A stretch of 64,000 nucleotides of DNA, from contig NZ_CP088297.1 of the NCBI RefSeq assembly GCF_024666615.1, forward strand, positions 248,001-312,000, read 5' to 3'. This document shows, piece by piece, positions 1-64,000 of this stretch (the first letter of the stretch is position 1; each line of letters starts with the position of its first letter). Both the position numbers and the translations under genes were made by a program. The stretch comes from Aquabacterium sp. J223. Lineage in GTDB: Bacteria > Pseudomonadota > Gammaproteobacteria > Burkholderiales > Burkholderiaceae_C. The notes under the pieces are model-generated. The model had not been told where the DNA came from and did no database searches. It saw only the letters and a program-made list of their open reading frames with translations.

Positions 1-73
1 CTAATCTGCAGCCCGCCGCTGGCCGCCTGCGGCCGCCTGTCCCCACGGGGGCACCCACCGCAAGGACCTTGCA
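1..73. other. left-edge non-coding stretch
   Basis: No supportable gene lies here. The stretch is GC-rich and ends in AAGGA at 62-66, the ribosome binding site of the following gene. An open frame on the minus strand here is the shadow of that gene. Confidence 0.5.
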
Positions 74-706
74 ATGATTCTTACGACCACCAGCTGGCCC
101 GACGGCCAGACCATTCCCGCGCGCCACGCCGCCGGCCGGCCCGATGGCGACGGCGTCGGCTTTTCCGACAACCTGAACCCCCAGCTGGCGTGGACCGGCG
201 TGCCGGCGGGCACGAAGTCGCTGGTGCTGGTCTGCCATGACCCCGACGTGCCCAGCCGCGGCGACGACGTCAACCAGCCCGACCGCGAGGTGCCGGCCGA
301 CCTGCCGCGCGTCGACTTCTTCCACTGGGTGCTGGTCGACCTGCCGCCGACGGTGAACGAGATCGCCGAGGGCGAGTTCAGCCGCGGCTTCACCGCCCGC
401 GGCAAGCAGGGCCCGGCGACGCTGCACGGCGCCCGCCACGGCCTGAACGACTACACCGGCTGGTTCGCCGGCAACGCCGACATGGCCGGCGACTACTTCG
501 GCTACGACGGCCCGTTCCCGCCCTTCAACGACAGCCTGCTGCACCACTACGTCTTCACGCTGTACGCGGTGGACGTGGCGCGGCTGCCGGTCGAAGGCCG
601 CTTCACCGGCGCGCAGGTGCGGCAGGCGCTGCAAGGCCATGTGCTGGCCGAGGCCCGCCTCAGCGGCACCTACACGCTGAACCGTCGCCTGCGCGGCCAG
701 GGCTGA
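74..706 (+). CDS. YbhB/YbcL-type PEBP family protein
   Basis: A 210-residue protein of the phosphatidylethanolamine-binding (Raf kinase inhibitor-like) fold. Visible family marks are the anion-pocket DPD near residue 56, the FFHWVLVDLP strand near residue 92 and GYDGPFPPFND near residue 143. Bacterial members have no agreed reaction; ligand binding or kinase/protease inhibition is proposed for relatives. No signal peptide is visible, so it is probably cytoplasmic. AAGGA seven bases upstream supports the ATG. The next gene starts 4 bases after the stop, so the two are probably co-transcribed. The family call is firm; the cellular role is unknown. Confidence 0.88.
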   Translation: MILTTTSWPDGQTIPARHAAGRPDGDGVGFSDNLNPQLAWTGVPAGTKSLVLVCHDPDVPSRGDDVNQPDREVPADLPRVDFFHWVLVDLPPTVNEIAEGEFSRGFTARGKQGPATLHGARHGLNDYTGWFAGNADMAGDYFGYDGPFPPFNDSLLHHYVFTLYAVDVARLPVEGRFTGAQVRQALQGHVLAEARLSGTYTLNRRLRGQG

Positions 707-710
707 GCGC

Positions 711-1370
711 GTGGACAGCGCCACCCGCGTGCTGCTGGTGCGGCACGGCGAGACGGCCTGGAACGTCGACAGCCGCATCCAGGGCCAGCTCGACGTCGGA
801 CTCAACGAACGCGGCCGCTGGCAGGCGGTGCGGCTGGCGCAGGCGGTGGCCGACGAGCCGCTGGACGCCATCTACGCCAGCCCGCTGTCGCGCGCCTTCG
901 CCACCGCCGAGGCGGTGGCCGGCGGCCGCGGCCTGGCGGTGGTGCCCGACCCCGCCCTGATGGAACGCCACTTCGGCGACTTCCAGGGCATGACCTTCGT
1001 CGAGATCGAGCAGCGCTGGCCGGACCTGGCCCTGCGCTGGCGCCAGCGCGACCCCGACTTCGGGCCTGCCGGCGGCGAGACGCTGGCCGCGTTCTACGGT
1101 CGCAGCGTGGCCGCGGTCGGCGCCATCGCGGCGCGCCACCGCGGCCAGTCGATCGCGGTGGTGGCGCACGGCGGCGTGCTCGACTGCCTGTACCGCGCCG
1201 CGGCCCGGCTGGACCTGCAGGCCACGCGCACCTGGCGCCTCGGCAACGCCAGCATCAACCGGCTGCTGCACAGCGACGAAGGCTTCAGCCTGGTCGGCTG
1301 GGACGACGAACGTCACCTGGCCGAGGCGCCGCGCGACGAGATCGACGACCGGGTCGGCCCGGCGGCCTGA
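711..1370 (+). CDS. histidine phosphatase family protein (phosphoglycerate mutase-like)
   Basis: A 219-residue cytoplasmic enzyme of the histidine phosphatase superfamily. LLVRHGETAWN at residues 8-18 carries the phospho-accepting histidine. A mid-protein ERHFGDFQG block and a later VVAHGGVLD supply the remaining catalytic residues. The general reaction is removal or transfer of phosphate through phosphohistidine; the substrate cannot be read from sequence (GpmB-, CobC- and broad-specificity phosphatases look alike). The GTG start lies 4 bases after the PEBP stop, implying an operon. It converges on the LysR gene, with stops 7 bases apart. Confidence 0.88.
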   Translation: MDSATRVLLVRHGETAWNVDSRIQGQLDVGLNERGRWQAVRLAQAVADEPLDAIYASPLSRAFATAEAVAGGRGLAVVPDPALMERHFGDFQGMTFVEIEQRWPDLALRWRQRDPDFGPAGGETLAAFYGRSVAAVGAIAARHRGQSIAVVAHGGVLDCLYRAAARLDLQATRTWRLGNASINRLLHSDEGFSLVGWDDERHLAEAPRDEIDDRVGPAA

Positions 1371-1377
1371 AGCCGGC

Positions 1378-2322
1378 TCAGCCCCGCGCCGGGCTGGCCT
1401 TCAGCCAGGGGTCGGCCTCCTCGCCGCCGTAGGCCTGCACCAGCCAGTCGACCAGCACCCGGATGCGCAGCGGCAGGTAGCGCCGCGTCGGCAGCCCGGC
1501 CCAGACACCGACCGACGGCTGCCGCCAGCCCGACAGCACCCACTGCAGCTGGCCCGACGCCAGGGCCGGCGCGGCGACGTAGGACGGCAGGTTGGCGATG
1601 CCGGCACCGGCCACCGCGGACGCCAGCACCACGTCGGCGTGGTGCACCCGCAGCCGGCCGGTCAGGGTGACCATCACCGGTGGCCCGCCGCCGTCGCGGC
1701 GCTCGAAGCGCCATTCGCGCGGCACGCCGGCCAGCACCGGCACCACCGATTCGTGCCGCTGCAGGTCGTCGGGATGGCGCGGCGGCCCGGCCGGGTGCGA
1801 CGCCAGGTACTGCGGGCTGGCGCAGGCCACGATCTCGGTGCTGGCCAGCCGCCGGGCGACGAAGTCGGCCTGCGGCGGCAGCGGTCCGACCAGGATGGTC
1901 AGGTCGAACTCGTCCTCGGGCGTGGTGAGCAGGCTGCCGAAGGCGTGCAGGTCCACCACCACCTTCGGATAGCGCTGCAGGAAGCCGCGCAGCACCGGCG
2001 CCAGCGCATGCGCCGCGAACGACGCGCCGGTGGCCAGGCGGATGGTGCCGGCCAGCTCGGTGCCGGCGTCGCGGGCCACGTTCTCCGCCTCCTCAATGCG
2101 GTCGAGCACGTCCTGCACCCGCTGCAGGTAGTCGGCGCCGGCCTCGGTCAGCGCCAGCCGGCGGGTGGTGCGGTTGATCAGCCGTGCGCCCAGGTGCTGC
2201 TCCAGGTCGGCGACCAGGCGGGTGACCACGGCCGGCGACAGGCCCATGTCGCGGGCGGCGGCGGCGAAGCTGCCCAGCTCGACCACGCGGGCGAACACCC
2301 GCATCGAATGCAGCCGGTCCAC
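1378..2322 (-). CDS. LysR family transcriptional regulator
   Basis: A 314-residue LysR-type regulator. The winged helix-turn-helix covers about residues 1-60 (MDRLHSMRVFARVVELGSF, then LSPAVVTRLVADLEQHLG) and a periplasmic-binding-like effector domain follows from about residue 90. It belongs to the large CrgA/AaeR-like branch of betaproteobacteria; effector and targets are not readable. The start is GTG at 2322. It sits 7 bases downstream of ruvB on the same strand and may be co-transcribed, although LysR genes usually act on a divergent neighbour and none is adjacent here. Confidence 0.9.
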   Translation of the reverse strand: MDRLHSMRVFARVVELGSFAAAARDMGLSPAVVTRLVADLEQHLGARLINRTTRRLALTEAGADYLQRVQDVLDRIEEAENVARDAGTELAGTIRLATGASFAAHALAPVLRGFLQRYPKVVVDLHAFGSLLTTPEDEFDLTILVGPLPPQADFVARRLASTEIVACASPQYLASHPAGPPRHPDDLQRHESVVPVLAGVPREWRFERRDGGGPPVMVTLTGRLRVHHADVVLASAVAGAGIANLPSYVAAPALASGQLQWVLSGWRQPSVGVWAGLPTRRYLPLRIRVLVDWLVQAYGGEEADPWLKASPARG

Positions 2323-2329
2323 GCGGCGG

Positions 2330-3402
<1,073 letters not shown>

Positions 3403-3409
3403 GGCGCCG

Positions 3410-3415
3410 ATTATC
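3410..3415 (-). promoter_or_regulatory. -10-like element of ruvB, leaderless spacing
   Basis: On the minus strand GATAAT is followed by 7 bases and then the ruvB ATG. Normal sigma-70 spacing would put the first transcribed base at or next to the start codon. No clear -35 is seen. Confidence 0.5.
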
Positions 3416-3441
3416 GGCGGCGGCCCTCTCGAGACCGCCGG

Positions 3442-3447
3442 CACAAT
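3442..3447 (+). promoter_or_regulatory. -10-like element of the copper cassette
   Basis: CACAAT lies 9 bases before ATG 3457, so the leader would be 0-3 nt. It is back to back with the ruvB -10; the two divergent -10 elements are 26 bases apart, so the polymerases could compete. Confidence 0.5.
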
Positions 3448-3456
3448 CGCCGCCAC

Positions 3457-3873
3457 ATGACCGCCCTGCTGCCCACGCTGCGACACCGGCGCGCCCTGCG
3501 CCTCGGGGCTGCGGCATGGGTGGTGCTGGCGCTGCTGCTCAAGGCGGCGCTGCCGCTGCTGGCCAGCCAGGCGGCCGGCCTGCAGGGCAAGGCCACCGTC
3601 GAGGTGTGCACCGCCTACGGCGTGGCCACGGTGGCGCTGCCCGGCGACGGCCCGTCGGCGCCGGCCGACCATGGCGCCGCGCACGTCGCCGGCGAGCACT
3701 GCGCCGCCGGCGCCGTGCTGGCATCGCTGCCGCCGGCGGTCCACGCCGCCCTCTGGCCGGCGACAGCGGCCGTCGATCGCTGGACGACGCCCGCCCGCCA
3801 GGCGCCGCCGCCGGACGACGCCGACGCGCGCTGGCGCGCCGGCCTGCTGCGCTCGCCACCGCTTCCCGTCTGA
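3457..3873 (+). CDS. DUF2946 family small exported protein
   Basis: A 138-residue protein with a hydrophobic N-terminal segment (about residues 15-36, signal or anchor) followed by VEVCTAYG and, later, H-x3-C pairs ([11 protein letters not shown]). These match the DUF2946 family, often found beside copper and TonB-receptor genes. The His and Cys residues could bind metal, but no function is established. It is the first gene of a plus-strand cassette with a TonB-dependent receptor, a YcnI-like protein and PCu(A)C, which suggests a role in periplasmic copper handling (inference). The ATG is set by the close -10-like CACAAT and the hydrophobic segment. Confidence 0.72.
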
Positions 3874-3980
3874 CGCCTGCGCGCCCGGCACGTCCGGCGC
3901 GCCATCGCCGCATGGCCGCCCGGCGGCCATGCCGCCGCGCCGCGGCGCGGCCCGCTTCAGACCCTGGAAGAGCCCCTGTC

Positions 3981-6317
3981 GTGAACCGCTGCACCCCGAC
4001 GGCCCTGGCCGCCGCCCTGTCCTGCCTCGTCACCGGCCTGGCCAGCGCCCAGGCCGGCCCGGCCGCCGCCCCCGCCTCTGAAGACGCCGACGCACCGCGG
4101 CGCGACGGCGGCGTGGTCGTCATCCGCGCCCCGCGCGCCGGCACGCTGCCGACCGCGCTGCCGGCCACGATCGAAGGCCTGTCGCGGCAGGACATCGAGA
4201 CCCGCGGGCGCGCCGCCGACGCCGAGGACGTGCTCAAGTACCTGCCCAGCCTGCTGGTGCGCAAGCGCTACGACGGCGACCACAACCACGCCATCCTCTC
4301 CAGCCGCGCCTCGGGCACCGGCAACAGCGCGCGCTCGATGGTCTACGCCGACGGCATCCTGCTGTCGAACCTGCTCGGCAACGGTGTCGGGGGGCTGAGC
4401 TTCCCGCCGCGCTGGGGCCTGGTGGCGCCGGAGGAGATCGAACGGGTGGACGTGCTGTACGGCCCGTTCTCCGCCGCCTTTCCCGGCAACTCGGTGGGCG
4501 CGGTGGTGGATTACGTGACCCGCATGCCCAGCCGCTTCGAGGTCCACGCCAAGGCGGGCTACAGCACGCAGCCGTCGTTCGACCTGTACGGCACGCAGGG
4601 CCGCTTCCGCTCGTGGCAGGTGAGCACCGCGGTGGGCGACCGCGCCGGCCCGTGGTCGTGGTGGCTAAGCGCGCAGCGCAGCGACAGCCACGGCCAGCCG
4701 CTGACCTTCGCCAACCGGGTGGTCGGCGGAGCGCCCAGCCCCTTGGGCACGCCGGTCACCGGCGCGGTGGCCGACCTCAACAGCGCCGGCCAGCCGTGGT
4801 GGATCCTCGGCAGCGGCACCGAATACACCAGCCGGCAGGAGCAGTTCAAGGCCAAGCTGGCGCACGACCTGAGCCCCACGCTGCGCGCGGCCTACACGCT
4901 GGGCGTCTGGCGCAACGAGGTGCAGGGCCGCTCGGCGTCGTACCTGCGCGATGCCGCGGGCAACGTGGTCAGCGGCGGCGCGATCAACATCGGCGGCCGC
5001 GCCTACACCCTCAACGGCGGTGACTTCCCGTCGACCGACGAGCGGCTCACCCACCTGATGCACGGGCTGTCGATCAAGTCGAACACCCGCGGCACGTGGG
5101 ACTGGCAGGTGGCGGCCAGCCAGTACCGCTACGTCACCGACACCAAGCGGCAGACCGGCGCCACCCTGCCCGCCGGCACGCTGGCCGACGGCGGCGGCAC
5201 CGGCTGGCACACGCTGGACCTGCGCGGCACCTGGCGGCCCGACGGCGTCGACGGCGCGCACACCGTGGACGTGGGCCTGCAGCGCCATGCCCACACCCTG
5301 CGCTACCCGACCTATGCGCTGGGCGACTGGTCCGCCGACGCGCCCGCCGGCGTCAACTCCGAGGTGGGCGGCCACACCCGGCTGGACAGCCTGTGGGCGC
5401 AGGACGCGTGGCGCTTCAGGCCCGACTGGAAGGCCGTGCTGGGCCTGCGCGCGGAGGCCTGGCGCGCGCAGGGCGGCACCCAGATCCTCAACGTCAGCCC
5501 GGCCGTGCAGCAGGCCGGCCAGCGCCGCGAACACCACCTCAGCCCCAAGGCCGCGCTGTCCTGGCAGGTGCGCGACAGCACGGTGCTCAAGGCCGCGCTC
5601 GGCCGCGCGGTGCGCCTGCCGACGGTGGCCGAGCTGTACGGCGCCACCGGCACCACCAACGCGCAGTACATCAACGATGCCAACCTGCGGCCCGAGCGCA
5701 GCTGGACCGGCGAAGTCGGCGCCGAGCAGGACCTGGGCAACGGCCTGCTGCGCCTGACCGCCTTCGCCGAGGACACCCGCGACGCGCTGTACTCGCAGAC
5801 CACCGTGCTCGCCACCGGCAGCGGCAACACCAACGTCACCCGGGTGCAGAACGTCGGCCGCATCGCCACCACCGGCGTCGAAGCCGCCTACCAGGGCCGC
5901 AACGTCGGCTGGCGCGGGCTCGACCTGGCGGGCAGCCTGACCTTCGCCGACAGCGAGATCAAGGAGAACGCCGGCTTCGTCGCCACGCCCGGCGACACGA
6001 TCGGCAAGCGCCAGCCCAACATCCCGCGCTGGCGCGCCACCGCGCTGGCGAGCTGGCGTTTCGCGCCGGCCTGGACCGCCACGCTGGCCGCGCGCCACAG
6101 CGGCCGGCAGTACCGAACGCTCAACAACGCCGACGTCAACGGCCACACCTACATGGGCGTCAGCCGCTACCTCACGGTCGACGCCCGGCTGCACTGGAAG
6201 ATCGACCCGCGGTGGACCGCCGCCTTCGGCGTCGACAACCTGAACAACGCCACCTACTGGAACTTCCACCCCTACCCGCAGCGCACGTTCAATGCCGAGC
6301 TGCGCTACGACCTGTGA
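3981..6317 (+). CDS. TonB-dependent outer membrane receptor, probably copper-related
   Basis: A 778-residue TonB-dependent receptor. The GTG start is chosen because it gives a clean signal peptide (ALSCLVTGLASAQA). The plug domain follows (about residues 45-180: DVLKYLPSLLVRKR, SMVYADGILLSN, EEIERVDVLYGPFSAAFPGN), then a 22-strand barrel ending in the aromatic-terminal strand FNAELRYDL. It imports a substrate across the outer membrane using TonB-ExbBD energy. DUF2946, YcnI-like and PCu(A)C neighbours make a copper species or copper complex the best guess (inference); a siderophore cannot be excluded. The next gene starts 11 bases after the stop. Confidence 0.88.
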   Translation: MNRCTPTALAAALSCLVTGLASAQAGPAAAPASEDADAPRRDGGVVVIRAPRAGTLPTALPATIEGLSRQDIETRGRAADAEDVLKYLPSLLVRKRYDGDHNHAILSSRASGTGNSARSMVYADGILLSNLLGNGVGGLSFPPRWGLVAPEEIERVDVLYGPFSAAFPGNSVGAVVDYVTRMPSRFEVHAKAGYSTQPSFDLYGTQGRFRSWQVSTAVGDRAGPWSWWLSAQRSDSHGQPLTFANRVVGGAPSPLGTPVTGAVADLNSAGQPWWILGSGTEYTSRQEQFKAKLAHDLSPTLRAAYTLGVWRNEVQGRSASYLRDAAGNVVSGGAINIGGRAYTLNGGDFPSTDERLTHLMHGLSIKSNTRGTWDWQVAASQYRYVTDTKRQTGATLPAGTLADGGGTGWHTLDLRGTWRPDGVDGAHTVDVGLQRHAHTLRYPTYALGDWSADAPAGVNSEVGGHTRLDSLWAQDAWRFRPDWKAVLGLRAEAWRAQGGTQILNVSPAVQQAGQRREHHLSPKAALSWQVRDSTVLKAALGRAVRLPTVAELYGATGTTNAQYINDANLRPERSWTGEVGAEQDLGNGLLRLTAFAEDTRDALYSQTTVLATGSGNTNVTRVQNVGRIATTGVEAAYQGRNVGWRGLDLAGSLTFADSEIKENAGFVATPGDTIGKRQPNIPRWRATALASWRFAPAWTATLAARHSGRQYRTLNNADVNGHTYMGVSRYLTVDARLHWKIDPRWTAAFGVDNLNNATYWNFHPYPQRTFNAELRYDL

Positions 6318-6328
6318 GACCCGCCGCC

Positions 6329-6844
6329 ATGCCGACACTCCGATCCCTGTTCGCGGCGCTGCTGGCGGCCCTGGCCGGCCCCGCCGTCGCCCACGTCACG
6401 CTGGAGCCGGCGCAGGCCGCCGCCGGCGGCACGCACAAGCTGAGCTTCCGCGTCACCCATGGCTGCGACGGCAGCGCCACGACGGCCGTCGTGCTGCGCC
6501 TGCCGCCCGGCCTGCAGGGCGCCAAGCCGATGCCCAAGCCCGGCTGGTCGCTGCAGACGACACGCCGGCCGCTGGCCCAGGCGCAGGAACGCCACGGCCG
6601 CCGCATCACCGACGAACTGGCCGAGGTGCGCTGGTCCGGCGGACCGCTGCCGGACGCGCACGTCGACGAGTTCAGCATCGTCGCCACGCTGCCGGCCGGC
6701 GGCCCGGCGCCGCTCGCCTTCCCGCTGACCCAGGAATGCGAGCAGGGCCGCCTGGACTGGCAGGATGCGCCCGGCTCGCGCGCCCCGGCGCCGGTGCTGC
6801 GCCTGCAGGCACCGGCCGGCCCCGCCCCTCACCATCCGCACTGA
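6329..6844 (+). CDS. YcnI-like DUF1775 periplasmic copper-binding protein
   Basis: A 171-residue exported protein. The signal peptide ends ...GPAVA and the mature chain would begin with His22 (AHVTLEP). DUF1775/YcnI proteins bind Cu(II) through this N-terminal histidine and a conserved tryptophan, here in KPGWSL. Residues VTHGCDGSATTAV also follow the family. A role as periplasmic copper chaperone is inferred from family and context. No C-terminal membrane anchor is visible, so it is probably soluble. It is the third gene of the cassette, with 14 bases to the next start. Confidence 0.85.
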   Translation: MPTLRSLFAALLAALAGPAVAHVTLEPAQAAAGGTHKLSFRVTHGCDGSATTAVVLRLPPGLQGAKPMPKPGWSLQTTRRPLAQAQERHGRRITDELAEVRWSGGPLPDAHVDEFSIVATLPAGGPAPLAFPLTQECEQGRLDWQDAPGSRAPAPVLRLQAPAGPAPHHPH

Positions 6845-6858
6845 AGGAGCCGCCTCCG

Positions 6859-7368
6859 ATGAACCCGATCACCCTGACCGCCTTGCGCGCCGCCCTCGCC
6901 GCCCTGGTCCTCGCCGCCGCCGGCGGTGTCGCCGCGCAGTCCTCCGCCGTCAGCGCCGAGCGCGGCTGGACCCGGCCCACCGTCGCCGGCCAGCCGGCCG
7001 CCGGCGGCTACCTGGTGCTGCAGAACAAGGGCGGTGCCGACCGCGTGGTGGCGGCGTCCTCGCCGGTGGCGCAGCGGGTGGAGCTGCACACCATGACGCT
7101 GGACAACGACATCATGCGCATGCGCCAGCTCGACGCCATCGACCTGCCCGCCGGGCAGACGGTGGAGCTCAGGCCCGGTGGCCTGCACCTGATGGTGTTC
7201 GGCCTGAAGGCTCCGCTGAAGACGGGCGAACGCCTGCCGCTGGTGCTGACGCTGGAGAAGGGCGGCGAGCTGCGCACCGAGCTGGCGGTGCGGCCGACGC
7301 CGCCCGGCGGCCCGGCGCCCGCGGAGCACGGCACGCATGGCGCGCACGGCGGCGCGCACAAGCACTGA
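6859..7368 (+). CDS. PCu(A)C family periplasmic copper chaperone
   Basis: A 169-residue exported protein with signal peptide (about residues 1-26). It matches the PCu(A)C copper site exactly: His77, Met88, His110 and Met112 fit H-x10-M-x21-H-x-M. Family members deliver Cu(I) to the CuA centre of cytochrome c oxidase or act in general copper handling. A His-rich tail (five His in the last 18 residues) adds a likely Cu(II) site, as in extended PCu(A)C proteins. AAGGAG lies upstream of the ATG. It is the last gene of the copper cassette and converges on ruvA, stops 12 bases apart. Confidence 0.92.
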   Translation: MNPITLTALRAALAALVLAAAGGVAAQSSAVSAERGWTRPTVAGQPAAGGYLVLQNKGGADRVVAASSPVAQRVELHTMTLDNDIMRMRQLDAIDLPAGQTVELRPGGLHLMVFGLKAPLKTGERLPLVLTLEKGGELRTELAVRPTPPGGPAPAEHGTHGAHGGAHKH

Positions 7369-7380
7369 GCCGGCGCCGCC

Positions 7381-7952
7381 TCAGCGCGACAGCGCCTTCA
7401 GCGCCTGCCGGATGCCCTCGGCCACGCCGACGTCCGGCGGCAATGCCTTCAGCGCCGCCTGCGTCTCGCGTTCGTTGTAGCCCAGCGCCAGCAGCGCCTG
7501 CACGATGTCGGCCTGGGCGTCGCTGGCGACGGTGGCGGGGCGGCCGAGGTCCGGGCCGAGCTTGCCCTTGAGCTCCAGCAGCAGCCGGTCGGCGGTCTTC
7601 TTGCCGATGCCCGGCACCTTCTGCAGCCGCCCCCCTCCTGCAGGCTCACCGCCTGAGCCAGGTCGGCCACCGACAGGCCGGACAGCACGCCGAGCGCGGT
7701 GCGCGGGCCGATGCCGGCGATCTTCAGCAGCAGGCGGAAGGTGTGGCGCTCCTCGTGGGTGAGGAAGCCGTAGAGCAGCTGCGCGTCCTCGCGCACCACG
7801 AAGTGCGTGAGCAGCGTCACCTTCTCGCCCAGCGCGGGCAGCGCGTAGAACGTGCTCATCGGCACGTCGACCTCGTAGCCGACGCCGCCGACGTCGAGCA
7901 GCAGCTGGGGCGGTGCCTTCTCGGCGAGCACGCCGGTGAGTCGTCCGATCAT
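7381..7952 (-). CDS. ruvA: RuvA Holliday junction-binding protein (frameshifted as sequenced)
   Basis: RuvA tetramers bind four-way junctions and load RuvB. The N-terminal OB domain ([15 protein letters not shown]), the helix-hairpin-helix segment [11 protein letters not shown] and the second one [17 protein letters not shown] are all present, but on two frames. The break is in a six-C run at 7630-7635; one extra C restores [19 protein letters not shown] and a 190-residue protein of normal length, ending in the domain III UBA-like helices. CACAAT ends 6 bases before the ATG. A homopolymer sequencing error is the likely cause. Confidence 0.9.
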
Positions 7953-7958
7953 CCGGCG

Positions 7959-7964
7959 ATTGTG
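7959..7964 (-). promoter_or_regulatory. -10-like element of ruvA, leaderless spacing
   Basis: On the minus strand CACAAT is followed by 6 bases and ATG 7952. This puts ruvA under its own promoter rather than an upstream ruvC. Confidence 0.5.
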
Positions 7965-7995
7965 GCCGCCGTGCGGCGGCCGGGGACTCCGACGT

Positions 7996-8643
7996 TCAGC
8001 GGCGGAACAGGCCGAGGCGCTGCGCTTCCAGCGCCGCTTCGGCGCGGGAGCTCACGTTGAGCTTGCGGTAGATCTGCTTGACGTAGTCGGCGATGGTGTG
8101 GCGCGACAGGTTGAGCTGCACGCCGATCTCCGGCAGGGTGAAGCCCTTGGCCACACGCAGCAGCACCTCGCTCTCGCGCTCGGTGAGCTGCACATGCGGC
8201 AGCGCGTTGGCCTGCGGCCTCGCCTGTGCGGCGAAGTAGGCGATGACACGGCGGGCGATCGACGGCGACAGCGGCGGCTCGCCCTGGCTGATGCGCTGCA
8301 GCTGCTCGGTCAGCAGCTCGCGCGCCTGTTCCTTCAGCAGGTAGCCGAAGGCGCCGGCCTGCAGCGCGGGGAACAGGTGCTCGTCGTCGTCGTGGATGGT
8401 GACGACCACCGACTGCGCCTCGGGCTGGCTTTCGCGCAGCCGGGCCACCACGTCGACACCGGAGCCGTCGGGCAGGCCGAGGTCGATCAGCGCCAGGTCG
8501 AACTTCAGCGCCGAGACCAGTTCGAGCGCGTCGTGCACGCGTGCGCTCTCGGAGATCTGGGCATTGGGGAACACCTGCATGACCAACGCCTTCAGCCAGG
8601 TGCGGATCTCAGGCAGGTCTTCGAGCAGCAGGACGTGCTTCAT
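7996..8643 (-). CDS. NarL/FixJ-type response regulator
   Basis: A 215-residue regulator with an N-terminal receiver domain ([10 protein letters not shown]; phospho-acceptor Asp in [14 protein letters not shown]; Lys in [10 protein letters not shown]) and a C-terminal LuxR-type helix-turn-helix ([25 protein letters not shown]...[14 protein letters not shown]). It should be phosphorylated by the histidine kinase encoded 63 bases upstream on the same strand (8707-10683). The target genes are unknown. Confidence 0.92.
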
Positions 8644-8706
8644 GGGGCACCTCGCGGAAGGGAGTTTCCGATCGTAACGCCCTGCCTTCGCCGCAGGACG
8701 ACCGGG

Positions 8707-10683
8707 TCAGAGCGGAAGCGTGAGCCGTATCACGGTTCCATAGCCTGGGCCGCTTTCGACCAGGCACTGGCCCTGCATCTGCTTGGCCCGCTGCTTCATG
8801 CTCGACATGCCGTGGCCGCGGTCGAGCCGGCCATCGAGCTCCATCGGGATGCCCTTGCCGTTGTCCTGGATCAGCAGCAGGAAATGGTCGGCCTCGACCT
8901 GGCAGGTCAGCGCGCAGTGGGAGGCGCCGCTGTGCTTGATGATGTTGCTCACCGCCTCGCGCAGGATGCGGGTGGTCTGCACGTAGGTGCGCGCCGGCAG
9001 GGTGTGGGCGATGTCCTCGGTGGGCGAGCTCCAGTTCGATTCGATGCCGGCCTGGCCCAGCCGGGACACCACCTCGGCGCGCCAGTCGCCGAGCGCGTCG
9101 ATCAGGCGCATGGGCTTGCCGGTGAGGCCGCGCACCGACAGCCGCATCTCCTCCAGTGCCTCTCGCGCCAGCGTCGAGATGCGCTCGGAGTCGCTGGTGT
9201 GGATGATGGTCAGCAGCTTGGCCCCGAGGTCGTCGTGCAGGTCGGCGGCGATGCGCTTGCGCTCGCGCTCGGTGACCTGCTCGACCCGCAGCTCGGCCAG
9301 CTGGCCGAAGTTGCGCTCGATCTCCAGCGTGGCCTGGTGGATGCGCTGCTCCAGCGACAGCCGGCCGCGCTCGGCCTGCTGCAGCGCCATGCCGTAGTGC
9401 GCGATCAGCAGCAGGCCGACGGTGACCAGCACCAGCGGCGTCAGCACCTGGCTCCACGCCGGCGCGCGACCGGTCTGCTGGGACACCAGTTCCAGCGCCA
9501 TGGCGCAGAGGCCGGCCACGGCGAGGCCGACCAGCGGCCACAGCGCCGAGCGGGCACCGTGCCGGCGCACCCACAGGCAGCAGGCCAGCGCCGCGGTGAT
9601 CTCGGCGGCCACCAGGGCGTCGGAGACGGAGGCGGCGAGGAACAGCCGGTCCGGCGGCGCCGCCCACAGCACCAGCGGCGTCAGCGCGCACTGGGCGGCC
9701 AGCAGCCAGCCGACGCGGCGGTCGGGGCGACCGGCCAGCGTGAGCAGGAACAGCACCGCACCCAGCCCGACCAGCGGCACCAGCGAGGCCAGCAGCACCT
9801 CGGCGTGGTGCATCGGCAGCGGCAGGTCGCGCCACCACATGCGGGCGGTCAGCAGGCCCCAGGCCATCGCCATGACGCTGAACCAGGCCAGGTGGCTGGC
9901 CGGCCGGTGCAGCCAGCCCAGCAGCAGCACCAGCGCCCCGGTGACCATCAGCGCGGCGCAGGCCACCTCGGGCAGGGTGATGGCCACCGCATGGCGGCGG
10001 TCGTGCCACTGCGCCAGGTCGGCGTGCGGGCCGATGACCACCGCCGACAGCCCGCCGGTGCGCAGCTGCGACGCGGCCCGGGCCGGCGGCAGGCCGATCA
10101 CCTGGATGTCCAGGGTGTTGCCCTGCGCCTGCAGCAGCGCCGACGGCAGGCTCACCAGGCGCGGGTGCGGGCACAGCCGCGACACCGGCTCCTGCAGCCG
10201 CCCATGCCGGTGGACCAGGCGGCCGTTGAGCACCACCTGCACGTTGCTGCAGGCGCGCTCGAGGTAGACGCCGGTGAGCTCGTCGCCCTTCAGGGCGGCC
10301 GCCGGCAGGTCGAAGTGCAGCCGGTACCACACCGAGCCGCCGGCGCCGAGCCCGTCGTCGGCGAAGCGGTGCGGCAGCGCCACCGTGGACGCCGCGCGGT
10401 CGCCCGGAAAGACGGACGACGACGACGCGACCGCCTGCGCATGGTCGTAGCGCAGCGCCTGCCAGGCCGGCGCCTCGGCCGGGCCTTCCGCGCCGCGGCC
10501 GGACGACGACAGCCAGCCCAGCACCACCAGCAGCAGCGCGGCGGCGAGCAGCACCGCCACCAGCAGCCCGTCGCTGCGCGCGCGCGCGCCGACGGCCGGC
10601 CCTCCCGCGAGGGCGGACGGCGCGCCGGGCTCGGTGGCCGTGACCGGGTCGCCGAGGTCGATCAGGGAGGAGGAGGTGCTCAC
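8707..10683 (-). CDS. membrane sensor histidine kinase, NarL-partner (HisKA_3) type
   Basis: A 658-residue kinase. An N-terminal membrane helix ([17 protein letters not shown]) is followed by a periplasmic region of about 150 residues ([12 protein letters not shown]), then a run of roughly seven membrane helices, so the architecture resembles 7TMR-DISM sensors. A coiled coil leads to the HisKA_3 dimerisation motif ([17 protein letters not shown], phospho-His in LHDD) and an HATPase domain ([18 protein letters not shown]). The GTG start is chosen because CACAAT ends 7 bases upstream and the N-terminus fits. The signal sensed is unknown. The partner regulator lies just downstream. Confidence 0.88.
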
Positions 10684-10690
10684 GGCGGCG

Positions 10691-10696
10691 ATTGTG
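10691..10696 (-). promoter_or_regulatory. -10-like element of the 8.7-10.7 kb sensor kinase, leaderless spacing
   Basis: On the minus strand CACAAT is followed by 7 bases and then GTG 10683. It helps to choose this GTG over upstream ATG codons. Confidence 0.45.
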
Positions 10697-10776
10697 TCGG
10701 CATGTCGCCGGGCGCGGTCCGCGGCGGGCACGCCGGCTGCGCAGGGCGTCACAGCGGCGGCCACCGCCGACGACGC

Positions 10777-10782
10777 CACAAT
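10777..10782 (+). promoter_or_regulatory. -10-like element of phoH-ybeY
   Basis: CACAAT lies 26 bases before the phoH GTG, giving a short leader of about 20 nt. No convincing -35 is seen. Confidence 0.4.
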
Positions 10783-10808
10783 CCCACCGCACACCGCTGC
10801 CCCTGCCC

Positions 10809-11798
10809 GTGATCCTCCGCCACGCCTTCCTTCCCGCCGACAACCAGCGCCTGGCGCACCTGTGCGGCAGCCTCGACGAGCACCTGCGCCAGACCGAGTC
10901 GGCGCTGGGCGTGCGCATCAGCCGCCGCGGCGAGGCGTTCCGCATCGAGGGACCCAAGGCGGCGGCGCAGCAGGCGCTCGACTTCCTGCAGGCCGAGTAC
11001 CGCCGCGCGCGTCGCCCGCTGTCGGCCGAACAGTTCCAGCTGGCGTTGCAGCAGGCCCAGCGGGCGGCGGCACCGGCGACCACGCCCGCCGCGCCGGTGG
11101 ACGGTGCGGCCGGGGACGCGCCCATCGTGCTGCAGACCCGGCGCGCCGAGCTGACGGGGCGCACGCCGAACCAGGTGCTGTACCTGCGGCACATCCTCGA
11201 CCACGACATCACCTTCGGCATCGGCCCGGCCGGCACCGGCAAGACCTTCCTCGCGGTGGCCTGCGCGGTCGACGCGCTGGAGCGCGGCGCGGTGCAGCGC
11301 ATCATCCTCACCCGGCCGGCAGTCGAGGCGGGCGAGCGACTGGGGTTCCTCCCCGGCGACCTGACGCAGAAGGTCGACCCCTACCTGCGCCCGCTGTACG
11401 ACGCGCTGTACGACCTGATGGGCTTCGACCGCGTGACCAAGGCCTTCGAGAAGGCGACGCTGGAGATCGCGCCGCTGGCCTTCATGCGCGGCCGCACGCT
11501 GAACAACGCCTTCGTCATCCTCGACGAGGCGCAGAACACGACCACCGAGCAAATGAAGATGTTCCTCACGCGCATCGGCTTCGGCAGCAAGTGCGTGGTC
11601 ACCGGCGACGTGAGCCAGATCGACCTGCCGCGTGGCACGCTGAGCGGCCTGGTCGACGCCGAGCGGGTGCTGCACCGGGTGAACGGCATCGCGATGACCC
11701 GCTTCACCGCCGCCGACGTGGTGCGCCACCCGCTGGTGGCACGCATCGTGGAGGCCTACGACGCCGACCGGGCGCGCGGCGAGGGAGCCGCCGCTTGA
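10809..11798 (+). CDS. phoH: PhoH family ATPase
   Basis: A 329-residue PhoH-type P-loop ATPase. An N-terminal KH-like region (about residues 20-65) precedes the ATPase core: Walker A GPAGTGKT at residues 139-146, Walker [12 protein letters not shown], and [10 protein letters not shown]. The protein is cytoplasmic; a role in RNA metabolism together with YbeY is proposed for the family. The start is taken at GTG 10809 because the preceding bases code for a low-complexity stretch unlike the family and the -10-like element lies upstream. The stop overlaps the ybeY start. Confidence 0.9.
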
Positions 11799-12289
11799 GC
11801 GCAGCGGACCGTCCGGCGCTCGCGTTGTCGCTGCAGTTCGCCGACCCGCGGCACAAGGCGCTGCTCGCTCGCCACCGCATCAATCGCTGGCTGACGGCGG
11901 CGCTGGAACGGCCGGCCGAGCTGACGGTGCGCTTCGTCGATGCGGCCGAAGGGCGCGCCCTCAATGCCGGATACCGCCAGCGCGACCACGCCACCAACGT
12001 GCTGACCTTCGACTACGAGCAGGCACCGGTGGCCGTCGCCGACCTGGTGCTGTGCACCGAGGTGATCGAGCGCGAAGCGAGCGAACTCGGCATCGCGCTG
12101 GCGGACCACTACGCCCACCTGCTGGTGCACGGCGCGCTGCACGCGCAGGGCTGGGACCACGAGGCCGACGACGAGGCGGAGGCGATGGAAGCCCGCGAGA
12201 CCGCCATCCTGGCGGGCCTGGGCATCGCCGACCCGTACGCCGGCCGCGGCGCGCGGGAGGGTCAGCGCCCCGGGGCGGCGCCCAGGTAG
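11795..12289 (+). CDS. ybeY: endoribonuclease YbeY, rRNA maturation factor
   Basis: A 164-residue metalloprotein. The zinc motif H3xH5xH is at His112, His116 and His122 ([12 protein letters not shown]), and NVLTFDY is the other conserved block. YbeY acts in 16S rRNA 3' maturation and 70S quality control. The start is TTG at 11795, overlapping the phoH stop (TTGA), so the two are translationally coupled. The last 28 bases overlap the 3' end of the convergent CorA gene. The upstream neighbour phoH is the usual partner. Confidence 0.9.
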
Positions 12290-13323
12290 CGCTTGCGCCA
12301 GAAGAAGACCCCCAGGCCGACCCCGACGCAGGCCATCAGCCCCGCGGCCACCCAGAAGCCCCGCTCGGCGTGGATGAGCGGCAGCGCGTCGAAGTTCATG
12401 CCGAAGATGCCGGTGATCAGGTTGAGCGGCAGGAAGATCGCCGTCAGCACCGTCAGCGTGCGCATGATGTCGTTGGTGCGCCGGCCCACCGCGGAGAAGT
12501 GGATCTGCACGGCGGTCTCGATCGAGGTCTCCAGCCGGCGCACATGGCCGAGCACCCGCTCGATGTGCTCCAGCAGGTCGCGCGAGCGCACCCGCAGGTG
12601 CTCGCGCTCGCGCTGTTCGGCGACGGCCTCCGGCGACGGCCATTCGCTGAGCGCGTCGATCCACTCCTGCACCGCCGCGCGCTGGTCCTCGCAGCTGTCC
12701 TCCAGCACCTGCAGCGCGTCGCGCGCGGCCAGCAGCACCTGCCAGTCCTGGCGCCGCTGGCGCGGGGACAGCAGGGACTGCTGCAGTTCGGCCAGCTCCC
12801 GGCTCAACGGCCGGCGCAACTCCAGGTAGCTGTCGACGATGTGGTTGACCATGCGCAGCATCAGGTCGGCGGCGCTCACCGGCAGCCGCGACTGCGAGCG
12901 GCTGTCGCCGCCGTCGTCCATCTGGTGCAGGCGCTGCACGAAGTGGTCGCGCACCGCGCAGTCGTCGGGGTGCACGCTGAGCAGCAGGCGGTCGAAGACG
13001 GCGAAGCCGACGGCCGCGGTGTCCACCCCGGCCAGCACCGACCCGTCCTCGCCCTGCCGCGCGAGCAGCCGCCGCACGACGAGCAGGTCGTAGGCCGAGG
13101 TGTAGTCGAACTGCGAGGGCAGCTGCGGGTTGAGCAGGTCGGCGACGTGCAGGTCGACCAGCGGCGCGCCGGTCACCCTTGCCAGCCAAGCCTGCAGCGG
13201 CGCCACCTGCTCCGCGAAGCCCTGGCGGGCGAAGCCGATCCAGAGGAAGCCACGGGTCGGCAGCGCGTCCGGCCAGGTGGGCAGCTCGACCACCCGGTCG
13301 CGCTCGATGTAGAGCACCCGCAT
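12262..13323 (-). CDS. CorA family divalent/zinc cation transporter (ZntB-like)
   Basis: A 353-residue CorA-superfamily protein: a long cytoplasmic helical domain (about residues 1-280) and two C-terminal membrane helices. The pore signature GMN is present in [14 protein letters not shown] at the end of the first helix, and a basic tail follows (WRKRYL). Family members form pentameric Mg2+, Co2+, Ni2+ or Zn2+ channels; the metal cannot be told from sequence. It overlaps ybeY by 28 bases, 3' end to 3' end. hemB starts upstream on the same strand and ends 12 bases before this start codon, so co-transcription with hemB is likely. Confidence 0.88.
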
Positions 13324-13335
13324 GCGCGGAGGGGG

Positions 13336-14373
<1,038 letters not shown>

Positions 14374-14407
14374 TCAAGAAAGCCTTACTCACCTTTTTAC
14401 ATGGCTT

Positions 14408-14416
14408 TGCTAGACT
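14408..14416 (+). promoter_or_regulatory. extended -10 of the putative small RNA
   Basis: TGCTAGACT is an extended -10 (TGn followed by TAGACT). No good -35 at 17 bases is present, which extended -10 promoters tolerate. Transcription would begin near 14422. Confidence 0.35.
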
Positions 14417-14419
14417 GGG

Positions 14420-14534
14420 CGCCGGATGATAGCCACGCGGCGGTCGTCCCCTGCTTTTCCTCCCTGAGCAGGTGCTTGGTTGCCGACGGCAGCCGGGCTT
14501 TGTCCACCCCCGGTCGACCGACCGGGTTTTTTTT
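14420..14534 (+). ncRNA. putative structured small RNA (three hairpins, intrinsic terminator)
   Basis: About 115 nt between hemB and hemJ fold into three successive hairpins: CCTGCT/AGCAGG (14450-14472) with an 11-nt loop holding CCTCCCT, GGTTGCC/GGCAGCC (14478-14494), and CCCGGTC/GACCGGG (14509-14526) followed by eight T. The loop is complementary to a Shine-Dalgarno sequence, a property of Hfq-dependent anti-SD small RNAs in other proteobacteria. It does not carry the conserved blocks of 4.5S or 6S RNA. It could instead be an attenuating leader, but hemJ has its own close -10-like element after the terminator. No family is recognised. Confidence 0.5.
14509..14534 (+). terminator. rho-independent terminator
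   Basis: A perfect 7-bp stem CCCGGTC/GACCGGG with a 4-base loop is followed by eight T. This is the only textbook intrinsic terminator I found in the window, and no protein gene ends just before it on this strand. Confidence 0.8.
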
Positions 14535-14574
14535 GCGCGGTCGCCGACCGCGCCGGTGGCCTTGAACGCAACCG

Positions 14575-14580
14575 GATAAT
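14575..14580 (+). promoter_or_regulatory. -10-like element of hemJ, leaderless spacing
   Basis: GATAAT is followed by 6 bases and ATG 14587. Confidence 0.45.
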
Positions 14581-14586
14581 GGCGCG

Positions 14587-15024
14587 ATGAGCGCTTACCC
14601 GTGGATCAAGGCCTTCCACCTCGTGTTCGTGGCGGCCTGGTTCGCCATGCTGTTCTACCTGCCGCGCATCTTCGTCAACCTGGCGGCGGTCAGCCCGGAC
14701 AGCCATGCCGAACGCGAGCGCCTGCTGTTGATGGGCCGCCGGCTGTACCGCTTCGGCGGCCTGCTGATGCTGCCGGCGCTCGCCTTCGGGCTGGTGCTGT
14801 GGCTGTGGTTCGGCGTCGGCCGCGGGCCCGGCCAGGGCTGGCTGCACGCCAAGCTGACGCTGGTGGTGCTGACCATCGGCTACCACCACAGCCTGGGCGC
14901 GATGCTCAAGCGTTTCGAGCGGCTGGCCAACCAGCGCAGCGAACGCTGGTACCGCGTCTACAACGAGGCGGCCGTGCTGCTGTTCGCGGCCATCGTCGTG
15001 CTCGTGGTCGTCAAGCCCTTCTGA
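14587..15024 (+). CDS. hemJ: protoporphyrinogen oxidase HemJ (CopD-like membrane protein)
   Basis: A 145-residue protein with four predicted membrane helices, the length and pattern of HemJ. YPWIKAFHLVFVAAWFAMLFYLPRIF carries the conserved His10 and the YLPR motif, and KLTLVVLTIGYHHS the conserved lysine and histidines. HemJ oxidises protoporphyrinogen IX to protoporphyrin IX late in heme synthesis, in the inner membrane. Proximity to hemB, the second enzyme of the pathway, supports the call. It lacks a leader, with GATAAT 6 bases upstream. Confidence 0.88.
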   Translation: MSAYPWIKAFHLVFVAAWFAMLFYLPRIFVNLAAVSPDSHAERERLLLMGRRLYRFGGLLMLPALAFGLVLWLWFGVGRGPGQGWLHAKLTLVVLTIGYHHSLGAMLKRFERLANQRSERWYRVYNEAAVLLFAAIVVLVVVKPF

Positions 15025-15088
15025 TGACCGGCGCCCACCGCCGTGCCCGCGCGGCGACGGCCGGACCGCCGACGGCCCCGTCGCGCTG

Positions 15089-16252
15089 ATGCCCGCCCCA
15101 GGCGCCGCCACCGGCCCCGACGCCGCCACGGCGCACCGCAGCGCGTCGCTGCCGATGGCGCTGGCCGCGGCGGCGCTGATCGCCTACGCCAGCCTGTACC
15201 CGCTCACCGGCTGGACCGGTCGCCCCGGCACCCCGTGGGCCGAGTTGCTGGCGCTGCCCTGGCCGACGCGACGCATCCCCTTCGACGTCTGGGCCAACCT
15301 GCTGGGTTATGCGCCGCTCGGGGCGCTGCTGGCCGCCGGGGTGTTGCGCCGCGCCGGGCAGGGCCCGGCCGCGGTGCTGCTGGCCACGCTGATGGCCGCT
15401 GCGCTGTCCTACGCGCTGGAGGTGGTGCAGCACTTCCTGCCGCAGCGGGTGCCCTCGTCGCTCGACTGGACGCTGAACACCGCCGGCGCGGCGGCCGGTG
15501 GCGCGCTGGCGCGGCTGGTCCAGGCGCTGGGGCTCGGCGACCGCTGGGCGGCCTGGCGCGACCGCTGGTTCGTGCGCGCCAGCGTCGGCGCCCGGGTGCT
15601 GCTGATGCTGTGGCCGCTGGCCCTGCTGTCGCCGACGCCGCTGCCGCTGGGCCTGGGCCAGATCGACCAGCCGCTGCGCGAGCTGGCCACCGCCGCCTTC
15701 GCCGGCACGCCGTGGGAGGAGGACGTGCTCGACTGGCTGCAGCCGGCGTTCGCCGAACCCGCCGCGCCGCTGTCGCCGGCCGCCGAATGGCTGGCCATCG
15801 TGCTCGGCCTGCTGACCCCCTGCCTGCTGGCGCACAGCGCCATGCGGCCCGGCGCGCGCCGGCTGCTGATGGTGGCGCTGCTGACCACCACCGGCTTCGC
15901 GATGACGACGCTGTCCACCGCGTTGAACTTCGGCCCGGCGCATGCGCTGGCCTGGATCACCCCGGCCACCGTGCCGGCGCTGGCCGCCGCCGCGGCGCTG
16001 GCGGTGGCGCTGGCCTGGACCGGCCGACGCCTGGCCGCCGCGCTGGCGCTGCTGTGCGCCGCCGGGCTGATCGCGCTGACCTCGCAGGCCCCGGCCGACG
16101 CCTACTTCGCGCAAAGCCTGCAGGCCTGGCAGCAGGGCCGCTTCATCCGCTTCCACGGCCTGACGCGCTGGATCGCCTGGGCCTGGCCCTGCGTGGCGCT
16201 GGTGTGGCTGCTGGTGCGCCTGGGCGCGCGCGACCCCGACCGGGGGCGGTAG
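15089..16252 (+). CDS. VanZ-like domain membrane protein
   Basis: A 387-residue protein with about eight to nine hydrophobic helices. The N-terminal part matches the VanZ-like fold: IAYASLYPLTGW, DVWANLLGYAPLGAL, ALSYALEVVQHFLPQRVPSSLDW, LNTAGAAAGG. Family members are membrane proteins of uncertain biochemical role. The C-terminal half is a further membrane segment without a recognised domain. It follows hemJ after 64 bases on the same strand. Confidence 0.78.
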   Translation: MPAPGAATGPDAATAHRSASLPMALAAAALIAYASLYPLTGWTGRPGTPWAELLALPWPTRRIPFDVWANLLGYAPLGALLAAGVLRRAGQGPAAVLLATLMAAALSYALEVVQHFLPQRVPSSLDWTLNTAGAAAGGALARLVQALGLGDRWAAWRDRWFVRASVGARVLLMLWPLALLSPTPLPLGLGQIDQPLRELATAAFAGTPWEEDVLDWLQPAFAEPAAPLSPAAEWLAIVLGLLTPCLLAHSAMRPGARRLLMVALLTTTGFAMTTLSTALNFGPAHALAWITPATVPALAAAAALAVALAWTGRRLAAALALLCAAGLIALTSQAPADAYFAQSLQAWQQGRFIRFHGLTRWIAWAWPCVALVWLLVRLGARDPDRGR

Positions 16253-16268
16253 CCCCTCGGCCGGTGCC

Positions 16269-16274
16269 TACAAT
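16269..16274 (+). promoter_or_regulatory. -10-like element of the ferredoxin gene, leaderless spacing
   Basis: TACAAT is followed by 6 bases and ATG 16281. This is the best match to the -10 consensus among the leaderless set. Confidence 0.55.
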
Positions 16275-16280
16275 TCGTCG

Positions 16281-16607
16281 ATGAGTTACTTCAAGCACCA
16301 CGTCTTCTTCTGCCTGAACGAACGCGAGGGTGGCGAGGCGTCCTGTGCACCCCGCGGCGCCAAGGCCGCCTTCGACCACTGCAAGGCGAAGGTCAAGGCC
16401 GCCGGCCTGGCCGGGCCGGGCGGCGTGCGGGTCAACAAGGCCGGCTGCATGGACCGCTGCGCTGGCGGCCCGGTGGCCGTGGTCTACCCGGAAGGCACCT
16501 GGTACACCTATGTGGACCGCGACGACATCGACGAGATCGTCGAGTCGCACCTGAAGAACGGGCGCCCGGTGGAGCGCCTGCTGCTGGCGCCGGACATCGG
16601 CCGCTGA
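16281..16607 (+). CDS. thioredoxin-like [2Fe-2S] ferredoxin
   Basis: A 108-residue protein of the thioredoxin-fold [2Fe-2S] ferredoxin family. Cys11, Cys22, Cys56 and Cys60 (RVNKAGCMDRC) match the C-x10-C and C-x3-C ligand spacing of this family; Cys34 is extra. The conserved tail PEGTWYTYVDRDDIDEIVESHL follows. It is a soluble electron carrier whose partner is unknown. The downstream alpha/beta hydrolase starts 20 bases after the stop, a pairing common in Burkholderiales (recollection of genome context, not checked). Confidence 0.9.
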   Translation: MSYFKHHVFFCLNEREGGEASCAPRGAKAAFDHCKAKVKAAGLAGPGGVRVNKAGCMDRCAGGPVAVVYPEGTWYTYVDRDDIDEIVESHLKNGRPVERLLLAPDIGR

Positions 16608-16627
16608 CCTCACGCTCGACGCCCTCG

Positions 16628-17239
16628 ATGAACTCGCAGACCCGGCGACTGTCGCTGGCGGGTCCCGCCGGCCCGCTGGCGTGCGCCATCGACGAGCCGG
16701 CCGCCGCGCCGGTGGGCGTGGCGGTGCTGTGCCACCCCCACCCGCTGTTCGGCGGCACGATGGACAACAAGGTGGTGCAGACGCTGGCCCGGGCCTTCGT
16801 GCAGCTGGGCTACCGCGCCGTGCGCTTCAACTTCCGCGGCATCGACGGTTCGGGTGGCGCCTGGGACGAGGGCCGCGGCGAGGTCGACGACGCGCTGGCC
16901 GTCATCGCCGCGCAGCGGGCGCCCAACCTGCCGCTGGCGCTCGGCGGCTTCTCCTTCGGCGGTTACGTCGCCTCGCAGGCGGCGGCCCGGCTGCCGGCGG
17001 ACCAGGCCGCCGAACGGCTGGTGCTCGTCGGGCCCGCCACCGCCAAGTTCGAGGTGGCCGGCGTCCCGGCCGACACGCTGGTCATCCACGGCGAGCAGGA
17101 CGAGGTGGTGCCGCTCGCCGCCACGCTGGACTGGGCCCGCCCGCAGGCGCTGCCGGTGATCGTCGTGCCCGGCGTCGGCCATTTCTTCCACGGGCAGCTG
17201 CCGCTGCTCAAATCGCTGGTCGTGCGCCACTGGCGCTGA
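16628..17239 (+). CDS. alpha/beta hydrolase
   Basis: A 203-residue alpha/beta hydrolase. The nucleophile elbow is GGFSFGGYVASQ, the acid lies in VIHGEQDEVVPL and the catalytic His in GVGHFFHGQLPLL. The N-terminal block CHPHPLFGGTMDNKVVQ is typical of the small CocE/NonD-like hydrolase group whose substrates are unknown. No signal peptide is seen. It lies 20 bases after the ferredoxin gene. Confidence 0.87.
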   Translation: MNSQTRRLSLAGPAGPLACAIDEPAAAPVGVAVLCHPHPLFGGTMDNKVVQTLARAFVQLGYRAVRFNFRGIDGSGGAWDEGRGEVDDALAVIAAQRAPNLPLALGGFSFGGYVASQAAARLPADQAAERLVLVGPATAKFEVAGVPADTLVIHGEQDEVVPLAATLDWARPQALPVIVVPGVGHFFHGQLPLLKSLVVRHWR

Positions 17240-17310
17240 CGCCCGACGCCCCCACCGGGCCGGGCCGCCGCCTGAACGATCCCCTTCTCCTGCTGTTCCG
17301 CTGCCGTTCG

Positions 17311-18459
17311 ATGAAACGATTCCTCGCCTTCCTGCTCGTCGCCTGCACCGCGCTGCACGCCGCCGCCCAGGCGCCGCAGCCGCCCGAGGCCGCCGCGCGC
17401 CACTACATCCTGGTCGACGTCACCGCCAACCGGGTGCTCGCCGAACGCGACGCCGACGCGCCCAGCGACCCGGCCTCGCTGACCAAGCTGATGACCGCCT
17501 ACCTGGTGTTCCAGGCGCTGCGCGACAAGAAGCTGACGCTGGAGCAGACGCTGCCGGTGTCCAAGCGGGCCTGGGACGAGCGCAAGGGCGACCCCTCGCT
17601 CATGTTCATCGACACCACGATGACGCCCAAGGTCGACGAGTTGCTGCACGGCATGATCGTGCAGTCGGGCAACGACGCCTCGGTGGCGCTGGCCGAGGGC
17701 GTCGCCGGCTCGCTGGACGCCTTCGTCGGCATGATGAACCGGCAGGCGCAGGCCTGGGGCCTGAAGAACACCAGCTTCAAGAACGTCACCGGCATGAGCG
17801 AGCCGGGCCACCGCAGCAGCGCGCGCGACATCGCCACCATCGCCACCCGCATCGTCGCCGACTTCCCCGAGTACTACCGCTACTACTCGGTGCGCGACTA
17901 CAAGTTCAACAACATCCGACAGGACAACCGCAACCTGCTGCTGCGCCGCGACCCCACGGTGGACGGCATGAAGACCGGCTACACCGACGCCGCCGGTTAC
18001 TGCCTGGTGGCCAGCGCCCAGCGCGACTTCCCCAACGGCAAGCGCCGCCTGCTCAGCGTGGTGCTGGGCACCGCCTCGCGCGAGGCACGCGCCAGCGAGA
18101 GCCAGAAGCTGCTGAACTGGGGCTTCACCGCCTTCGACGCGCTGCGCGTGGTCGAGGCCGGCAAGCCGGTGGCCACCGTGCCGGTGTGGAAGGGCGCGGC
18201 CAAGGACGTCGGCCTGGGCACGCAGGCGCCGGTGGTCGCGACCGTGCCGCGCGGCGAGGGCGCCGGCCTGAAGACGGTGATCGAGCGCACCGACCCGCTG
18301 GTCGCGCCGCTGGCCCAGGGCCAGCGCGTGGGCACGGTGAAGGTGACCACCGCCAGCGGCACCCCGGTGGCCGAGGCGCCGCTGGTGGTGCTGCAGGCGG
18401 TGCCGCAGGCCGGGATCTTCGGCCGTGCCTGGGACGCGCTGCGGCTGTGGATCAAGTGA
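17311..18459 (+). CDS. dacC: D-alanyl-D-alanine carboxypeptidase (PBP5/6 family)
   Basis: A 382-residue periplasmic low-molecular-weight penicillin-binding protein. A signal peptide (residues 1-19) is followed by the serine peptidase motifs SLTK (Ser56-Lys59), SGN (119-121) and KTG (221-223), then the PBP5 C-terminal beta domain and an amphipathic C-terminal helix (FGRAWDALRLWIK) for membrane attachment. It trims the terminal D-alanine of peptidoglycan stem peptides. The downstream D-amino acid transaminase makes D-Ala and D-Glu, so the two share cell-wall context. The symbol follows the betaproteobacterial habit; dacA is equally usable. Confidence 0.92.
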   Translation: MKRFLAFLLVACTALHAAAQAPQPPEAAARHYILVDVTANRVLAERDADAPSDPASLTKLMTAYLVFQALRDKKLTLEQTLPVSKRAWDERKGDPSLMFIDTTMTPKVDELLHGMIVQSGNDASVALAEGVAGSLDAFVGMMNRQAQAWGLKNTSFKNVTGMSEPGHRSSARDIATIATRIVADFPEYYRYYSVRDYKFNNIRQDNRNLLLRRDPTVDGMKTGYTDAAGYCLVASAQRDFPNGKRRLLSVVLGTASREARASESQKLLNWGFTAFDALRVVEAGKPVATVPVWKGAAKDVGLGTQAPVVATVPRGEGAGLKTVIERTDPLVAPLAQGQRVGTVKVTTASGTPVAEAPLVVLQAVPQAGIFGRAWDALRLWIK

Positions 18460-18580
18460 CCGGCGCGGCGCTTGCCGGCGGCTGACCCGTCGCGCGGGAC
18501 TTGTGCCCGCCGGCCGTGACGAGGGCGTAAGCTGCCCCCGCCCGGCCCCCGCGCCCATCCGCCGTTGTCGAGGGAAAGCC

Positions 18581-19495
18581 ATGCCGTCCACCGCGCCCAC
18601 CCAGCCGGACCTGCCCGACCTGCCCTGCCTGCTCAACGGCGAGCTGCTGCCGCTGCGCGAGGCCAGGGTGTCGGTGATGGACCGCGGCTTCGTCTTCGGC
18701 GACGGCGTCTACGAGGTCATCCCGGTCTACGGCCGGCGCCTGTTCCGCTTCGACGACCACATGGCGCGCCTGCAGCGCAACCTGGGCAAGCTGCGCATCC
18801 CGGCGCCGCACAGCCGGGACGGCTGGCTGGCGCTGGCGCGGCGGCTCATCGCCGCCCTGCGCGACAGCCCCGACCAGCTGCTCTACCTGCAGGTCACCCG
18901 CGGCGTGGCGCTGCGCGACCACGTCATGCCGGCCGGGCTGGCGCCCACGGTGTTCATGACCGTCAGCCCGCTGCGGGGCGCCAGCGCCGAGCAGCGGCAC
19001 CAGGGCGCGGCCTGCGTCACCGCCCGCGACTTCCGCTGGGAGCGCGGCGACATCAAGTCCATCTCGCTGCTCGGCAACGTGCTGGCGCGCCAGGTCTCGG
19101 CCGACCAGGGGGCGGCGGAGACGGTGCTGCTGCGCGAAGGCCACAACGGCACGCTCTACCTCACCGAGGCGTCGGCCAGCAACGTCTGGATCGTGCAGGA
19201 CGGCGCCCTGCTCGGCCCGCCGCCCAGCGACTGGCTGCTGGAAGGCGTGCGCGCCGAACTGCTGCGCGAGCTGTGCGAGGACTGCGGCATCGCCTTCAAC
19301 CGCAAGCCGATCTCGGAGGCCGAGCTGTTCGCCGCCGACGAGGTCATCCTCAGCTCGTCGACCAAGGAGGTGCTGCCCGTGACCCTGCTCGACGGCGAGG
19401 CCGTCGGTCATGGCGCACTGCGCGGCAAGCCGGGCCCGGTCTACGCCCGGCTGTACGAGGCCTACCAGCGGGCCAAGCTTGAACAATCCATCTGA
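18581..19495 (+). CDS. dat: D-amino acid aminotransferase (class IV, PLP)
   Basis: A 304-residue fold-type IV PLP enzyme. Lys159 in GDIKSISLLGNVLARQ is the cofactor lysine and Glu196 in YLTEASASN stabilises the pyridine nitrogen; both blocks match D-amino acid transaminase rather than branched-chain transaminase. It interconverts D-alanine and D-glutamate with their keto acids, supplying wall precursors. A GAGGGAAAG ribosome site precedes the ATG. The stop overlaps the ybeD start (TGATG). A branched-chain or 4-amino-4-deoxychorismate enzyme is the less likely alternative. Confidence 0.85.
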   Translation: MPSTAPTQPDLPDLPCLLNGELLPLREARVSVMDRGFVFGDGVYEVIPVYGRRLFRFDDHMARLQRNLGKLRIPAPHSRDGWLALARRLIAALRDSPDQLLYLQVTRGVALRDHVMPAGLAPTVFMTVSPLRGASAEQRHQGAACVTARDFRWERGDIKSISLLGNVLARQVSADQGAAETVLLREGHNGTLYLTEASASNVWIVQDGALLGPPPSDWLLEGVRAELLRELCEDCGIAFNRKPISEAELFAADEVILSSSTKEVLPVTLLDGEAVGHGALRGKPGPVYARLYEAYQRAKLEQSI

Positions 19496-19776
19496 TGTCC
19501 ATGCCCGACCTTCCTGCAGAACCGTCGCTGATCGAGTACCCGAGCGCCTTTCCGATCAAGGTGATGGGCGCCAACGTCGACGGTTTCGTCGACGCCATCG
19601 TGGCGGTGGTGCGCCAGTTCGACGCCGGCTTCGACGTGCTGTCGCTGGAGCAGCGGCCGAGCACCGGCGGCAACTACCTCGGGCTGACGGTCACGGTCAC
19701 GGCCACCAGCCGGGAGCAGCTCGACGAGCTGTACCGCACCCTTTCATCCCATCCGATGGTGAAGGTGGTCCTGTAG
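19495..19776 (+). CDS. ybeD: YbeD family protein (DUF493)
   Basis: A 93-residue ACT-like small protein: SLIEYPSAFPIKVMGA at the N-terminus and YRTLSSHPMVKVVL at the end are typical DUF493. The function is unknown; it usually stands before lipB and lipA. Here it overlaps dat by one base, and no lipB or lipA follows: the next gene is a convergent sensor kinase whose stop lies one base away. Confidence 0.9.
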   Translation: MSMPDLPAEPSLIEYPSAFPIKVMGANVDGFVDAIVAVVRQFDAGFDVLSLEQRPSTGGNYLGLTVTVTATSREQLDELYRTLSSHPMVKVVL

Positions 19777-19777
19777 T

Positions 19778-22700
19778 TCAGGTGCTCTTGCGACGGCGGG
19801 TGAGCACGTCGCCCAGCACCTCGCGCAGCCGCTGCGCGTCGATCGGCTTGGTGAGGAAGGCGTTCATGCCCACCGCCAGCGCCTGCTCGCGTTCGGAGAC
19901 CAGTGCCGCGGCGGTGAGGGCGACGATGGGCAGCCGCTGCGCGTCGTAGCGCCGGCGCAGCAGGGAAGTGGCCTCGTGCCCGCCCATTTCGGGCATCTGC
20001 ACGTCCATCAGCACCGCGTCGAAGGGATCACCCGCCGCCTCCGCGCGCTCGACCGCCGCCACCGCCTCCCGGCCGTCGTGCGCCTCGACCACGCGGGCGC
20101 CCCACTGCTGCAGCAGCGCCACCGCGATCATCATGTTGACCGGGTTGTCCTCCACCATCAGCACCCGCGCACCGGCCAGCGCGTCGTCGTCGCCGTCGAG
20201 CGTGCCGAAGCCGGAGCTGGCGACCGCCTCGTCCGTGGCCTCGTCCAGCGGCAGTTCGGCCCAGAAGCTGCTGCCGGTGCCCGGCTGGCTGTGCACGCCC
20301 ACGCTGCCGCCCATCAGCGCCGCCAGCTCATGGCAGATCGACAGGCCCAGCCCCGTGCCGCCGTAGCGCCGCGTGGTGGACTGGTCGGCCTGGGTGAAGG
20401 GCCGGAACAGGCGCGACTGCGTGGCCGCGTCCATGCCGGGCCCGGTGTCGCGCACCTCGAAGCGCACCAGGCCCTGCGTCGGCCCGTGCACCCGCAGCGA
20501 GATCGCGCCGCGGGTGGTGAACTTCAGCGCGTTGGACAGGTAGTTGTTGAGGATCTGCCGCACCCGGTTGCGGTCGCCCATGACCACCCGCGGCACCTCC
20601 GGCCCCAGCTCGAGCTGGAAGTTCAGGCCACGCGCATCGGCCAGCGTGGTGTAGCCGCGCTGCAGCGTCGCCAGCATGGCGTGCAGGTCGAACGCCATCG
20701 TGTCGACCTGCAGCTTGCCGGCCTCGATCTTCGCCAGGTCGAGGATGTCCGAGATGATGGCCGACAGCGATTCCGCGCTGTCGGCAATCTGGTCGATGTA
20801 CTGGCGCCGCAGCGGCTCCTCCAGGTCGGGCTGCCGCACCAGCCGCGTCAGCCCGACCAGCGCGTTGAGCGGCGTGCGCAACTCGTGGCTGGTGTTGGCC
20901 AGGAAGGCGCTCTTGGCGCGGCTGGCGGCCTCGGCGTCGTCGCGGGCCTTGGCCAGCGCCGCGTCCATCTGCCGCCGTTCGGTGACGTCGTCGAGGATCC
21001 AGATCGTGCCGTTCTTGCCCGGCCGCGTGGGGTCCACCGCACTGGCCTGGATGCGGCACAGGAAGGTGCGGCCGTCGCGTCGCATCAGCGGCCGCTCGAT
21101 GTCCACGCCGCGGCCCTCGGCCAGCACCGGGCCGATGTCGCGGCCGATCTGCTCGAAGGCCTCGTCGCTGGGCCACACCACCCGCGACGACTGGCCCACC
21201 AGCGTGCCCGGCGCCCAGCCCAGCATGCGCTCGCACTGCGGGTTGGCCTGCACGAAGCGGCGCTCGCGCACGAAGGCGATGCCCACCGAGGCGTTCTGCA
21301 GGATGGCCGCGTACTCCTGCCGCGTGCGCTCCAGCTCGCTGATGTCGCGCGAGATCTGCACCACGTAGCTGCGGCCGTCCATCACGAACAGCGCGGCCGA
21401 CAGCAGCAGCGACACCCGTCGCCCCTCGCGGTCGACGAACTCCAGCGGCTGGTTCTGCACCCGGCCCTCGTCGCGCAGCCGCTGCAGCATCGCCTGCGGC
21501 TCCTGGCCGGCGGACTGCAGGCCCAGCTCGGCGGCGGTGCGGCCGAGCACCTCCTCCAGCCGCAGGCCGTAGAGCTGCAGGAAGCGGTCGTTGACCATCG
21601 CGTAGCGGCCGCTGTCCAGCTCGGCCAGCGAGATGGCGTCGGGGCTCGTGGCCACGACGTGCGACAGCAGCGCCTCCGAGCGACGCACCGCGTCCTCGGC
21701 GGTCTTGCGGTCGGTGTCGTCCAGGTAGATGGTCAGCGTCGCCGGGCCGCCATCGGCCTGCACCCGGACGCCGGAGGCGCGCACCACGAGCCGGCGGCCG
21801 CGCGGCGACACCAGCCGCAACTCGCCGATGGCCAGCGCCGCGCCCACCGGCAGCGCCTCCAGCTCCTCGAAGCGGCGACGTGCACGCTCGCGTTCCTGCG
21901 GGTTGTCGCAGGCCTGCAGCAGCTCCTGCCCGCCCATCACGCTGAGGCCGGCGTGGCCGAACAGCACCGCGGCGGCGGCGTTGCCGGTGATGACGCGGCC
22001 ACCGCGCTGCAGCACCAGCGCGGTGGGGATGCGGTTGAACAGCTCCTGGTAGCGCGTCTCGGTGGCGGCCAACGCCTGCTGGGCGTGCACATGCGGGGTG
22101 TTGTCGCGCACCACGCCCCAGAAGCCGCAGAACACGCCCCGGGCGTCGAAGCGGGGCTCGCCGCTGACCAGCAGGTGGCGCTCGCCGCGCGGGTCCTGCC
22201 AGCGCAGGCGCAGGTCGCGGAAGGGGCGACGGCCCTCCAGCTCGGCGCGCAGTTCGTCCAGCCGTTCCTCGTCGCCGTGCAGCGGCGTCAGGTCCCAGGG
22301 CGCCACCCGCGGCACGCCGGGCACCGGCTCGAAGCGGCCGTCCTCGCCCTCGGCGTTGCCGCTGCGCCAGACCGACACCACCCGGTACTGCGCGTCCAGC
22401 TCCCAGTAGGCGTCGGAGGCGATCCACAGCAGGCTCTGGAAGCGTTGCTCGCGGCGGTGGCTGTCGTCCATGTGGTGCCGCGTCACCGACGACAGGTACA
22501 GGCCGGCGAACACTCCGCAGCCCAGCGTCAGCGCCTGCAGGACGAAGCGCACGGTCAGCCCCTGCGGCACCGCGGGCGTCACCTGCTCGGAACCCGCGAG
22601 CAGCAGCATGACGGCCAGCGACAGCACGGCCACCGCCAGCCCCAGCCGGTGGTAGCCGACCGCCAGCACCATGCAGGTGGTGAGCGCGAGGAAGCCCAGC

Positions 22701-23140
22701 GCCGCGGTGTGCAGGCCCCAGTGCAGGCCGAGCGCCGGCAGCGTGATCAGTGCGATGACCACCGCCACCACCGCGGCGATGGCCTGCGGCAGCCGGGCCT
22801 CGCTCACCCGCATGGCGGCCAGGCAGGTCAGCAGCAGCAGCAGCGAGCCCCCGACCAGGCCGGCGCGCAGGCCCAGCGCCATCGGCTGCGGCACCAGCGC
22901 GAACAGCACCGCCACCGCGGCGGCGATGCCGGCGGCGGTGGCGAAGAAGTACCGCGTGATGCGCAACCGGGGGTCGCGCACCACAGGCTCGCGGCGCATG
23001 AAGAGCGAGTCGGACGGCAAGGCGGCCACGGGCGCACTCGGGTTGGGGTTCACGTCCGGCGGCCAGGGCACCGGCGGCGGATCGTCGTCGTCGAACGGCG
23101 ACGCCGTCTCTTCGATATCGGCCTTGCGGGCGGCGCTCAT
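19778..23140 (-). CDS. hybrid sensor histidine kinase/response regulator with PAS domains
   Basis: A 1120-residue hybrid kinase. An N-terminal block of about six to seven membrane helices (residues 60-250) is followed by at least four PAS-like domains (YWELDAQYRVVSVWR; RIPTALVLQRGGRVI; PDAISLAELDSGRY; ASVGIAFVRERRFVQANP), a HisKA domain (AFLANTSHELRTPLNALVG), HATPase (NYLSNALKF, DTGPGM, GGTGLGLS) and a C-terminal receiver (VEDNPVNMMIA; DAVLMDVQMPEMGG). No output domain, so a downstream phosphotransfer partner is expected elsewhere. Its ATG overlaps the pyrF stop, so it lies in the purB-pyrF transcript. Confidence 0.9.
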   Translation of the reverse strand: MSAARKADIEETASPFDDDDPPPVPWPPDVNPNPSAPVAALPSDSLFMRREPVVRDPRLRITRYFFATAAGIAAAVAVLFALVPQPMALGLRAGLVGGSLLLLLTCLAAMRVSEARLPQAIAAVVAVVIALITLPALGLHWGLHTAALGFLALTTCMVLAVGYHRLGLAVAVLSLAVMLLLAGSEQVTPAVPQGLTVRFVLQALTLGCGVFAGLYLSSVTRHHMDDSHRREQRFQSLLWIASDAYWELDAQYRVVSVWRSGNAEGEDGRFEPVPGVPRVAPWDLTPLHGDEERLDELRAELEGRRPFRDLRLRWQDPRGERHLLVSGEPRFDARGVFCGFWGVVRDNTPHVHAQQALAATETRYQELFNRIPTALVLQRGGRVITGNAAAAVLFGHAGLSVMGGQELLQACDNPQERERARRRFEELEALPVGAALAIGELRLVSPRGRRLVVRASGVRVQADGGPATLTIYLDDTDRKTAEDAVRRSEALLSHVVATSPDAISLAELDSGRYAMVNDRFLQLYGLRLEEVLGRTAAELGLQSAGQEPQAMLQRLRDEGRVQNQPLEFVDREGRRVSLLLSAALFVMDGRSYVVQISRDISELERTRQEYAAILQNASVGIAFVRERRFVQANPQCERMLGWAPGTLVGQSSRVVWPSDEAFEQIGRDIGPVLAEGRGVDIERPLMRRDGRTFLCRIQASAVDPTRPGKNGTIWILDDVTERRQMDAALAKARDDAEAASRAKSAFLANTSHELRTPLNALVGLTRLVRQPDLEEPLRRQYIDQIADSAESLSAIISDILDLAKIEAGKLQVDTMAFDLHAMLATLQRGYTTLADARGLNFQLELGPEVPRVVMGDRNRVRQILNNYLSNALKFTTRGAISLRVHGPTQGLVRFEVRDTGPGMDAATQSRLFRPFTQADQSTTRRYGGTGLGLSICHELAALMGGSVGVHSQPGTGSSFWAELPLDEATDEAVASSGFGTLDGDDDALAGARVLMVEDNPVNMMIAVALLQQWGARVVEAHDGREAVAAVERAEAAGDPFDAVLMDVQMPEMGGHEATSLLRRRYDAQRLPIVALTAAALVSEREQALAVGMNAFLTKPIDAQRLREVLGDVLTRRRKST

Positions 23141-23976
23141 GAGAGCGGCGACAGCGCCCGTCGTGTGGCATCCGCCACGCGCCGCGCGGCGCCGGCGAAA
23201 TCGTCGCCGGCGCTGGCGTACAGCACCGCCCGCGACGAGTTGACGGCGATCGCCCCGCCCGGCCGCCAGCCGGCGCGCACCGTGGCCGCCGCATCGCCGC
23301 CCTGCGCGCCGACGCCGGGGATGAGCAGCGGCAGCGTCGGCGCCAGCGTGCGCACGCGCTCGATCTCCGCCGGGTAGGTGGCGCCCACCACCAGGCCGAG
23401 CTGCCCGGTGCGGTTCCACGGCCCGGCGGCCAGCCGGGCGACGCGCTCGAACAGCGGCTCCGCCGGCAGGTCGCCCTCGGCGCCGACGGTGCGCGCCTGC
23501 AGGTCGTCGCCGCCCGGGTTCGAGGTGCGGCAGAGCAGGAACAGTCCCTTGTCAGGCCAGGCGAAGTAGGGCTCCACCGAGTCCAGCCCCATGAAGGGCG
23601 ACAGCGTCAGCGCGTCGGCGCGGTAACGCTCGAAGGCCTCGCGGGCGTACTGGGTGGCGGTGCTGCCGATGTCGCCGCGCTTGGCGTCCAGGATCACCGG
23701 CACGCCGGGCGCCACGCGGTGGATGTGGGCGATCAGCCGCTCCAGCTGGTCCTCCGCGCGCTCGGCGGCGAAGTAGGCGATCTGCGGCTTGTAGGCCAGC
23801 ACCAGGTCGTGCGTGGCGTCGACGATGGCGGCGCAGAAGTCGAAGAGCTTCGACACATCGCCTCGCCAGCGCAGCGGCAGCTTCGCCGCCTCGGGGTCGA
23901 GGCCGACGCACAGCCGGGAGCCGCTGGCGGCCTCGGCCGCGCGCAGCCGCTCGACGAAGCCGGGCACCGAGGCCAC
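23137..23976 (-). CDS. pyrF: orotidine 5'-phosphate decarboxylase (group 2)
   Basis: A 279-residue PyrF, which makes UMP from OMP in pyrimidine synthesis. The catalytic Asp-Lys-x-x-Asp is in DAKRGDIGST (Asp97, Lys99, Asp102), with the group 2 features CVGLDPE and LIPGVGAQGGDAA. The GTG at 23976 is the most upstream start not inside purB; it lies 2 bases after the purB stop. The stop overlaps the start of the hybrid kinase. Purine and pyrimidine genes thus share a transcript. Confidence 0.92.
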   Translation of the reverse strand: MASVPGFVERLRAAEAASGSRLCVGLDPEAAKLPLRWRGDVSKLFDFCAAIVDATHDLVLAYKPQIAYFAAERAEDQLERLIAHIHRVAPGVPVILDAKRGDIGSTATQYAREAFERYRADALTLSPFMGLDSVEPYFAWPDKGLFLLCRTSNPGGDDLQARTVGAEGDLPAEPLFERVARLAAGPWNRTGQLGLVVGATYPAEIERVRTLAPTLPLLIPGVGAQGGDAAATVRAGWRPGGAIAVNSSRAVLYASAGDDFAGAARRVADATRRALSPLS

Positions 23977-23978
23977 GG

Positions 23979-25347
<1,369 letters not shown>

Positions 25348-25426
25348 GACGGGGCGGCGGGGGAGGATGACGAGCCGCGCCGTGGGCCAGCGGGGCGCCC
25401 GGCGGGACCGGCGGCGCGGGTGCGCG

Positions 25427-25432
25427 ATTGTA
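25427..25432 (-). promoter_or_regulatory. -10-like element of purB
   Basis: On the minus strand TACAAT lies about 80 bases before the purB ATG, giving a leader of some 70 nt. The remaining bases up to 25579 hold no other recognised signal. Confidence 0.4.
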
Positions 25433-25579
25433 GGAGCGGCCCCCCCACCGCCCGATGGCGACGGAATGCACGCAAAACCCGCGCTTCTGCATCGCGAGGG
25501 ACCGCCAATGATTCAGCATGCCCCAGGCCAACCGATAGGGGCATGAGCGCCCTGCACCGGCGCAAGGGAGTGTGCACAC

Positions 25580-28154
25580 ATGAACGAACACGCAGTGCTC
25601 GGCACGCCGCGGTCGCTGCGGCGGCGCATGGACCTGGTGGAGGCGCACCGCCAATCGCTGGACCGTCTGCAGGACCGCTGGGACCAGCTCGCGCTGCTCG
25701 GCCAGATGAGCGGCATCGCCACCGACATCGGGGCCACCGCGACCGAGTTCCGGCAGCTGTCCGACCACCTGCTGGACGCGCTGTCGCAGCGGCTGCTCGA
25801 CAACGCGCTGGCCGACCTGCGCGGCCGCGCCCAGGTGGCGCTGGACGTGCTGGTGCGCAACCTCTTCGAGCGCACCGCGGACGTCGGCTTCCTTGCCACC
25901 GACCCGGTGCTCTGCCGTTTCGTGCAGGCGCCCGCGGCCCGCGACGACGACGGCCGCGCCGCCGTGGCCGCGCGGCTGGCCGCCTACGTGCGCAAGTACA
26001 GCGTCTACGACGACGTGCTGCTGCTCGACGCGCAGGGGCGGCTGCTGGCCCGTCTGGACCCGCAAGCGCCGGTGGGCCAGGTGCCCGCCGACCCGCTGGT
26101 GGCCGCGGCACTGCGGGGCGACCAGCCCTACCTGGAGGCGCACGGCCCGCGGCCGCTGCTCGGCGGCCGCGAAGGGCTGGTCTACGCCGCCGCCCTGCGC
26201 GACGCCGAGGGACGGCCCTGTGGCGTGCTCTGCCTGTCCTTCCGCCTGCAGGACGAGATGGCCGGCATCTTCGGCCAGCTGCTGGGCGCCGACGCCGCCG
26301 CGCAGCTCGCCCTGCTGGACGCCGGGGGACGGGTCATCGCCAGCAGCCATGCGGCGCTGTGTCCGCCGGGCTGCGTGCTGCCGGGCGGGGCGGACGACCC
26401 CGCCGACGAGGCCCGGCCGCGCATCGTTGGCGGTCGCGAGGTGCTGCACGTCAGCGCCCGCGCCACCGGCTACCAGGGCTACGGCGGCCCGCCGGGCTGG
26501 CGGCTGGCCGCGCTGATCCCGCTGGAGCTGGCCTTCCGCGCGCCCGACCAGGCGACCGACGCCGACGCCGGCGGCGACGCGCTGCTCGGCGAGGCGCTGC
26601 AGCACATCCCGAGGCAGGCGCGGCGCATCCAGCAGGGGCTGGAGCTGTCGGTGTGGAACGGCCAGCTGGAGGCCCGCCGCCACGCGCAGGAGGGCAGCGG
26701 CCGCTTCGCCGGCGCCCTGCTGCACCAGGTGGCCGACGCCGGCGAGCGCATCCGCCGGGTGTTCGACGAAGCCATCGCCGACCTGCACCGCTCGGCGGCC
26801 AGCGACCTGTGGCGACGCGCGGCGGGCGCCGCGGCGCTGGCGGTGGACATCCTCGACCGCAACCTCTACGAACGCGCCAACGACTGCCGCTGGTGGGCGC
26901 TGGACCCTCGGCTGGCGTCGGCCCTGCAACGCGGCGGCGAAGGCGCCGAGCCGGTGCTGGCCGGCATCCACGCGCTCTACACCGTCTACGCCCAGCTGCT
27001 GCTGCTCGACGGGCAGGGCCGCCGGCTGGCCGCCTCGCGCCCGGCCGACGTGCCCGCCGAGGACCTGCCGGCCGCCACGCCGTGGTTGGCCCGCGCGCTG
27101 GCGCTGCGCGACGACCAGGGGTACGCCCGTTCCGGGTTCGACGCCTCGCCGTTCTACGGCGGGCGGCACACCTTCACCTTCGCCGCGCCGGTGCTGCCGT
27201 CGGCCGCGGGTGCCGGCGGCACGGTGGCCATCGTGTTCGACACCCAGCCGCAGCTGCAGGCCATGCTGCTCGACGCCCTGCCGTGCGGCAGCGACGGCCG
27301 CCCCGTCCCGGGCGCCGCGGCGCTGTTCGTCGACCGGCGCGGCCGCGTGCTGGCGGCGAGCGACGACCGGCTGGCCCCCGGCGCAGCCCTGCCGTGGACG
27401 GCGCTGCCGCCCGTGCTGGCCTCGCTGCCGCGCGGCCGTGCCGCCCAGGCCCGGCTGTCGCTGGACGGGCAGGCGGTGGCGGTGGCCCTGCACATGGCCG
27501 GCGGCTACCGCGAGTACGGTCGCGAGGACGCCCCACCCCTCGCCGAGGCGTCGGAGGACATCGCCTGCCTGGTGCTGATGCCGCTGGGGCCGGCCGGCAC
27601 CGCCGCGGCGGACATCGACCCGGCGGCGCGCGCACGGTCCACTCCGACGCCGCCCACCCCCAGCAGCGCCAGGCGCCAGGCGCTGGCCAGCTTCACGCTC
27701 GACGGGCAGTGGTATGCCCTGGACGCCGCCGGGCTGGCCTGCGCGCTGCGGGTGGACCGGCTCAACGCGGTGCCGAACCGGCCGGCCGGTCATGCCGGCT
27801 GGCTGCTGCACGAGGGCCGGGTGCTGCCGGTGGTCGACCTGGGCTGCTGGCAGCAGGGCCGGCCGGCCGACGCCGGCGCGGGGCTGGTGCTGGTCTGCCA
27901 GGGCGCCGACGGCCGGCGGCTGGGCCTGCGCGCCGACGCGCTGGGGGGGTGTCTTCGAGGTCGACGCCGACCGGCTGCAGCCGCTGCCCCAGGCGGTGGC
28001 CGACCGCCACGGCGTGCTGGCGTCGATGCTGCGCAGCGCCGACCCGCAGGCGCCGCTGCTGATGGTGCTGGCCCTGCCGCCGCTGCTGGCGCACCTGCTC
28101 GGCGGGCTGCCGCCGGAGCTGCAGCGCCTCGGCCAGCCCGCGCTCGCCGCCTGA
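25580..28154 (+). CDS. soluble double Cache-like sensor protein with C-terminal CheW domain (frameshifted as sequenced)
   Basis: An approximately 857-residue protein with no membrane helix. Two homologous halves are visible: LVRNLFERTADVGFLATDP...VYDDVLLLDAQGRLLAR and LDRNLYERANDCRWWALDP...VYAQLLLLDGQGRRLAA. Each looks like a Cache/PAS-type ligand-binding unit preceded by helices. A CheW-like domain ends the protein (about residues 700-850: ASFTLDGQWYALDA, LPVVDLGCWQQ). The frame breaks at seven G (27943-27949); six give ALGGVFEVDADRLQPLP. A link to chemoreceptor arrays is inferred; no other che gene is in the window. GGGAG lies before the ATG. Confidence 0.75.
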
Positions 28155-28177
28155 CCGCCGGCGGCGGTGCGGCGACC

Positions 28178-28183
28178 CACAAT
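28178..28183 (+). promoter_or_regulatory. -10-like element of the TlpA-like gene, leaderless spacing
   Basis: CACAAT is followed by 6 bases and ATG 28190. Confidence 0.45.
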
Positions 28184-28189
28184 CGCCGC

Positions 28190-28735
28190 ATGCCGACACA
28201 CCGCCCCGTCACACGACTCGACCGCCGGCACGCCTGCGCACTGCTGGCGGCGGCGCCGCTCGCCGCCCGGGCCCAGGCCCAGGGCGATGGCGCCGTGCAG
28301 ATCGACCGCTGGACCGCGCAGCGGCCGGTGCCGTCGCTGGACCTGCGCGACCTCGACGGCCGCGCCTGGACGCTGAAGGCGCTGCGCGGCCGACCCGTGG
28401 TGCTCAATTTCTGGGCCACCTGGTGTGCGCCGTGCCGGGAGGAAATGCCCTCGCTGGAGCTGATGGCCGCCCGCCACGAGGCGCAGGGGCTGCAGCTGCT
28501 GGGCGTCAACTTCCAGGAAGGCGAGCGCACGGTGCGCCGCTTCCTCGAGCAGGCGCTGGTCAGCTTTCCGATCCTGCTCGACCGCGACGGCGCGGTTGCC
28601 AAGGCCTGGCAGGCGTCGATCTTCCCGACCACCGTGCTGGTCGGCCGCGACGGCCGGCCGCGCCAGGTGGTGCGCGGCGCGCTGGACTGGACGGGCGGCA
28701 CCGCGCGCTCGCTGCTGCAGGCACTGCTGGGCTGA
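28190..28735 (+). CDS. TlpA-like thiol:disulfide oxidoreductase
   Basis: A 181-residue thioredoxin-fold protein exported to the periplasm. The N-terminus has an RR pair followed by a short hydrophobic stretch (ACALLAAAPLAARAQA), a possible Tat-type signal. The active site is WATWCAPCREEMPSLE (Cys79, Cys82), with cis-Pro in IFPTTVLVG. Relatives reduce apocytochrome c or other periplasmic thiols. It starts 35 bases after the CheW-type gene. Confidence 0.87.
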   Translation: MPTHRPVTRLDRRHACALLAAAPLAARAQAQGDGAVQIDRWTAQRPVPSLDLRDLDGRAWTLKALRGRPVVLNFWATWCAPCREEMPSLELMAARHEAQGLQLLGVNFQEGERTVRRFLEQALVSFPILLDRDGAVAKAWQASIFPTTVLVGRDGRPRQVVRGALDWTGGTARSLLQALLG

Positions 28736-28774
28736 GCGACCGCACGCCGGTCGGCGCGGCCGGTCGCGGCTGGG

Positions 28775-28780
28775 CACAAT
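28775..28780 (+). promoter_or_regulatory. possible -10 of the transglutaminase gene
   Basis: CACAAT stands 221 bases before the ATG at 29002. If used, the mRNA has a leader of about 215 nt. Confidence 0.3.
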
Positions 28781-28905
28781 CGCCCCCGGCGTGCCCTGCG
28801 GCCGCCGCTCCCGTGTGAAGGCCGCGGGAACGGCCGACGGTCCTGCAGCGTGCGCCGTGCGTGGGCCGTGTGCCCCAGTCCCCCGGTCGCCAGACCGCCT
28901 CGAAT

Positions 28906-28944
28906 GACCGCCCTTGGCGGTCGGCCCTGCCTCACCGCAGGGCC
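28906..28944 (+). other. tandem hairpins in the leader of the transglutaminase gene
   Basis: GACCGCC/GGCGGTC (7 bp, 3-base loop) at 28906-28922 is directly followed by GGCCCTGC/GCAGGGCC (8 bp, 6-base loop) at 28923-28944. No T-run follows. The rest of 28736-29001 holds nothing I can name. Confidence 0.4.
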
Positions 28945-29001
28945 GGCGCCGCGTGGTCGCGCAAGGCCGCCGGGTTCCATCGCCCAAGCCTTTGTCCACC
29001 C

Positions 29002-30129
29002 ATGACCCTGCCACGACGCCAATGGCTGGCCGCCTGCGCCAGCCTGTCCCTCTCGCCCCTGGCGACCTCCGCCCTCGCCCAGACCCCGCCGCCGGCGCAG
29101 TCCCGCGGCTTCGACCCGCGCCCCGGCGCCTGGCGCGGCACCGAGCTCATCACGCAGCTGCAGGTGCGCGACCCGCGCGGCCGAACCGTGGCCTGGGTGC
29201 CGCTGCCGTCGGTGCAGGCCGACGACTGGCAGCGCGTCGACGGCCACCAGTGGAGCGGCAACGCCCGCCGGGTGCAGCTGCTGAGCGACGGCCGCTACGG
29301 CGCGCGCCTGCTGCGCGCCGAGTTCGAGCCGGGCACCCCGGAGCCCACGCTGCGCGTGACCAGCCAGGTCTGGACCCGTGACCGCCGCACCGACTGGGAC
29401 GCCGCGCGCCCGGCGCCCGAGGCGGCGCAGGACCTGCGCACCTGGCTGCAGCCCACCGAACTGATGCCCACCGACGGCATCGTGCGCCGCACCGCGCTGC
29501 AGGCGGTGGGGTCGGCGACGAACGACCGCGACAAGGTGCAGGCCCTCTACGACTGGGTGGTCAGCCGCACCTACCGGGAGCCCAAGGTGCGCGGCTGCGG
29601 CACCGGCGACGTGAAGACCATGCTGGAGACCGAGAACTTCGGCGGCAAGTGCGGCGACATCAACGGCCTGTTCGTCGCCCTGTGCCGGGCGGCCGGCATC
29701 CCGGCGCGCGACGTCTACGGCATCCGCACCGCGCCCTCGGCCTTCGGCTGGCGCGAGCTGGGCGCCAACCCGGCGCGGCTGCAGGCCGCGCAGCATTGCC
29801 GCGCCGAAGTCCACCTGCAGGCGCATGGCTGGGTGCCGATGGACCCGGCCGACGTCGGCAAGGTGATGCGGCAGGAGACGCCGGAATGGATCCGCGACCC
29901 GGCGCATCCCTTCGTGCAGCCGGTGCGCCGCGGCCTCTTCGGCGGCTGGGAGGGCAACTGGGTGGCCTACAACACCGCCCATGACGTGAAGCTGCCCGGC
30001 TCCAGCGGCCCGGCGCTGGGCTTCCTCATGTACCCCCAGGTGGAGAACGACCACGGTCGCTACGACCCGCTGGACCCGGACGGCGTGGCGTACCTGATCC
30101 AGTCCAGGGCGCTCGACCCTCGGGCTTAA
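29002..30129 (+). CDS. exported transglutaminase-like (cysteine protease fold) protein
   Basis: A 375-residue protein with a signal peptide bearing an RR pair (MTLPRRQWLAACASLSLS...ALAQ). The transglutaminase core carries the catalytic Cys in FGGKCGDINGLFVALCRAAGIPAR, His in AEVHLQAHGW and Asp in VPMDPADVG. Such bacterial proteins hydrolyse or exchange amide bonds in the periplasm; substrates are unknown. It stands alone between TlpA and the PAS kinase, 190 bases before the latter. Confidence 0.82.
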   Translation: MTLPRRQWLAACASLSLSPLATSALAQTPPPAQSRGFDPRPGAWRGTELITQLQVRDPRGRTVAWVPLPSVQADDWQRVDGHQWSGNARRVQLLSDGRYGARLLRAEFEPGTPEPTLRVTSQVWTRDRRTDWDAARPAPEAAQDLRTWLQPTELMPTDGIVRRTALQAVGSATNDRDKVQALYDWVVSRTYREPKVRGCGTGDVKTMLETENFGGKCGDINGLFVALCRAAGIPARDVYGIRTAPSAFGWRELGANPARLQAAQHCRAEVHLQAHGWVPMDPADVGKVMRQETPEWIRDPAHPFVQPVRRGLFGGWEGNWVAYNTAHDVKLPGSSGPALGFLMYPQVENDHGRYDPLDPDGVAYLIQSRALDPRA

Positions 30130-30319
30130 CGGCCTGCACCCGTCCGGACCGGGGGAACCGGTTCCGGACGGGACGGGCCAACGCGGCCACTGCGCTCGTC
30201 GCCTGCGGCGTCCTGTCGCCACAGGGCAGGGCCTGGCGCCCAGCGCCGGGGCGTCGCTCCCCTCTTCGGTGCATGGCCGGGTCGGGCGCCGCGGTACAGG
30301 CCTTGCGTTGAGGCACCGG

Positions 30320-31516
30320 GTGAACCGCCTGCCCGGCCCCTCTGCCGCTGCCGCGTCGCCGTCGGCGGCCGCCGGCATCGCCGAGCCCTGGCGCGACCGG
30401 CTGAGCCTGCTGCTCGAGTCCACCGCGGAGGGCATCTTCGGCATCGACCTCGACGGCCGCTGCATGTTCGCCAACCGGGCGGCGTCGGCGCTGCTCGGCT
30501 GGCCGGCGGAGGCCATGCTCGGCCGCAACATGCACGAGCTGATCCACCACACCCGGGCGGACGGCCGGCACTACCCGGAATGCGACTGCCCGATCTTCCA
30601 GGCCTTCCGCCAGGGCCGGCCCTGCCGCATCGACGACGAGGTGCTGTGGCGCGCCGACGGCTCGTCGTTCTGCGCCGAGTACGCCAGCCACCCCATCCTG
30701 GGCGACGGCGGCGAGGTGCTGGGCGCGGTGGTCACCTTCCTCGACATCACCGCGCGCAAGCGCGCCGACGCCGCGCTGCGCGAGGCCCGCGACGGGCTGG
30801 AACGCCGGGTGGCCGAGCGCACCGCCGAGCTGAGCCGCGCGCTGGACCAGCTGCGCGAGCTGTCCGGCCACCTGGAGACGGTGCGCGAGGAGGAGCGCAC
30901 CCGCATCGCCCGCGAGATCCACGACGAGCTGGGCAGCCTGCTGGTGGCGCTGAAGATGGACACCGACTGGCTGGCCAAGCGGCTGGAGGACCGGCCGCTG
31001 CTGGTGGCCAAGTGCCACGGCATGGGCAGCCTGATCGACACCGCGGTGGACAACGTCGGCCGCATCATCACCGACCTGCGGCCCAGCATCCTCGACCACC
31101 AGGGCCTGTGGGCGGCGCTGGAGTGGCAGGCGCAGGAGTTCATCGAGACCGCCGAGCTGAAGGGCGACGTGCAGCTGCACGTCACCCACGGCGTGCGGCC
31201 GCCCGAAGGCGAGCGGGCGATCGCCGTGTTCCGCATCTTCCAGGAGGCGCTGTCCAACATCGCCCGCCATGCGCGGGCCACGCAGGTGCGCATCCGCGTC
31301 GAGGTCGACGCGCCGCCCGAGCCGGTGCTCTACATCGACGTGCGCGACAACGGCGTGGGCTGCGAGCCGCAGGCGCTGGCCGCCGCCGACGCCTGGGGCG
31401 TGATCGGCATGCGCGAGCGCGCGGCCCGCTTCGGCGGCAGGGTCACGCTGGACAGCGTGCCCGGCCAGGGCACCCACCTGCGGCTGACCATGCCGCTGGA
31501 GGACGAGGCGTCGTGA
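30320..31516 (+). CDS. PAS domain sensor histidine kinase, NarL-partner type
   Basis: A soluble 398-residue kinase. One PAS domain (about residues 35-150: STAEGIFGIDLDGRCMFAN) holds the common YPECDCPI motif, with Cys residues that could sense redox or bind a metal. A coiled coil then leads to the HisKA_3 motif (ARIAREIHDELGSLLVALKMD: phospho-His in EIHDE) and an HATPase (VRDNGVGCEP, GVIGMRERAARFGG). The GTG start is chosen because GAGG precedes it; an ATG 51 bases upstream lacks a ribosome site. The partner regulator starts 16 bases downstream. Confidence 0.87.
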   Translation: MNRLPGPSAAAASPSAAAGIAEPWRDRLSLLLESTAEGIFGIDLDGRCMFANRAASALLGWPAEAMLGRNMHELIHHTRADGRHYPECDCPIFQAFRQGRPCRIDDEVLWRADGSSFCAEYASHPILGDGGEVLGAVVTFLDITARKRADAALREARDGLERRVAERTAELSRALDQLRELSGHLETVREEERTRIAREIHDELGSLLVALKMDTDWLAKRLEDRPLLVAKCHGMGSLIDTAVDNVGRIITDLRPSILDHQGLWAALEWQAQEFIETAELKGDVQLHVTHGVRPPEGERAIAVFRIFQEALSNIARHARATQVRIRVEVDAPPEPVLYIDVRDNGVGCEPQALAAADAWGVIGMRERAARFGGRVTLDSVPGQGTHLRLTMPLEDEAS

Positions 31517-31532
31517 CCGGACGAGGGGCCGC

Positions 31533-32195
31533 ATGATCCAGGTGCTCATCTGCGACGACCACCAGATCGTCCGCCAGGGCATCAAGCAGGTGCTGGCCGA
31601 CGCCGGCGACGTCGAGCTGGTCGGCGAGGCCGCCAGCGGTCCTCAGGCGATGGCGCTGGTGCGCGCGGCCGAGGCCCGCGGCCGGTTGCCCGACGTGGTG
31701 CTGATGGACATCGCCATGCCGCAGCGCGACGGGCTCGAGGTGTTGAAGCAGCTCAAGGCCGAGTTCCCGCGCCTGCCGGTGCTGGTGCTCAGCACCTACC
31801 CCGACCGGCAGTACGCCGTGCGCAGCCTGAAGCTCGGCGCCGCCGGCTACCTGAACAAGAGCGCCGACAGCGAGCAGATGATCGAGGCCATCCGCCGCGT
31901 GGCCGGCGGCCAGCTCTTCATCACGCCCGGCGTGGCCGAGCAGCTGGCCAACGCGGTGGGCGCCGGCCGCGGCATCAGCAAGCCCGACGCGCCGCTGCAC
32001 GAGCGGCTGTCGCACCGCGAGTACCAGGTCTTCCGCCTGCTGGCCACCGGCCACAGCGTGGGCGAGATCGCGCAGTCGCTGTCGCTGTCGCCGAACACGG
32101 TGAGCACCTACCGCGCGCGCATCCTGGAGAAGACCGGCGTGCGCAACGACGTGGAGTTGGCGCTGTACGCGGTGCGCGAAGGAGGGATCGGCTGA
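31533..32195 (+). CDS. NarL/FixJ-type response regulator, next to cyanate operon
   Basis: A 220-residue regulator. The receiver domain has ICDDHQIVRQGIK, phospho-acceptor Asp in DVVLMDIAMPQRDG and Lys in GAAGYLNKSA; the LuxR-type helix-turn-helix is LSHREYQVFRLLATGHSVGEIAQSL with SPNTVSTYRARILEK. It pairs with the PAS kinase just upstream. It ends 4 bases before a perfect palindrome and 100 bases before the cyanate transport operon, so it may regulate that operon (inference). Confidence 0.92.
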   Translation: MIQVLICDDHQIVRQGIKQVLADAGDVELVGEAASGPQAMALVRAAEARGRLPDVVLMDIAMPQRDGLEVLKQLKAEFPRLPVLVLSTYPDRQYAVRSLKLGAAGYLNKSADSEQMIEAIRRVAGGQLFITPGVAEQLANAVGAGRGISKPDAPLHERLSHREYQVFRLLATGHSVGEIAQSLSLSPNTVSTYRARILEKTGVRNDVELALYAVREGGIG

Positions 32196-32198
32196 CGT

Positions 32199-32216
32199 TG
32201 TAGTGCCAGCACTACA
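32199..32216. promoter_or_regulatory. 18-bp perfect palindrome, likely operator of the cyanate operon
   Basis: TGTAGTGC-CA-GCACTACA is a perfect 8-2-8 dyad placed 80 bases before the cyanate binding-protein ATG. The dyad fits a dimeric LuxR-family regulator such as the one encoded immediately upstream. The binding protein is an inference. Confidence 0.55.
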
Positions 32217-32250
32217 GACGAACGCCGCCTGCCACGATGCCGCGACGACG

Positions 32251-32264
32251 GGCATCGACCTAGC
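32251..32264 (+). promoter_or_regulatory. weak sigma-54-like -24/-12 element (alternative: sigma-70 -10)
   Basis: GGCAT and AGCAT have the GG and GC doublets 12 bases apart, as in -24/-12 promoters, but several consensus bases differ. The same bases include TAGCAT, a possible sigma-70 -10. Start would be near 32275. Confidence 0.25.
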
Positions 32265-32295
32265 ATCGATTCACCACGATCCGAGGGCCCGCACG

Positions 32296-33672
32296 ATGAG
32301 CGCATACGACCCCTACGACGCCGACCGGCCGCTGCGGCTGGGCTGCGCCTGCGGCCGGCACGGCAGCGAGGCCGAACACGCCACCGCCGAGCTGAAGGCA
32401 CGCAGCGAGACGGCCGACTTCGAGGCGGAATCGAACGCCTTCGTCGAGGCCGCGCTGGTCAAGGCGCTGTTCCCGCAGGACGCGCTGCGCCGGCGCTTCC
32501 TCAAGGCCGTCGGCCGCGGCACCGCGATGGCGGCCATCGGCAGCGTGCTGCCCATCGCGCCGCTGCAGGCCATGGCCCAGGAGAAGGGGGCGCTGGAGAA
32601 GAAGGACCTCAAGGTCGGCTTCATCCCCATCACCTGCGCCACGCCGCTGATCATGGCCCACCCGCTGGGCTTCTATTCGAAGCAGGGGCTCAACGTCGAG
32701 GTGGTGAAGACGGCCGGCTGGGCGCTGATCCGCGACAAGATGCTCAACCGGGAGTACGACGCCACGCACTTCCTGAGCCCGATGCCGCTGGCCATCAGCC
32801 TGGGCCTGGGCTCGAACGCCACGCCGATGAACGTGGCCACCATCCAGAACACCAACGGCCAGGCGATCACGCTGGCGATCAAGCACAAGGACAACCGCGA
32901 CCCGAAGAACTGGAAGGGCTTCAAGTTCGCGGTGCCCTTCGAGTACTCGATGCACAACTTCCTGCTGCGCTACTACGTGGCGGAAGCGGGGCTGGACCCG
33001 GACCGCGACATCCAGATCCGCGTCGTGCCGCCGGCCGAGATGGTGGCCAACCTGCGCGCCGGCAACATCGACGGCTTCCTCGGCCCCGACCCCTTCAACC
33101 AGCGCGCGGTGTTCGAGGAGGCGGGCTTCATCCACGTCCTCAGCAAGGAGCTGTGGAACGGCCACCCCTGCTGCGCCTTCGGCACCAGCACGGCCTTCAT
33201 CCAGCAGAACCCCAACACCTTCGCCGCGCTGTACCGGGCGGTGATGACGTCGGCCGCGATGGCGCGCGAGGCACGCAACCGCGAGCTGATCGCCAAGGTC
33301 ATCGCGCCGCAGGCTTACCTCAACCAGCCGGAGACGGTGCTGGCGCAGGTGCTGACCGGCAAGTTCGCCGACGGACTGGGCAACGTGCGCACGGTTCCCG
33401 ACCGTGCCGACTTCGACCCGATGCCGTGGCAGAGCATGGCGGTGTGGATGCTCACGCAGATGAAGCGCTGGGGCTACATCAAGGGCGAGGTGGACTACAA
33501 GCAGATCGCCGAGAAGGTGTTCCTGCTCACCGACGCGAAGAAGGTGATGGGCCAGCTCGACATGAAGCCGCCGGCCGGCACCGCCTATCCGAAGTTCACC
33601 GTGATGGGCAAGACCTTCGATCCGGACAAGCCCCAGGCCTACCTGGACGGCTTCGCGATCAAGAGGACCTGA
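32296..33672 (+). CDS. cynA: ABC transporter substrate-binding protein for cyanate/nitrate (NrtA/CynA type)
   Basis: A 458-residue solute-binding protein of the NrtA/CmpA/SsuA class. The twin-arginine signal RRRFLKAVGRG begins near residue 57, after an unusual Cys-containing cytoplasmic N-terminal extension (LGCACGRHG). The binding domain shows KVGFIPITCATPLIMAHPLGFY and DGFLGPDPFNQRAV. It heads a four-gene run ending in cyanase, so cyanate is the likely ligand; nitrate or bicarbonate binders look similar. GAGGG precedes the ATG. The permease follows after 1 base. Confidence 0.83.
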   Translation: MSAYDPYDADRPLRLGCACGRHGSEAEHATAELKARSETADFEAESNAFVEAALVKALFPQDALRRRFLKAVGRGTAMAAIGSVLPIAPLQAMAQEKGALEKKDLKVGFIPITCATPLIMAHPLGFYSKQGLNVEVVKTAGWALIRDKMLNREYDATHFLSPMPLAISLGLGSNATPMNVATIQNTNGQAITLAIKHKDNRDPKNWKGFKFAVPFEYSMHNFLLRYYVAEAGLDPDRDIQIRVVPPAEMVANLRAGNIDGFLGPDPFNQRAVFEEAGFIHVLSKELWNGHPCCAFGTSTAFIQQNPNTFAALYRAVMTSAAMAREARNRELIAKVIAPQAYLNQPETVLAQVLTGKFADGLGNVRTVPDRADFDPMPWQSMAVWMLTQMKRWGYIKGEVDYKQIAEKVFLLTDAKKVMGQLDMKPPAGTAYPKFTVMGKTFDPDKPQAYLDGFAIKRT

Positions 33673-33673
33673 C

Positions 33674-34561
33674 GTGGGACAGCCTTCTCTGGCCTGGCGC
33701 TCGGGCCTGCTGTCGCTGCTGCTGCTGGCGCTGCTGCTGGGCGTCTGGCACCTGGCCACGCTGTCGAACGCACCGGCCGCGGCGCCGGCCGCGGCGGTGG
33801 CGCTGACGCCGGAGCAGATCGAGTACGCCAAGCTGATGGGCAAGGACCCGACGGCGGGTGCGGGCGCACCGACGGCCAAGAGCGGCTTCCCGACGCTGGG
33901 GCAGATGGGCGCGACGGTGCTGCAGCACCTGGCCAGCCCCTTCCACGACAACGGCCCGAACGACAAGGGGCTGGGCCTGCAGCTGGCCTACTCGCTGGGC
34001 CGGGTGGCGCTGGGCTACGGCATCGCGGCGCTGGTGGCCATCCCGCTCGGGTTCGTGATCGGCATGAGCCCGCTCATCTACCGCGCGCTCGACCCGTTCA
34101 TCCAGGTCTTGAAGCCCATCTCGCCGCTGGCGTGGATGCCGCTGGCGCTCTACACCATCAAGGACTCCGCGGCCAGCGGCATCTTCGTCATCTTCATCTG
34201 CTCGGTCTGGCCGATGCTGATCAACACCGCCTTCGGTGTGGCCGGCGTGCGCCGCGAATGGCTGAACGTGGCGCGCACGCTGGAGGTCCGTCCGCTGCGC
34301 AAGGCCTTCGAGGTGATCCTGCCGGCGGCGGCGCCCACCATCCTCACCGGCATGCGCATCAGCATGGGCATCGCCTGGCTGGTCATCGTGGCGGCTGAAA
34401 TGCTGGTCGGCGGCACCGGCATCGGCTACTTCGTCTGGAACGAGTGGAACAACCTGTCGCTGCCCAACGTCATCGTGGCCATCCTGGTGATTGGTCTCGT
34501 CGGCATGGCGCTGGACCTGGTGTTCGGCCGGCTGCAGAAGGCGGTGACCTATGCCGACTGA
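33674..34561 (+). CDS. cynB: ABC transporter permease (cyanate/nitrate type)
   Basis: A 295-residue inner-membrane permease: one N-terminal helix, a periplasmic stretch (residues about 45-100), then five helices. The EAA loop is VRREWLNVARTLEVRPLRKAFEVILPAAAPTILTG, shortened here to EWLNVARTLEV...LPAAAP as the ATPase contact. Closest in pattern to NrtB/CynB/SsuC. It translocates substrate from the binding protein encoded upstream. The stop overlaps the ATPase start by 11 bases. Confidence 0.87.
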   Translation: MGQPSLAWRSGLLSLLLLALLLGVWHLATLSNAPAAAPAAAVALTPEQIEYAKLMGKDPTAGAGAPTAKSGFPTLGQMGATVLQHLASPFHDNGPNDKGLGLQLAYSLGRVALGYGIAALVAIPLGFVIGMSPLIYRALDPFIQVLKPISPLAWMPLALYTIKDSAASGIFVIFICSVWPMLINTAFGVAGVRREWLNVARTLEVRPLRKAFEVILPAAAPTILTGMRISMGIAWLVIVAAEMLVGGTGIGYFVWNEWNNLSLPNVIVAILVIGLVGMALDLVFGRLQKAVTYAD

Positions 34562-35459
34562 CCTCTCGGACAAGCCGTTCCTCCAGGTGGAGGGACTGGC
34601 CAAGCGCTACGGCGATGCCACCGTCTTCGACAGCGTCAACTTCGGCCTGACGCAGGGCGAGTTCGTCTGCATCATCGGCCATTCGGGCTGCGGCAAGACG
34701 ACCATCCTCAACGTGCTGGCCGGTCTGGAGCAGGCCAGCGAGGGCCATGTCTTCATGGACGGCCGCGAGGTCACCGCGCCGGGCCTGGAGCGCGGCGTCG
34801 TCTTCCAGGGCCATGCACTGATGCCGTGGCTGTCGGTGCGCCGGAACATCGCCTTCGCGGTGAAGAGCCGCTGGCCGGACTGGTCGCGCGAGCAGGTGGG
34901 CGCACAGGTCGAGAAGTACGTCGCGATGGTGGGCCTCACGCCGGCCATCGACAAGAAGCCGTCGGCGCTGTCCGGCGGCATGAAGCAGCGGGTGGGCATC
35001 GCCCGCGCCTTCGCCATCGAGCCGCGCATGCTGCTGCTCGACGAGCCGTTCGGCGCGCTCGACGCGCTGACCCGCGGCACCATCCAGGACGAGCTGCTGC
35101 GCATCTGCGCCGAGACGCGGCAGACCGTCTTCATGATCACGCACGACGTGGACGAGGCCATCCTGCTGGCCGACCGCATCCTGCTGATGAGCAACGGGCC
35201 GCAGGCCCGCGTCGCCGAGATCGTGCGCAACACCATGCCGCGCGACCGGCAGCGCGCCACGCTGCACCACGACCCGCAGTACTACCGCATCCGCAACCAC
35301 CTGGTCGACTTCCTCGTGGCGCGCTCGAAGGCGCTGTCGCACGGCCAGGCGCCCGTCCACCCGCCCGAGGTCAGCCCCGGCCTGGACCTGGAATCCCCTG
35401 TCGACCCCCAGCCCGACCCCGGGCAACCCGCCACCGTTCCCCTGAGGAGAATCGCATGA
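34551..35459 (+). CDS. cynD: ABC transporter ATPase (cyanate/nitrate type)
   Basis: A 302-residue ATPase with Walker A GHSGCGKTT, Q-loop GVVFQGHALMPW, signature LSGGMKQRVGIARAF, Walker [13 protein letters not shown] and switch His in MITHDVDEA. This matches NrtD/CynD. The C-terminal 35 residues (HPPEVSPGLDLESP) are a Pro-rich tail without a domain. The stop overlaps the cynS start (ATGA), so transporter and cyanase are translationally coupled. Confidence 0.88.
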   Translation: MPTDLSDKPFLQVEGLAKRYGDATVFDSVNFGLTQGEFVCIIGHSGCGKTTILNVLAGLEQASEGHVFMDGREVTAPGLERGVVFQGHALMPWLSVRRNIAFAVKSRWPDWSREQVGAQVEKYVAMVGLTPAIDKKPSALSGGMKQRVGIARAFAIEPRMLLLDEPFGALDALTRGTIQDELLRICAETRQTVFMITHDVDEAILLADRILLMSNGPQARVAEIVRNTMPRDRQRATLHHDPQYYRIRNHLVDFLVARSKALSHGQAPVHPPEVSPGLDLESPVDPQPDPGQPATVPLRRIA

Positions 35460-35899
35460 GCCGAATCGACGTCACCGAGAAGATCGTCGCCACCAAGGTG
35501 GCCAAGGGCCTGAAGTGGTCCGACGTGGCCGCCAAGGTCGGCCTGAGCAAGGAGTGGGTCACCGCGGCCTGCCTGGGCCAGATGACCCTGACCGCCGAGC
35601 AGGCCGGCGTGATCGGCGAGATCTTCGGCCTCACCGACGCCGAGCAGAAGTGGCTGATGGTGGTGCCCTACAAGGGCAGCCTGCCCACCAGCGTGCCCAC
35701 CGACCCGCTGATCTACCGCTTCTACGAGCTGGTCAGCGTCTACGGCACCACCTTCAAGGAACTGATCCACGAGGAGTTCGGCGACGGCATCATGTCCGCC
35801 ATCGACTTCAAGATGGACCTGAAGCGCGAGCCCAACCCGGCCGGCGACCGGGTGTCGATCACCATGTCGGGCAAGTTCCTGCCCTACAAGACCTACTGA
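35456..35899 (+). CDS. cynS: cyanate hydratase (cyanase)
   Basis: A 147-residue cyanase, which turns cyanate and bicarbonate into ammonia and CO2 via carbamate. Catalytic Arg88, Glu91 and Ser114 ([18 protein letters not shown]) align with Arg96, Glu99 and Ser122 of the E. coli enzyme with a constant offset of 8. Residues 1-80 form the helical DNA-binding-like domain, 81-147 the catalytic decamer interface. It detoxifies cyanate and releases nitrogen. GAGGAG precedes the ATG. Coupled to the ABC importer, not to a CynT carbonic anhydrase, which I do not see. Confidence 0.97.
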
Positions 35900-35906
35900 G
35901 ACCACG

Positions 35907-36377
35907 ATGGACGACAGCCGCCCGCCGGTGCCGCCCTTCACCGAGGCGACGGCCCGGCAGAAGGTGCGCGGCGCCGAAGACGCCTGGAACACCCGCGACC
36001 CGGAGGTGTGCGCCCGCGTCTACACCGAGGACACGGTGTGGCGCAACCGCGCCGAGTTCCCGGTGGGCCGGGAGGCGGTGAAGGCCTTCCTGCGCCGCAA
36101 GTGGGACCGCGAACTGGACTACCGGCTGATCAAGGAGCTGTGGGCCTTCACGGACCACCGCATCGCGGTGCGCTTCGCGTATGAATGGCACGACGACTCG
36201 GGCCACTGGTTCCGCAGCTACGGCAACGAGAACTGGGAATTCAACGCCCAGGGCTTCATGCAGCGGCGCTTCGCCAGCATCAACGACCTGCCCATCCGGC
36301 CCGAGGACCGCAAGTTCCACTGGCCGCTGGGCCGGCGGCCGGACGACCATCCGGGCCTGAGCGCGCTGGGGCTGTAG
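35907..36377 (+). CDS. DUF1348 (nuclear transport factor 2-like) protein
   Basis: A 156-residue protein of the DUF1348 family with an NTF2-like cone fold: [70 protein letters not shown]. The function is unknown. It starts 7 bases after cynS and is probably the last gene of the cyanate transcript; a link to cyanate or carbamate chemistry is only guilt by association. Confidence 0.82.
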
Positions 36378-36455
36378 CCACCGGTCGCCTCGGGTGGCGG
36401 GCAGCCCGCCGGCACCGACCCGCCGCAGCCGGGCCGGCGTCCAGGGCCGCCGGCG

Positions 36456-36650
36456 TCAGCCGCGGCCGGCGGCGGCCCACTGCAGCCGGGTGTGGCCGAT
36501 GGCCTGTGCCAGCCGGCGCGCGCCGTTGACCAGCAGGCGCAGCGCGCGGCCGTTGCGGTCGAGTGCCTGCTCCACCGAGGCCGCGCGCGCCAGCGCCGCC
36601 CGGTTGGTGGTGTGGGCGTGAACGTCGAGACGGGTTGAGGTGACAGTCAT
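36456..36650 (-). CDS. small basic protein of unknown function
   Basis: A 64-residue open frame (MTVTSTRLDVHAHTTNRAAL..., Arg- and Ala-rich). It is supported by a strong ribosome site GAAGGAGGG upstream of the ATG and by a palindromic regulatory region with an AT-rich TATATT in an otherwise GC-rich setting. No domain is recognised. Its amphipathic, basic make-up would fit a nucleic-acid or membrane-interacting small protein, but that is speculation. Confidence 0.55.
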   Translation of the reverse strand: MTVTSTRLDVHAHTTNRAALARAASVEQALDRNGRALRLLVNGARRLAQAIGHTRLQWAAAGRG

Positions 36651-36660
36651 GGGGCCCTCC

Positions 36661-36676
36661 TTCGGGTTAACCCGAA
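36661..36676. promoter_or_regulatory. 16-bp perfect palindrome in promoter of small protein
   Basis: TTCGGGTTAACCCGAA is a perfect dyad that runs between the -10-like TATATT (36675-36680, minus strand) and the ribosome site. A bound dimer would cover the transcription start. Confidence 0.55.
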
Positions 36677-36678
36677 TA

Positions 36679-36692
36679 TAGGGCAAACCCTA
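36679..36692. promoter_or_regulatory. second inverted repeat in the same promoter
   Basis: TAGGG-CAAA-CCCTA lies on the other side of the -10-like TATATT. With the 16-bp palindrome it gives two GGGTT/AACCC-type sites flanking the promoter core. Confidence 0.45.
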
Positions 36693-36706
36693 ATTCCCTC
36701 CCCCAC

Positions 36707-37318
36707 TCATGGGCGGAAGGAGCTCGGCCGGACGTGAAGTTGTTGGGTCGGCCGCCAGCGGCTGCGGCGCGCCGGTGCCGGCGCGGCCGTGAACGACCGG
36801 GCCAGGCCGATCACCACACCCGCCAGCGCGAGGCCGAACACCGCCGCCCCGATGGCCAGGACCTCCGCCAGCGACCGGCTGAAGTTCCACGGCCGGGCGA
36901 TGCCAAGGAAGGCGATGTACAGCCACAGGCTGTTGGACAGCGCCACCGGCACCGCCAGCATCAGCCGGGCGAGCAGGCCCCGCGGCGGGCGCTTTTTCGC
37001 CAGCTTGCGGAACGTGTGCCGGTGCAGCACCCAGCCGTTGGCGCACAGCAGGCCGACCAGCAGCAGCTTGGCCTGCAGCTTCGGGTTGTGCAGCAGGTCG
37101 GCGCGTTCCTGCAGGCCGAAGGCGATCAGGCCGAGCCCGGAGGCCACCAGCACCACCAGCGACACGCCGACCAGCCGGGTGACGTAACCGTTGGGCGGCC
37201 CGATGCGCGACGGCTTGTGCAGCAGCCGGCCCAGCAGGCGCAGGTCGGTCGCCAACAGCGAGCCCAGCGCGCAGCAGGTGGCGAGCAGGTGCACATAGAG
37301 GACGAGCAGCTTGAGCAC
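36707..37318 (-). CDS. multi-pass membrane protein of unknown function
   Basis: A 203-residue protein with about five hydrophobic helices and conserved-looking charged loops (ATDLRLLGRLL, VLHRHTFRKLAKKRPPRG). The GTG start (VLKLLVLYVHLLATCCALG) is chosen because the first helix begins there; a longer frame upstream is Arg/Ala-rich and unlike a protein start. Histidines in helices recall CopD/HemJ-like heme or metal membrane proteins, but I cannot assign a family. It stands alone, divergent from the GST gene. Confidence 0.65.
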   Translation of the reverse strand: MLKLLVLYVHLLATCCALGSLLATDLRLLGRLLHKPSRIGPPNGYVTRLVGVSLVVLVASGLGLIAFGLQERADLLHNPKLQAKLLLVGLLCANGWVLHRHTFRKLAKKRPPRGLLARLMLAVPVALSNSLWLYIAFLGIARPWNFSRSLAEVLAIGAAVFGLALAGVVIGLARSFTAAPAPARRSRWRPTQQLHVRPSSFRP

Positions 37319-37494
37319 GGCGGAACAGGGGACGACAACGGTCGGCCCCCATGCTGCCGCGGCCCGCCGCCGCCCGGTCGTGCGAACAGCACGGCACCGG
37401 CCGGTCAAACCGGCACCGGCGCCTGAGCCGGTCGCGGCACGGACCCTGCTTTGACGTGCCTCACGCGCCGGGCGGCGAGCCGCAGGCGCCTCGC

Positions 37495-37500
37495 TAGAAT
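37495..37500 (+). promoter_or_regulatory. -10-like element of the GST gene
   Basis: TAGAAT lies 56 bases before ATG 37557, giving a leader of about 50 nt. Confidence 0.4.
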
Positions 37501-37556
37501 CGCGCCGCCCGCCGCCGAGGGACCCCTCGCGTCCCTGTCACCGCCCTCCCCACCCC

Positions 37557-38186
37557 ATGAAGCTCCTCGGATCCCTGACCAGCCCTTACGTGCGCAAGGT
37601 GCGCGTGGTGATGGCCGAGAAGAAGCTCGACTACCAGCTGGTGCAGGAGGACGTCTGGGGCAGCGACGCCATCCTCAAGGTCAACCCGCTGGGCAAGGTG
37701 CCCTGCCTGCTGATGGAGGGCCAGGACGCCATCCACGGCGCGGTGTTCGACTCGCGCGTGATCGTCGAGTACGTCGACACGCTGTCGCCCGTGGGCCGGC
37801 TGATCCCGCCCAGCGGCCGCCAGCGGCTGGAGGTGCGCACCTGGGAATCGCTGGCCGACGGCCTGTGCGACGCCGCGATCCTGGCGCGCATGGAGAAGAC
37901 CTGGACCGGCCGCAGCGACGCACAGCGCAGCGAGGCCTGGGTCGAGCGGCAGATGACCCGCGTGCACGCGGCCGTCAAGGCGATGGGCCAGGGACTCGGC
38001 GAGAAGACCTGGTGCTCGGGCAACCACTTCAGCCTGGCCGACATCGCGGTGGGCTGCGCGCTGGGCTACCTGGACTTCCGCTTTCCGCAGATCGACTGGC
38101 GCGGCGACCATCCCAACCTCGGCCGGCTGGCCGACAAGCTGTTCGCCCGGCCCAGCTTCGCCGACACGCAGCCGCCGCAGGGCTGA
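37557..38186 (+). CDS. glutathione S-transferase family protein
   Basis: A 209-residue GST. The thioredoxin-like N-terminal domain (MKLLGSLTSPYVRKVRVVMAEK, then NPLGKVPCLLMEG with the cis-Pro) is followed by the helical domain with the N-capping box FSLADIAVG. It resembles the YibF-type group of bacterial GSTs. Ser8 or Ser10 near the N-terminus would be the glutathione-activating residue. The substrate is unknown. It converges on a small hypothetical gene. Confidence 0.9.
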   Translation: MKLLGSLTSPYVRKVRVVMAEKKLDYQLVQEDVWGSDAILKVNPLGKVPCLLMEGQDAIHGAVFDSRVIVEYVDTLSPVGRLIPPSGRQRLEVRTWESLADGLCDAAILARMEKTWTGRSDAQRSEAWVERQMTRVHAAVKAMGQGLGEKTWCSGNHFSLADIAVGCALGYLDFRFPQIDWRGDHPNLGRLADKLFARPSFADTQPPQG

Positions 38187-38201
38187 CGCCCGCCGCGGCG
38201 C

Positions 38202-38531
38202 TCAGCGGGCGCCGTCGTCGCCGCCGCGCCGCCGTGCGCGTTCGATGGCCGCCTGCGCGATGCGCTGCGCCGCCTCGCCGCCGACACCGGGCAGGCGCCC
38301 GGTCTGGTCGAAGAAGCGGTTGGCCTGGGTGGCCTTCACCACCGCCGGCCGTGCGTCGCCCCGCTCCGGCAATCCGGCCAGCGCCTCGCGCAGCCGCTTG
38401 GCGAACAGCCGGTAGGCCAGCGCCTGCATCGGCAACCGCCCCGAGTCCATCTTCTGCAGCATGGCCGCGAGGTGGTCGATGTACAGGCGGCGCCGGCGCA
38501 GGGCGGCGTCGAGGGGTTGGGCGTCGGACAT
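38202..38531 (-). CDS. conserved-looking hypothetical protein
   Basis: A 109-residue basic, helical protein (MSDAQPLDAALRRRRLYIDHLA...; LPMQALAYRLFAKRLREALAGL). It has no recognised domain, signal or membrane segment. It lies between GST (convergent, 15 bases) and the metX riboswitch region (divergent), so it is bounded by plausible promoters. I treat it as a real gene because the composition is protein-like across the frame. Confidence 0.6.
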   Translation of the reverse strand: MSDAQPLDAALRRRRLYIDHLAAMLQKMDSGRLPMQALAYRLFAKRLREALAGLPERGDARPAVVKATQANRFFDQTGRLPGVGGEAAQRIAQAAIERARRRGGDDGAR

Positions 38532-38630
38532 GCAGCAAGGTTAGCCAATCGGCCTTCATCCGAACGCTCGAACAGCGGGATGGATGACGCCCTCCACGGT
38601 CATGCGCCACGACCGGCGCAGGGCCGCCGT

Positions 38631-38636
38631 TACACT
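38631..38636 (+). promoter_or_regulatory. -10-like element of metX
   Basis: TACACT is placed so that transcription would begin at about 38643, exactly at the 5' end of the SAM-II aptamer. Confidence 0.5.
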
Positions 38637-38643
38637 GCCCGCC

Positions 38644-38696
38644 GAGCGCCGATTTGTTCCGGCTTGCGGGCGCTTTATCAAATGCCGCTAAAGGGT
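38644..38696 (+). ncRNA. SAM-II riboswitch (metA motif) of metX
   Basis: The sequence fits the SAM-II class pseudoknot. P1 is AGCGCC (38645-38650) with GGCGCT (38669-38674), the loop begins GATTTG, and the pseudoknot pairs CGGC (38660-38663) with GCCG (38684-38687). The conserved 3' segment GCTAAAGGG (38687-38695) follows. SAM-II senses S-adenosylmethionine and represses methionine genes; the next gene is metX, the first committed step of methionine synthesis. The metX ATG is 84 bases away, farther than in classic cases, so a second switch hairpin may take part. Confidence 0.8.
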
Positions 38697-38735
38697 GCCC
38701 CCCAGACCTGCCGTCGCGGCAGGCCCCCACGGGGG

Positions 38736-38771
38736 ATGAGGAGACTCGGGAGCGGCCCTTCGCTTCCTCAT
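38736..38771 (+). other. hairpin between SAM-II aptamer and metX start
   Basis: ATGAGGA near 38736 can pair with TCCTCAT near 38765, close to the metX ribosome site. Upstream of it, CCTGCC/GGCAGG forms another stem and CCCCC/GGGGG a third. These may form the expression platform. Confidence 0.35.
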
Positions 38772-38778
38772 GAGAGAA

Positions 38779-39961
38779 ATGGCCTCCATCGGCTTCGTCA
38801 CCCCGCAGTCGCTGCACTTCGCCGAGCCGCTGCCGCTGAAGAGTGGTGCGGCGTTGTCGGACTACACGCTGGTCTACGAGACCTACGGCGCGCTCAACGC
38901 CGAGCGCAGCAACGCGGTGCTGGTCTGCCATGCGCTCAACGCCAGCCACCACGTCGCCGGCCGCTACGAAGGCCAGCCCAGGAGCGAAGGCTGGTGGGAC
39001 AACCTGGTCGGGCCCGGCAAGCCGCTGGACACCGACCGCTTCTTCGTCATCGGCATCAACAACCCCGGCTCCTGCTTCGGCTCCACCGGCCCGCGCGACG
39101 TCAACCCGGCCACCGGCCGGCCCTACGGCGCCGACTTCCCGGTGGTGACGGTGGAGGACTGGGTCGACGCGCAGGCCCGGCTGCTCGACCGTCTCGGCAT
39201 CCGGCGGCTGGCCGCCGTGATCGGCGGCAGCCTCGGCGGCATGCAGGCGCTGGCCTGGGCGCTGCGCCACCCCGACCGGCTGGCGCACTGCATCGCCATC
39301 GCCACCGCGCCCAACCTGTCGGCGCAGAACATCGCCTTCAACGAGGTGGCGCGCCGGGCCATCGTCACCGACCCGGACTTCCATGGCGGTCACTACGTGG
39401 CCCACGGGGGTGGTGCCCCGCCGCGGGTTGACGGTGGCGCGCATGGTCGGCCACATCACCTACCTGTCGGACGACGCGATGGCCGCCAAGTTCGGCCGCA
39501 ACGGCCAGGCCGACCGCTTCGCCTACAGCACCCAGGACATCGAGTTCCAGGTCGAGAGCTACCTGCGCCACCAGGGCGACAAGTTCGCCGACTACTTCGA
39601 CGCCAACACCTACCTGCTGATCACCCGCGCGCTCGACTACTTCGACCCCGCGGCCGAACACGGCGGCCGGCTGGCCGCCGCCTTCGCGCAGGTGCGGGCC
39701 AAGTTCCAGCTCGTCAGCTTCACCACCGACTGGCGCTTCTCGCCGGCGCGCTCGCGCGAGATCGTCAAGGCGCTGGTCGACAACCGGCTGGACGTCAGCT
39801 ACGCCGAGATCGACGCGCCGCACGGCCACGACGCCTTCCTGCTCGACGACGCGCGCTACCACGCGGTGCTGCGGGCGCGGTTCGAGCGCATCGCGCAGGA
39901 AGTGACCACCGCCAGCGGCCAGCGCGGCGAGCGGACCGCCCTCACGGGGGTTGCCGTATGA
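38779..39961 (+). CDS. metX: homoserine O-succinyltransferase/acetyltransferase MetX (frameshifted as sequenced)
   Basis: MetX acylates homoserine at the start of methionine synthesis; betaproteobacterial MetX with MetW is usually the succinyl-CoA type. The alpha/beta hydrolase nucleophile is Ser151 in [12 protein letters not shown], with Asp and His in the C-terminal part ([11 protein letters not shown]). ATG 38779 ([10 protein letters not shown]) fits relatives; one 9 bases upstream is possible. The frame breaks at five G (39406-39410); four give [17 protein letters not shown] and a 393-residue protein. The stop overlaps metW (ATGA). Confidence 0.93.
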
Positions 39962-40542
39962 CAGAGCGCACCGAGCTGGAGACCATCGCCTCGCTGGTGC
40001 CCGAAGGCTCGCGGGTGCTCGACCTCGGCTGCGGCAACGGCGAGCTGCTGGCCCACCTGATGGCGAACCGCGGGTGCACCGGCTACGGCATCGAGATCGC
40101 CGACGCCAACGTGCTGGCCTGCACGCAGCGCGGCGTCAACGTCATCCAGCTCAACCTCGAGGAAGGTCTGGCGCTGTTCGACGACCGGAGCTTCGACGTG
40201 GTGCTGCAGCTCGACACCCTGCAGCACCTGCGCAACACCGAGAAGATGCTGACCGAGACGGCGCGCGTCGGCCGGCTGGGCATCGTCAGCTTCCCCAACT
40301 TCGCGCACTGGGCCAACCGGCTGGCCATCCTGCGCGGGCGCATGCCGGTGACGCGGCGGCTGCCCTACCAGTGGTACGACACGCCCAACATCCGCGTCGG
40401 CACCCATGCCGACTTCGAGGTGCTGGCGCGGCGCCAGGGCCTGCGCGTGCTGGAGAGCTTCGGCCTGCAGAACGGCCGGGTGGTACGGCGCCTGCCCAAC
40501 CTGCGCGCCAGCACCGCGGTCTTCAAGTTCGAACGCGGCTAG
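39958..40542 (+). CDS. metW: methionine biosynthesis protein MetW
   Basis: A 194-residue MetW with a SAM-methyltransferase-like fold: [15 protein letters not shown] (motif I), [14 protein letters not shown], and the MetW-specific stretch [12 protein letters not shown] and [12 protein letters not shown]. MetW works together with MetX in betaproteobacteria; it may activate MetX. It overlaps the metX stop by 4 bases, hence shared control by the SAM-II riboswitch. Confidence 0.94.
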
Positions 40543-40556
40543 ACGACAACCTTGCC

Positions 40557-41486
40557 ATGGGCCTGACCTCCACCCTCGTCACCCAGGACGGCCTGGCGCT
40601 GCACCTGGAGCACTGGCCGGCCGCCGGGTCCGCGGCGCGCGGCACCGCCATCCTCGTCCACGGCCTGGGCGAGCACCTGGGCCGCTACCCCCATGTGGTG
40701 GCGGCGCTGGCGGTGGCCGGCTGGCAGGTGACGGCCTACGACCAGCGCGGCCATGGCCGGTCGCAGGGCACGCGGGGCGACACCGCCGACGCCGAGGCGC
40801 TGCTGCGCGACCTGTCGGCGGTGATGGACCGGGTGGCCGGCAGCGACGCCGGGCCGGTGGTGCTGGTCGGCCACAGCATGGGCGGCGCGGTGGTCGCCCG
40901 CTTCGTCGCCGAAGGCCTGGCCGAGCGGCCCGCCCCCTGGTGGCGACCGGTGGAGGCGCTGGTGATGTCGTCGCCGGCGCTCGCCATCCCGATCGCACCG
41001 CGTCAGCGCGGCATGCTCAAGGCCCTGACGGTGCTGGCGCCGGGCTGGCCTCAGCCCAACGGCCTGAAGGCCGAATGGCTGTCGCACGACCCGGAGGTGG
41101 TGGCCGCCTACCAGCGCGACCCGCTGGTGCACGACCGCATCACCGCCCGAATGATCAATTTCATGATCGACGCCGGCCGCATCGCCATCGAGCGCGCGCC
41201 GCAGTGGAGCACGCCGACGCTGCTGCTCTACGCCGGCAAGGACCGCTGCGTCGACCCCGCCGGCAGCGACGCCTTCGCCGGCGCGGCGCCGGTCCACATG
41301 GTGGAGGCGGAACGGCTGGAAGCGCTGTTCCACGAGATCTTCAACGAGCCGCACCGGCAGGTGACGCTGGACCGCATCGGTGCCTGGCTGCGCAGGCTGC
41401 CGATGCCGATCAACCCGGTGAAGACCTACCGCCCGCCGCCGCCGGAACTGCAGGGCACGCCCAAGCGCCCGCAGTTGGGCCGTTGA
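40557..41486 (+). CDS. alpha/beta hydrolase, monoacylglycerol lipase-like
   Basis: A 309-residue serine hydrolase. The nucleophile elbow is VLVGHSMGGAVVARF, the oxyanion region LVHGLGEHLGRYPH, the acid in YAGKDRCVDP and the catalytic His in LFHEIFNEPHRQV. The GLGEHxGRYxH motif is typical of monoacylglycerol and lysophospholipases. No signal peptide. It starts 14 bases after metW and may share its transcript. Confidence 0.88.
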   Translation: MGLTSTLVTQDGLALHLEHWPAAGSAARGTAILVHGLGEHLGRYPHVVAALAVAGWQVTAYDQRGHGRSQGTRGDTADAEALLRDLSAVMDRVAGSDAGPVVLVGHSMGGAVVARFVAEGLAERPAPWWRPVEALVMSSPALAIPIAPRQRGMLKALTVLAPGWPQPNGLKAEWLSHDPEVVAAYQRDPLVHDRITARMINFMIDAGRIAIERAPQWSTPTLLLYAGKDRCVDPAGSDAFAGAAPVHMVEAERLEALFHEIFNEPHRQVTLDRIGAWLRRLPMPINPVKTYRPPPPELQGTPKRPQLGR

Positions 41487-41565
41487 CCGGTCGGGCCACC
41501 GGAAGACCCTTCCCCCGGTCGTGGTCTCGCCGGCTGAGGCCCAATGGCGGGCAGGAGCCCGCCGC

Positions 41566-43041
41566 ATGACCACCACCCTCGCCGACCGCCCCGAGAACGC
41601 CCACGCCCGGGCCCTGGCTGAGTTCAGCCGCACCCGCTGGGACGAGGCCATCGTGCCGGCGCTCACCGAGTACATCCGCATCCCGGCCAAGAGCCCGATG
41701 TTCGACGCCGATTGGGCGGCGCACGGCCTGCTCGACCGGGTGGTGCACGACGCGGCCGCCTGGGCCGAGCAGCGGCCGATCGCCGGGCTGACCGTCGAGG
41801 TGGTCCGCCTGCCCGGCCGCACGCCGGTGCTGCTGTTCGAGGTGCCGGCGACCAAGGCCGGCTCGACCGAGACCGTGCTGCTCTACGGCCACCTGGACAA
41901 GCAGCCCGAGTTCTCCGGCTGGCGCTCGCACATGGGCCCGTGGACGCCGGTGGTGGAGGACGGCAGGCTCTACGGCCGAGGCGGCGCCGACGACGGCTAC
42001 GCGGTCTACGCCGCCCTCACCGCCATCGAGGCGATGGACCGCGAAGGCCTGCCGCGCCCGCGCTGCATCGGCCTCGTCGAGACCTGCGAGGAAAGCGGCT
42101 CGGGCGACCTGCCGGTCTACCTCGACGCCTTGAAGGACCGGCTGGGGCAGGTGGGCCTGGTGGTCTGCCTCGATTCCGGCGCCGGCAACTACGACCAGCT
42201 GTGGCTGACCACCTCGCTGCGCGGGCTGGTCAGCGGCGTGCTGAAGGTCGAGATCCTCACCGAGGGCGTGCACTCGGGCGAAGCCGGCGGCGTGGTGCCG
42301 TCGAGCTTCCGCATCCTGCGTCAGGTGCTCGACCGGCTGGAGGACAGCGAGACCGGCCGCATCCTGCCCGCCCGCTTCCATTGCGAGATCCCCGGCGTGC
42401 GCGTCGAGCAGGCGAAGGCCGCCGGTGCCGCGCTGCGCGACGAGGTGTGGAAGCGCTTCCCCTGGGCCTGCGCCGACGACGGCGGCAGCGCCCTGCCGAC
42501 CACCGACGACCCGGTCGAGGCCCTGCTCAACCGCAGCTGGCGGCCGTCGCTGGCGGTCACCGGCGTCGACGGCATCCCGGCGCTGGCCAACGCCGGCAAC
42601 GTGCTGCGGCCGCACACCGCCTTCAAGCTGTCGCTGCGGCTGCCGCCGCTGGTCGACGCCAACGCGGCGGCGCTGGAGTTGAAGCGCGTGCTGGAGGACA
42701 ACGCGCCCTACCACGCCAAGGTCACCTTCACGCCCGACGGCCGCGCCGGCCAGCACGGGGCCAACGGCTGGAACGCGCCCGACATCGCGCCCTGGCTGGG
42801 CACGGCGATGGAGGCCGCCTCGCAGGCCCATTTCGGCACGCCGGTGGGCTACATCGGCCAGGGCGGCACCATCCCGCTGATGAGCCTGCTGCAGCAGGGC
42901 TTCCCACGCGCCCAGATGATGGTCTGCGGCGTGCTCGGCCCGAAGAGCAACGCCCACGGGCCCAACGAGTTCCTGCACCTGCCCTATGCGCAGCGGCTGA
43001 CCGCCGCCGTCGCACAGGTCATGTCGGCCTTTCCGAACTGA
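41566..43041 (+). CDS. M20 family metallopeptidase/dipeptidase
   Basis: A 491-residue zinc aminoacylase/carboxypeptidase-fold enzyme. Metal ligands are visible in LLYGHLDKQPE (His), YGRGGADDGYAVY (Asp), ETCEESGSGDL (Glu pair) and the C-terminal HGPNEFLHL (His). The dimerisation domain is inserted about residues 220-380. It resembles the CNDP/ArgE-like dipeptidase branch. The ATG at 41566 is preferred to one 45 bases upstream, because homology begins after it. Confidence 0.9.
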   Translation: MTTTLADRPENAHARALAEFSRTRWDEAIVPALTEYIRIPAKSPMFDADWAAHGLLDRVVHDAAAWAEQRPIAGLTVEVVRLPGRTPVLLFEVPATKAGSTETVLLYGHLDKQPEFSGWRSHMGPWTPVVEDGRLYGRGGADDGYAVYAALTAIEAMDREGLPRPRCIGLVETCEESGSGDLPVYLDALKDRLGQVGLVVCLDSGAGNYDQLWLTTSLRGLVSGVLKVEILTEGVHSGEAGGVVPSSFRILRQVLDRLEDSETGRILPARFHCEIPGVRVEQAKAAGAALRDEVWKRFPWACADDGGSALPTTDDPVEALLNRSWRPSLAVTGVDGIPALANAGNVLRPHTAFKLSLRLPPLVDANAAALELKRVLEDNAPYHAKVTFTPDGRAGQHGANGWNAPDIAPWLGTAMEAASQAHFGTPVGYIGQGGTIPLMSLLQQGFPRAQMMVCGVLGPKSNAHGPNEFLHLPYAQRLTAAVAQVMSAFPN

Positions 43042-43193
43042 CGGCCCCTCGCCTGTCGGGTACGCCAGCCGATCCCCCGAGGGGATGCGGGCCGGCTTGG
43101 TGAACTGAGGCCGGACATGGACAGTCCCTGCGGACTGTCCGTGCCTGCCGAAGCCGCCGGCCTCTGGTCCGGCGGCGGGCCCGGCGCTCGGCC
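43042..43193 (-). repeat. dispersed structured repeat, copy A
   Basis: About 150 bases that read, on the minus strand, nearly the same as 54799-54949. It contains a perfect stem GGACAGTC/GACTGTCC and a palindromic ATCCCC-T-CGGGGGAT. It lies between the convergent M20 peptidase and AmgK-like genes, where it could act as a transcription end. Outside the repeat the intergenic region holds nothing else. Confidence 0.75.
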
Positions 43194-43198
43194 CGCTG

Positions 43199-44239
43199 CT
43201 AGCGCATCGACAACCCGGTCGGCAGCTGGATGCCGGCCAGCGGCTCCAGCAGCGCGACCAGCGGCCGCAGCGGCTCGTAGCGGTCGGCCACCTTGATGGC
43301 GTAGGCGAAGAAGCGCGGCAGGTCCTCGGCGTACTTGGGCTTGCCGTCGCGGTGCTTGAGGCGGCAGAAGATGCCCAGCACCTTCAGGTGCCGCTGCAGC
43401 CCCATCCATTCGAGCGCACGCCAGAACTCGCCGAAGTCGTCACCGACCGGCAGGCCGGCCTTGCGGGCGCCTTCCCAGTAGCGCACCGCCCAGTCGATCT
43501 CGCGTTCCTCGTCCCAGGACCAGAAGGCGTCGCGCAGCAAGGAGGCGATGTCGTAGGTGACGGGCCCGCGCACCGCGTCCTGGAAGTCGAGGATGGCCGG
43601 GGCCGGCTCGGCCAGCATCAGGTTGCGCGGCATGTAGTCGCGGTGGACGAAGACCTGCGGCTGGGCCAGCGCGCTGTCGACCAGCCGCTGCGTGACGCGG
43701 TCCCAGACCAGCTGCGCGCCGGGCGTCCATTGCACGCCGTGTTCCTTGGCCACGCACCAGTCGGGGAAGAGCTGCAGCTCGCGGCGCAGCAGCGCCTCGT
43801 CGTAGGCCGGCAGCCCGTCGGTGACCGTGCCCACCTGCATGCGGACCAGCGCGTCGATGGCCGCGCGCATCAGCCGGTCCGCCTCGCCGGCGTTCGCCGT
43901 CTTCAGCGCGTCGAGGTAGAGCCGCGTGCCGAGGTCCGGCAGCAGCAGGAAGCCCCGTTCGACGTCCGCGGCCAGCACCTCCGGCGCGTGCAGGCCGGCC
44001 GCGCGCAGCCGCGCCGCGATGTCGACGAAGGGCCGCACATCCTCCTGCGGCGGCGGCGCGTCCATGACGATCAGGCTGCGGCCGTCGGCCTGCAGCCGCA
44101 GGTAGCGGCGAAAGCTCGCGTCGGCAGAGGCGGGCGCCAGGGTGTCGGCGCGCAGCCCGTGGACCGGTGCCAGCGCGGCCAGCCAAGCATGGAAGGCCGC
44201 CTCGCGGGCGGGGTCGGGCCAGTGGACGTTGGACAGCAC
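43199..44239 (-). CDS. amgK: AmgK-like aminosugar kinase (aminoglycoside phosphotransferase fold)
   Basis: A 346-residue phosphotransferase. The catalytic loop is VFVHRDYMPRNLML and the metal site ILDFQDAVRGP. This sub-type, encoded divergently from lptD, matches AmgK, which phosphorylates N-acetylmuramate and N-acetylglucosamine at C1 in peptidoglycan recycling. The usual partner murU is not next to it. GTG 44239 is chosen for its AGGG site; upstream frame is shadow of the lptD region. Sugar specificity is inferred from context. Confidence 0.82.
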   Translation of the reverse strand: MLSNVHWPDPAREAAFHAWLAALAPVHGLRADTLAPASADASFRRYLRLQADGRSLIVMDAPPPQEDVRPFVDIAARLRAAGLHAPEVLAADVERGFLLLPDLGTRLYLDALKTANAGEADRLMRAAIDALVRMQVGTVTDGLPAYDEALLRRELQLFPDWCVAKEHGVQWTPGAQLVWDRVTQRLVDSALAQPQVFVHRDYMPRNLMLAEPAPAILDFQDAVRGPVTYDIASLLRDAFWSWDEEREIDWAVRYWEGARKAGLPVGDDFGEFWRALEWMGLQRHLKVLGIFCRLKHRDGKPKYAEDLPRFFAYAIKVADRYEPLRPLVALLEPLAGIQLPTGLSMR

Positions 44240-44333
44240 GTTGCCCTGCAGGTCGAAAGGTGGGAGGAGGGTCAGTGGACGGCCGGAAGCGGCATGGATA
44301 ATCCGGCGCCCGCCGATTCTAGGGAGCCGGACG

Positions 44334-46862
44334 GTGCGCCCCGCCAGCGCCCGGCGAGCCCGCCGTCTGCCCGCCCCGTCCCCCGTCCCTTGGCCCGCCT
44401 GCGCCCCCCTTCCACGACACCCCCGTGTCCGACGCCCGAACGGCGTCGGCCCGGTCGTGTGCGCGGCGGCGGTGGTGTGCGGGCTGCTCGCCGGGCCCGC
44501 TCGGGCGCAGGCGCCCGTCGCCGCGCCGGCCGGCGACGGCGCGACACCGGCCGAGCCGCTGGCGCTGCAGCCCAGCCGCAGCCTGCGCACCGGCTCGCGG
44601 CCCGGCGCGTCCGACCGGCTGCCGGTCTTCCTCGACGCCGACCACGTGAGCGCGCAGCCCGACCTCGACGCGCTGGCCGAGGGCAACGCCGTGCTGCGCC
44701 GCGGCCCGCTGCAGGTCAGCGGCGACCGCCTGCGCTACGAGCCGCCGACCGGCATCGCCCGGGCCAACGGCCGGGTCGAGGTGCGGCGCGGCGGCGACGT
44801 CTTCCGCGGGCCGGAACTGCAGCTGCAGCTGCAGCGTTTCGAGGGCTGGTTCCTGCAGCCCGACTATTTCTTCGAGGTCACCGGCGGCGGCGGCCAGGCC
44901 CGCCGCATCGACTTCATCGACCAGGACCGGGTGCAGGCGCTGGACGCCACCTACACCAGCTGCCCGCGCGACGGCTCGGGCGACCCGGACTGGCTGCTGT
45001 CCACCGACCGGGTGCGGATGGACTTCGACAGCAACACCGGCGTGGCGGAGAACGGCGTGCTGCGCTTCAAGGGCGTGCCCATCCTGGCCGCGCCGCGCCT
45101 GAGCTTCCCGCTCACCGACGCCCGCAAGTCGGGCTGGCTGCCGCCGCTGATCAACCTCGACAGCCGCAGCGGCGCGGTGGTGGGCGTGCCCTACTACTGG
45201 AACATCGCGCCCAACCGCGACATGACGCTGACGCCGACGCTGCTCACCCGCCGCGGCGTCAGCCTGGACACCGAGTTCCGCTACCTGGAGCCGGGCCACG
45301 AGGGCCGCATCAACTACGCACTGCTGCCCCACGACCAGGAGACCGGCCGCAGCCGGCAGTCGCTGCGCCTGCAGCAGGAGGGCGCGCCCACCGAAGGCCG
45401 CCTGGCGGGGCTGTACTACAAGACCAATGTCTTCCGCGTCTCCGACGACGACTACTGGAAGGACTTTCCCCGCGCGCTGCGCTGGGTGACGCCCCGCCTG
45501 CTGCCCACGGACCTGCAGGGCGAGCGAGGCCTGCAGGACCTGCTCGGCACCACCCTCAACGCCGACTGGACCGCGTACGCGCGGCTGCAGCGCTGGCAGG
45601 TGGTGCAGGACGTGGACCCGGCCTCGCGCATCGTGTCGCCCTACGAGCGCAGCCCGCAGGTCGGCGTGCGCGCGCGCAGCCGCCTGGCGCCGGCGACGGG
45701 CGGGGCGTTCAGCGGCCTGCAGTTCTCGCTGCAAACCGAGTACAACCGCTTCACGCTGTCCGATCCCGCGAACGCGGCGCCCGGCGCGCTGACCGGCGAC
45801 CGGGTGCATGCGCTGGCCGACATCGCGCTGCCGCTGCGCCTGCCGGGCGGCTGGCTGACGCCCAAGCTGATGGCCAACGCGGCGTCGTACCGCACCGACC
45901 AGGCGATGAGCGACGGCCGCACCAGCGCCTCCCGCATCATCCCCACCGCCAGCGTCGACGCCGGCCTCGTCTTCGAGCGCGAAGCCACGCTGTTCGACCG
46001 CGGCATGCGGCAGACGCTGGAGCCGCGGCTGCTCTACGTCAACACACCCTACCGCGACCAGAGCCGGCTGCCGCGCTTCGACGCCGCGGGCAAGGACTTC
46101 AACGACCTGTCGATCTTCACCGAGAACGACTTCTCCGGCGTCGACCGGGTGTCGGACGCGCACCAGCTCACCGCCGGCGGCACCACCCGCTGGCTGGACG
46201 AGCAGAACGGCGCCGAGGTGCTGCGCCTGGGGTTGGCGCAGCGGCTGCTGTTCCGCGACCAGCGGGTCACGCCCGCCGGCGTGCCCTTCACGCAGTCGGT
46301 GTCGGACCTGCTGCTGCTCGGCTCGACCCGGCTGTGGCCGTCGTGGACGCTGGACGCGGCGCTGCAGTACAGCCCCCAGACCGACCGCGTGCAGCGCTCG
46401 CTGGCCAGCGTGCGCTACTCGCCGGGCCCCTGGCGCACGGTCAACGTCACCCACCGGCTGACGCGCGGCTTGAGCGAGCAGATGGAGCTGGGCTGGCAGT
46501 GGCCGCTGTTCGGGCCGGAGCCGTCGGCCACCGGCCGGCCGCCGCCCAGCGCCGGCGGCAGCTGCGGCGGCACCTGGTACACCGTCGGCCGCCTCAACTA
46601 CAGCCTGCGCGACCGCCGGCTCACCGATTCGCTGGCCGGCATCGAGTACGACGCCGGCTGCTGGATCGCCCGCGTCGTGACCGAGCGCCTGTCCACCGGC
46701 CGCGCCCAGGCCACCACCCGGCTGATGCTGCAGCTGGAGCTGGTGGGCCTGTCGCGGTTGGGCACCAACCCGCTGCAAGCCCTCAGGGACAATATCCCGG
46801 GCTACCGCCTGCTGCGCGAACCGCGCAACACCGGCGGCCTGACCGGATCCATCTATGACTGA
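44334..46862 (+). CDS. lptD: LPS-assembly outer membrane protein LptD
   Basis: An 842-residue LptD, the beta-barrel that inserts lipopolysaccharide in the outer leaflet with LptE. A signal peptide (VVCAAAVVCGLLAGPARAQA, residues about 38-58) is followed by an OstA-type periplasmic beta-jellyroll (about residues 100-220: LPVFLDADHVSAQPD) and the barrel. Cysteines occur in YTSCPRDG, GGSCGGTW and DAGCWIAR and may form the stabilising disulfides. The GTG start has AGGGAG 8 bases upstream. The stop overlaps surA. Confidence 0.93.
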   Translation: MRPASARRARRLPAPSPVPWPACAPLPRHPRVRRPNGVGPVVCAAAVVCGLLAGPARAQAPVAAPAGDGATPAEPLALQPSRSLRTGSRPGASDRLPVFLDADHVSAQPDLDALAEGNAVLRRGPLQVSGDRLRYEPPTGIARANGRVEVRRGGDVFRGPELQLQLQRFEGWFLQPDYFFEVTGGGGQARRIDFIDQDRVQALDATYTSCPRDGSGDPDWLLSTDRVRMDFDSNTGVAENGVLRFKGVPILAAPRLSFPLTDARKSGWLPPLINLDSRSGAVVGVPYYWNIAPNRDMTLTPTLLTRRGVSLDTEFRYLEPGHEGRINYALLPHDQETGRSRQSLRLQQEGAPTEGRLAGLYYKTNVFRVSDDDYWKDFPRALRWVTPRLLPTDLQGERGLQDLLGTTLNADWTAYARLQRWQVVQDVDPASRIVSPYERSPQVGVRARSRLAPATGGAFSGLQFSLQTEYNRFTLSDPANAAPGALTGDRVHALADIALPLRLPGGWLTPKLMANAASYRTDQAMSDGRTSASRIIPTASVDAGLVFEREATLFDRGMRQTLEPRLLYVNTPYRDQSRLPRFDAAGKDFNDLSIFTENDFSGVDRVSDAHQLTAGGTTRWLDEQNGAEVLRLGLAQRLLFRDQRVTPAGVPFTQSVSDLLLLGSTRLWPSWTLDAALQYSPQTDRVQRSLASVRYSPGPWRTVNVTHRLTRGLSEQMELGWQWPLFGPEPSATGRPPPSAGGSCGGTWYTVGRLNYSLRDRRLTDSLAGIEYDAGCWIARVVTERLSTGRAQATTRLMLQLELVGLSRLGTNPLQALRDNIPGYRLLREPRNTGGLTGSIYD

Positions 46863-48174
46863 CCCCTCCCTCTGGCGCCGACTGTCGGCGTTCTTGCTCG
46901 GTGCGCTGCTGGCCGCCGGGGCCGCCGCCCAGTCCGCCCCGCGAGACCGGCCGCGCAGCGCCGACTACATCGTCGCCGTCGTCAACCAGGAGCTGGTGAC
47001 GCAGGGCGAGCTGGCGCAGCGGGTGGCCCGGCTGCGGCAGGAAGCCGCCCGCGCCAACCAACCGGTGCCGCCCGAGGGCCAGCTCGCCCGCGAGGCGCTG
47101 GACGACCTGATCGACGAGCGGGTGCTGCTGACCTTCGCCCGCGAGACCGGCCCCAAGGTGGACGAGGCCGAGCTGGACCGGGCGGTGGGCATCGTCGCGC
47201 AGCAGAACCAGCTCACCGTGCCGCAGCTGCGCGAGCGGCTGCAGCGTGATGGCGTCGACTACGCCCGCTTTCGCGCCAACGTGCGCGACCAGCTGCTGGT
47301 CGAGCGGGTGCGCGAGCGCGAGGTGCAGTCGCGGCTGCGCGTCAGCGACAGCGAGGTGACCGAGTTCCTCGACCAGATGCGCCGCACCCGCGAGGCCGAA
47401 CTGAACATCGCCCAGCTGCTGGTGGCGGTGCCGGAAGGCGCCAGCGAGGCCGTGCTCGCCGAACGGCGGCAGCGCGCCGAGCAGGCGCTGGCGCGCGCCC
47501 GCGCCGGCGAGCCCTTCGAGGCGCTGGTGCGCGAGCTCTCCGACGGCGGCAACAAGGAGGCCGGCGGCGCGCTGGGGCTGCGGCCCAGCTCGCGCCTGCC
47601 GGACGCCTTCCTCGACGCCACGCGCGGCCTCGAGCCGGGCCAGGTCGCCCCCCAGCTGCTGCGCACCGGCGCCGGCTTCCACGTGCTCAAGCTGGTCGAG
47701 CGCCGGCAGGACGCGATGGACCGGGTGACGCAGACCCGAGCCCGCCACATCCTGCTGCGGCCGACGCCCCAGCAGCCGGCGCCTCAGGTCGCGCGGCGGC
47801 TGGCGGAGTACAAGCAGCAGATCGAGCGCGGCGCCGCCTCGTTCGAGGCGCTGGCGCGCCAGCACTCCGATGACGGCAGCGCGGCGCAGGGCGGCGACCT
47901 GGGCTGGGTCTCGCCGGGCGTCTTCGTGCCGGAGTTCCAGCAGGCGATGGACCGGCTGCCGGTGGGCGGGCTGTCCGACCCGGTGCCCTCACGCTTCGGC
48001 ATCCACCTGATCCAGGTGCTCGACCGCCGCGCGGCCACGCTGGAGCCGGCGCAGGTGCGCGAGATGGCGCGGGCGCAACTGCGCGAGCAGCGCTACGAGC
48101 AGACGCTCAACGACTGGGTGCGCGAACTGCGCGGTCGCGCCTACATCGAACTGCGCGAGCCGCCGTCACCTTGA
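46855..48174 (+). CDS. surA: periplasmic chaperone and peptidyl-prolyl isomerase SurA
   Basis: A 439-residue SurA. Signal peptide (residues 1-25), N-terminal chaperone domain (about 35-165: [17 protein letters not shown]), two parvulin domains (about 175-275 and 290-385: [21 protein letters not shown]) and a C-terminal helix. It escorts outer membrane proteins, LptD among them, to the Bam complex, which fits its overlap with lptD. pdxA, often present before rsmA, is missing; the stop overlaps rsmA directly. Confidence 0.94.
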
Positions 48175-48959
48175 AGCACCTGCCGAGGAAGCGCTTCGGC
48201 CAGCACTTCCTGGCCGACAGCGCGGTGATCGACCGCATCGTGCGCGCCATCGACCCGCGGCCGGGGCAGGCGCTGGTGGAGATCGGGCCGGGCCTCGGCG
48301 CCATGACCGATCCGCTGGTGGAGCGCTGCGGTCGGCTCACCGTGATCGAGCTCGACCGCGACCTGGCCGCGCGGCTGCGCCGACGCGCCGAGCTGGTCGT
48401 CGTCGAAGCCGACGTGCTGACCGTGGACTTCCGCGCGCTGGCCGCCGAGCACGGCCAGCGGCTGCGCGTGCTGGGCAACCTGCCCTACAACATCTCGACG
48501 CCCATCCTCTTCCACCTGCTCGACGCCGCGGACCGGGTCGAGGACCAGCACTTCATGCTGCAGAAGGAGGTCGTCGACCGCATCGTGGCCGAGCCGGGCG
48601 GCGGCGACTACGGTCGGCTGTCGGTGATGCTGCAGTGGCGCTACGAGGTGGAGCCGCTGCTGGACGTGCCGCCCGAGGCCTTCGAGCCGCCGCCGCGGGT
48701 GGACTCGGCGGTGGTGCGGCTGGCACCCCGCGCGGCGCCGGCGCCGGTCGAGCGGTCGCTGCTCGAAGCGCTGGTCGCCAGCGCCTTCTCGCAGCGACGC
48801 AAGCTGCTGCGGCACAGCCTGGGCCGCTGGCTGGAGGCACGCGGCCACACCGGCCCCTTCGACCTGCAGCGGCGGGCCGAGGAGGTGCCGGTGGCGGAGT
48901 ACCTGGCGCTGGCGCAGGCCGTGCAGGGCGCCGCCGCGCCGGCGCCGAGCGGCGGCTGA
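48171..48959 (+). CDS. rsmA: 16S rRNA (adenine1518/1519-N6)-dimethyltransferase RsmA (KsgA)
   Basis: A 262-residue RsmA, which dimethylates two adenines in the 16S 3' hairpin during 30S maturation. N-terminal [11 protein letters not shown] motif [18 protein letters not shown] and the catalytic GNLPYNIS are present; the helical C-terminal domain ends ...VQGAAAP. The start is TTG at 48171, overlapping the surA stop (TTGA). A bidirectional terminator follows. Confidence 0.95.
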
Positions 48960-48983
48960 CCGGACGGCGCGTGGGCCAAAGAA

Positions 48984-49007
48984 AAGGGCAGCCCGAGGGC
49001 TGCCCTT
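48984..49007. terminator. bidirectional terminator-like hairpin after rsmA
   Basis: A 10-bp stem AAGGGCAGCC/GGCTGCCCTT with loop CGAG. On the minus strand it is followed by TTTTCTTT, on the plus strand by a short T pair only. It separates rsmA from the minus-strand barstar region. Confidence 0.65.
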
Positions 49008-49029
49008 CGTCATGCGCGGGACGCCGCGC

Positions 49030-49182
49030 TCAGGCGGCGTTCAGCCACATGGCGGTGTCGAACGCGCTGCTCATCAGCGGCATGTTCATGCCGAAGCTGG
49101 CGTTGGCCGCCGTCTTCGACGCCGGCTTGGGCTTGCTCACGCCCTCGCCGACCTTGCTGCTGCCGTTGCTGTGGTGGGCCAC
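49030..49182 (-). CDS. possible small protein downstream of the barstar gene
   Basis: A frame of about 50 residues from a GTG (VAHHSNGSSKVGEG...; SFGMNMPLMSSAFDTAMWLNAA). The ending has a protein-like amino acid mix, but there is no clear ribosome site and no family is recognised. It continues upstream without a stop into the hairpin after barstar. It may be a degraded 3' gene part rather than a gene. Confidence 0.3.
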   Translation of the reverse strand: MAHHSNGSSKVGEGVSKPKPASKTAANASFGMNMPLMSSAFDTAMWLNAA

Positions 49183-49189
49183 TTCCGTC

Positions 49190-49224
49190 GCCCGCTCCCA
49201 TGACCCGATTTCCTGGGAGCGGGC
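49190..49224. other. 11-bp inverted repeat at the end of the barstar gene
   Basis: GCCCGCTCCCA and TGGGAGCGGGC are separated by 13 bases and touch the barstar stop codon. No T-run follows on either strand. It may be a processing or termination hairpin or a remnant of an insertion. Confidence 0.5.
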
Positions 49225-49619
49225 TACTGAAAAGAATAGAAGCATCTGAACGGGACTTTTCGCTCCGCCCAGAAGTCCGCCGCGTCGCGGAACACGTCGA
49301 GCAGCTGCTCGCGCGCCTCGCGGTCGAAGCGCGGGTTGTCGGGCAGCTGGTCGAGCACGACGACGAAGCCCGGCTGCTGGCCGGCCTTGTGGACCAGGTC
49401 GGTCATGCAGTCGTACAGGGCGTCCAGGTTCTTGCCGAAGTGGGACGGAAACAGGAAGCCCTCGGCGATGCTCTCCAGCACCTCCTGCTTCGTCTGGGCG
49501 TTGCCCAGGTTGGCATAGAGGAAGTGCTGCTGCGCCGTCAGGGCGGTCTGCATCAGATCGTCGACCCGGTAAGCGCGTATCGCTTGGACGATGTTGGGAC
49601 GGACGGTCTGCAATTGCAT
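49224..49619 (-). CDS. barstar-like ribonuclease inhibitor
   Basis: A 131-residue barstar-family protein: FGKNLDALYDCMTDL (residues 61-75) is the core inhibitor signature, and GFVVVLDQLP the following strand. An N-terminal stretch of about 45 residues precedes the barstar fold. In the cytoplasm it should bind and block the RNase encoded just upstream, protecting the producer. ATG 49619 is chosen over GTG 49625 because AAGGA is 8 bases before it and too close to the GTG. Confidence 0.85.
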   Translation of the reverse strand: MQLQTVRPNIVQAIRAYRVDDLMQTALTAQQHFLYANLGNAQTKQEVLESIAEGFLFPSHFGKNLDALYDCMTDLVHKAGQQPGFVVVLDQLPDNPRFDREAREQLLDVFRDAADFWAERKVPFRCFYSFQ

Positions 49620-49668
49620 GGTCACGATCCTTCTCGGTTCTGCCTGTGAAAGCCTTGGTGCCCGACGT

Positions 49669-50085
49669 TCACCGCGCGATCCGGCGGAAGCTCGCGTAGT
49701 GGTCGTCGGTGTAGTAACAGACCTCCGGGGCGGTGGGCGGCACGCCGCCGCAGACGATGCGACGTGCCCCGCGGTCCCGCGCGCCCGGCGTGTCCACCGT
49801 GTACTCGCGGTAGTGACCCCGTGGCCGTGCCGGCAGCAGCCGTTCCCGGTTGCCGAACACCGTGCCGTCCTTTCCGTAGGGAAAGGGACCGCCGGCGCGG
49901 ATCAGCCGTTCGGTGGCCCGGGCCTGCGGCGGCAGCGCTTCGAGCGACACCGCCTCGACGGAGGCCGGCGAAGCGGGGCTCGGGGTGCTGCGCGCCCAGG
50001 TGTCCGGGCCGGCCGGGAGGACCGCTGCACAGCCGAGGAGAAGGGCCGCCCAGCCGGCCCGCCGTTTCCGCACGGCGAGGGGCAT
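49669..50085 (-). CDS. secreted barnase/N1-type ribonuclease
   Basis: A 138-residue extracellular RNase. Signal peptide (MPLAVRKRRAGWAALLLGCA..., cleavage near residue 31). The catalytic domain has FPYGKDGTVFGNRE, Glu94 in GHYREYTV, Arg108/109 in GARRIV and His129 in YYTDDHYASF, matching the Glu-Arg-His triad of barnase and RNase Sa. Cys112 and Cys123 could form a disulfide. It cleaves single-stranded RNA, probably after G. GGAG precedes ATG 50085. The inhibitor gene follows after 49 bases. Confidence 0.87.
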   Translation of the reverse strand: MPLAVRKRRAGWAALLLGCAAVLPAGPDTWARSTPSPASPASVEAVSLEALPPQARATERLIRAGGPFPYGKDGTVFGNRERLLPARPRGHYREYTVDTPGARDRGARRIVCGGVPPTAPEVCYYTDDHYASFRRIAR

Positions 50086-50139
50086 GGTGGCCGATCTCCA
50101 AGCTGAACCCACGGGTTTACCCTGGAAACTGAAACCGGA

Positions 50140-50168
50140 ATGGTACCGAATCAGCCCCAAAACCTCAA
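50140..50168 (-). promoter_or_regulatory. sigma-70-like promoter of the RNase-barstar pair
   Basis: On the minus strand TTGAGG (-35) and TACCAT (-10) are separated by 17 bases, 4 of 6 consensus bases each. Start near 50133, 48 bases before the RNase ATG. It is the clearest two-part promoter in the window. Confidence 0.5.
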
Positions 50169-50171
50169 GTC

Positions 50172-50192
50172 ATTGCCTCTTCTTGGGGCAAT
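50172..50192 (-). terminator. weak terminator-like hairpin after maeB
   Basis: ATTGCC pairs with GGCAAT across a loop of 9 bases, between maeB and the RNase promoter. Only a loose T stretch follows on the minus strand. Confidence 0.35.
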
Positions 50193-50273
50193 ACCGCCGC
50201 TGAGTGGGCGCTCACATGATTCGGCCGCCCCCGACCGGGCCCGAGGCCGCGGGCCGGTGGGGCGATGCGCGGG

Positions 50274-52568
<2,295 letters not shown>

Positions 52569-52608
52569 GGCGTGCGCGGACGGGGACGTCGGGGCAAAGG
52601 GGGGTCCG

Positions 52609-52614
52609 ATTGTA
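52609..52614 (-). promoter_or_regulatory. -10-like element of maeB
   Basis: On the minus strand TACAAT lies 40 bases before the ATG, giving a leader of about 33 nt. Confidence 0.45.
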
Positions 52615-52714
52615 GGGAGCCGCCCCCCTCGGACCCGGGTAAGGAAGAGCACGTACCCCGGCCGCCCGGCCCCGGGGCCGGACGGCCCCGCTGCGATACT
52701 GCCCGGCTCCCGCC

Positions 52715-54778
52715 ATGGCCGCCGCCGACCTCGCCCCGCCCGCCCTGCCGGCCCCGCTGGCGCACCGGCTGCGCCGGGCGCTGCCCTGGGTGCTGCTGGT
52801 CGCGCTGCTCGGCGTGGCGCAGACGCTGCTGGTGGTGCTGACCATCGACTACGAGGCGGCCCGTGCGCAGGAGCGCGCCGAAGCCATGGCCGCCGAGGCC
52901 GGCACCGAGGTCAAGCGCGAGGTCACCGGCGGCATGCAGGCCCTGCAGACGCTGCAGTGGAACCCGCCCGCCGGCGGCCGGTGGGCCGTCGAGGCCGGCG
53001 CGCTGCTCAGCCGGCGGCGCGCCATGCTGCGGGTGGAACACCGCTCGTCCACCGGCGAGGTGCTCGACGCGGTGGACTCGCCCTACCGCACGCCCCTGTT
53101 CAGCCTGATGCCGCGCCACCAGATGGGCGTCGAGAGCGACCTGGCCTGCGCCAGCGCCCGCCGCACGATGACGCCGCGCTTCTCGCGCAGCTACTTCGTT
53201 CCCCAGCCCGGCGGGCTGGGGCTGGAGATCATGGACGTCTGCATCCCGCTGTCGGTGGCCGGCAGCGACAGCGGCTACCTGGTCGGCACCTACTCGCTGC
53301 CCGGGCTGCTGGAGGAGGCGCTGACGCCGATGCGCGCCGGCGCCTACGAACTGACCTTCATCGAGGGAGACGGCACCCGGCTGGCGCGCGCCGGCCTGCA
53401 GCGGGGCGCCGGCGTGTACCAGAGCCAGCGGGCGGTCGACCTGGCCGGCACCAACCTGACGCTGCGCGCCGACAGCGTGGAGGTGCGGCCGCGGCTCATC
53501 CCCAACCTCAGCGCCGCGCTGGTGATGGGGCTGTCGGCGGCGCTGTTCGCCGTGGTGGTGCTGCTGTGGCGCGACGTGCGCCGCCGCGCCAAGGCCGAGG
53601 GCGCGCTGGCCGAGGCGCTGGCCTTCCGCAAGGCGATGGAGGACTCGCTCATCACCGGGCTGCGGGCGCGCGACCTCGACGGCCGCATCACCTACGTCAA
53701 CCCCGCCTTCTGCCACATGGTGGGCTTCAGCGCGGACGAGCTGCTGCAGGCCAACCCGCCGCCCTACTGGCCGGCCGAGCGGGTGGCCGAGTACAGCGCC
53801 CGCCAGTCGATGCGGCTGTCGGCGCTGGGCGGCGGCACCCAGTCCCGGCAGGGCTTCGAGACCGTCTTCACCCGCAAGAACGGCGAGCGCATCCAGGTCA
53901 TGATCTTCGAGGCGCCGCTGGTCGACCGCGAGGGCCAGCACACCGGCTGGATGAGCGCCGTGCTCGACATGACCGAGCAGCGCCGGGTGGAGGAGCTGTC
54001 GCGCCAGCAGCAGGAACGGCTGCAGGCCACCGCCCGCCTGGCCACGGTGGGCGAGATGGCCTCGCTGCTCAGCCACGAGCTGAACCAGCCGCTGGCCGCC
54101 ATCGCCAGCTACGCGACCGGCTCGCTCAACCTGATGGCCGACGCCGACGCGCAGACGCTGGACATGGTGCGCGGCGCCATGCTGCGCATCGCCGAGCAGG
54201 CCGAACGGGCCGGCCGCGTCATCAAGAGCGTGCACGGCTTCGTGCGCCGGCGCGAGCAGGCGCGCGAAGTGCTGCGCGTCGACCACCTGATCGAATCGGT
54301 GCTGCCGCTGGTGCGGCTGCAGGCGCGCAAGAGCGGCGCGCGCATCGAGGTCGAGGTCGAGCAGCCGCCGGCGCGGGTGCTGTGCGACCGCACGATGGTC
54401 GAGCAGGTGCTGCTGAACCTGACCCGCAACGGCCTGCAGGCGATGGAGGGCGAGGCGCTGCCGCTGGAGCGCCGGGTGCTGCGCATCGAGGCCCGCGCCA
54501 ACGGTCCGCGCTGGGCCCGCTTCACCGTCGCCGACGCCGGCACCGGCGTCGCGCCGGAGGTGGCGGCCCAGCTCTTCACGCCCTTCTTCACCACCCGCAA
54601 CGAGGGCATGGGCCTGGGGCTCAGCCTGTGCCGCACCGTCGTCGAGCAGCACGGCGGCGCGCTGGACTTCGACAACCACCCCGACGGCGGCGCGAGCTTC
54701 CACTTCACCCTGCCGAGCCCGCCGAGCTCGACCGCCGCGACGTCGTCTTCCTCCACCGACCTGCAGACCAGCGCATGA
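52715..54778 (+). CDS. dctS: DctS-like membrane sensor histidine kinase
   Basis: A 687-residue kinase. Two membrane helices (about residues 28-48 and 262-284) flank a periplasmic sensor; a PAS domain follows (about 310-430: ITGLRARDLDGRITYVNPAFCHMVGF), then HisKA (LATVGEMASLLSHELNQPLAAIASY) and HATPase (NLTRNGLQAME, DAGTGV, GMGLGLSLCRTVV). HELNQPL is typical of FixL/DctS/DctB kinases. Divergence from malic enzyme supports C4-dicarboxylate sensing. The Ser-rich tail ends just before repeat copy B. Confidence 0.83.
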   Translation: MAAADLAPPALPAPLAHRLRRALPWVLLVALLGVAQTLLVVLTIDYEAARAQERAEAMAAEAGTEVKREVTGGMQALQTLQWNPPAGGRWAVEAGALLSRRRAMLRVEHRSSTGEVLDAVDSPYRTPLFSLMPRHQMGVESDLACASARRTMTPRFSRSYFVPQPGGLGLEIMDVCIPLSVAGSDSGYLVGTYSLPGLLEEALTPMRAGAYELTFIEGDGTRLARAGLQRGAGVYQSQRAVDLAGTNLTLRADSVEVRPRLIPNLSAALVMGLSAALFAVVVLLWRDVRRRAKAEGALAEALAFRKAMEDSLITGLRARDLDGRITYVNPAFCHMVGFSADELLQANPPPYWPAERVAEYSARQSMRLSALGGGTQSRQGFETVFTRKNGERIQVMIFEAPLVDREGQHTGWMSAVLDMTEQRRVEELSRQQQERLQATARLATVGEMASLLSHELNQPLAAIASYATGSLNLMADADAQTLDMVRGAMLRIAEQAERAGRVIKSVHGFVRRREQAREVLRVDHLIESVLPLVRLQARKSGARIEVEVEQPPARVLCDRTMVEQVLLNLTRNGLQAMEGEALPLERRVLRIEARANGPRWARFTVADAGTGVAPEVAAQLFTPFFTTRNEGMGLGLSLCRTVVEQHGGALDFDNHPDGGASFHFTLPSPPSSTAATSSSSTDLQTSA

Positions 54779-54798
54779 CACCACGACCCAACCGCGGA

Positions 54799-54949
54799 CC
54801 GAGCGCCGGTCCCGCCGCCGACCCCAGGCCGGCGGCTTCGGCAGGCACGGACAGTTCGCAGGGACTGTCCATGTCCGGCCTCAGTTCACCAAGCCGGTCC
54901 GCATCCCCTCGGGGGATCGACCGGTGTACCCGCCGGGCGAGGGGCCGAC
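54799..54949 (+). repeat. dispersed structured repeat, copy B
   Basis: About 150 bases nearly identical to the reverse of 43042-43193, including the stem GGACAGT/ACTGTCC and ATCCCC-T-CGGGGGAT. Its end, GAGGGG-CCGAC, touches ATG 54950 and so supplies the ribosome binding site of the next gene. Confidence 0.75.
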
Positions 54950-55597
54950 ATGACTGATCTCGGCCTGCCCATGGTCTACCTCGTCGACGACGAGGACGTG
55001 GTGCGCGACGCACTGGCCTGGCTGCTGCGCTCGCGCCGCCTGCTGTCGGAGGGGTTCGCCAGCGCCGAGGCCTTCGACAGGCTGCTGCGCGAGCGCCTGG
55101 CGCCCGGCGCGCCGGCGTGGCCGTCGGGCCCGTCCTGCGTGCTGCTGGACGTGCGCATGCCCGGCACCAGCGGGCTGGTGCTCTTCGAGCGGCTCATCGA
55201 CCTGGCGCTGCTGCCGGTGCTGCCGGTCATCTTCCTCACCGGCCATGGCGACGTGCCCACCGCCGTCAACGCCGTCAAGCGCGGTGCCTTCGACTTCGTC
55301 GAGAAGCCGTTCTCGGACAACGCCCTCGTCGACCGGGTGGAGCAGGCGCTGCGGGCCAGCGCCGAGGCCCTGCTGCGGCGCCGCGGCCAGCAGCAGGTCG
55401 AACGGTGCCTGGCCGAGCTCACCGACCGCGAGCGCGACGTCATGGCGCTGGTCGTCGAGGGCATGCCCAACAAGCTGATCGCCGACGCGCTGAACATCAG
55501 CGTCCGCACCGTCGAGGTCCACCGCGCGCGGGTGTTCGAGAAGATGGACGTCAAGTCCGCGGTGGAGCTGGCCAACCTGCTGCGGCGGCCGGGCTGA
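54950..55597 (+). CDS. dctR: DctR-like FixJ-type response regulator
   Basis: A 215-residue regulator. Receiver: VYLVDDEDVVRDALAWLLR, phospho-acceptor Asp in CVLLDVRMPGTSG, Lys in FDFVEKPFSD; output LuxR-type helix-turn-helix: LTDRERDVMALVVEGMPNKLIADAL, SVRTVEVHRARVFEKM. FixJ-like GHGDVPTAVNAVKRGA marks this branch. It is the partner of the DctS-like kinase 171 bases upstream; the repeat sits between them. No dctPQM transporter is in the window. Confidence 0.88.
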   Translation: MTDLGLPMVYLVDDEDVVRDALAWLLRSRRLLSEGFASAEAFDRLLRERLAPGAPAWPSGPSCVLLDVRMPGTSGLVLFERLIDLALLPVLPVIFLTGHGDVPTAVNAVKRGAFDFVEKPFSDNALVDRVEQALRASAEALLRRRGQQQVERCLAELTDRERDVMALVVEGMPNKLIADALNISVRTVEVHRARVFEKMDVKSAVELANLLRRPG

Positions 55598-55624
55598 CCG
55601 CCCAGGCCCCCCTGGGGGCTGCAC

Positions 55625-55630
55625 GACAAT
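55625..55630 (+). promoter_or_regulatory. -10-like element of thiL, leaderless spacing
   Basis: GACAAT is followed by 6 bases and ATG 55637. Confidence 0.4.
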
Positions 55631-55636
55631 CGCGCC

Positions 55637-56605
55637 ATGCCCACCGGCGAGTTCGACCTCATCCAGCGCCACTTCCGCCGCCCGGTGCGCCGGGCGCTGC
55701 TGGGCATCGGCGACGACTGCGCGCTGCTCGCCCCGCGGCCGGGCATGCAGCTCGCCGTCTCCAGCGACATGCTGGTCGAGGGCCGCCACTTCCTGTCCAC
55801 CGTGGCGCCCGAGCGGCTGGGCCACAAGGCGCTGGCCGTCAACCTGAGCGACCTCGCCGCCTGCGGCGCGGCGCCACTGGCCTTCACGCTGGCGCTGTCG
55901 CTGCCCCGCGCCGACGAGGACTTCGTCGGCCGCCTGGCGCAGGGCCTGCTGGCGCTGGCCGACGCGCATGGCATCGAGCTGGTCGGCGGCGACACCACCG
56001 CCGGGCCGCTGACCCTCTGCCTCACGGTGCTCGGCGAGGTGCCGGCCGGTCAGGCGCTGCTGCGCAGCGGCGCACGGCCCGGCGACACGCTGTGGGTCAG
56101 CGGCACGCTGGGCGATGCCCGGCTGGCGCTGGAAGCCTTTCGCGGCACGGTGGCGCTGGACGGCCTCGACTTCGACGCGGTGCGGCCGGCCATGGAGACG
56201 CCGCAGCCGCGGGTCGCGCTGGGCCAGGCGCTGCGCGGTGTCGCCAGCGCGGCCATCGACCTCAGCGACGGCCTGGTCGGCGACCTGGGCCACCTGCTGG
56301 CGGCCTCCGGCGTCGGCGCCCGGCTGGACGTGGACGCGCTGCCACGCAGCGCCGTGCTGGCGCGGCAGACGACGGCCTGGCAACGCGACTGCACGCTGGC
56401 CGGCGGGGACGACTACGAGCTGCTGTTCAGCGCGCCGGCCGATCGTGCGCAGGCGGTCCGCGCGGCCGCGCGCAACGCCGGCGTGGTCGTCACGCCGATC
56501 GGCGAGCTGACGGCCGAACCGGGCCTGCGCCTCGTCGACCGCGCGGGCACGCCGCTGCCCGACACCGCCCGCTACGCCGGCTTCGACCACTTCCGCACCG
56601 CATGA
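55637..56605 (+). CDS. thiL: thiamine-monophosphate kinase
   Basis: A 322-residue ThiL, which makes thiamine diphosphate from the monophosphate using ATP. The PurM/ThiL-fold blocks are GIGDDCALL, SSDMLVEGRHF, NLSDLAACGAAPLAF, GGDTTAGPLTL and SDGLVGDLGHLL; AGGDDYELLFS is in the C-terminal part. thiL-pgpA-pncC is a common proteobacterial order. The stop overlaps the pgpA start (ATGA). Confidence 0.94.
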   Translation: MPTGEFDLIQRHFRRPVRRALLGIGDDCALLAPRPGMQLAVSSDMLVEGRHFLSTVAPERLGHKALAVNLSDLAACGAAPLAFTLALSLPRADEDFVGRLAQGLLALADAHGIELVGGDTTAGPLTLCLTVLGEVPAGQALLRSGARPGDTLWVSGTLGDARLALEAFRGTVALDGLDFDAVRPAMETPQPRVALGQALRGVASAAIDLSDGLVGDLGHLLAASGVGARLDVDALPRSAVLARQTTAWQRDCTLAGGDDYELLFSAPADRAQAVRAAARNAGVVVTPIGELTAEPGLRLVDRAGTPLPDTARYAGFDHFRTA

Positions 56606-57258
56606 ACTCGCCGTTCCCAGCCGCGCCGCGGGTCGAGCGCCGGGCCGCTCCCGAGCCGGCCCGCGATCCCCTTGGGGGATCGGCCGACGCACCCGGCGGA
56701 CGAGGGGCCGACATTCATCCGCGCCGCGCCACCGCCGCCCTGATGCGCCGCCATCCGGCGCACTGGATCGCGCTGGGCTTCGGCGCCGGCCTGTCGCCGA
56801 AGGCGCCCGGCACCGTGGGCACCCTCTGGGCCTGGCTGGTCTTCATCGTCGTCGACCGGGTGCCGGTGGTCGGCCCGGGCGATGGCGGCTGGGCGGTGAT
56901 CGTCGCGCTGGCCTTCGGCATCGGCTGGTGGGCCTGCACCCGCACCGCGCAGTCGCTGCGCACGGCCGACCCCGGCGCGGTGGTGTGGGACGAGGTCGTC
57001 GCCTTCTGGCTGGTGCTGTGGCTGGTCACGCCGACCAGCGTGCTCGGCCAGTGCATCGCCTTCGGCCTGTTCCGCTTCTTCGATGCGGTGAAGCCGCCGC
57101 CCGTGGGCTGGGCGGACCGCCTGTTCAAGCCCCGCCGCGCCGGCGACCGCATCGGTCCCGCCGCCGGCTTCGGCATCCTCTTCGACGACCTGGTGGCGGC
57201 GGGCTGCACCCTGCTGGTCGTCGCGCTCGGCCGCCAGGTCGGCGCGCTGCTGTGGTGA
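56602..57258 (+). CDS. pgpA: phosphatidylglycerophosphatase A
   Basis: A PgpA-type inner-membrane phosphatase that makes phosphatidylglycerol from its phosphate. HPAHWIALGFGAGLSPKAPGTVGTLWAW, VVWDEVVAFWL and the acidic FGILFDDLVAAG are conserved; four helices. The coordinates give 218 residues from ATG 56602, which overlaps thiL, but then about residues 11-37 are encoded by repeat copy C. Family homology starts near residue 47, where ATG 56743 is an alternative start; an ATT at 56713 follows the repeat's ribosome-site-like end. The start is uncertain, the product is not. Confidence 0.9.
   Translation: MNSPFPAAPRVERRAAPEPARDPLGGSADAPGGRGADIHPRRATAALMRRHPAHWIALGFGAGLSPKAPGTVGTLWAWLVFIVVDRVPVVGPGDGGWAVIVALAFGIGWWACTRTAQSLRTADPGAVVWDEVVAFWLVLWLVTPTSVLGQCIAFGLFRFFDAVKPPPVGWADRLFKPRRAGDRIGPAAGFGILFDDLVAAGCTLLVVALGRQVGALLW
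56632..56712 (+). repeat. dispersed structured repeat, copy C (short form)
   Basis: Matches the two ends of copies A and B, GTCGAGCGCCGGGCC and the block from CGAGCCGGCCCGC through GAGGGGCCGAC, but lacks the middle GGACAGTC hairpin. GATCCCC-TT-GGGGGATC is the palindrome here. It lies in the start region of pgpA. Confidence 0.65.
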
Positions 57259-57268
57259 GGCCGGACCC

Positions 57269-57808
57269 GTGTCGGAACACCCCCGGGAACACGACCTGGA
57301 CGCGCTGAGGCCGTCGCTCGAGGCGCTGGCCGCCGCGCTGCGCCGGCGCGGCTGGTCGATCGCCACCGCCGAGAGCTGCACCGGCGGCCTGCTGGCGGCC
57401 GCCTGCACCCACCTCGCCGGGTCGAGCGACTGGTTCGACCGCGGCGTCGTCAGCTACAGCAACCAGGCCAAGACCGACCTGCTCGGCGTGCCGGCCGACC
57501 TCATCGCCGTGCACGGCGCGGTGAGCGAGCCGGTGGCGCGGGCCATGGCCCGCGGCATGGCCCGCGCCGCGGCCGTGCCGCTCGCGCTGTCCATCACCGG
57601 CGTGGCCGGCCCCGGCGGCGGCAGCGCCGACAAGCCGGTGGGCACCGTGTGGCTGGCCTGGGGCGGCACCGACGCCCTGCAGGCCGAACGGCTGCAGCTG
57701 CAGGGCGACCGCGCCGCCATCCGCTGGCAGACGGTGCAGGCCGCACTGGCCCGGCTGCTCGCCGCGGCCGGCGGCGCCGGCGACCTTCCACCCTCGACCC
57801 CGACATGA
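57269..57808 (+). CDS. pncC: nicotinamide-nucleotide amidohydrolase (CinA C-terminal domain)
   Basis: A 179-residue PncC, the stand-alone CinA C-terminal domain, which deamidates NMN to NaMN for NAD recycling. Conserved blocks: [45 protein letters not shown], and [23 protein letters not shown]. The GTG start lies 10 bases after pgpA. The stop overlaps the next gene by 4 bases. Confidence 0.93.
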
Positions 57809-58230
57809 CCATGGCCCAACCGCTGTTCCACCTCGCCTTTCCGGTGCACGACCTCGACGCCGCCCGGGCCTTCTACGGCGGCCTGCTCGGCTGCCCGGAG
57901 GGCCGCAGCAGCGCCGAGTGGATCGACTTCGACTTCTACGGCCACCAGATCGTCGCCCACCTCGCGCCGCCGAAGCGGCAGGCCGACCACACCAACCCGG
58001 TCGACGGCCACGAGGTGCCCGTGCCGCACTTCGGCGCGGTGCTGAGCCTGGACGAGTTCTGGGCGCTGGCCGACAAGCTGAAGGCCGGCGGCATCCGCTT
58101 CCAGATCGAGCCGCACGTGCGGTTCCAGGGCCAGCCCGGCGAGCAGGCGACGATGTTCTTCTACGACCCCTCGGGCAACGCGCTGGAGTTCAAGGCGTTC
58201 GCCGACCGGTCGATGGTGTTCGCCACGTAG
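57805..58230 (+). CDS. VOC (glyoxalase/dioxygenase-fold) family protein
   Basis: A 141-residue protein with the vicinal-oxygen-chelate fold: [23 protein letters not shown] with His and later [15 protein letters not shown] with the metal Glu. Members are dioxygenases, glyoxalases or resistance proteins; the substrate is unknown. It overlaps pncC (ATGA) and closes this operon, converging on cysA. Confidence 0.87.
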
Positions 58231-58246
58231 GCGCGGCCCGCGGGCC

Positions 58247-59320
58247 TCAGATCATCGCCGCCGGGTCCATCGGCTCTTCGCTGGCGGCGACGCCGGAGAC
58301 GAAGCGGGTCACGCGGCGGGGTTTCAGCCAGGCCGGCGCGCCGGTCTGCAGGCCCAGCCGGTCGCGCAGCCGGTGGTACTCGGCGCGCGGCAGCTCCACG
58401 TCGACGTAGCTGCCGTCGTCCTCGCGCTTGAACTCGAGCCGGGTCTGCGGCCCGACGGTCAGCGCCTGCGACAGCGTCACCGCCAGCGCCCCCTCGGCGG
58501 GCTCGCCCAGCACCTGCAGCTCGTGGGGGCGCACGTAGCTCACGTCCTCGGCATGCTGGTGGCCGCCGGGGGCGTGGCCGAAGCGGCCGTGGAAGAGGTT
58601 GACGTCGCCCAGGAACTGCAGCACGAAGGGCGTGGCGGGGTGGTCGTACACCTGGTCGGGCGTGCCCTGCTGCTCGATGCGGCCCTGGTTCATCACCACC
58701 ACGCGGTCGGCCACCTCCATCGCCTCTTCCTGGTCGTGGGTGACGAAGACGCTGGTGACGTGCATCTCGTCGTGCAGCCGGCGCAGCCAGCGGCGCAGGT
58801 CCTTGCGCACCTTGGCGTCCAGCGCGCCGAAGGGCTCGTCGAGCAGCAGCACCTTGGGCTCCACCGCCAGCGCGCGGGCCAGCGCGATGCGCTGGCGCTG
58901 GCCGCCGGACAGCTGGTGCGGGTAGCGGTCGGCCACCCAGTCCAGCTGCACCAGCTTCAGCAGCTGCTCCACCTTGGCCTTGATGTCGCGCTCGCTCGGC
59001 CGCGTCTGCTTCGGCCGCACGCGCAGCCCGAAGGCCACGTTCTCGAAGATGCTCATGTGCGGGAACAGCGCGTAGTGCTGGAACACGAAACCGACCTCGC
59101 GCTCGCGCACGTCGGTGTTGGTCGTGTCCTCGCCGTGGAAGCGCACCTCGCCGGCGTCCGGCACCTCCAGCCCCGCGATGATGCGCAGCAGCGTCGTCTT
59201 GCCGGAGCCGGACGGGCCGAGCAGCGCGACCAGCTCGCCGGAGCCGATGTCCAGGTCCAGGTTGTCGCAGACGACGGTCTTGCCGAAGGCCTTCCTCAAG
59301 CCACGGACCTCGATGCTCAT
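58247..59320 (-). CDS. cysA: sulfate/thiosulfate ABC transporter ATPase
   Basis: A 357-residue CysA. Walker [11 protein letters not shown]-loop [12 protein letters not shown], signature [15 protein letters not shown], Walker [14 protein letters not shown], switch His in [10 protein letters not shown]. The C-terminal TOBE-like domain ([12 protein letters not shown]) is typical of sulfate transport. It powers CysT-CysW. The start lies inside the cysW end (4-base overlap). Confidence 0.94.
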
Positions 59321-60225
59321 GCGTGTTCTCCTTGCACCGCACCGCGGCGCTGCGCCAGCACCCGGCGCTCGACGATGTACTTGAGCACCAGCGTGACCAG
59401 CGCCAGGCCGGCCAGCAGCGACGCGACCGCGAAGGCGGCGGCGAACTGGTACTCGTTGTAGAGGATCTCGATGTGCAGCGGCATGGTGTTGGTCTGTCCG
59501 CGGATGTGACCGCTGACCACCGACACCGCGCCGAATTCGCCCATCGCCCGCGCGTTGCACAGGATCACGCCGTACAGCAGGCCCCACTTGATGTTGGGCA
59601 ACGTGACGCGGCGGAAGATCTGCCAGCCGGAGGCGCCGAGCACCCGCGCCGCCTCCTCCTGCTCGATGCCCTGGGCCTGCATCAGCGGGATCAGCTCGCG
59701 CGCGACGAAGGGGAAGGTCACGAAGATGGTCGCCAGCACGATGCCGGGCACCGCGAAGATGACCTTCAGGTCGTGGTCGCGCAGCCATTCGCCGAACCAG
59801 CCCTGCAGGCCGAACACCAGCACGTAGATCAGGCCGGAGATCACCGGCGAGACCGAGAACGGCAGGTCGATCAGCGTGATCAGCAGGTCCTTGCCGCGGA
59901 AGTCGAACTTGGCGATGCACCAGGCCGCGGCCACGCCGAAGACCAGGTTCAGCGGCACCGCGATGGCCGCGGTGAGCAGCGTCAGCTTGATGGCCGACAG
60001 CGCGTCCGGCTCGACGATGGCGGCCAGGTACACCTCCCAGCCCTTCTTCAGGGCCTCGACGAAGACGGTGACCAGCGGCAGGAACAGGAACAGGGTGAGG
60101 AACAGCAGCGCGATCGCGATCAGCAGGCGGCGCACCCAGGCCGGCTCGGTGGTGGGGGCCACGCGGCGGCGCTGCGGGGCGGCCGGTGCCACGGGGGTGA
60201 TGGCGGGGGTGGTCAGGGCGTTCAT
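59317..60225 (-). CDS. cysW: sulfate ABC transporter permease CysW
   Basis: A 302-residue inner-membrane permease with six helices; [17 protein letters not shown] and the EAA loop [22 protein letters not shown] are CysW-like. [22 protein letters not shown] is the conserved C-terminal stretch. Partner of CysT in the channel. Starts 13 bases after cysT; overlaps cysA. Confidence 0.93.
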
Positions 60226-60238
60226 GGCGGGGAGGTCG

Positions 60239-61075
60239 TCACTGGCCCTGCCGCCGGCGGGCCCACGCCTGCAGCAGGTTGATCACGAGCAGCATGGCGA
60301 AGCTGACGACCAGCATCACCACCGCGATGGCGGTGGCGCCGGCGACGTCGTACTGCTCCAGCTTGCTGATGATCATCAACGGCGTGATCTCGGAGACCAT
60401 GGGGATGTTGCCGGCGATGAAGATGACGCTGCCGTACTCGCCCAGCGCACGCGCGAAGGCCAGGGCGAAGCCGGTCAGCAGCGCCGGCATCAGCGTCGGG
60501 AAGACGACGCGGCGGAAGGTCTGCCAGCGGTCGGCGCCCAGCGTGGCCGCGGCCTCCTCCATCTCCTTGGACAGGTCCTCCAGCACCGGCTGCACGGTGC
60601 GCACGACGAAGGGCAGGCCGATGAACAGCAGCGCGATGAACACGCCCCAGGGGGTGAAGCTGATCTTGGTGGGCGCGAACCACTGGCCGACCCAGCCGTT
60701 GGTCGAGTACAGCGCCGTGAGCGTGATGCCGGCGACCGCGGTGGGCAGGGCGAAGGGCAGGTCCACCAGCGCGTCGACCAGCCGCTTGGCGGGGAAGTCG
60801 TAGCGCACCAGCACCCAGGCGATGAGCAGGCCGAACACCGCGTTGACCGCCGCCGCCGCCAGCGACGCGCCGAAGGTCAACCGGTAGGAGGCCAGCACGC
60901 GGGGCGACGCCACCGCCGCCCAGAAGGCCTCGCCGGTCATCGTCGCGGCGCGCAGGAAGGTGGCGGCCAGCGGCACCAGCACGATGAGGCTGAGGTAGGC
61001 CAGGGTGAGGCCGAGCGCCAGGTCGAAGCCGGGCAGCACGCTGTGGCGCCTGAGCAGGGTGCGGGAGAGGAACAT
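60239..61075 (-). CDS. cysT: sulfate ABC transporter permease CysT
   Basis: A 278-residue permease (also called CysU) with six helices: [21 protein letters not shown] loop [21 protein letters not shown], and [17 protein letters not shown]. It forms the sulfate channel with CysW. It is separated from sbp by 152 bases carrying a repeat-like block and a strong hairpin, so its level may differ from that of sbp. Confidence 0.93.
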
Positions 61076-61080
61076 GTCAG

Positions 61081-61152
61081 TGCCGCCCGGCCGCCCGCAG
61101 GCACTGGACGCCCCCTCGGGGGGCAGCGAACGAACGTGAGCGTGGGGGCTTC
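61081..61152. repeat. Burkholderiales-type intergenic GC repeat (sbp-cysT gap)
   Basis: A block with palindromic GCCCCCTCGGGGGGC and AACGAACGTGAGCGT. I recall similar blocks in intergenic regions of Comamonadaceae-like genomes (recollection). It has no coding frame of its own. Confidence 0.35.
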
Positions 61153-61178
61153 ATTTCAGCGGGGCTTGGGCGCGAGAA

Positions 61179-61197
61179 GGGCCGGCGAAGCCGGCCC
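61179..61197 (-). other. intercistronic hairpin between sbp and cysT
   Basis: GGGCCGGC/GCCGGCCC, 8 bp with a 3-base loop, no T-run. In a binding protein-permease operon such a stem often stabilises the upstream message and lowers downstream expression. Confidence 0.5.
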
Positions 61198-61227
61198 CTT
61201 GGATGCGCGAGGTCGAGCAAGAGCGCC

Positions 61228-62220
61228 CTAGCGCTTGGAGATCTGGTCGTAGATCGCGCCGTCGTTGAAGTGGTCGGCCTGGGCCTTGCGCCAGCCGCCG
61301 AAGACCTCGTCCACGGTGAAGGTGCTGATCTTCGGGAACTCGGCGGCGTACTTGGCGAGGATCTTCTCGTTGCGCGGCCGCAGGTTGTGCTTGACCGCGA
61401 TCTCCTGCCCCTCGTCGGACCAGAGGTACTTGAGGTACTCCTCGGCCAGCTTGCGGGTGCCGCGGCGGTCGACCACCTTGTCGACCACCGCCACCGGGTT
61501 CTCGGCCAGGATGGTGGAGCGGGGGTAGACGATCTCGAAGTTCTTGCCGAACTCCTCGACGATGGACTGCACCTCGGATTCGAAGGTGACCAGCACGTCG
61601 CCGATCTGGCGCTGCGCGAAGGTGGTGGTGGCGGCGCGGCCGCCGCCGTCGAACACCGGCACCTGCTGGAAGATCTTCTGCACCATCTCGCGCGCCTGCG
61701 CGGGGGTCTGGCCGGCCTTGATGGCCGCGCCCCAGGCGGCCAGGTAGCCGTAGCGGCCGTTGCCGGTCACCTTCGGGTTGGGGATGATGGGGGCGACGCC
61801 GGGCTTGGCCAGGTCCGGCCAGTCCTTGATGCCCTTCGGGTTGCCCTTGCGCACCATGAACACCGTCACCGAGGTGTTGGGCGCGGCGCCGTTGGGCAGC
61901 CGCTTGGCCCAGTCGGCGGCGATGAGGCCCTTGTCGGCCACCATGTCGATGTCCAGCGCCTGGTTCATCGTGATGACGTCGGCCTCCAGCCCCTCGATGA
62001 CGGAGCGCGCCTGCCGGCTCGAGCCGCCGTGCGACTGGTTGATCACCTGGTCCTCGCCGGCGGTCTTCTTCCAGTGAGCGGCGAAGGCCCTGTTGTAGTC
62101 CTTGTAGAACTCCCGCGACACGTCGTAGCTGACGTTGAGCAGCGGCGGCGCGGCCTGCGCCAGCGGCAGGACGGCAACCAGCGCGAGGGCAAGCAGGGCG
62201 CGGCGGGGAAGCAGGGTCAT
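61228..62220 (-). CDS. sbp: periplasmic sulfate-binding protein
   Basis: A 330-residue solute-binding protein: signal peptide (RRALLALALVAVLPLAQA), then LLNVSYDVSREFYKDYNRAF, the PROSITE-like sulfate-binding NQSHGGSSRQARSV and NPKVTGNGRYGYLAAWG, and VYPRSTILAENPVAVVD. It feeds CysTWA. ATG 62220 is used; an upstream in-frame ATG would put residues before the signal peptide. Confidence 0.95.
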   Translation of the reverse strand: MTLLPRRALLALALVAVLPLAQAAPPLLNVSYDVSREFYKDYNRAFAAHWKKTAGEDQVINQSHGGSSRQARSVIEGLEADVITMNQALDIDMVADKGLIAADWAKRLPNGAAPNTSVTVFMVRKGNPKGIKDWPDLAKPGVAPIIPNPKVTGNGRYGYLAAWGAAIKAGQTPAQAREMVQKIFQQVPVFDGGGRAATTTFAQRQIGDVLVTFESEVQSIVEEFGKNFEIVYPRSTILAENPVAVVDKVVDRRGTRKLAEEYLKYLWSDEGQEIAVKHNLRPRNEKILAKYAAEFPKISTFTVDEVFGGWRKAQADHFNDGAIYDQISKR

Positions 62221-62282
62221 GGACGGGGTTCCAGGGTTCGGCGGAGGTCGACCTGGCGGCAACCGGCCCGCCAGGGGCGCGC

Positions 62283-62335
62283 ATGCTAAAGCCAGGCACG
62301 CCGTCACGGAACGATTCAGTGCCTATTTGCTTATG
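62283..62335 (-). promoter_or_regulatory. putative sbp promoter with AT-rich (CysB-type) site
   Basis: On the minus strand TAGCAT (62283-62288) could be the -10, with TTCCGT 17 bases upstream, and an AT-rich patch (ATAAGCAAATAGG, about 62323-62335) lies above it, as a CysB-like regulator would need. CysB binding is an inference. Confidence 0.35.
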
Positions 62336-62351
62336 CGCGGACCAATGAAGA

Positions 62352-62408
62352 CGCCTCGCTGGACGAGGCGCATCGCCGCCCTGGGCGGGACGGCGCCTGC
62401 GCCGTCCC
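62352..62408 (-). terminator. tandem hairpins downstream of the DUF4142 gene
   Basis: GGGACGGCG/CGCCGTCCC (9 bp) at 62387-62408 and CGCCTCG/CGAGGCG (7 bp) at 62352-62370. On the minus strand the second is followed by TCTTCATT. They probably end the DUF4142 transcript before the sbp promoter. Confidence 0.45.
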
Positions 62409-62417
62409 CTCGGCTCG

Positions 62418-63074
62418 CTACTGCCGGGTCGTCGCCTTGTCGGCGCTGGCGGACTTCTCGCCGCCGCCCACCTTCGCGTTCACGTCCTTGGCCATCTGCA
62501 GGTGGTGCTGCAGCGACGGCAGCATCTTGGTTGCCCAGGCCTTGACCTGCGGGTCCTGAGCGCTCTGCGAAGCCTTCTGGAACAGCTTGACGGTGTCCTC
62601 GTGCGCCTTGACGCCGATCTGCTCCGAATAGCGGCGGTCGAACTTGTCGCCGTCGCTGGCCTCGAGCAGCTTCATCTTCGCCTTCTGGGCCACCGAGGGC
62701 TCCTTCGGCACCTCCAGGCCCTTGCTCTGCGCCAGCTGCATCAGCTCGGCGTTGGCTTTGGTGTGGTCGTCGATCATCTGGCTGGCGAAGGCCTTGACGT
62801 CGGCGCTGGTGGCCTTGCTCTGGGCCAGCTTGCTGGCCTCCACCTCGGCCAGGCTGTTCTGCGCGGCCTGCTTGAGGAAGCCGGCGTCGGCCCGGGGCAG
62901 CTTGGCCTCGCCGCCGCGGCGGTTGTCGTCGTTGGCCGTCTGGCGGGCGGCGCCGCCGGGGGTGGCTGCGGCGTTGCCGCTGGTGCTGCTGCCGGTCGTG
63001 CCGGACTGGGCGTGCACCACGCCGGCCGCGGCCATCGCCGCCACCAGGGCCAGGGTGCGCAGGCTGTTGTTCAT
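62418..63074 (-). CDS. DUF4142 exported protein
   Basis: A 218-residue protein with a signal peptide (residues 1-22) and a helical DUF4142 domain (about residues 60-205: FLKQAAQNSLAEVEASKLAQSK, VKAFASQMIDDHTKANAELMQLA, HLQMAKDV). Residues 23-55 are a low-complexity Ser/Thr/Gly linker. The fold is ferritin-like helical; function unknown, sometimes linked to envelope stress. AAGGAG precedes the ATG. It follows the thioredoxin-like gene after 86 bases. Confidence 0.87.
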   Translation of the reverse strand: MNNSLRTLALVAAMAAAGVVHAQSGTTGSSTSGNAAATPGGAARQTANDDNRRGGEAKLPRADAGFLKQAAQNSLAEVEASKLAQSKATSADVKAFASQMIDDHTKANAELMQLAQSKGLEVPKEPSVAQKAKMKLLEASDGDKFDRRYSEQIGVKAHEDTVKLFQKASQSAQDPQVKAWATKMLPSLQHHLQMAKDVNAKVGGGEKSASADKATTRQ

Positions 63075-63160
63075 GTCGATCTCCTTCGGGGAATGCGCGG
63101 ACCCGCCCGGTTGGCGGGGGCGTCCCCCGAAGTTCGGCAAGCCCCGTTCCCAGGCGATGG

Positions 63161-63517
63161 TCAGCGCAGCGCGCGCACGGCCTGCAGCAGCGCGCCCGCC
63201 GCGGCGGCGCTCAGGCCCGGCGCGGCGGGGGGCAGCGCCCCGGCTTCGGCGGCGGCGAGCAGGCGCTGCAGCGTCGCCGCCTCCGGCGTGAGCGGCCCGA
63301 GGAAGCGCAGCGTGTCGCCCTCGGCGATCAGCAGCGTCGGGAAGTCGTCGACGTCCAGTTCGGCCGGCAGGCGATCGGCCTCGTCCTCGATGTCGACGTA
63401 GACGAAGCGGTGCCCGGCGTGGGCCCGGGCCACGGCGTCGAACAGCGGGCGGTAGGCCTCGCAGGTGCGGCACCAGGCCGCACACAGGCAGGCGACGAGC
63501 AGCGCGGGTGCCGCCAT
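63161..63517 (-). CDS. thioredoxin family protein
   Basis: A 118-residue thioredoxin-fold protein. CAAWCRTCEAYRPLF holds Cys16 and Cys19; cis-Pro in VDDFPTLLI. A helical tail of about 35 residues (AAAGALLQAVRALR) follows the fold. No signal peptide, so cytoplasmic. The stop of ssb lies 17 bases upstream, so it is probably co-transcribed with ssb. A GTG 6 bases upstream of the ATG is an alternative start. Confidence 0.82.
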   Translation of the reverse strand: MAAPALLVACLCAAWCRTCEAYRPLFDAVARAHAGHRFVYVDIEDEADRLPAELDVDDFPTLLIAEGDTLRFLGPLTPEAATLQRLLAAAEAGALPPAAPGLSAAAAGALLQAVRALR

Positions 63518-63534
63518 CCCCACCGCGCCCCGGG

Positions 63535-64000
63535 TCAGAAGGGGATGTCGTCGTCCATGTCGTCGAAGCCGGTGTTCGACTTCGGCGCCGGCGCGGGCCG
63601 CGGCGCCGCCGGGGCGCGCGGGGACGGGGCGCTGCGGCGCTGCGGGGCGGCGCCGGCGTCGTCGCCGAAGCCGGCGTCCTGCCGCTCGCGGCCGCCGTAG
63701 CCGCCCTCGTCGCCACCGCCCATGCCACCGCCGGCGCCGTCGCGGCTGCCCAGCAGCTGCATCGTCTCGGCGATGACCTCGGTGGTGTAGTTGTCCTTGC
63801 CGTCCTGGCCCTGCCACTTGCGGGTCTTGAGCCGGCCCTCGACGTAGACCGGGCGGCCCTTCTTCAGGTACTCGCCGGCGATCTCGGCCAGGCGGTCGTA
63901 GAAGACCACCCGGTGCCATTCGGTCTCCTCCTGGCGCTCGCCGCTGTCGCGGTTCTTCCAGTTGCGGGTCGTCGCCACGCTGACGTTGCACACCGCGGCG
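63535..64000 (-). CDS. ssb: single-stranded DNA-binding protein, 5' part outside the window
   Basis: The C-terminal 155 residues of SSB. The OB fold ([57 protein letters not shown]) leads to a Gly/Pro/Arg-rich linker and the acidic tip DDMDDDIPF that recruits partner proteins. The first 25 or so residues lie beyond base 64000. SSB coats single-stranded DNA in replication and repair. Confidence 0.95.

Follow-up and report, generated by a model that had tools for sequence, protein, structure and literature searches.

A copy of the anti-hemB small RNA family between hemB and a hemJ-like gene of Aquabacterium sp. J223: gene model, conservation and promoter

Introduction

The closest described relative of the RNA analyzed here is ncS04 (anti-hemB) of Burkholderia cenocepacia J2315, a discrete RNA of 105 nt for which the start was determined by dRNA-seq and the 3' end by RACE, and which was detected by Northern blot and co-purifies with Hfq in B. 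cenocepacia (PMC5688073, PMC4603805). In the published qPCR table, none of the conditions (biofilm, stationary phase, starvation, glucose medium, osmotic stress, low pH, low iron) altered ncS04 significantly; SDS and H2O2 are also named among the conditions in the text of that paper, with values outside the table (PMC5688073). According to the same paper, the CU-rich loops of Burkholderia sRNAs would, by prediction, mask ribosome binding sites (PMC5688073). ncS04 is probably the RNA also called Bc7, as suggested by the shared name, the co-purification with Hfq and the description of the Rfam family RF02837 (anti-hemB, "Burkholderia RNA 7").

Two further systems invite comparison. The double-hairpin sRNAs ncS03/05/27/62 of Burkholderia (RF02278, toxic small RNA) possess an unpaired CU-rich stretch complementary to ribosome binding sites, as does the RNA described here, but differ in architecture. 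In Neisseria meningitidis, the sibling sRNAs NmsRA and NmsRB, encoded as a tandem pair, repress several mRNAs through anti-Shine-Dalgarno stretches (PMC5362039); here, the likeness would lie in the way of working.

The window, i.e., the whole stretch of 64,000 nt of Aquabacterium sp. J223 DNA analyzed here, had been inspected from sequence alone. This initial annotation placed at 14417-14534, next to hemB and hemJ, a structured small RNA whose first loop would serve as an anti-Shine-Dalgarno sequence.

Results and Discussion

Identification of the Small RNA as a Copy of anti-hemB

In an Rfam covariance scan, RF02837 matched positions 14447-14534 (+) of the window over its full length (model positions 1-81 of 81). 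This was the sole Rfam match within the whole 64-kb window; the RF02278 model gave no match in the window up to E = 10, and this is the only anti-hemB copy in the genome. The score of 50.6 bits (E = 7e-9 for the window) exceeded the gathering cut-off of 49.5 bits by only 1.1 bits, a doubt that the copies present in relatives remove; named Burkholderia copies reached up to 85.6 bits with the same model. The features expected of RF02837 were found: a CCTCCCTGA hairpin loop on a C-rich stem (the anti-Shine-Dalgarno hairpin in Table 1), a second hairpin, although divergent in sequence, a U-rich intrinsic terminator, and a place divergent from hemB, which is common but not universal in the family.

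The segment at 14447-14534 is a genuine sRNA gene and a copy of the known anti-hemB family. The full-length model match, the invariant loop, the terminator and the hemB neighbour are shared with Bc7/ncS04 of B. cenocepacia J2315. Since RF02837 matched at full length above its cut-off, the statement of the initial annotation that no family fitted was wrong; the gene is unannotated in the raw window, yet its family was already catalogued. The proposal that a structured small RNA is encoded here in its own right, with an anti-Shine-Dalgarno loop, was upheld, as the Rfam sRNA family matched by the locus has a Burkholderia member known as a discrete, Hfq-binding transcript. A chance origin of the hairpins and the T-run is excluded by the Rfam match and the conservation.

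Table 1. Features of the anti-hemB locus (positions within the window).
Feature	Position	Strand	Remarks
Predicted mature anti-hemB sRNA	14423..14534	+	about 112 nt; start from the -10 plus 7 rule; fold z = -4.6
Extended -10 promoter element	14408..14416	+	TGCTAGACT; TGnTAnAnT, conserved immediately before the RNA among copies from the same bacterial family
5' hairpin	14424..14449	+	mostly outside the Rfam model; conserved, with all Watson-Crick pair types
Anti-Shine-Dalgarno hairpin	14450..14472	+	loop TTCCTCCCT at 14457-14465; compensatory stem changes
Second hairpin	14474..14498	+	11-bp stem; relatives have the TGTGACAGC / GATGACAGC type, from which the sequence has diverged
Intrinsic terminator	14509..14534	+	perfect 7-bp stem (14509-14526), TCGA loop, T8
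hemB (porphobilinogen synthase)	13336..14343	-	divergent neighbour; orthologues at the named loci 70-88% identical
hemJ-like membrane protein gene	14587..15024	+	downstream neighbour; the name hemJ is that of the initial annotation

Start, Fold and End of the RNA

The transcription start was predicted by placing it 7 nt past the -10 element. This rule gives exactly 105 nt in Burkholderia ambifaria, the same length as reported for ncS04 of the closely related B. cenocepacia. The sequence and structure proposed for 14417-14534 were borne out; the predicted start moved from 14417 to about 14423, and the RNA of the window is predicted to be 112 nt long, as compared with 105 nt for ncS04. The segment 14417-14534 folded with -61.7 kcal/mol (z = -4.1), and the corrected segment 14423-14534 folded into three hairpins and the terminator with -56.8 kcal/mol (z = -4.6); in both cases, none of 200 shuffled sequences was as stable. 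Folding also confirmed the earlier reading of three tandem hairpins followed by a perfect 7-bp terminator with eight T, and the exposed CCTCCCT was present at 14459-14465, inside the 9-nt first loop.

The 5' hairpin, which the window copy has in common with the ncS04 type, was found at the equivalent place in 137 of 146 copies as compared with 47% of shuffled sequences, each copy being folded separately by a method that leans towards pairing; its base pairs vary freely. This additional hairpin and the promoter extend the family by a corrected gene model.

The terminator had been called the only textbook intrinsic terminator seen, which was nearly right: when all 64 kb were scanned under strict criteria, one other candidate was returned, with a broken T-tract. 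This other terminator-like hairpin, at 48985-49006 (-), has a 9-bp stem and the tail TTTCTTTG.

Upstream of the RNA, the extended -10 had been placed at the right distance, and it is conserved in the bacterial family of the window. In the promoter consensus of this family, CTTGNA precedes TGnTAnAnT, the latter part being present in the window. The -35 region is weak, with no good -35 element seen, and a generic promoter scan found nothing. The sequence of the second hairpin has diverged from that of ncS04 as well. A decaying copy, in which the promoter has changed and both the second hairpin and the -35 have drifted so that expression is weak or absent, would agree with a score in the lowest range of the family, the loss of the TGTGACAGC-type motif and the lack of a -35; as the loop, all stems, the terminator and the extended -10 are intact and the fold retains its z of -4.6, such decay appears improbable.

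Conservation and Range of anti-hemB

Since E. coli and other controls also gave RF02837 matches below the cut-off, family membership was counted for matches over the cut-off only. In the bacterial family of the window, 127 of 151 genomes gave a match, 118 of them over the cut-off; for the order, the figures were 192 of 250 genomes and 164, respectively. Outside the order, scores over the cut-off were rare: they occurred in ten of 185 genomes drawn, and two of these ten are members of the window's own family. The range of anti-hemB is much wider, comprising most families of the order and extending as far as relatives of Gallionella and Sideroxydans. Among the named loci, anti-hemB lies beside hemB in Burkholderia, Paraburkholderia, Pandoraea, Cupriavidus, Variovorax, Polaromonas, Roseateles, Rhizobacter and Noviherbaspirillum and in the Gallionella and Sideroxydans relatives.

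A covariance search in relatives had been suggested as a check by the initial annotation, and it revealed conserved stems and a nearly invariant CU-rich loop word. This word, CTCCCTGA, occurred in at least 88 of the 94 loci fetched with the model. Of the six others, three have the match near a contig end, so that a different stretch was read there; in the remaining three, the loop had changed and was still CU-rich. In an alignment of 20 sequences, compensatory changes were present at 9 of 20 consensus pairs. A second C-rich word, TCCCCTTT, is found in the terminator loop of most families outside that of the window (e.g., loci L033, L036, L059 and L066) and has been lost in the window's family.

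Some genomes of the class carry tandem sRNA copies about 200 bases apart, as in locus L090 (approximately 1299-1366 and 1501-1570). Within the window's family, several anti-hemB copies are present in some genomes, e.g., four over the cut-off in genome G087.

Neighbouring Genes and the Proposed Link to Heme

No real protein gene crosses the sRNA, the long (+) strand ORFs there being mirror images of hemB. The view that no protein gene ends before the terminator was upheld, since hemB is divergent and hemJ begins past the terminator. The start codon of hemJ follows the end of the sRNA by 52 nt on the same strand, an arrangement that would also suit a 5' leader or attenuator of hemJ. This reading is very unlikely: the strong terminator ahead of hemJ is conserved, many copies have no adjacent hemJ, the downstream gene is convergent in B. 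cenocepacia, and ncS04 is a discrete 105-nt RNA. The initial annotation had itself named the hemJ leader as the alternative, and the conserved terminator and the copies without hemJ speak against it.

The location had also suggested a link to heme, iron or oxidative stress. Regulation of heme synthesis in place, through pairing with hemB or hemJ mRNA, would be in line with the position between the two genes in the window, the presence of the motif ahead of hemB at 55 of the 80 named loci, and a review in which hemB is given as the predicted target of Bc7. When the loop was paired with the start regions of hemB and hemJ, 80% and 73% of random stretches, respectively, were equal or better, so both genes were rejected as loop targets. 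Several copies are found at a distance from both genes, and ncS04 is not altered by low iron. Because pairing was no better than random and B. cenocepacia showed no low-iron response, the link to heme, iron or oxidative stress is unsupported beyond the location, and regulation of heme synthesis in place is quite unlikely. The neighbourhood of heme genes alone does not mean heme control.

Predicted Mode of Action and Target Search

The reading preferred here is that of a single-copy anti-hemB sRNA which probably acts in trans on several unlinked mRNAs. The RNA would be transcribed from its own extended -10 promoter of the sigma-70 type and end at the intrinsic terminator. Hfq would bind through the 3' U-tail, and the TTCCTCCCT loop would be presented for pairing with AGGGAGGA-type ribosome binding sites, by which translation of the paired mRNAs would be blocked. 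The present analysis established to which family the RNA belongs, how it is structured and conserved, and its promoter element and terminator; the discrete transcript and the Hfq binding are taken from the literature on the Burkholderia homologue. Because of the U-tail, the open CU-rich loop, the independent promoter and terminator, and the Burkholderia Hfq data, we infer that Hfq-assisted repression by covering ribosome binding sites is the most likely role; this blocking and its targets are predictions.

A strict target scan with exact seeds (AGGGAGGA-N3-9-ATG) identified six genomic sites, of which about three precede plausible genes. The six include those of an ABC-transporter ATPase, of a protein resembling outer-membrane beta-barrels, and of a third long ORF, HD-domain-like by eye. 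Among the 27 sites read in relatives, which are part of the relatives' sites, no clear orthologue was found; the only overlaps were distant ATPase matches of 26-37% identity. As none of the six strict sites was conserved in the relatives examined, a conserved target of the AGGGAGGA-N3-9-ATG type was dropped and no target is supported.

A Sigma-E-Type Promoter in Other Families of the Order

RybB and MicA are sigma-E-dependent Hfq sRNAs of enterobacteria, and the motif GGAACTT-N14-17-TCTNA is similar to the sigma-E consensus of enterobacteria. A promoter of this type, GGAACTT-N15-17-TCTNA, is carried by anti-hemB copies from other families of the order. The element [GT][GA]AAC[TC] was present at a constant spacing from the RNA in 32 of 38 other-family copies. 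At least 9 of 11 matches to GGAACTT-N14-17-TCTNA were found in 50% of these 38 copies as compared with 5% of shuffled sequences, and 10 of 11 matches in 29% as compared with 0.7%. In contrast, none of 46 copies from the window's family, the window included, showed the motif at 9 of 11 matches. Compared by promoter type, the likeness to RybB and MicA thus holds for the relatives in other families and not for the window copy.

RpoE (TIGR02939) was present in all 49 other-family genomes tested, with 283-336 bits. Of 46 genomes from the window's family, 8 had no match at E <= 1e-40, three more were below the cut-off, and the rest scored 240-285 bits. A promoter switch accompanying the divergence of RpoE fits these data; the correlation is weak evidence because it possibly reflects one single evolutionary event. 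Upstream of rpoE itself, no good GGAACTT site was present within 450 nt in 18 loci, so autoregulation of rpoE does not confirm the sigma-E motif.

It is tentatively proposed, at somewhat less than even chances, that anti-hemB is a sigma-E (RpoE) sRNA of the Betaproteobacteria which, like RybB and MicA, belongs to an envelope-stress circuit, and that it was rewired to a housekeeping promoter in the window's family upon divergence or loss of RpoE. In the open-access literature, no report on RF02837 or on an RpoE-dependent sRNA in Betaproteobacteria was found. The sigma-E-type promoter that anti-hemB has in the majority of the order's other families is a new lead, and a sigma-E ancestry, if true, would be the first functional handle for the anti-hemB family. 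The copies bearing the sigma-E-like promoter are among loci L032-L086, L143, L158, L162 and L164.
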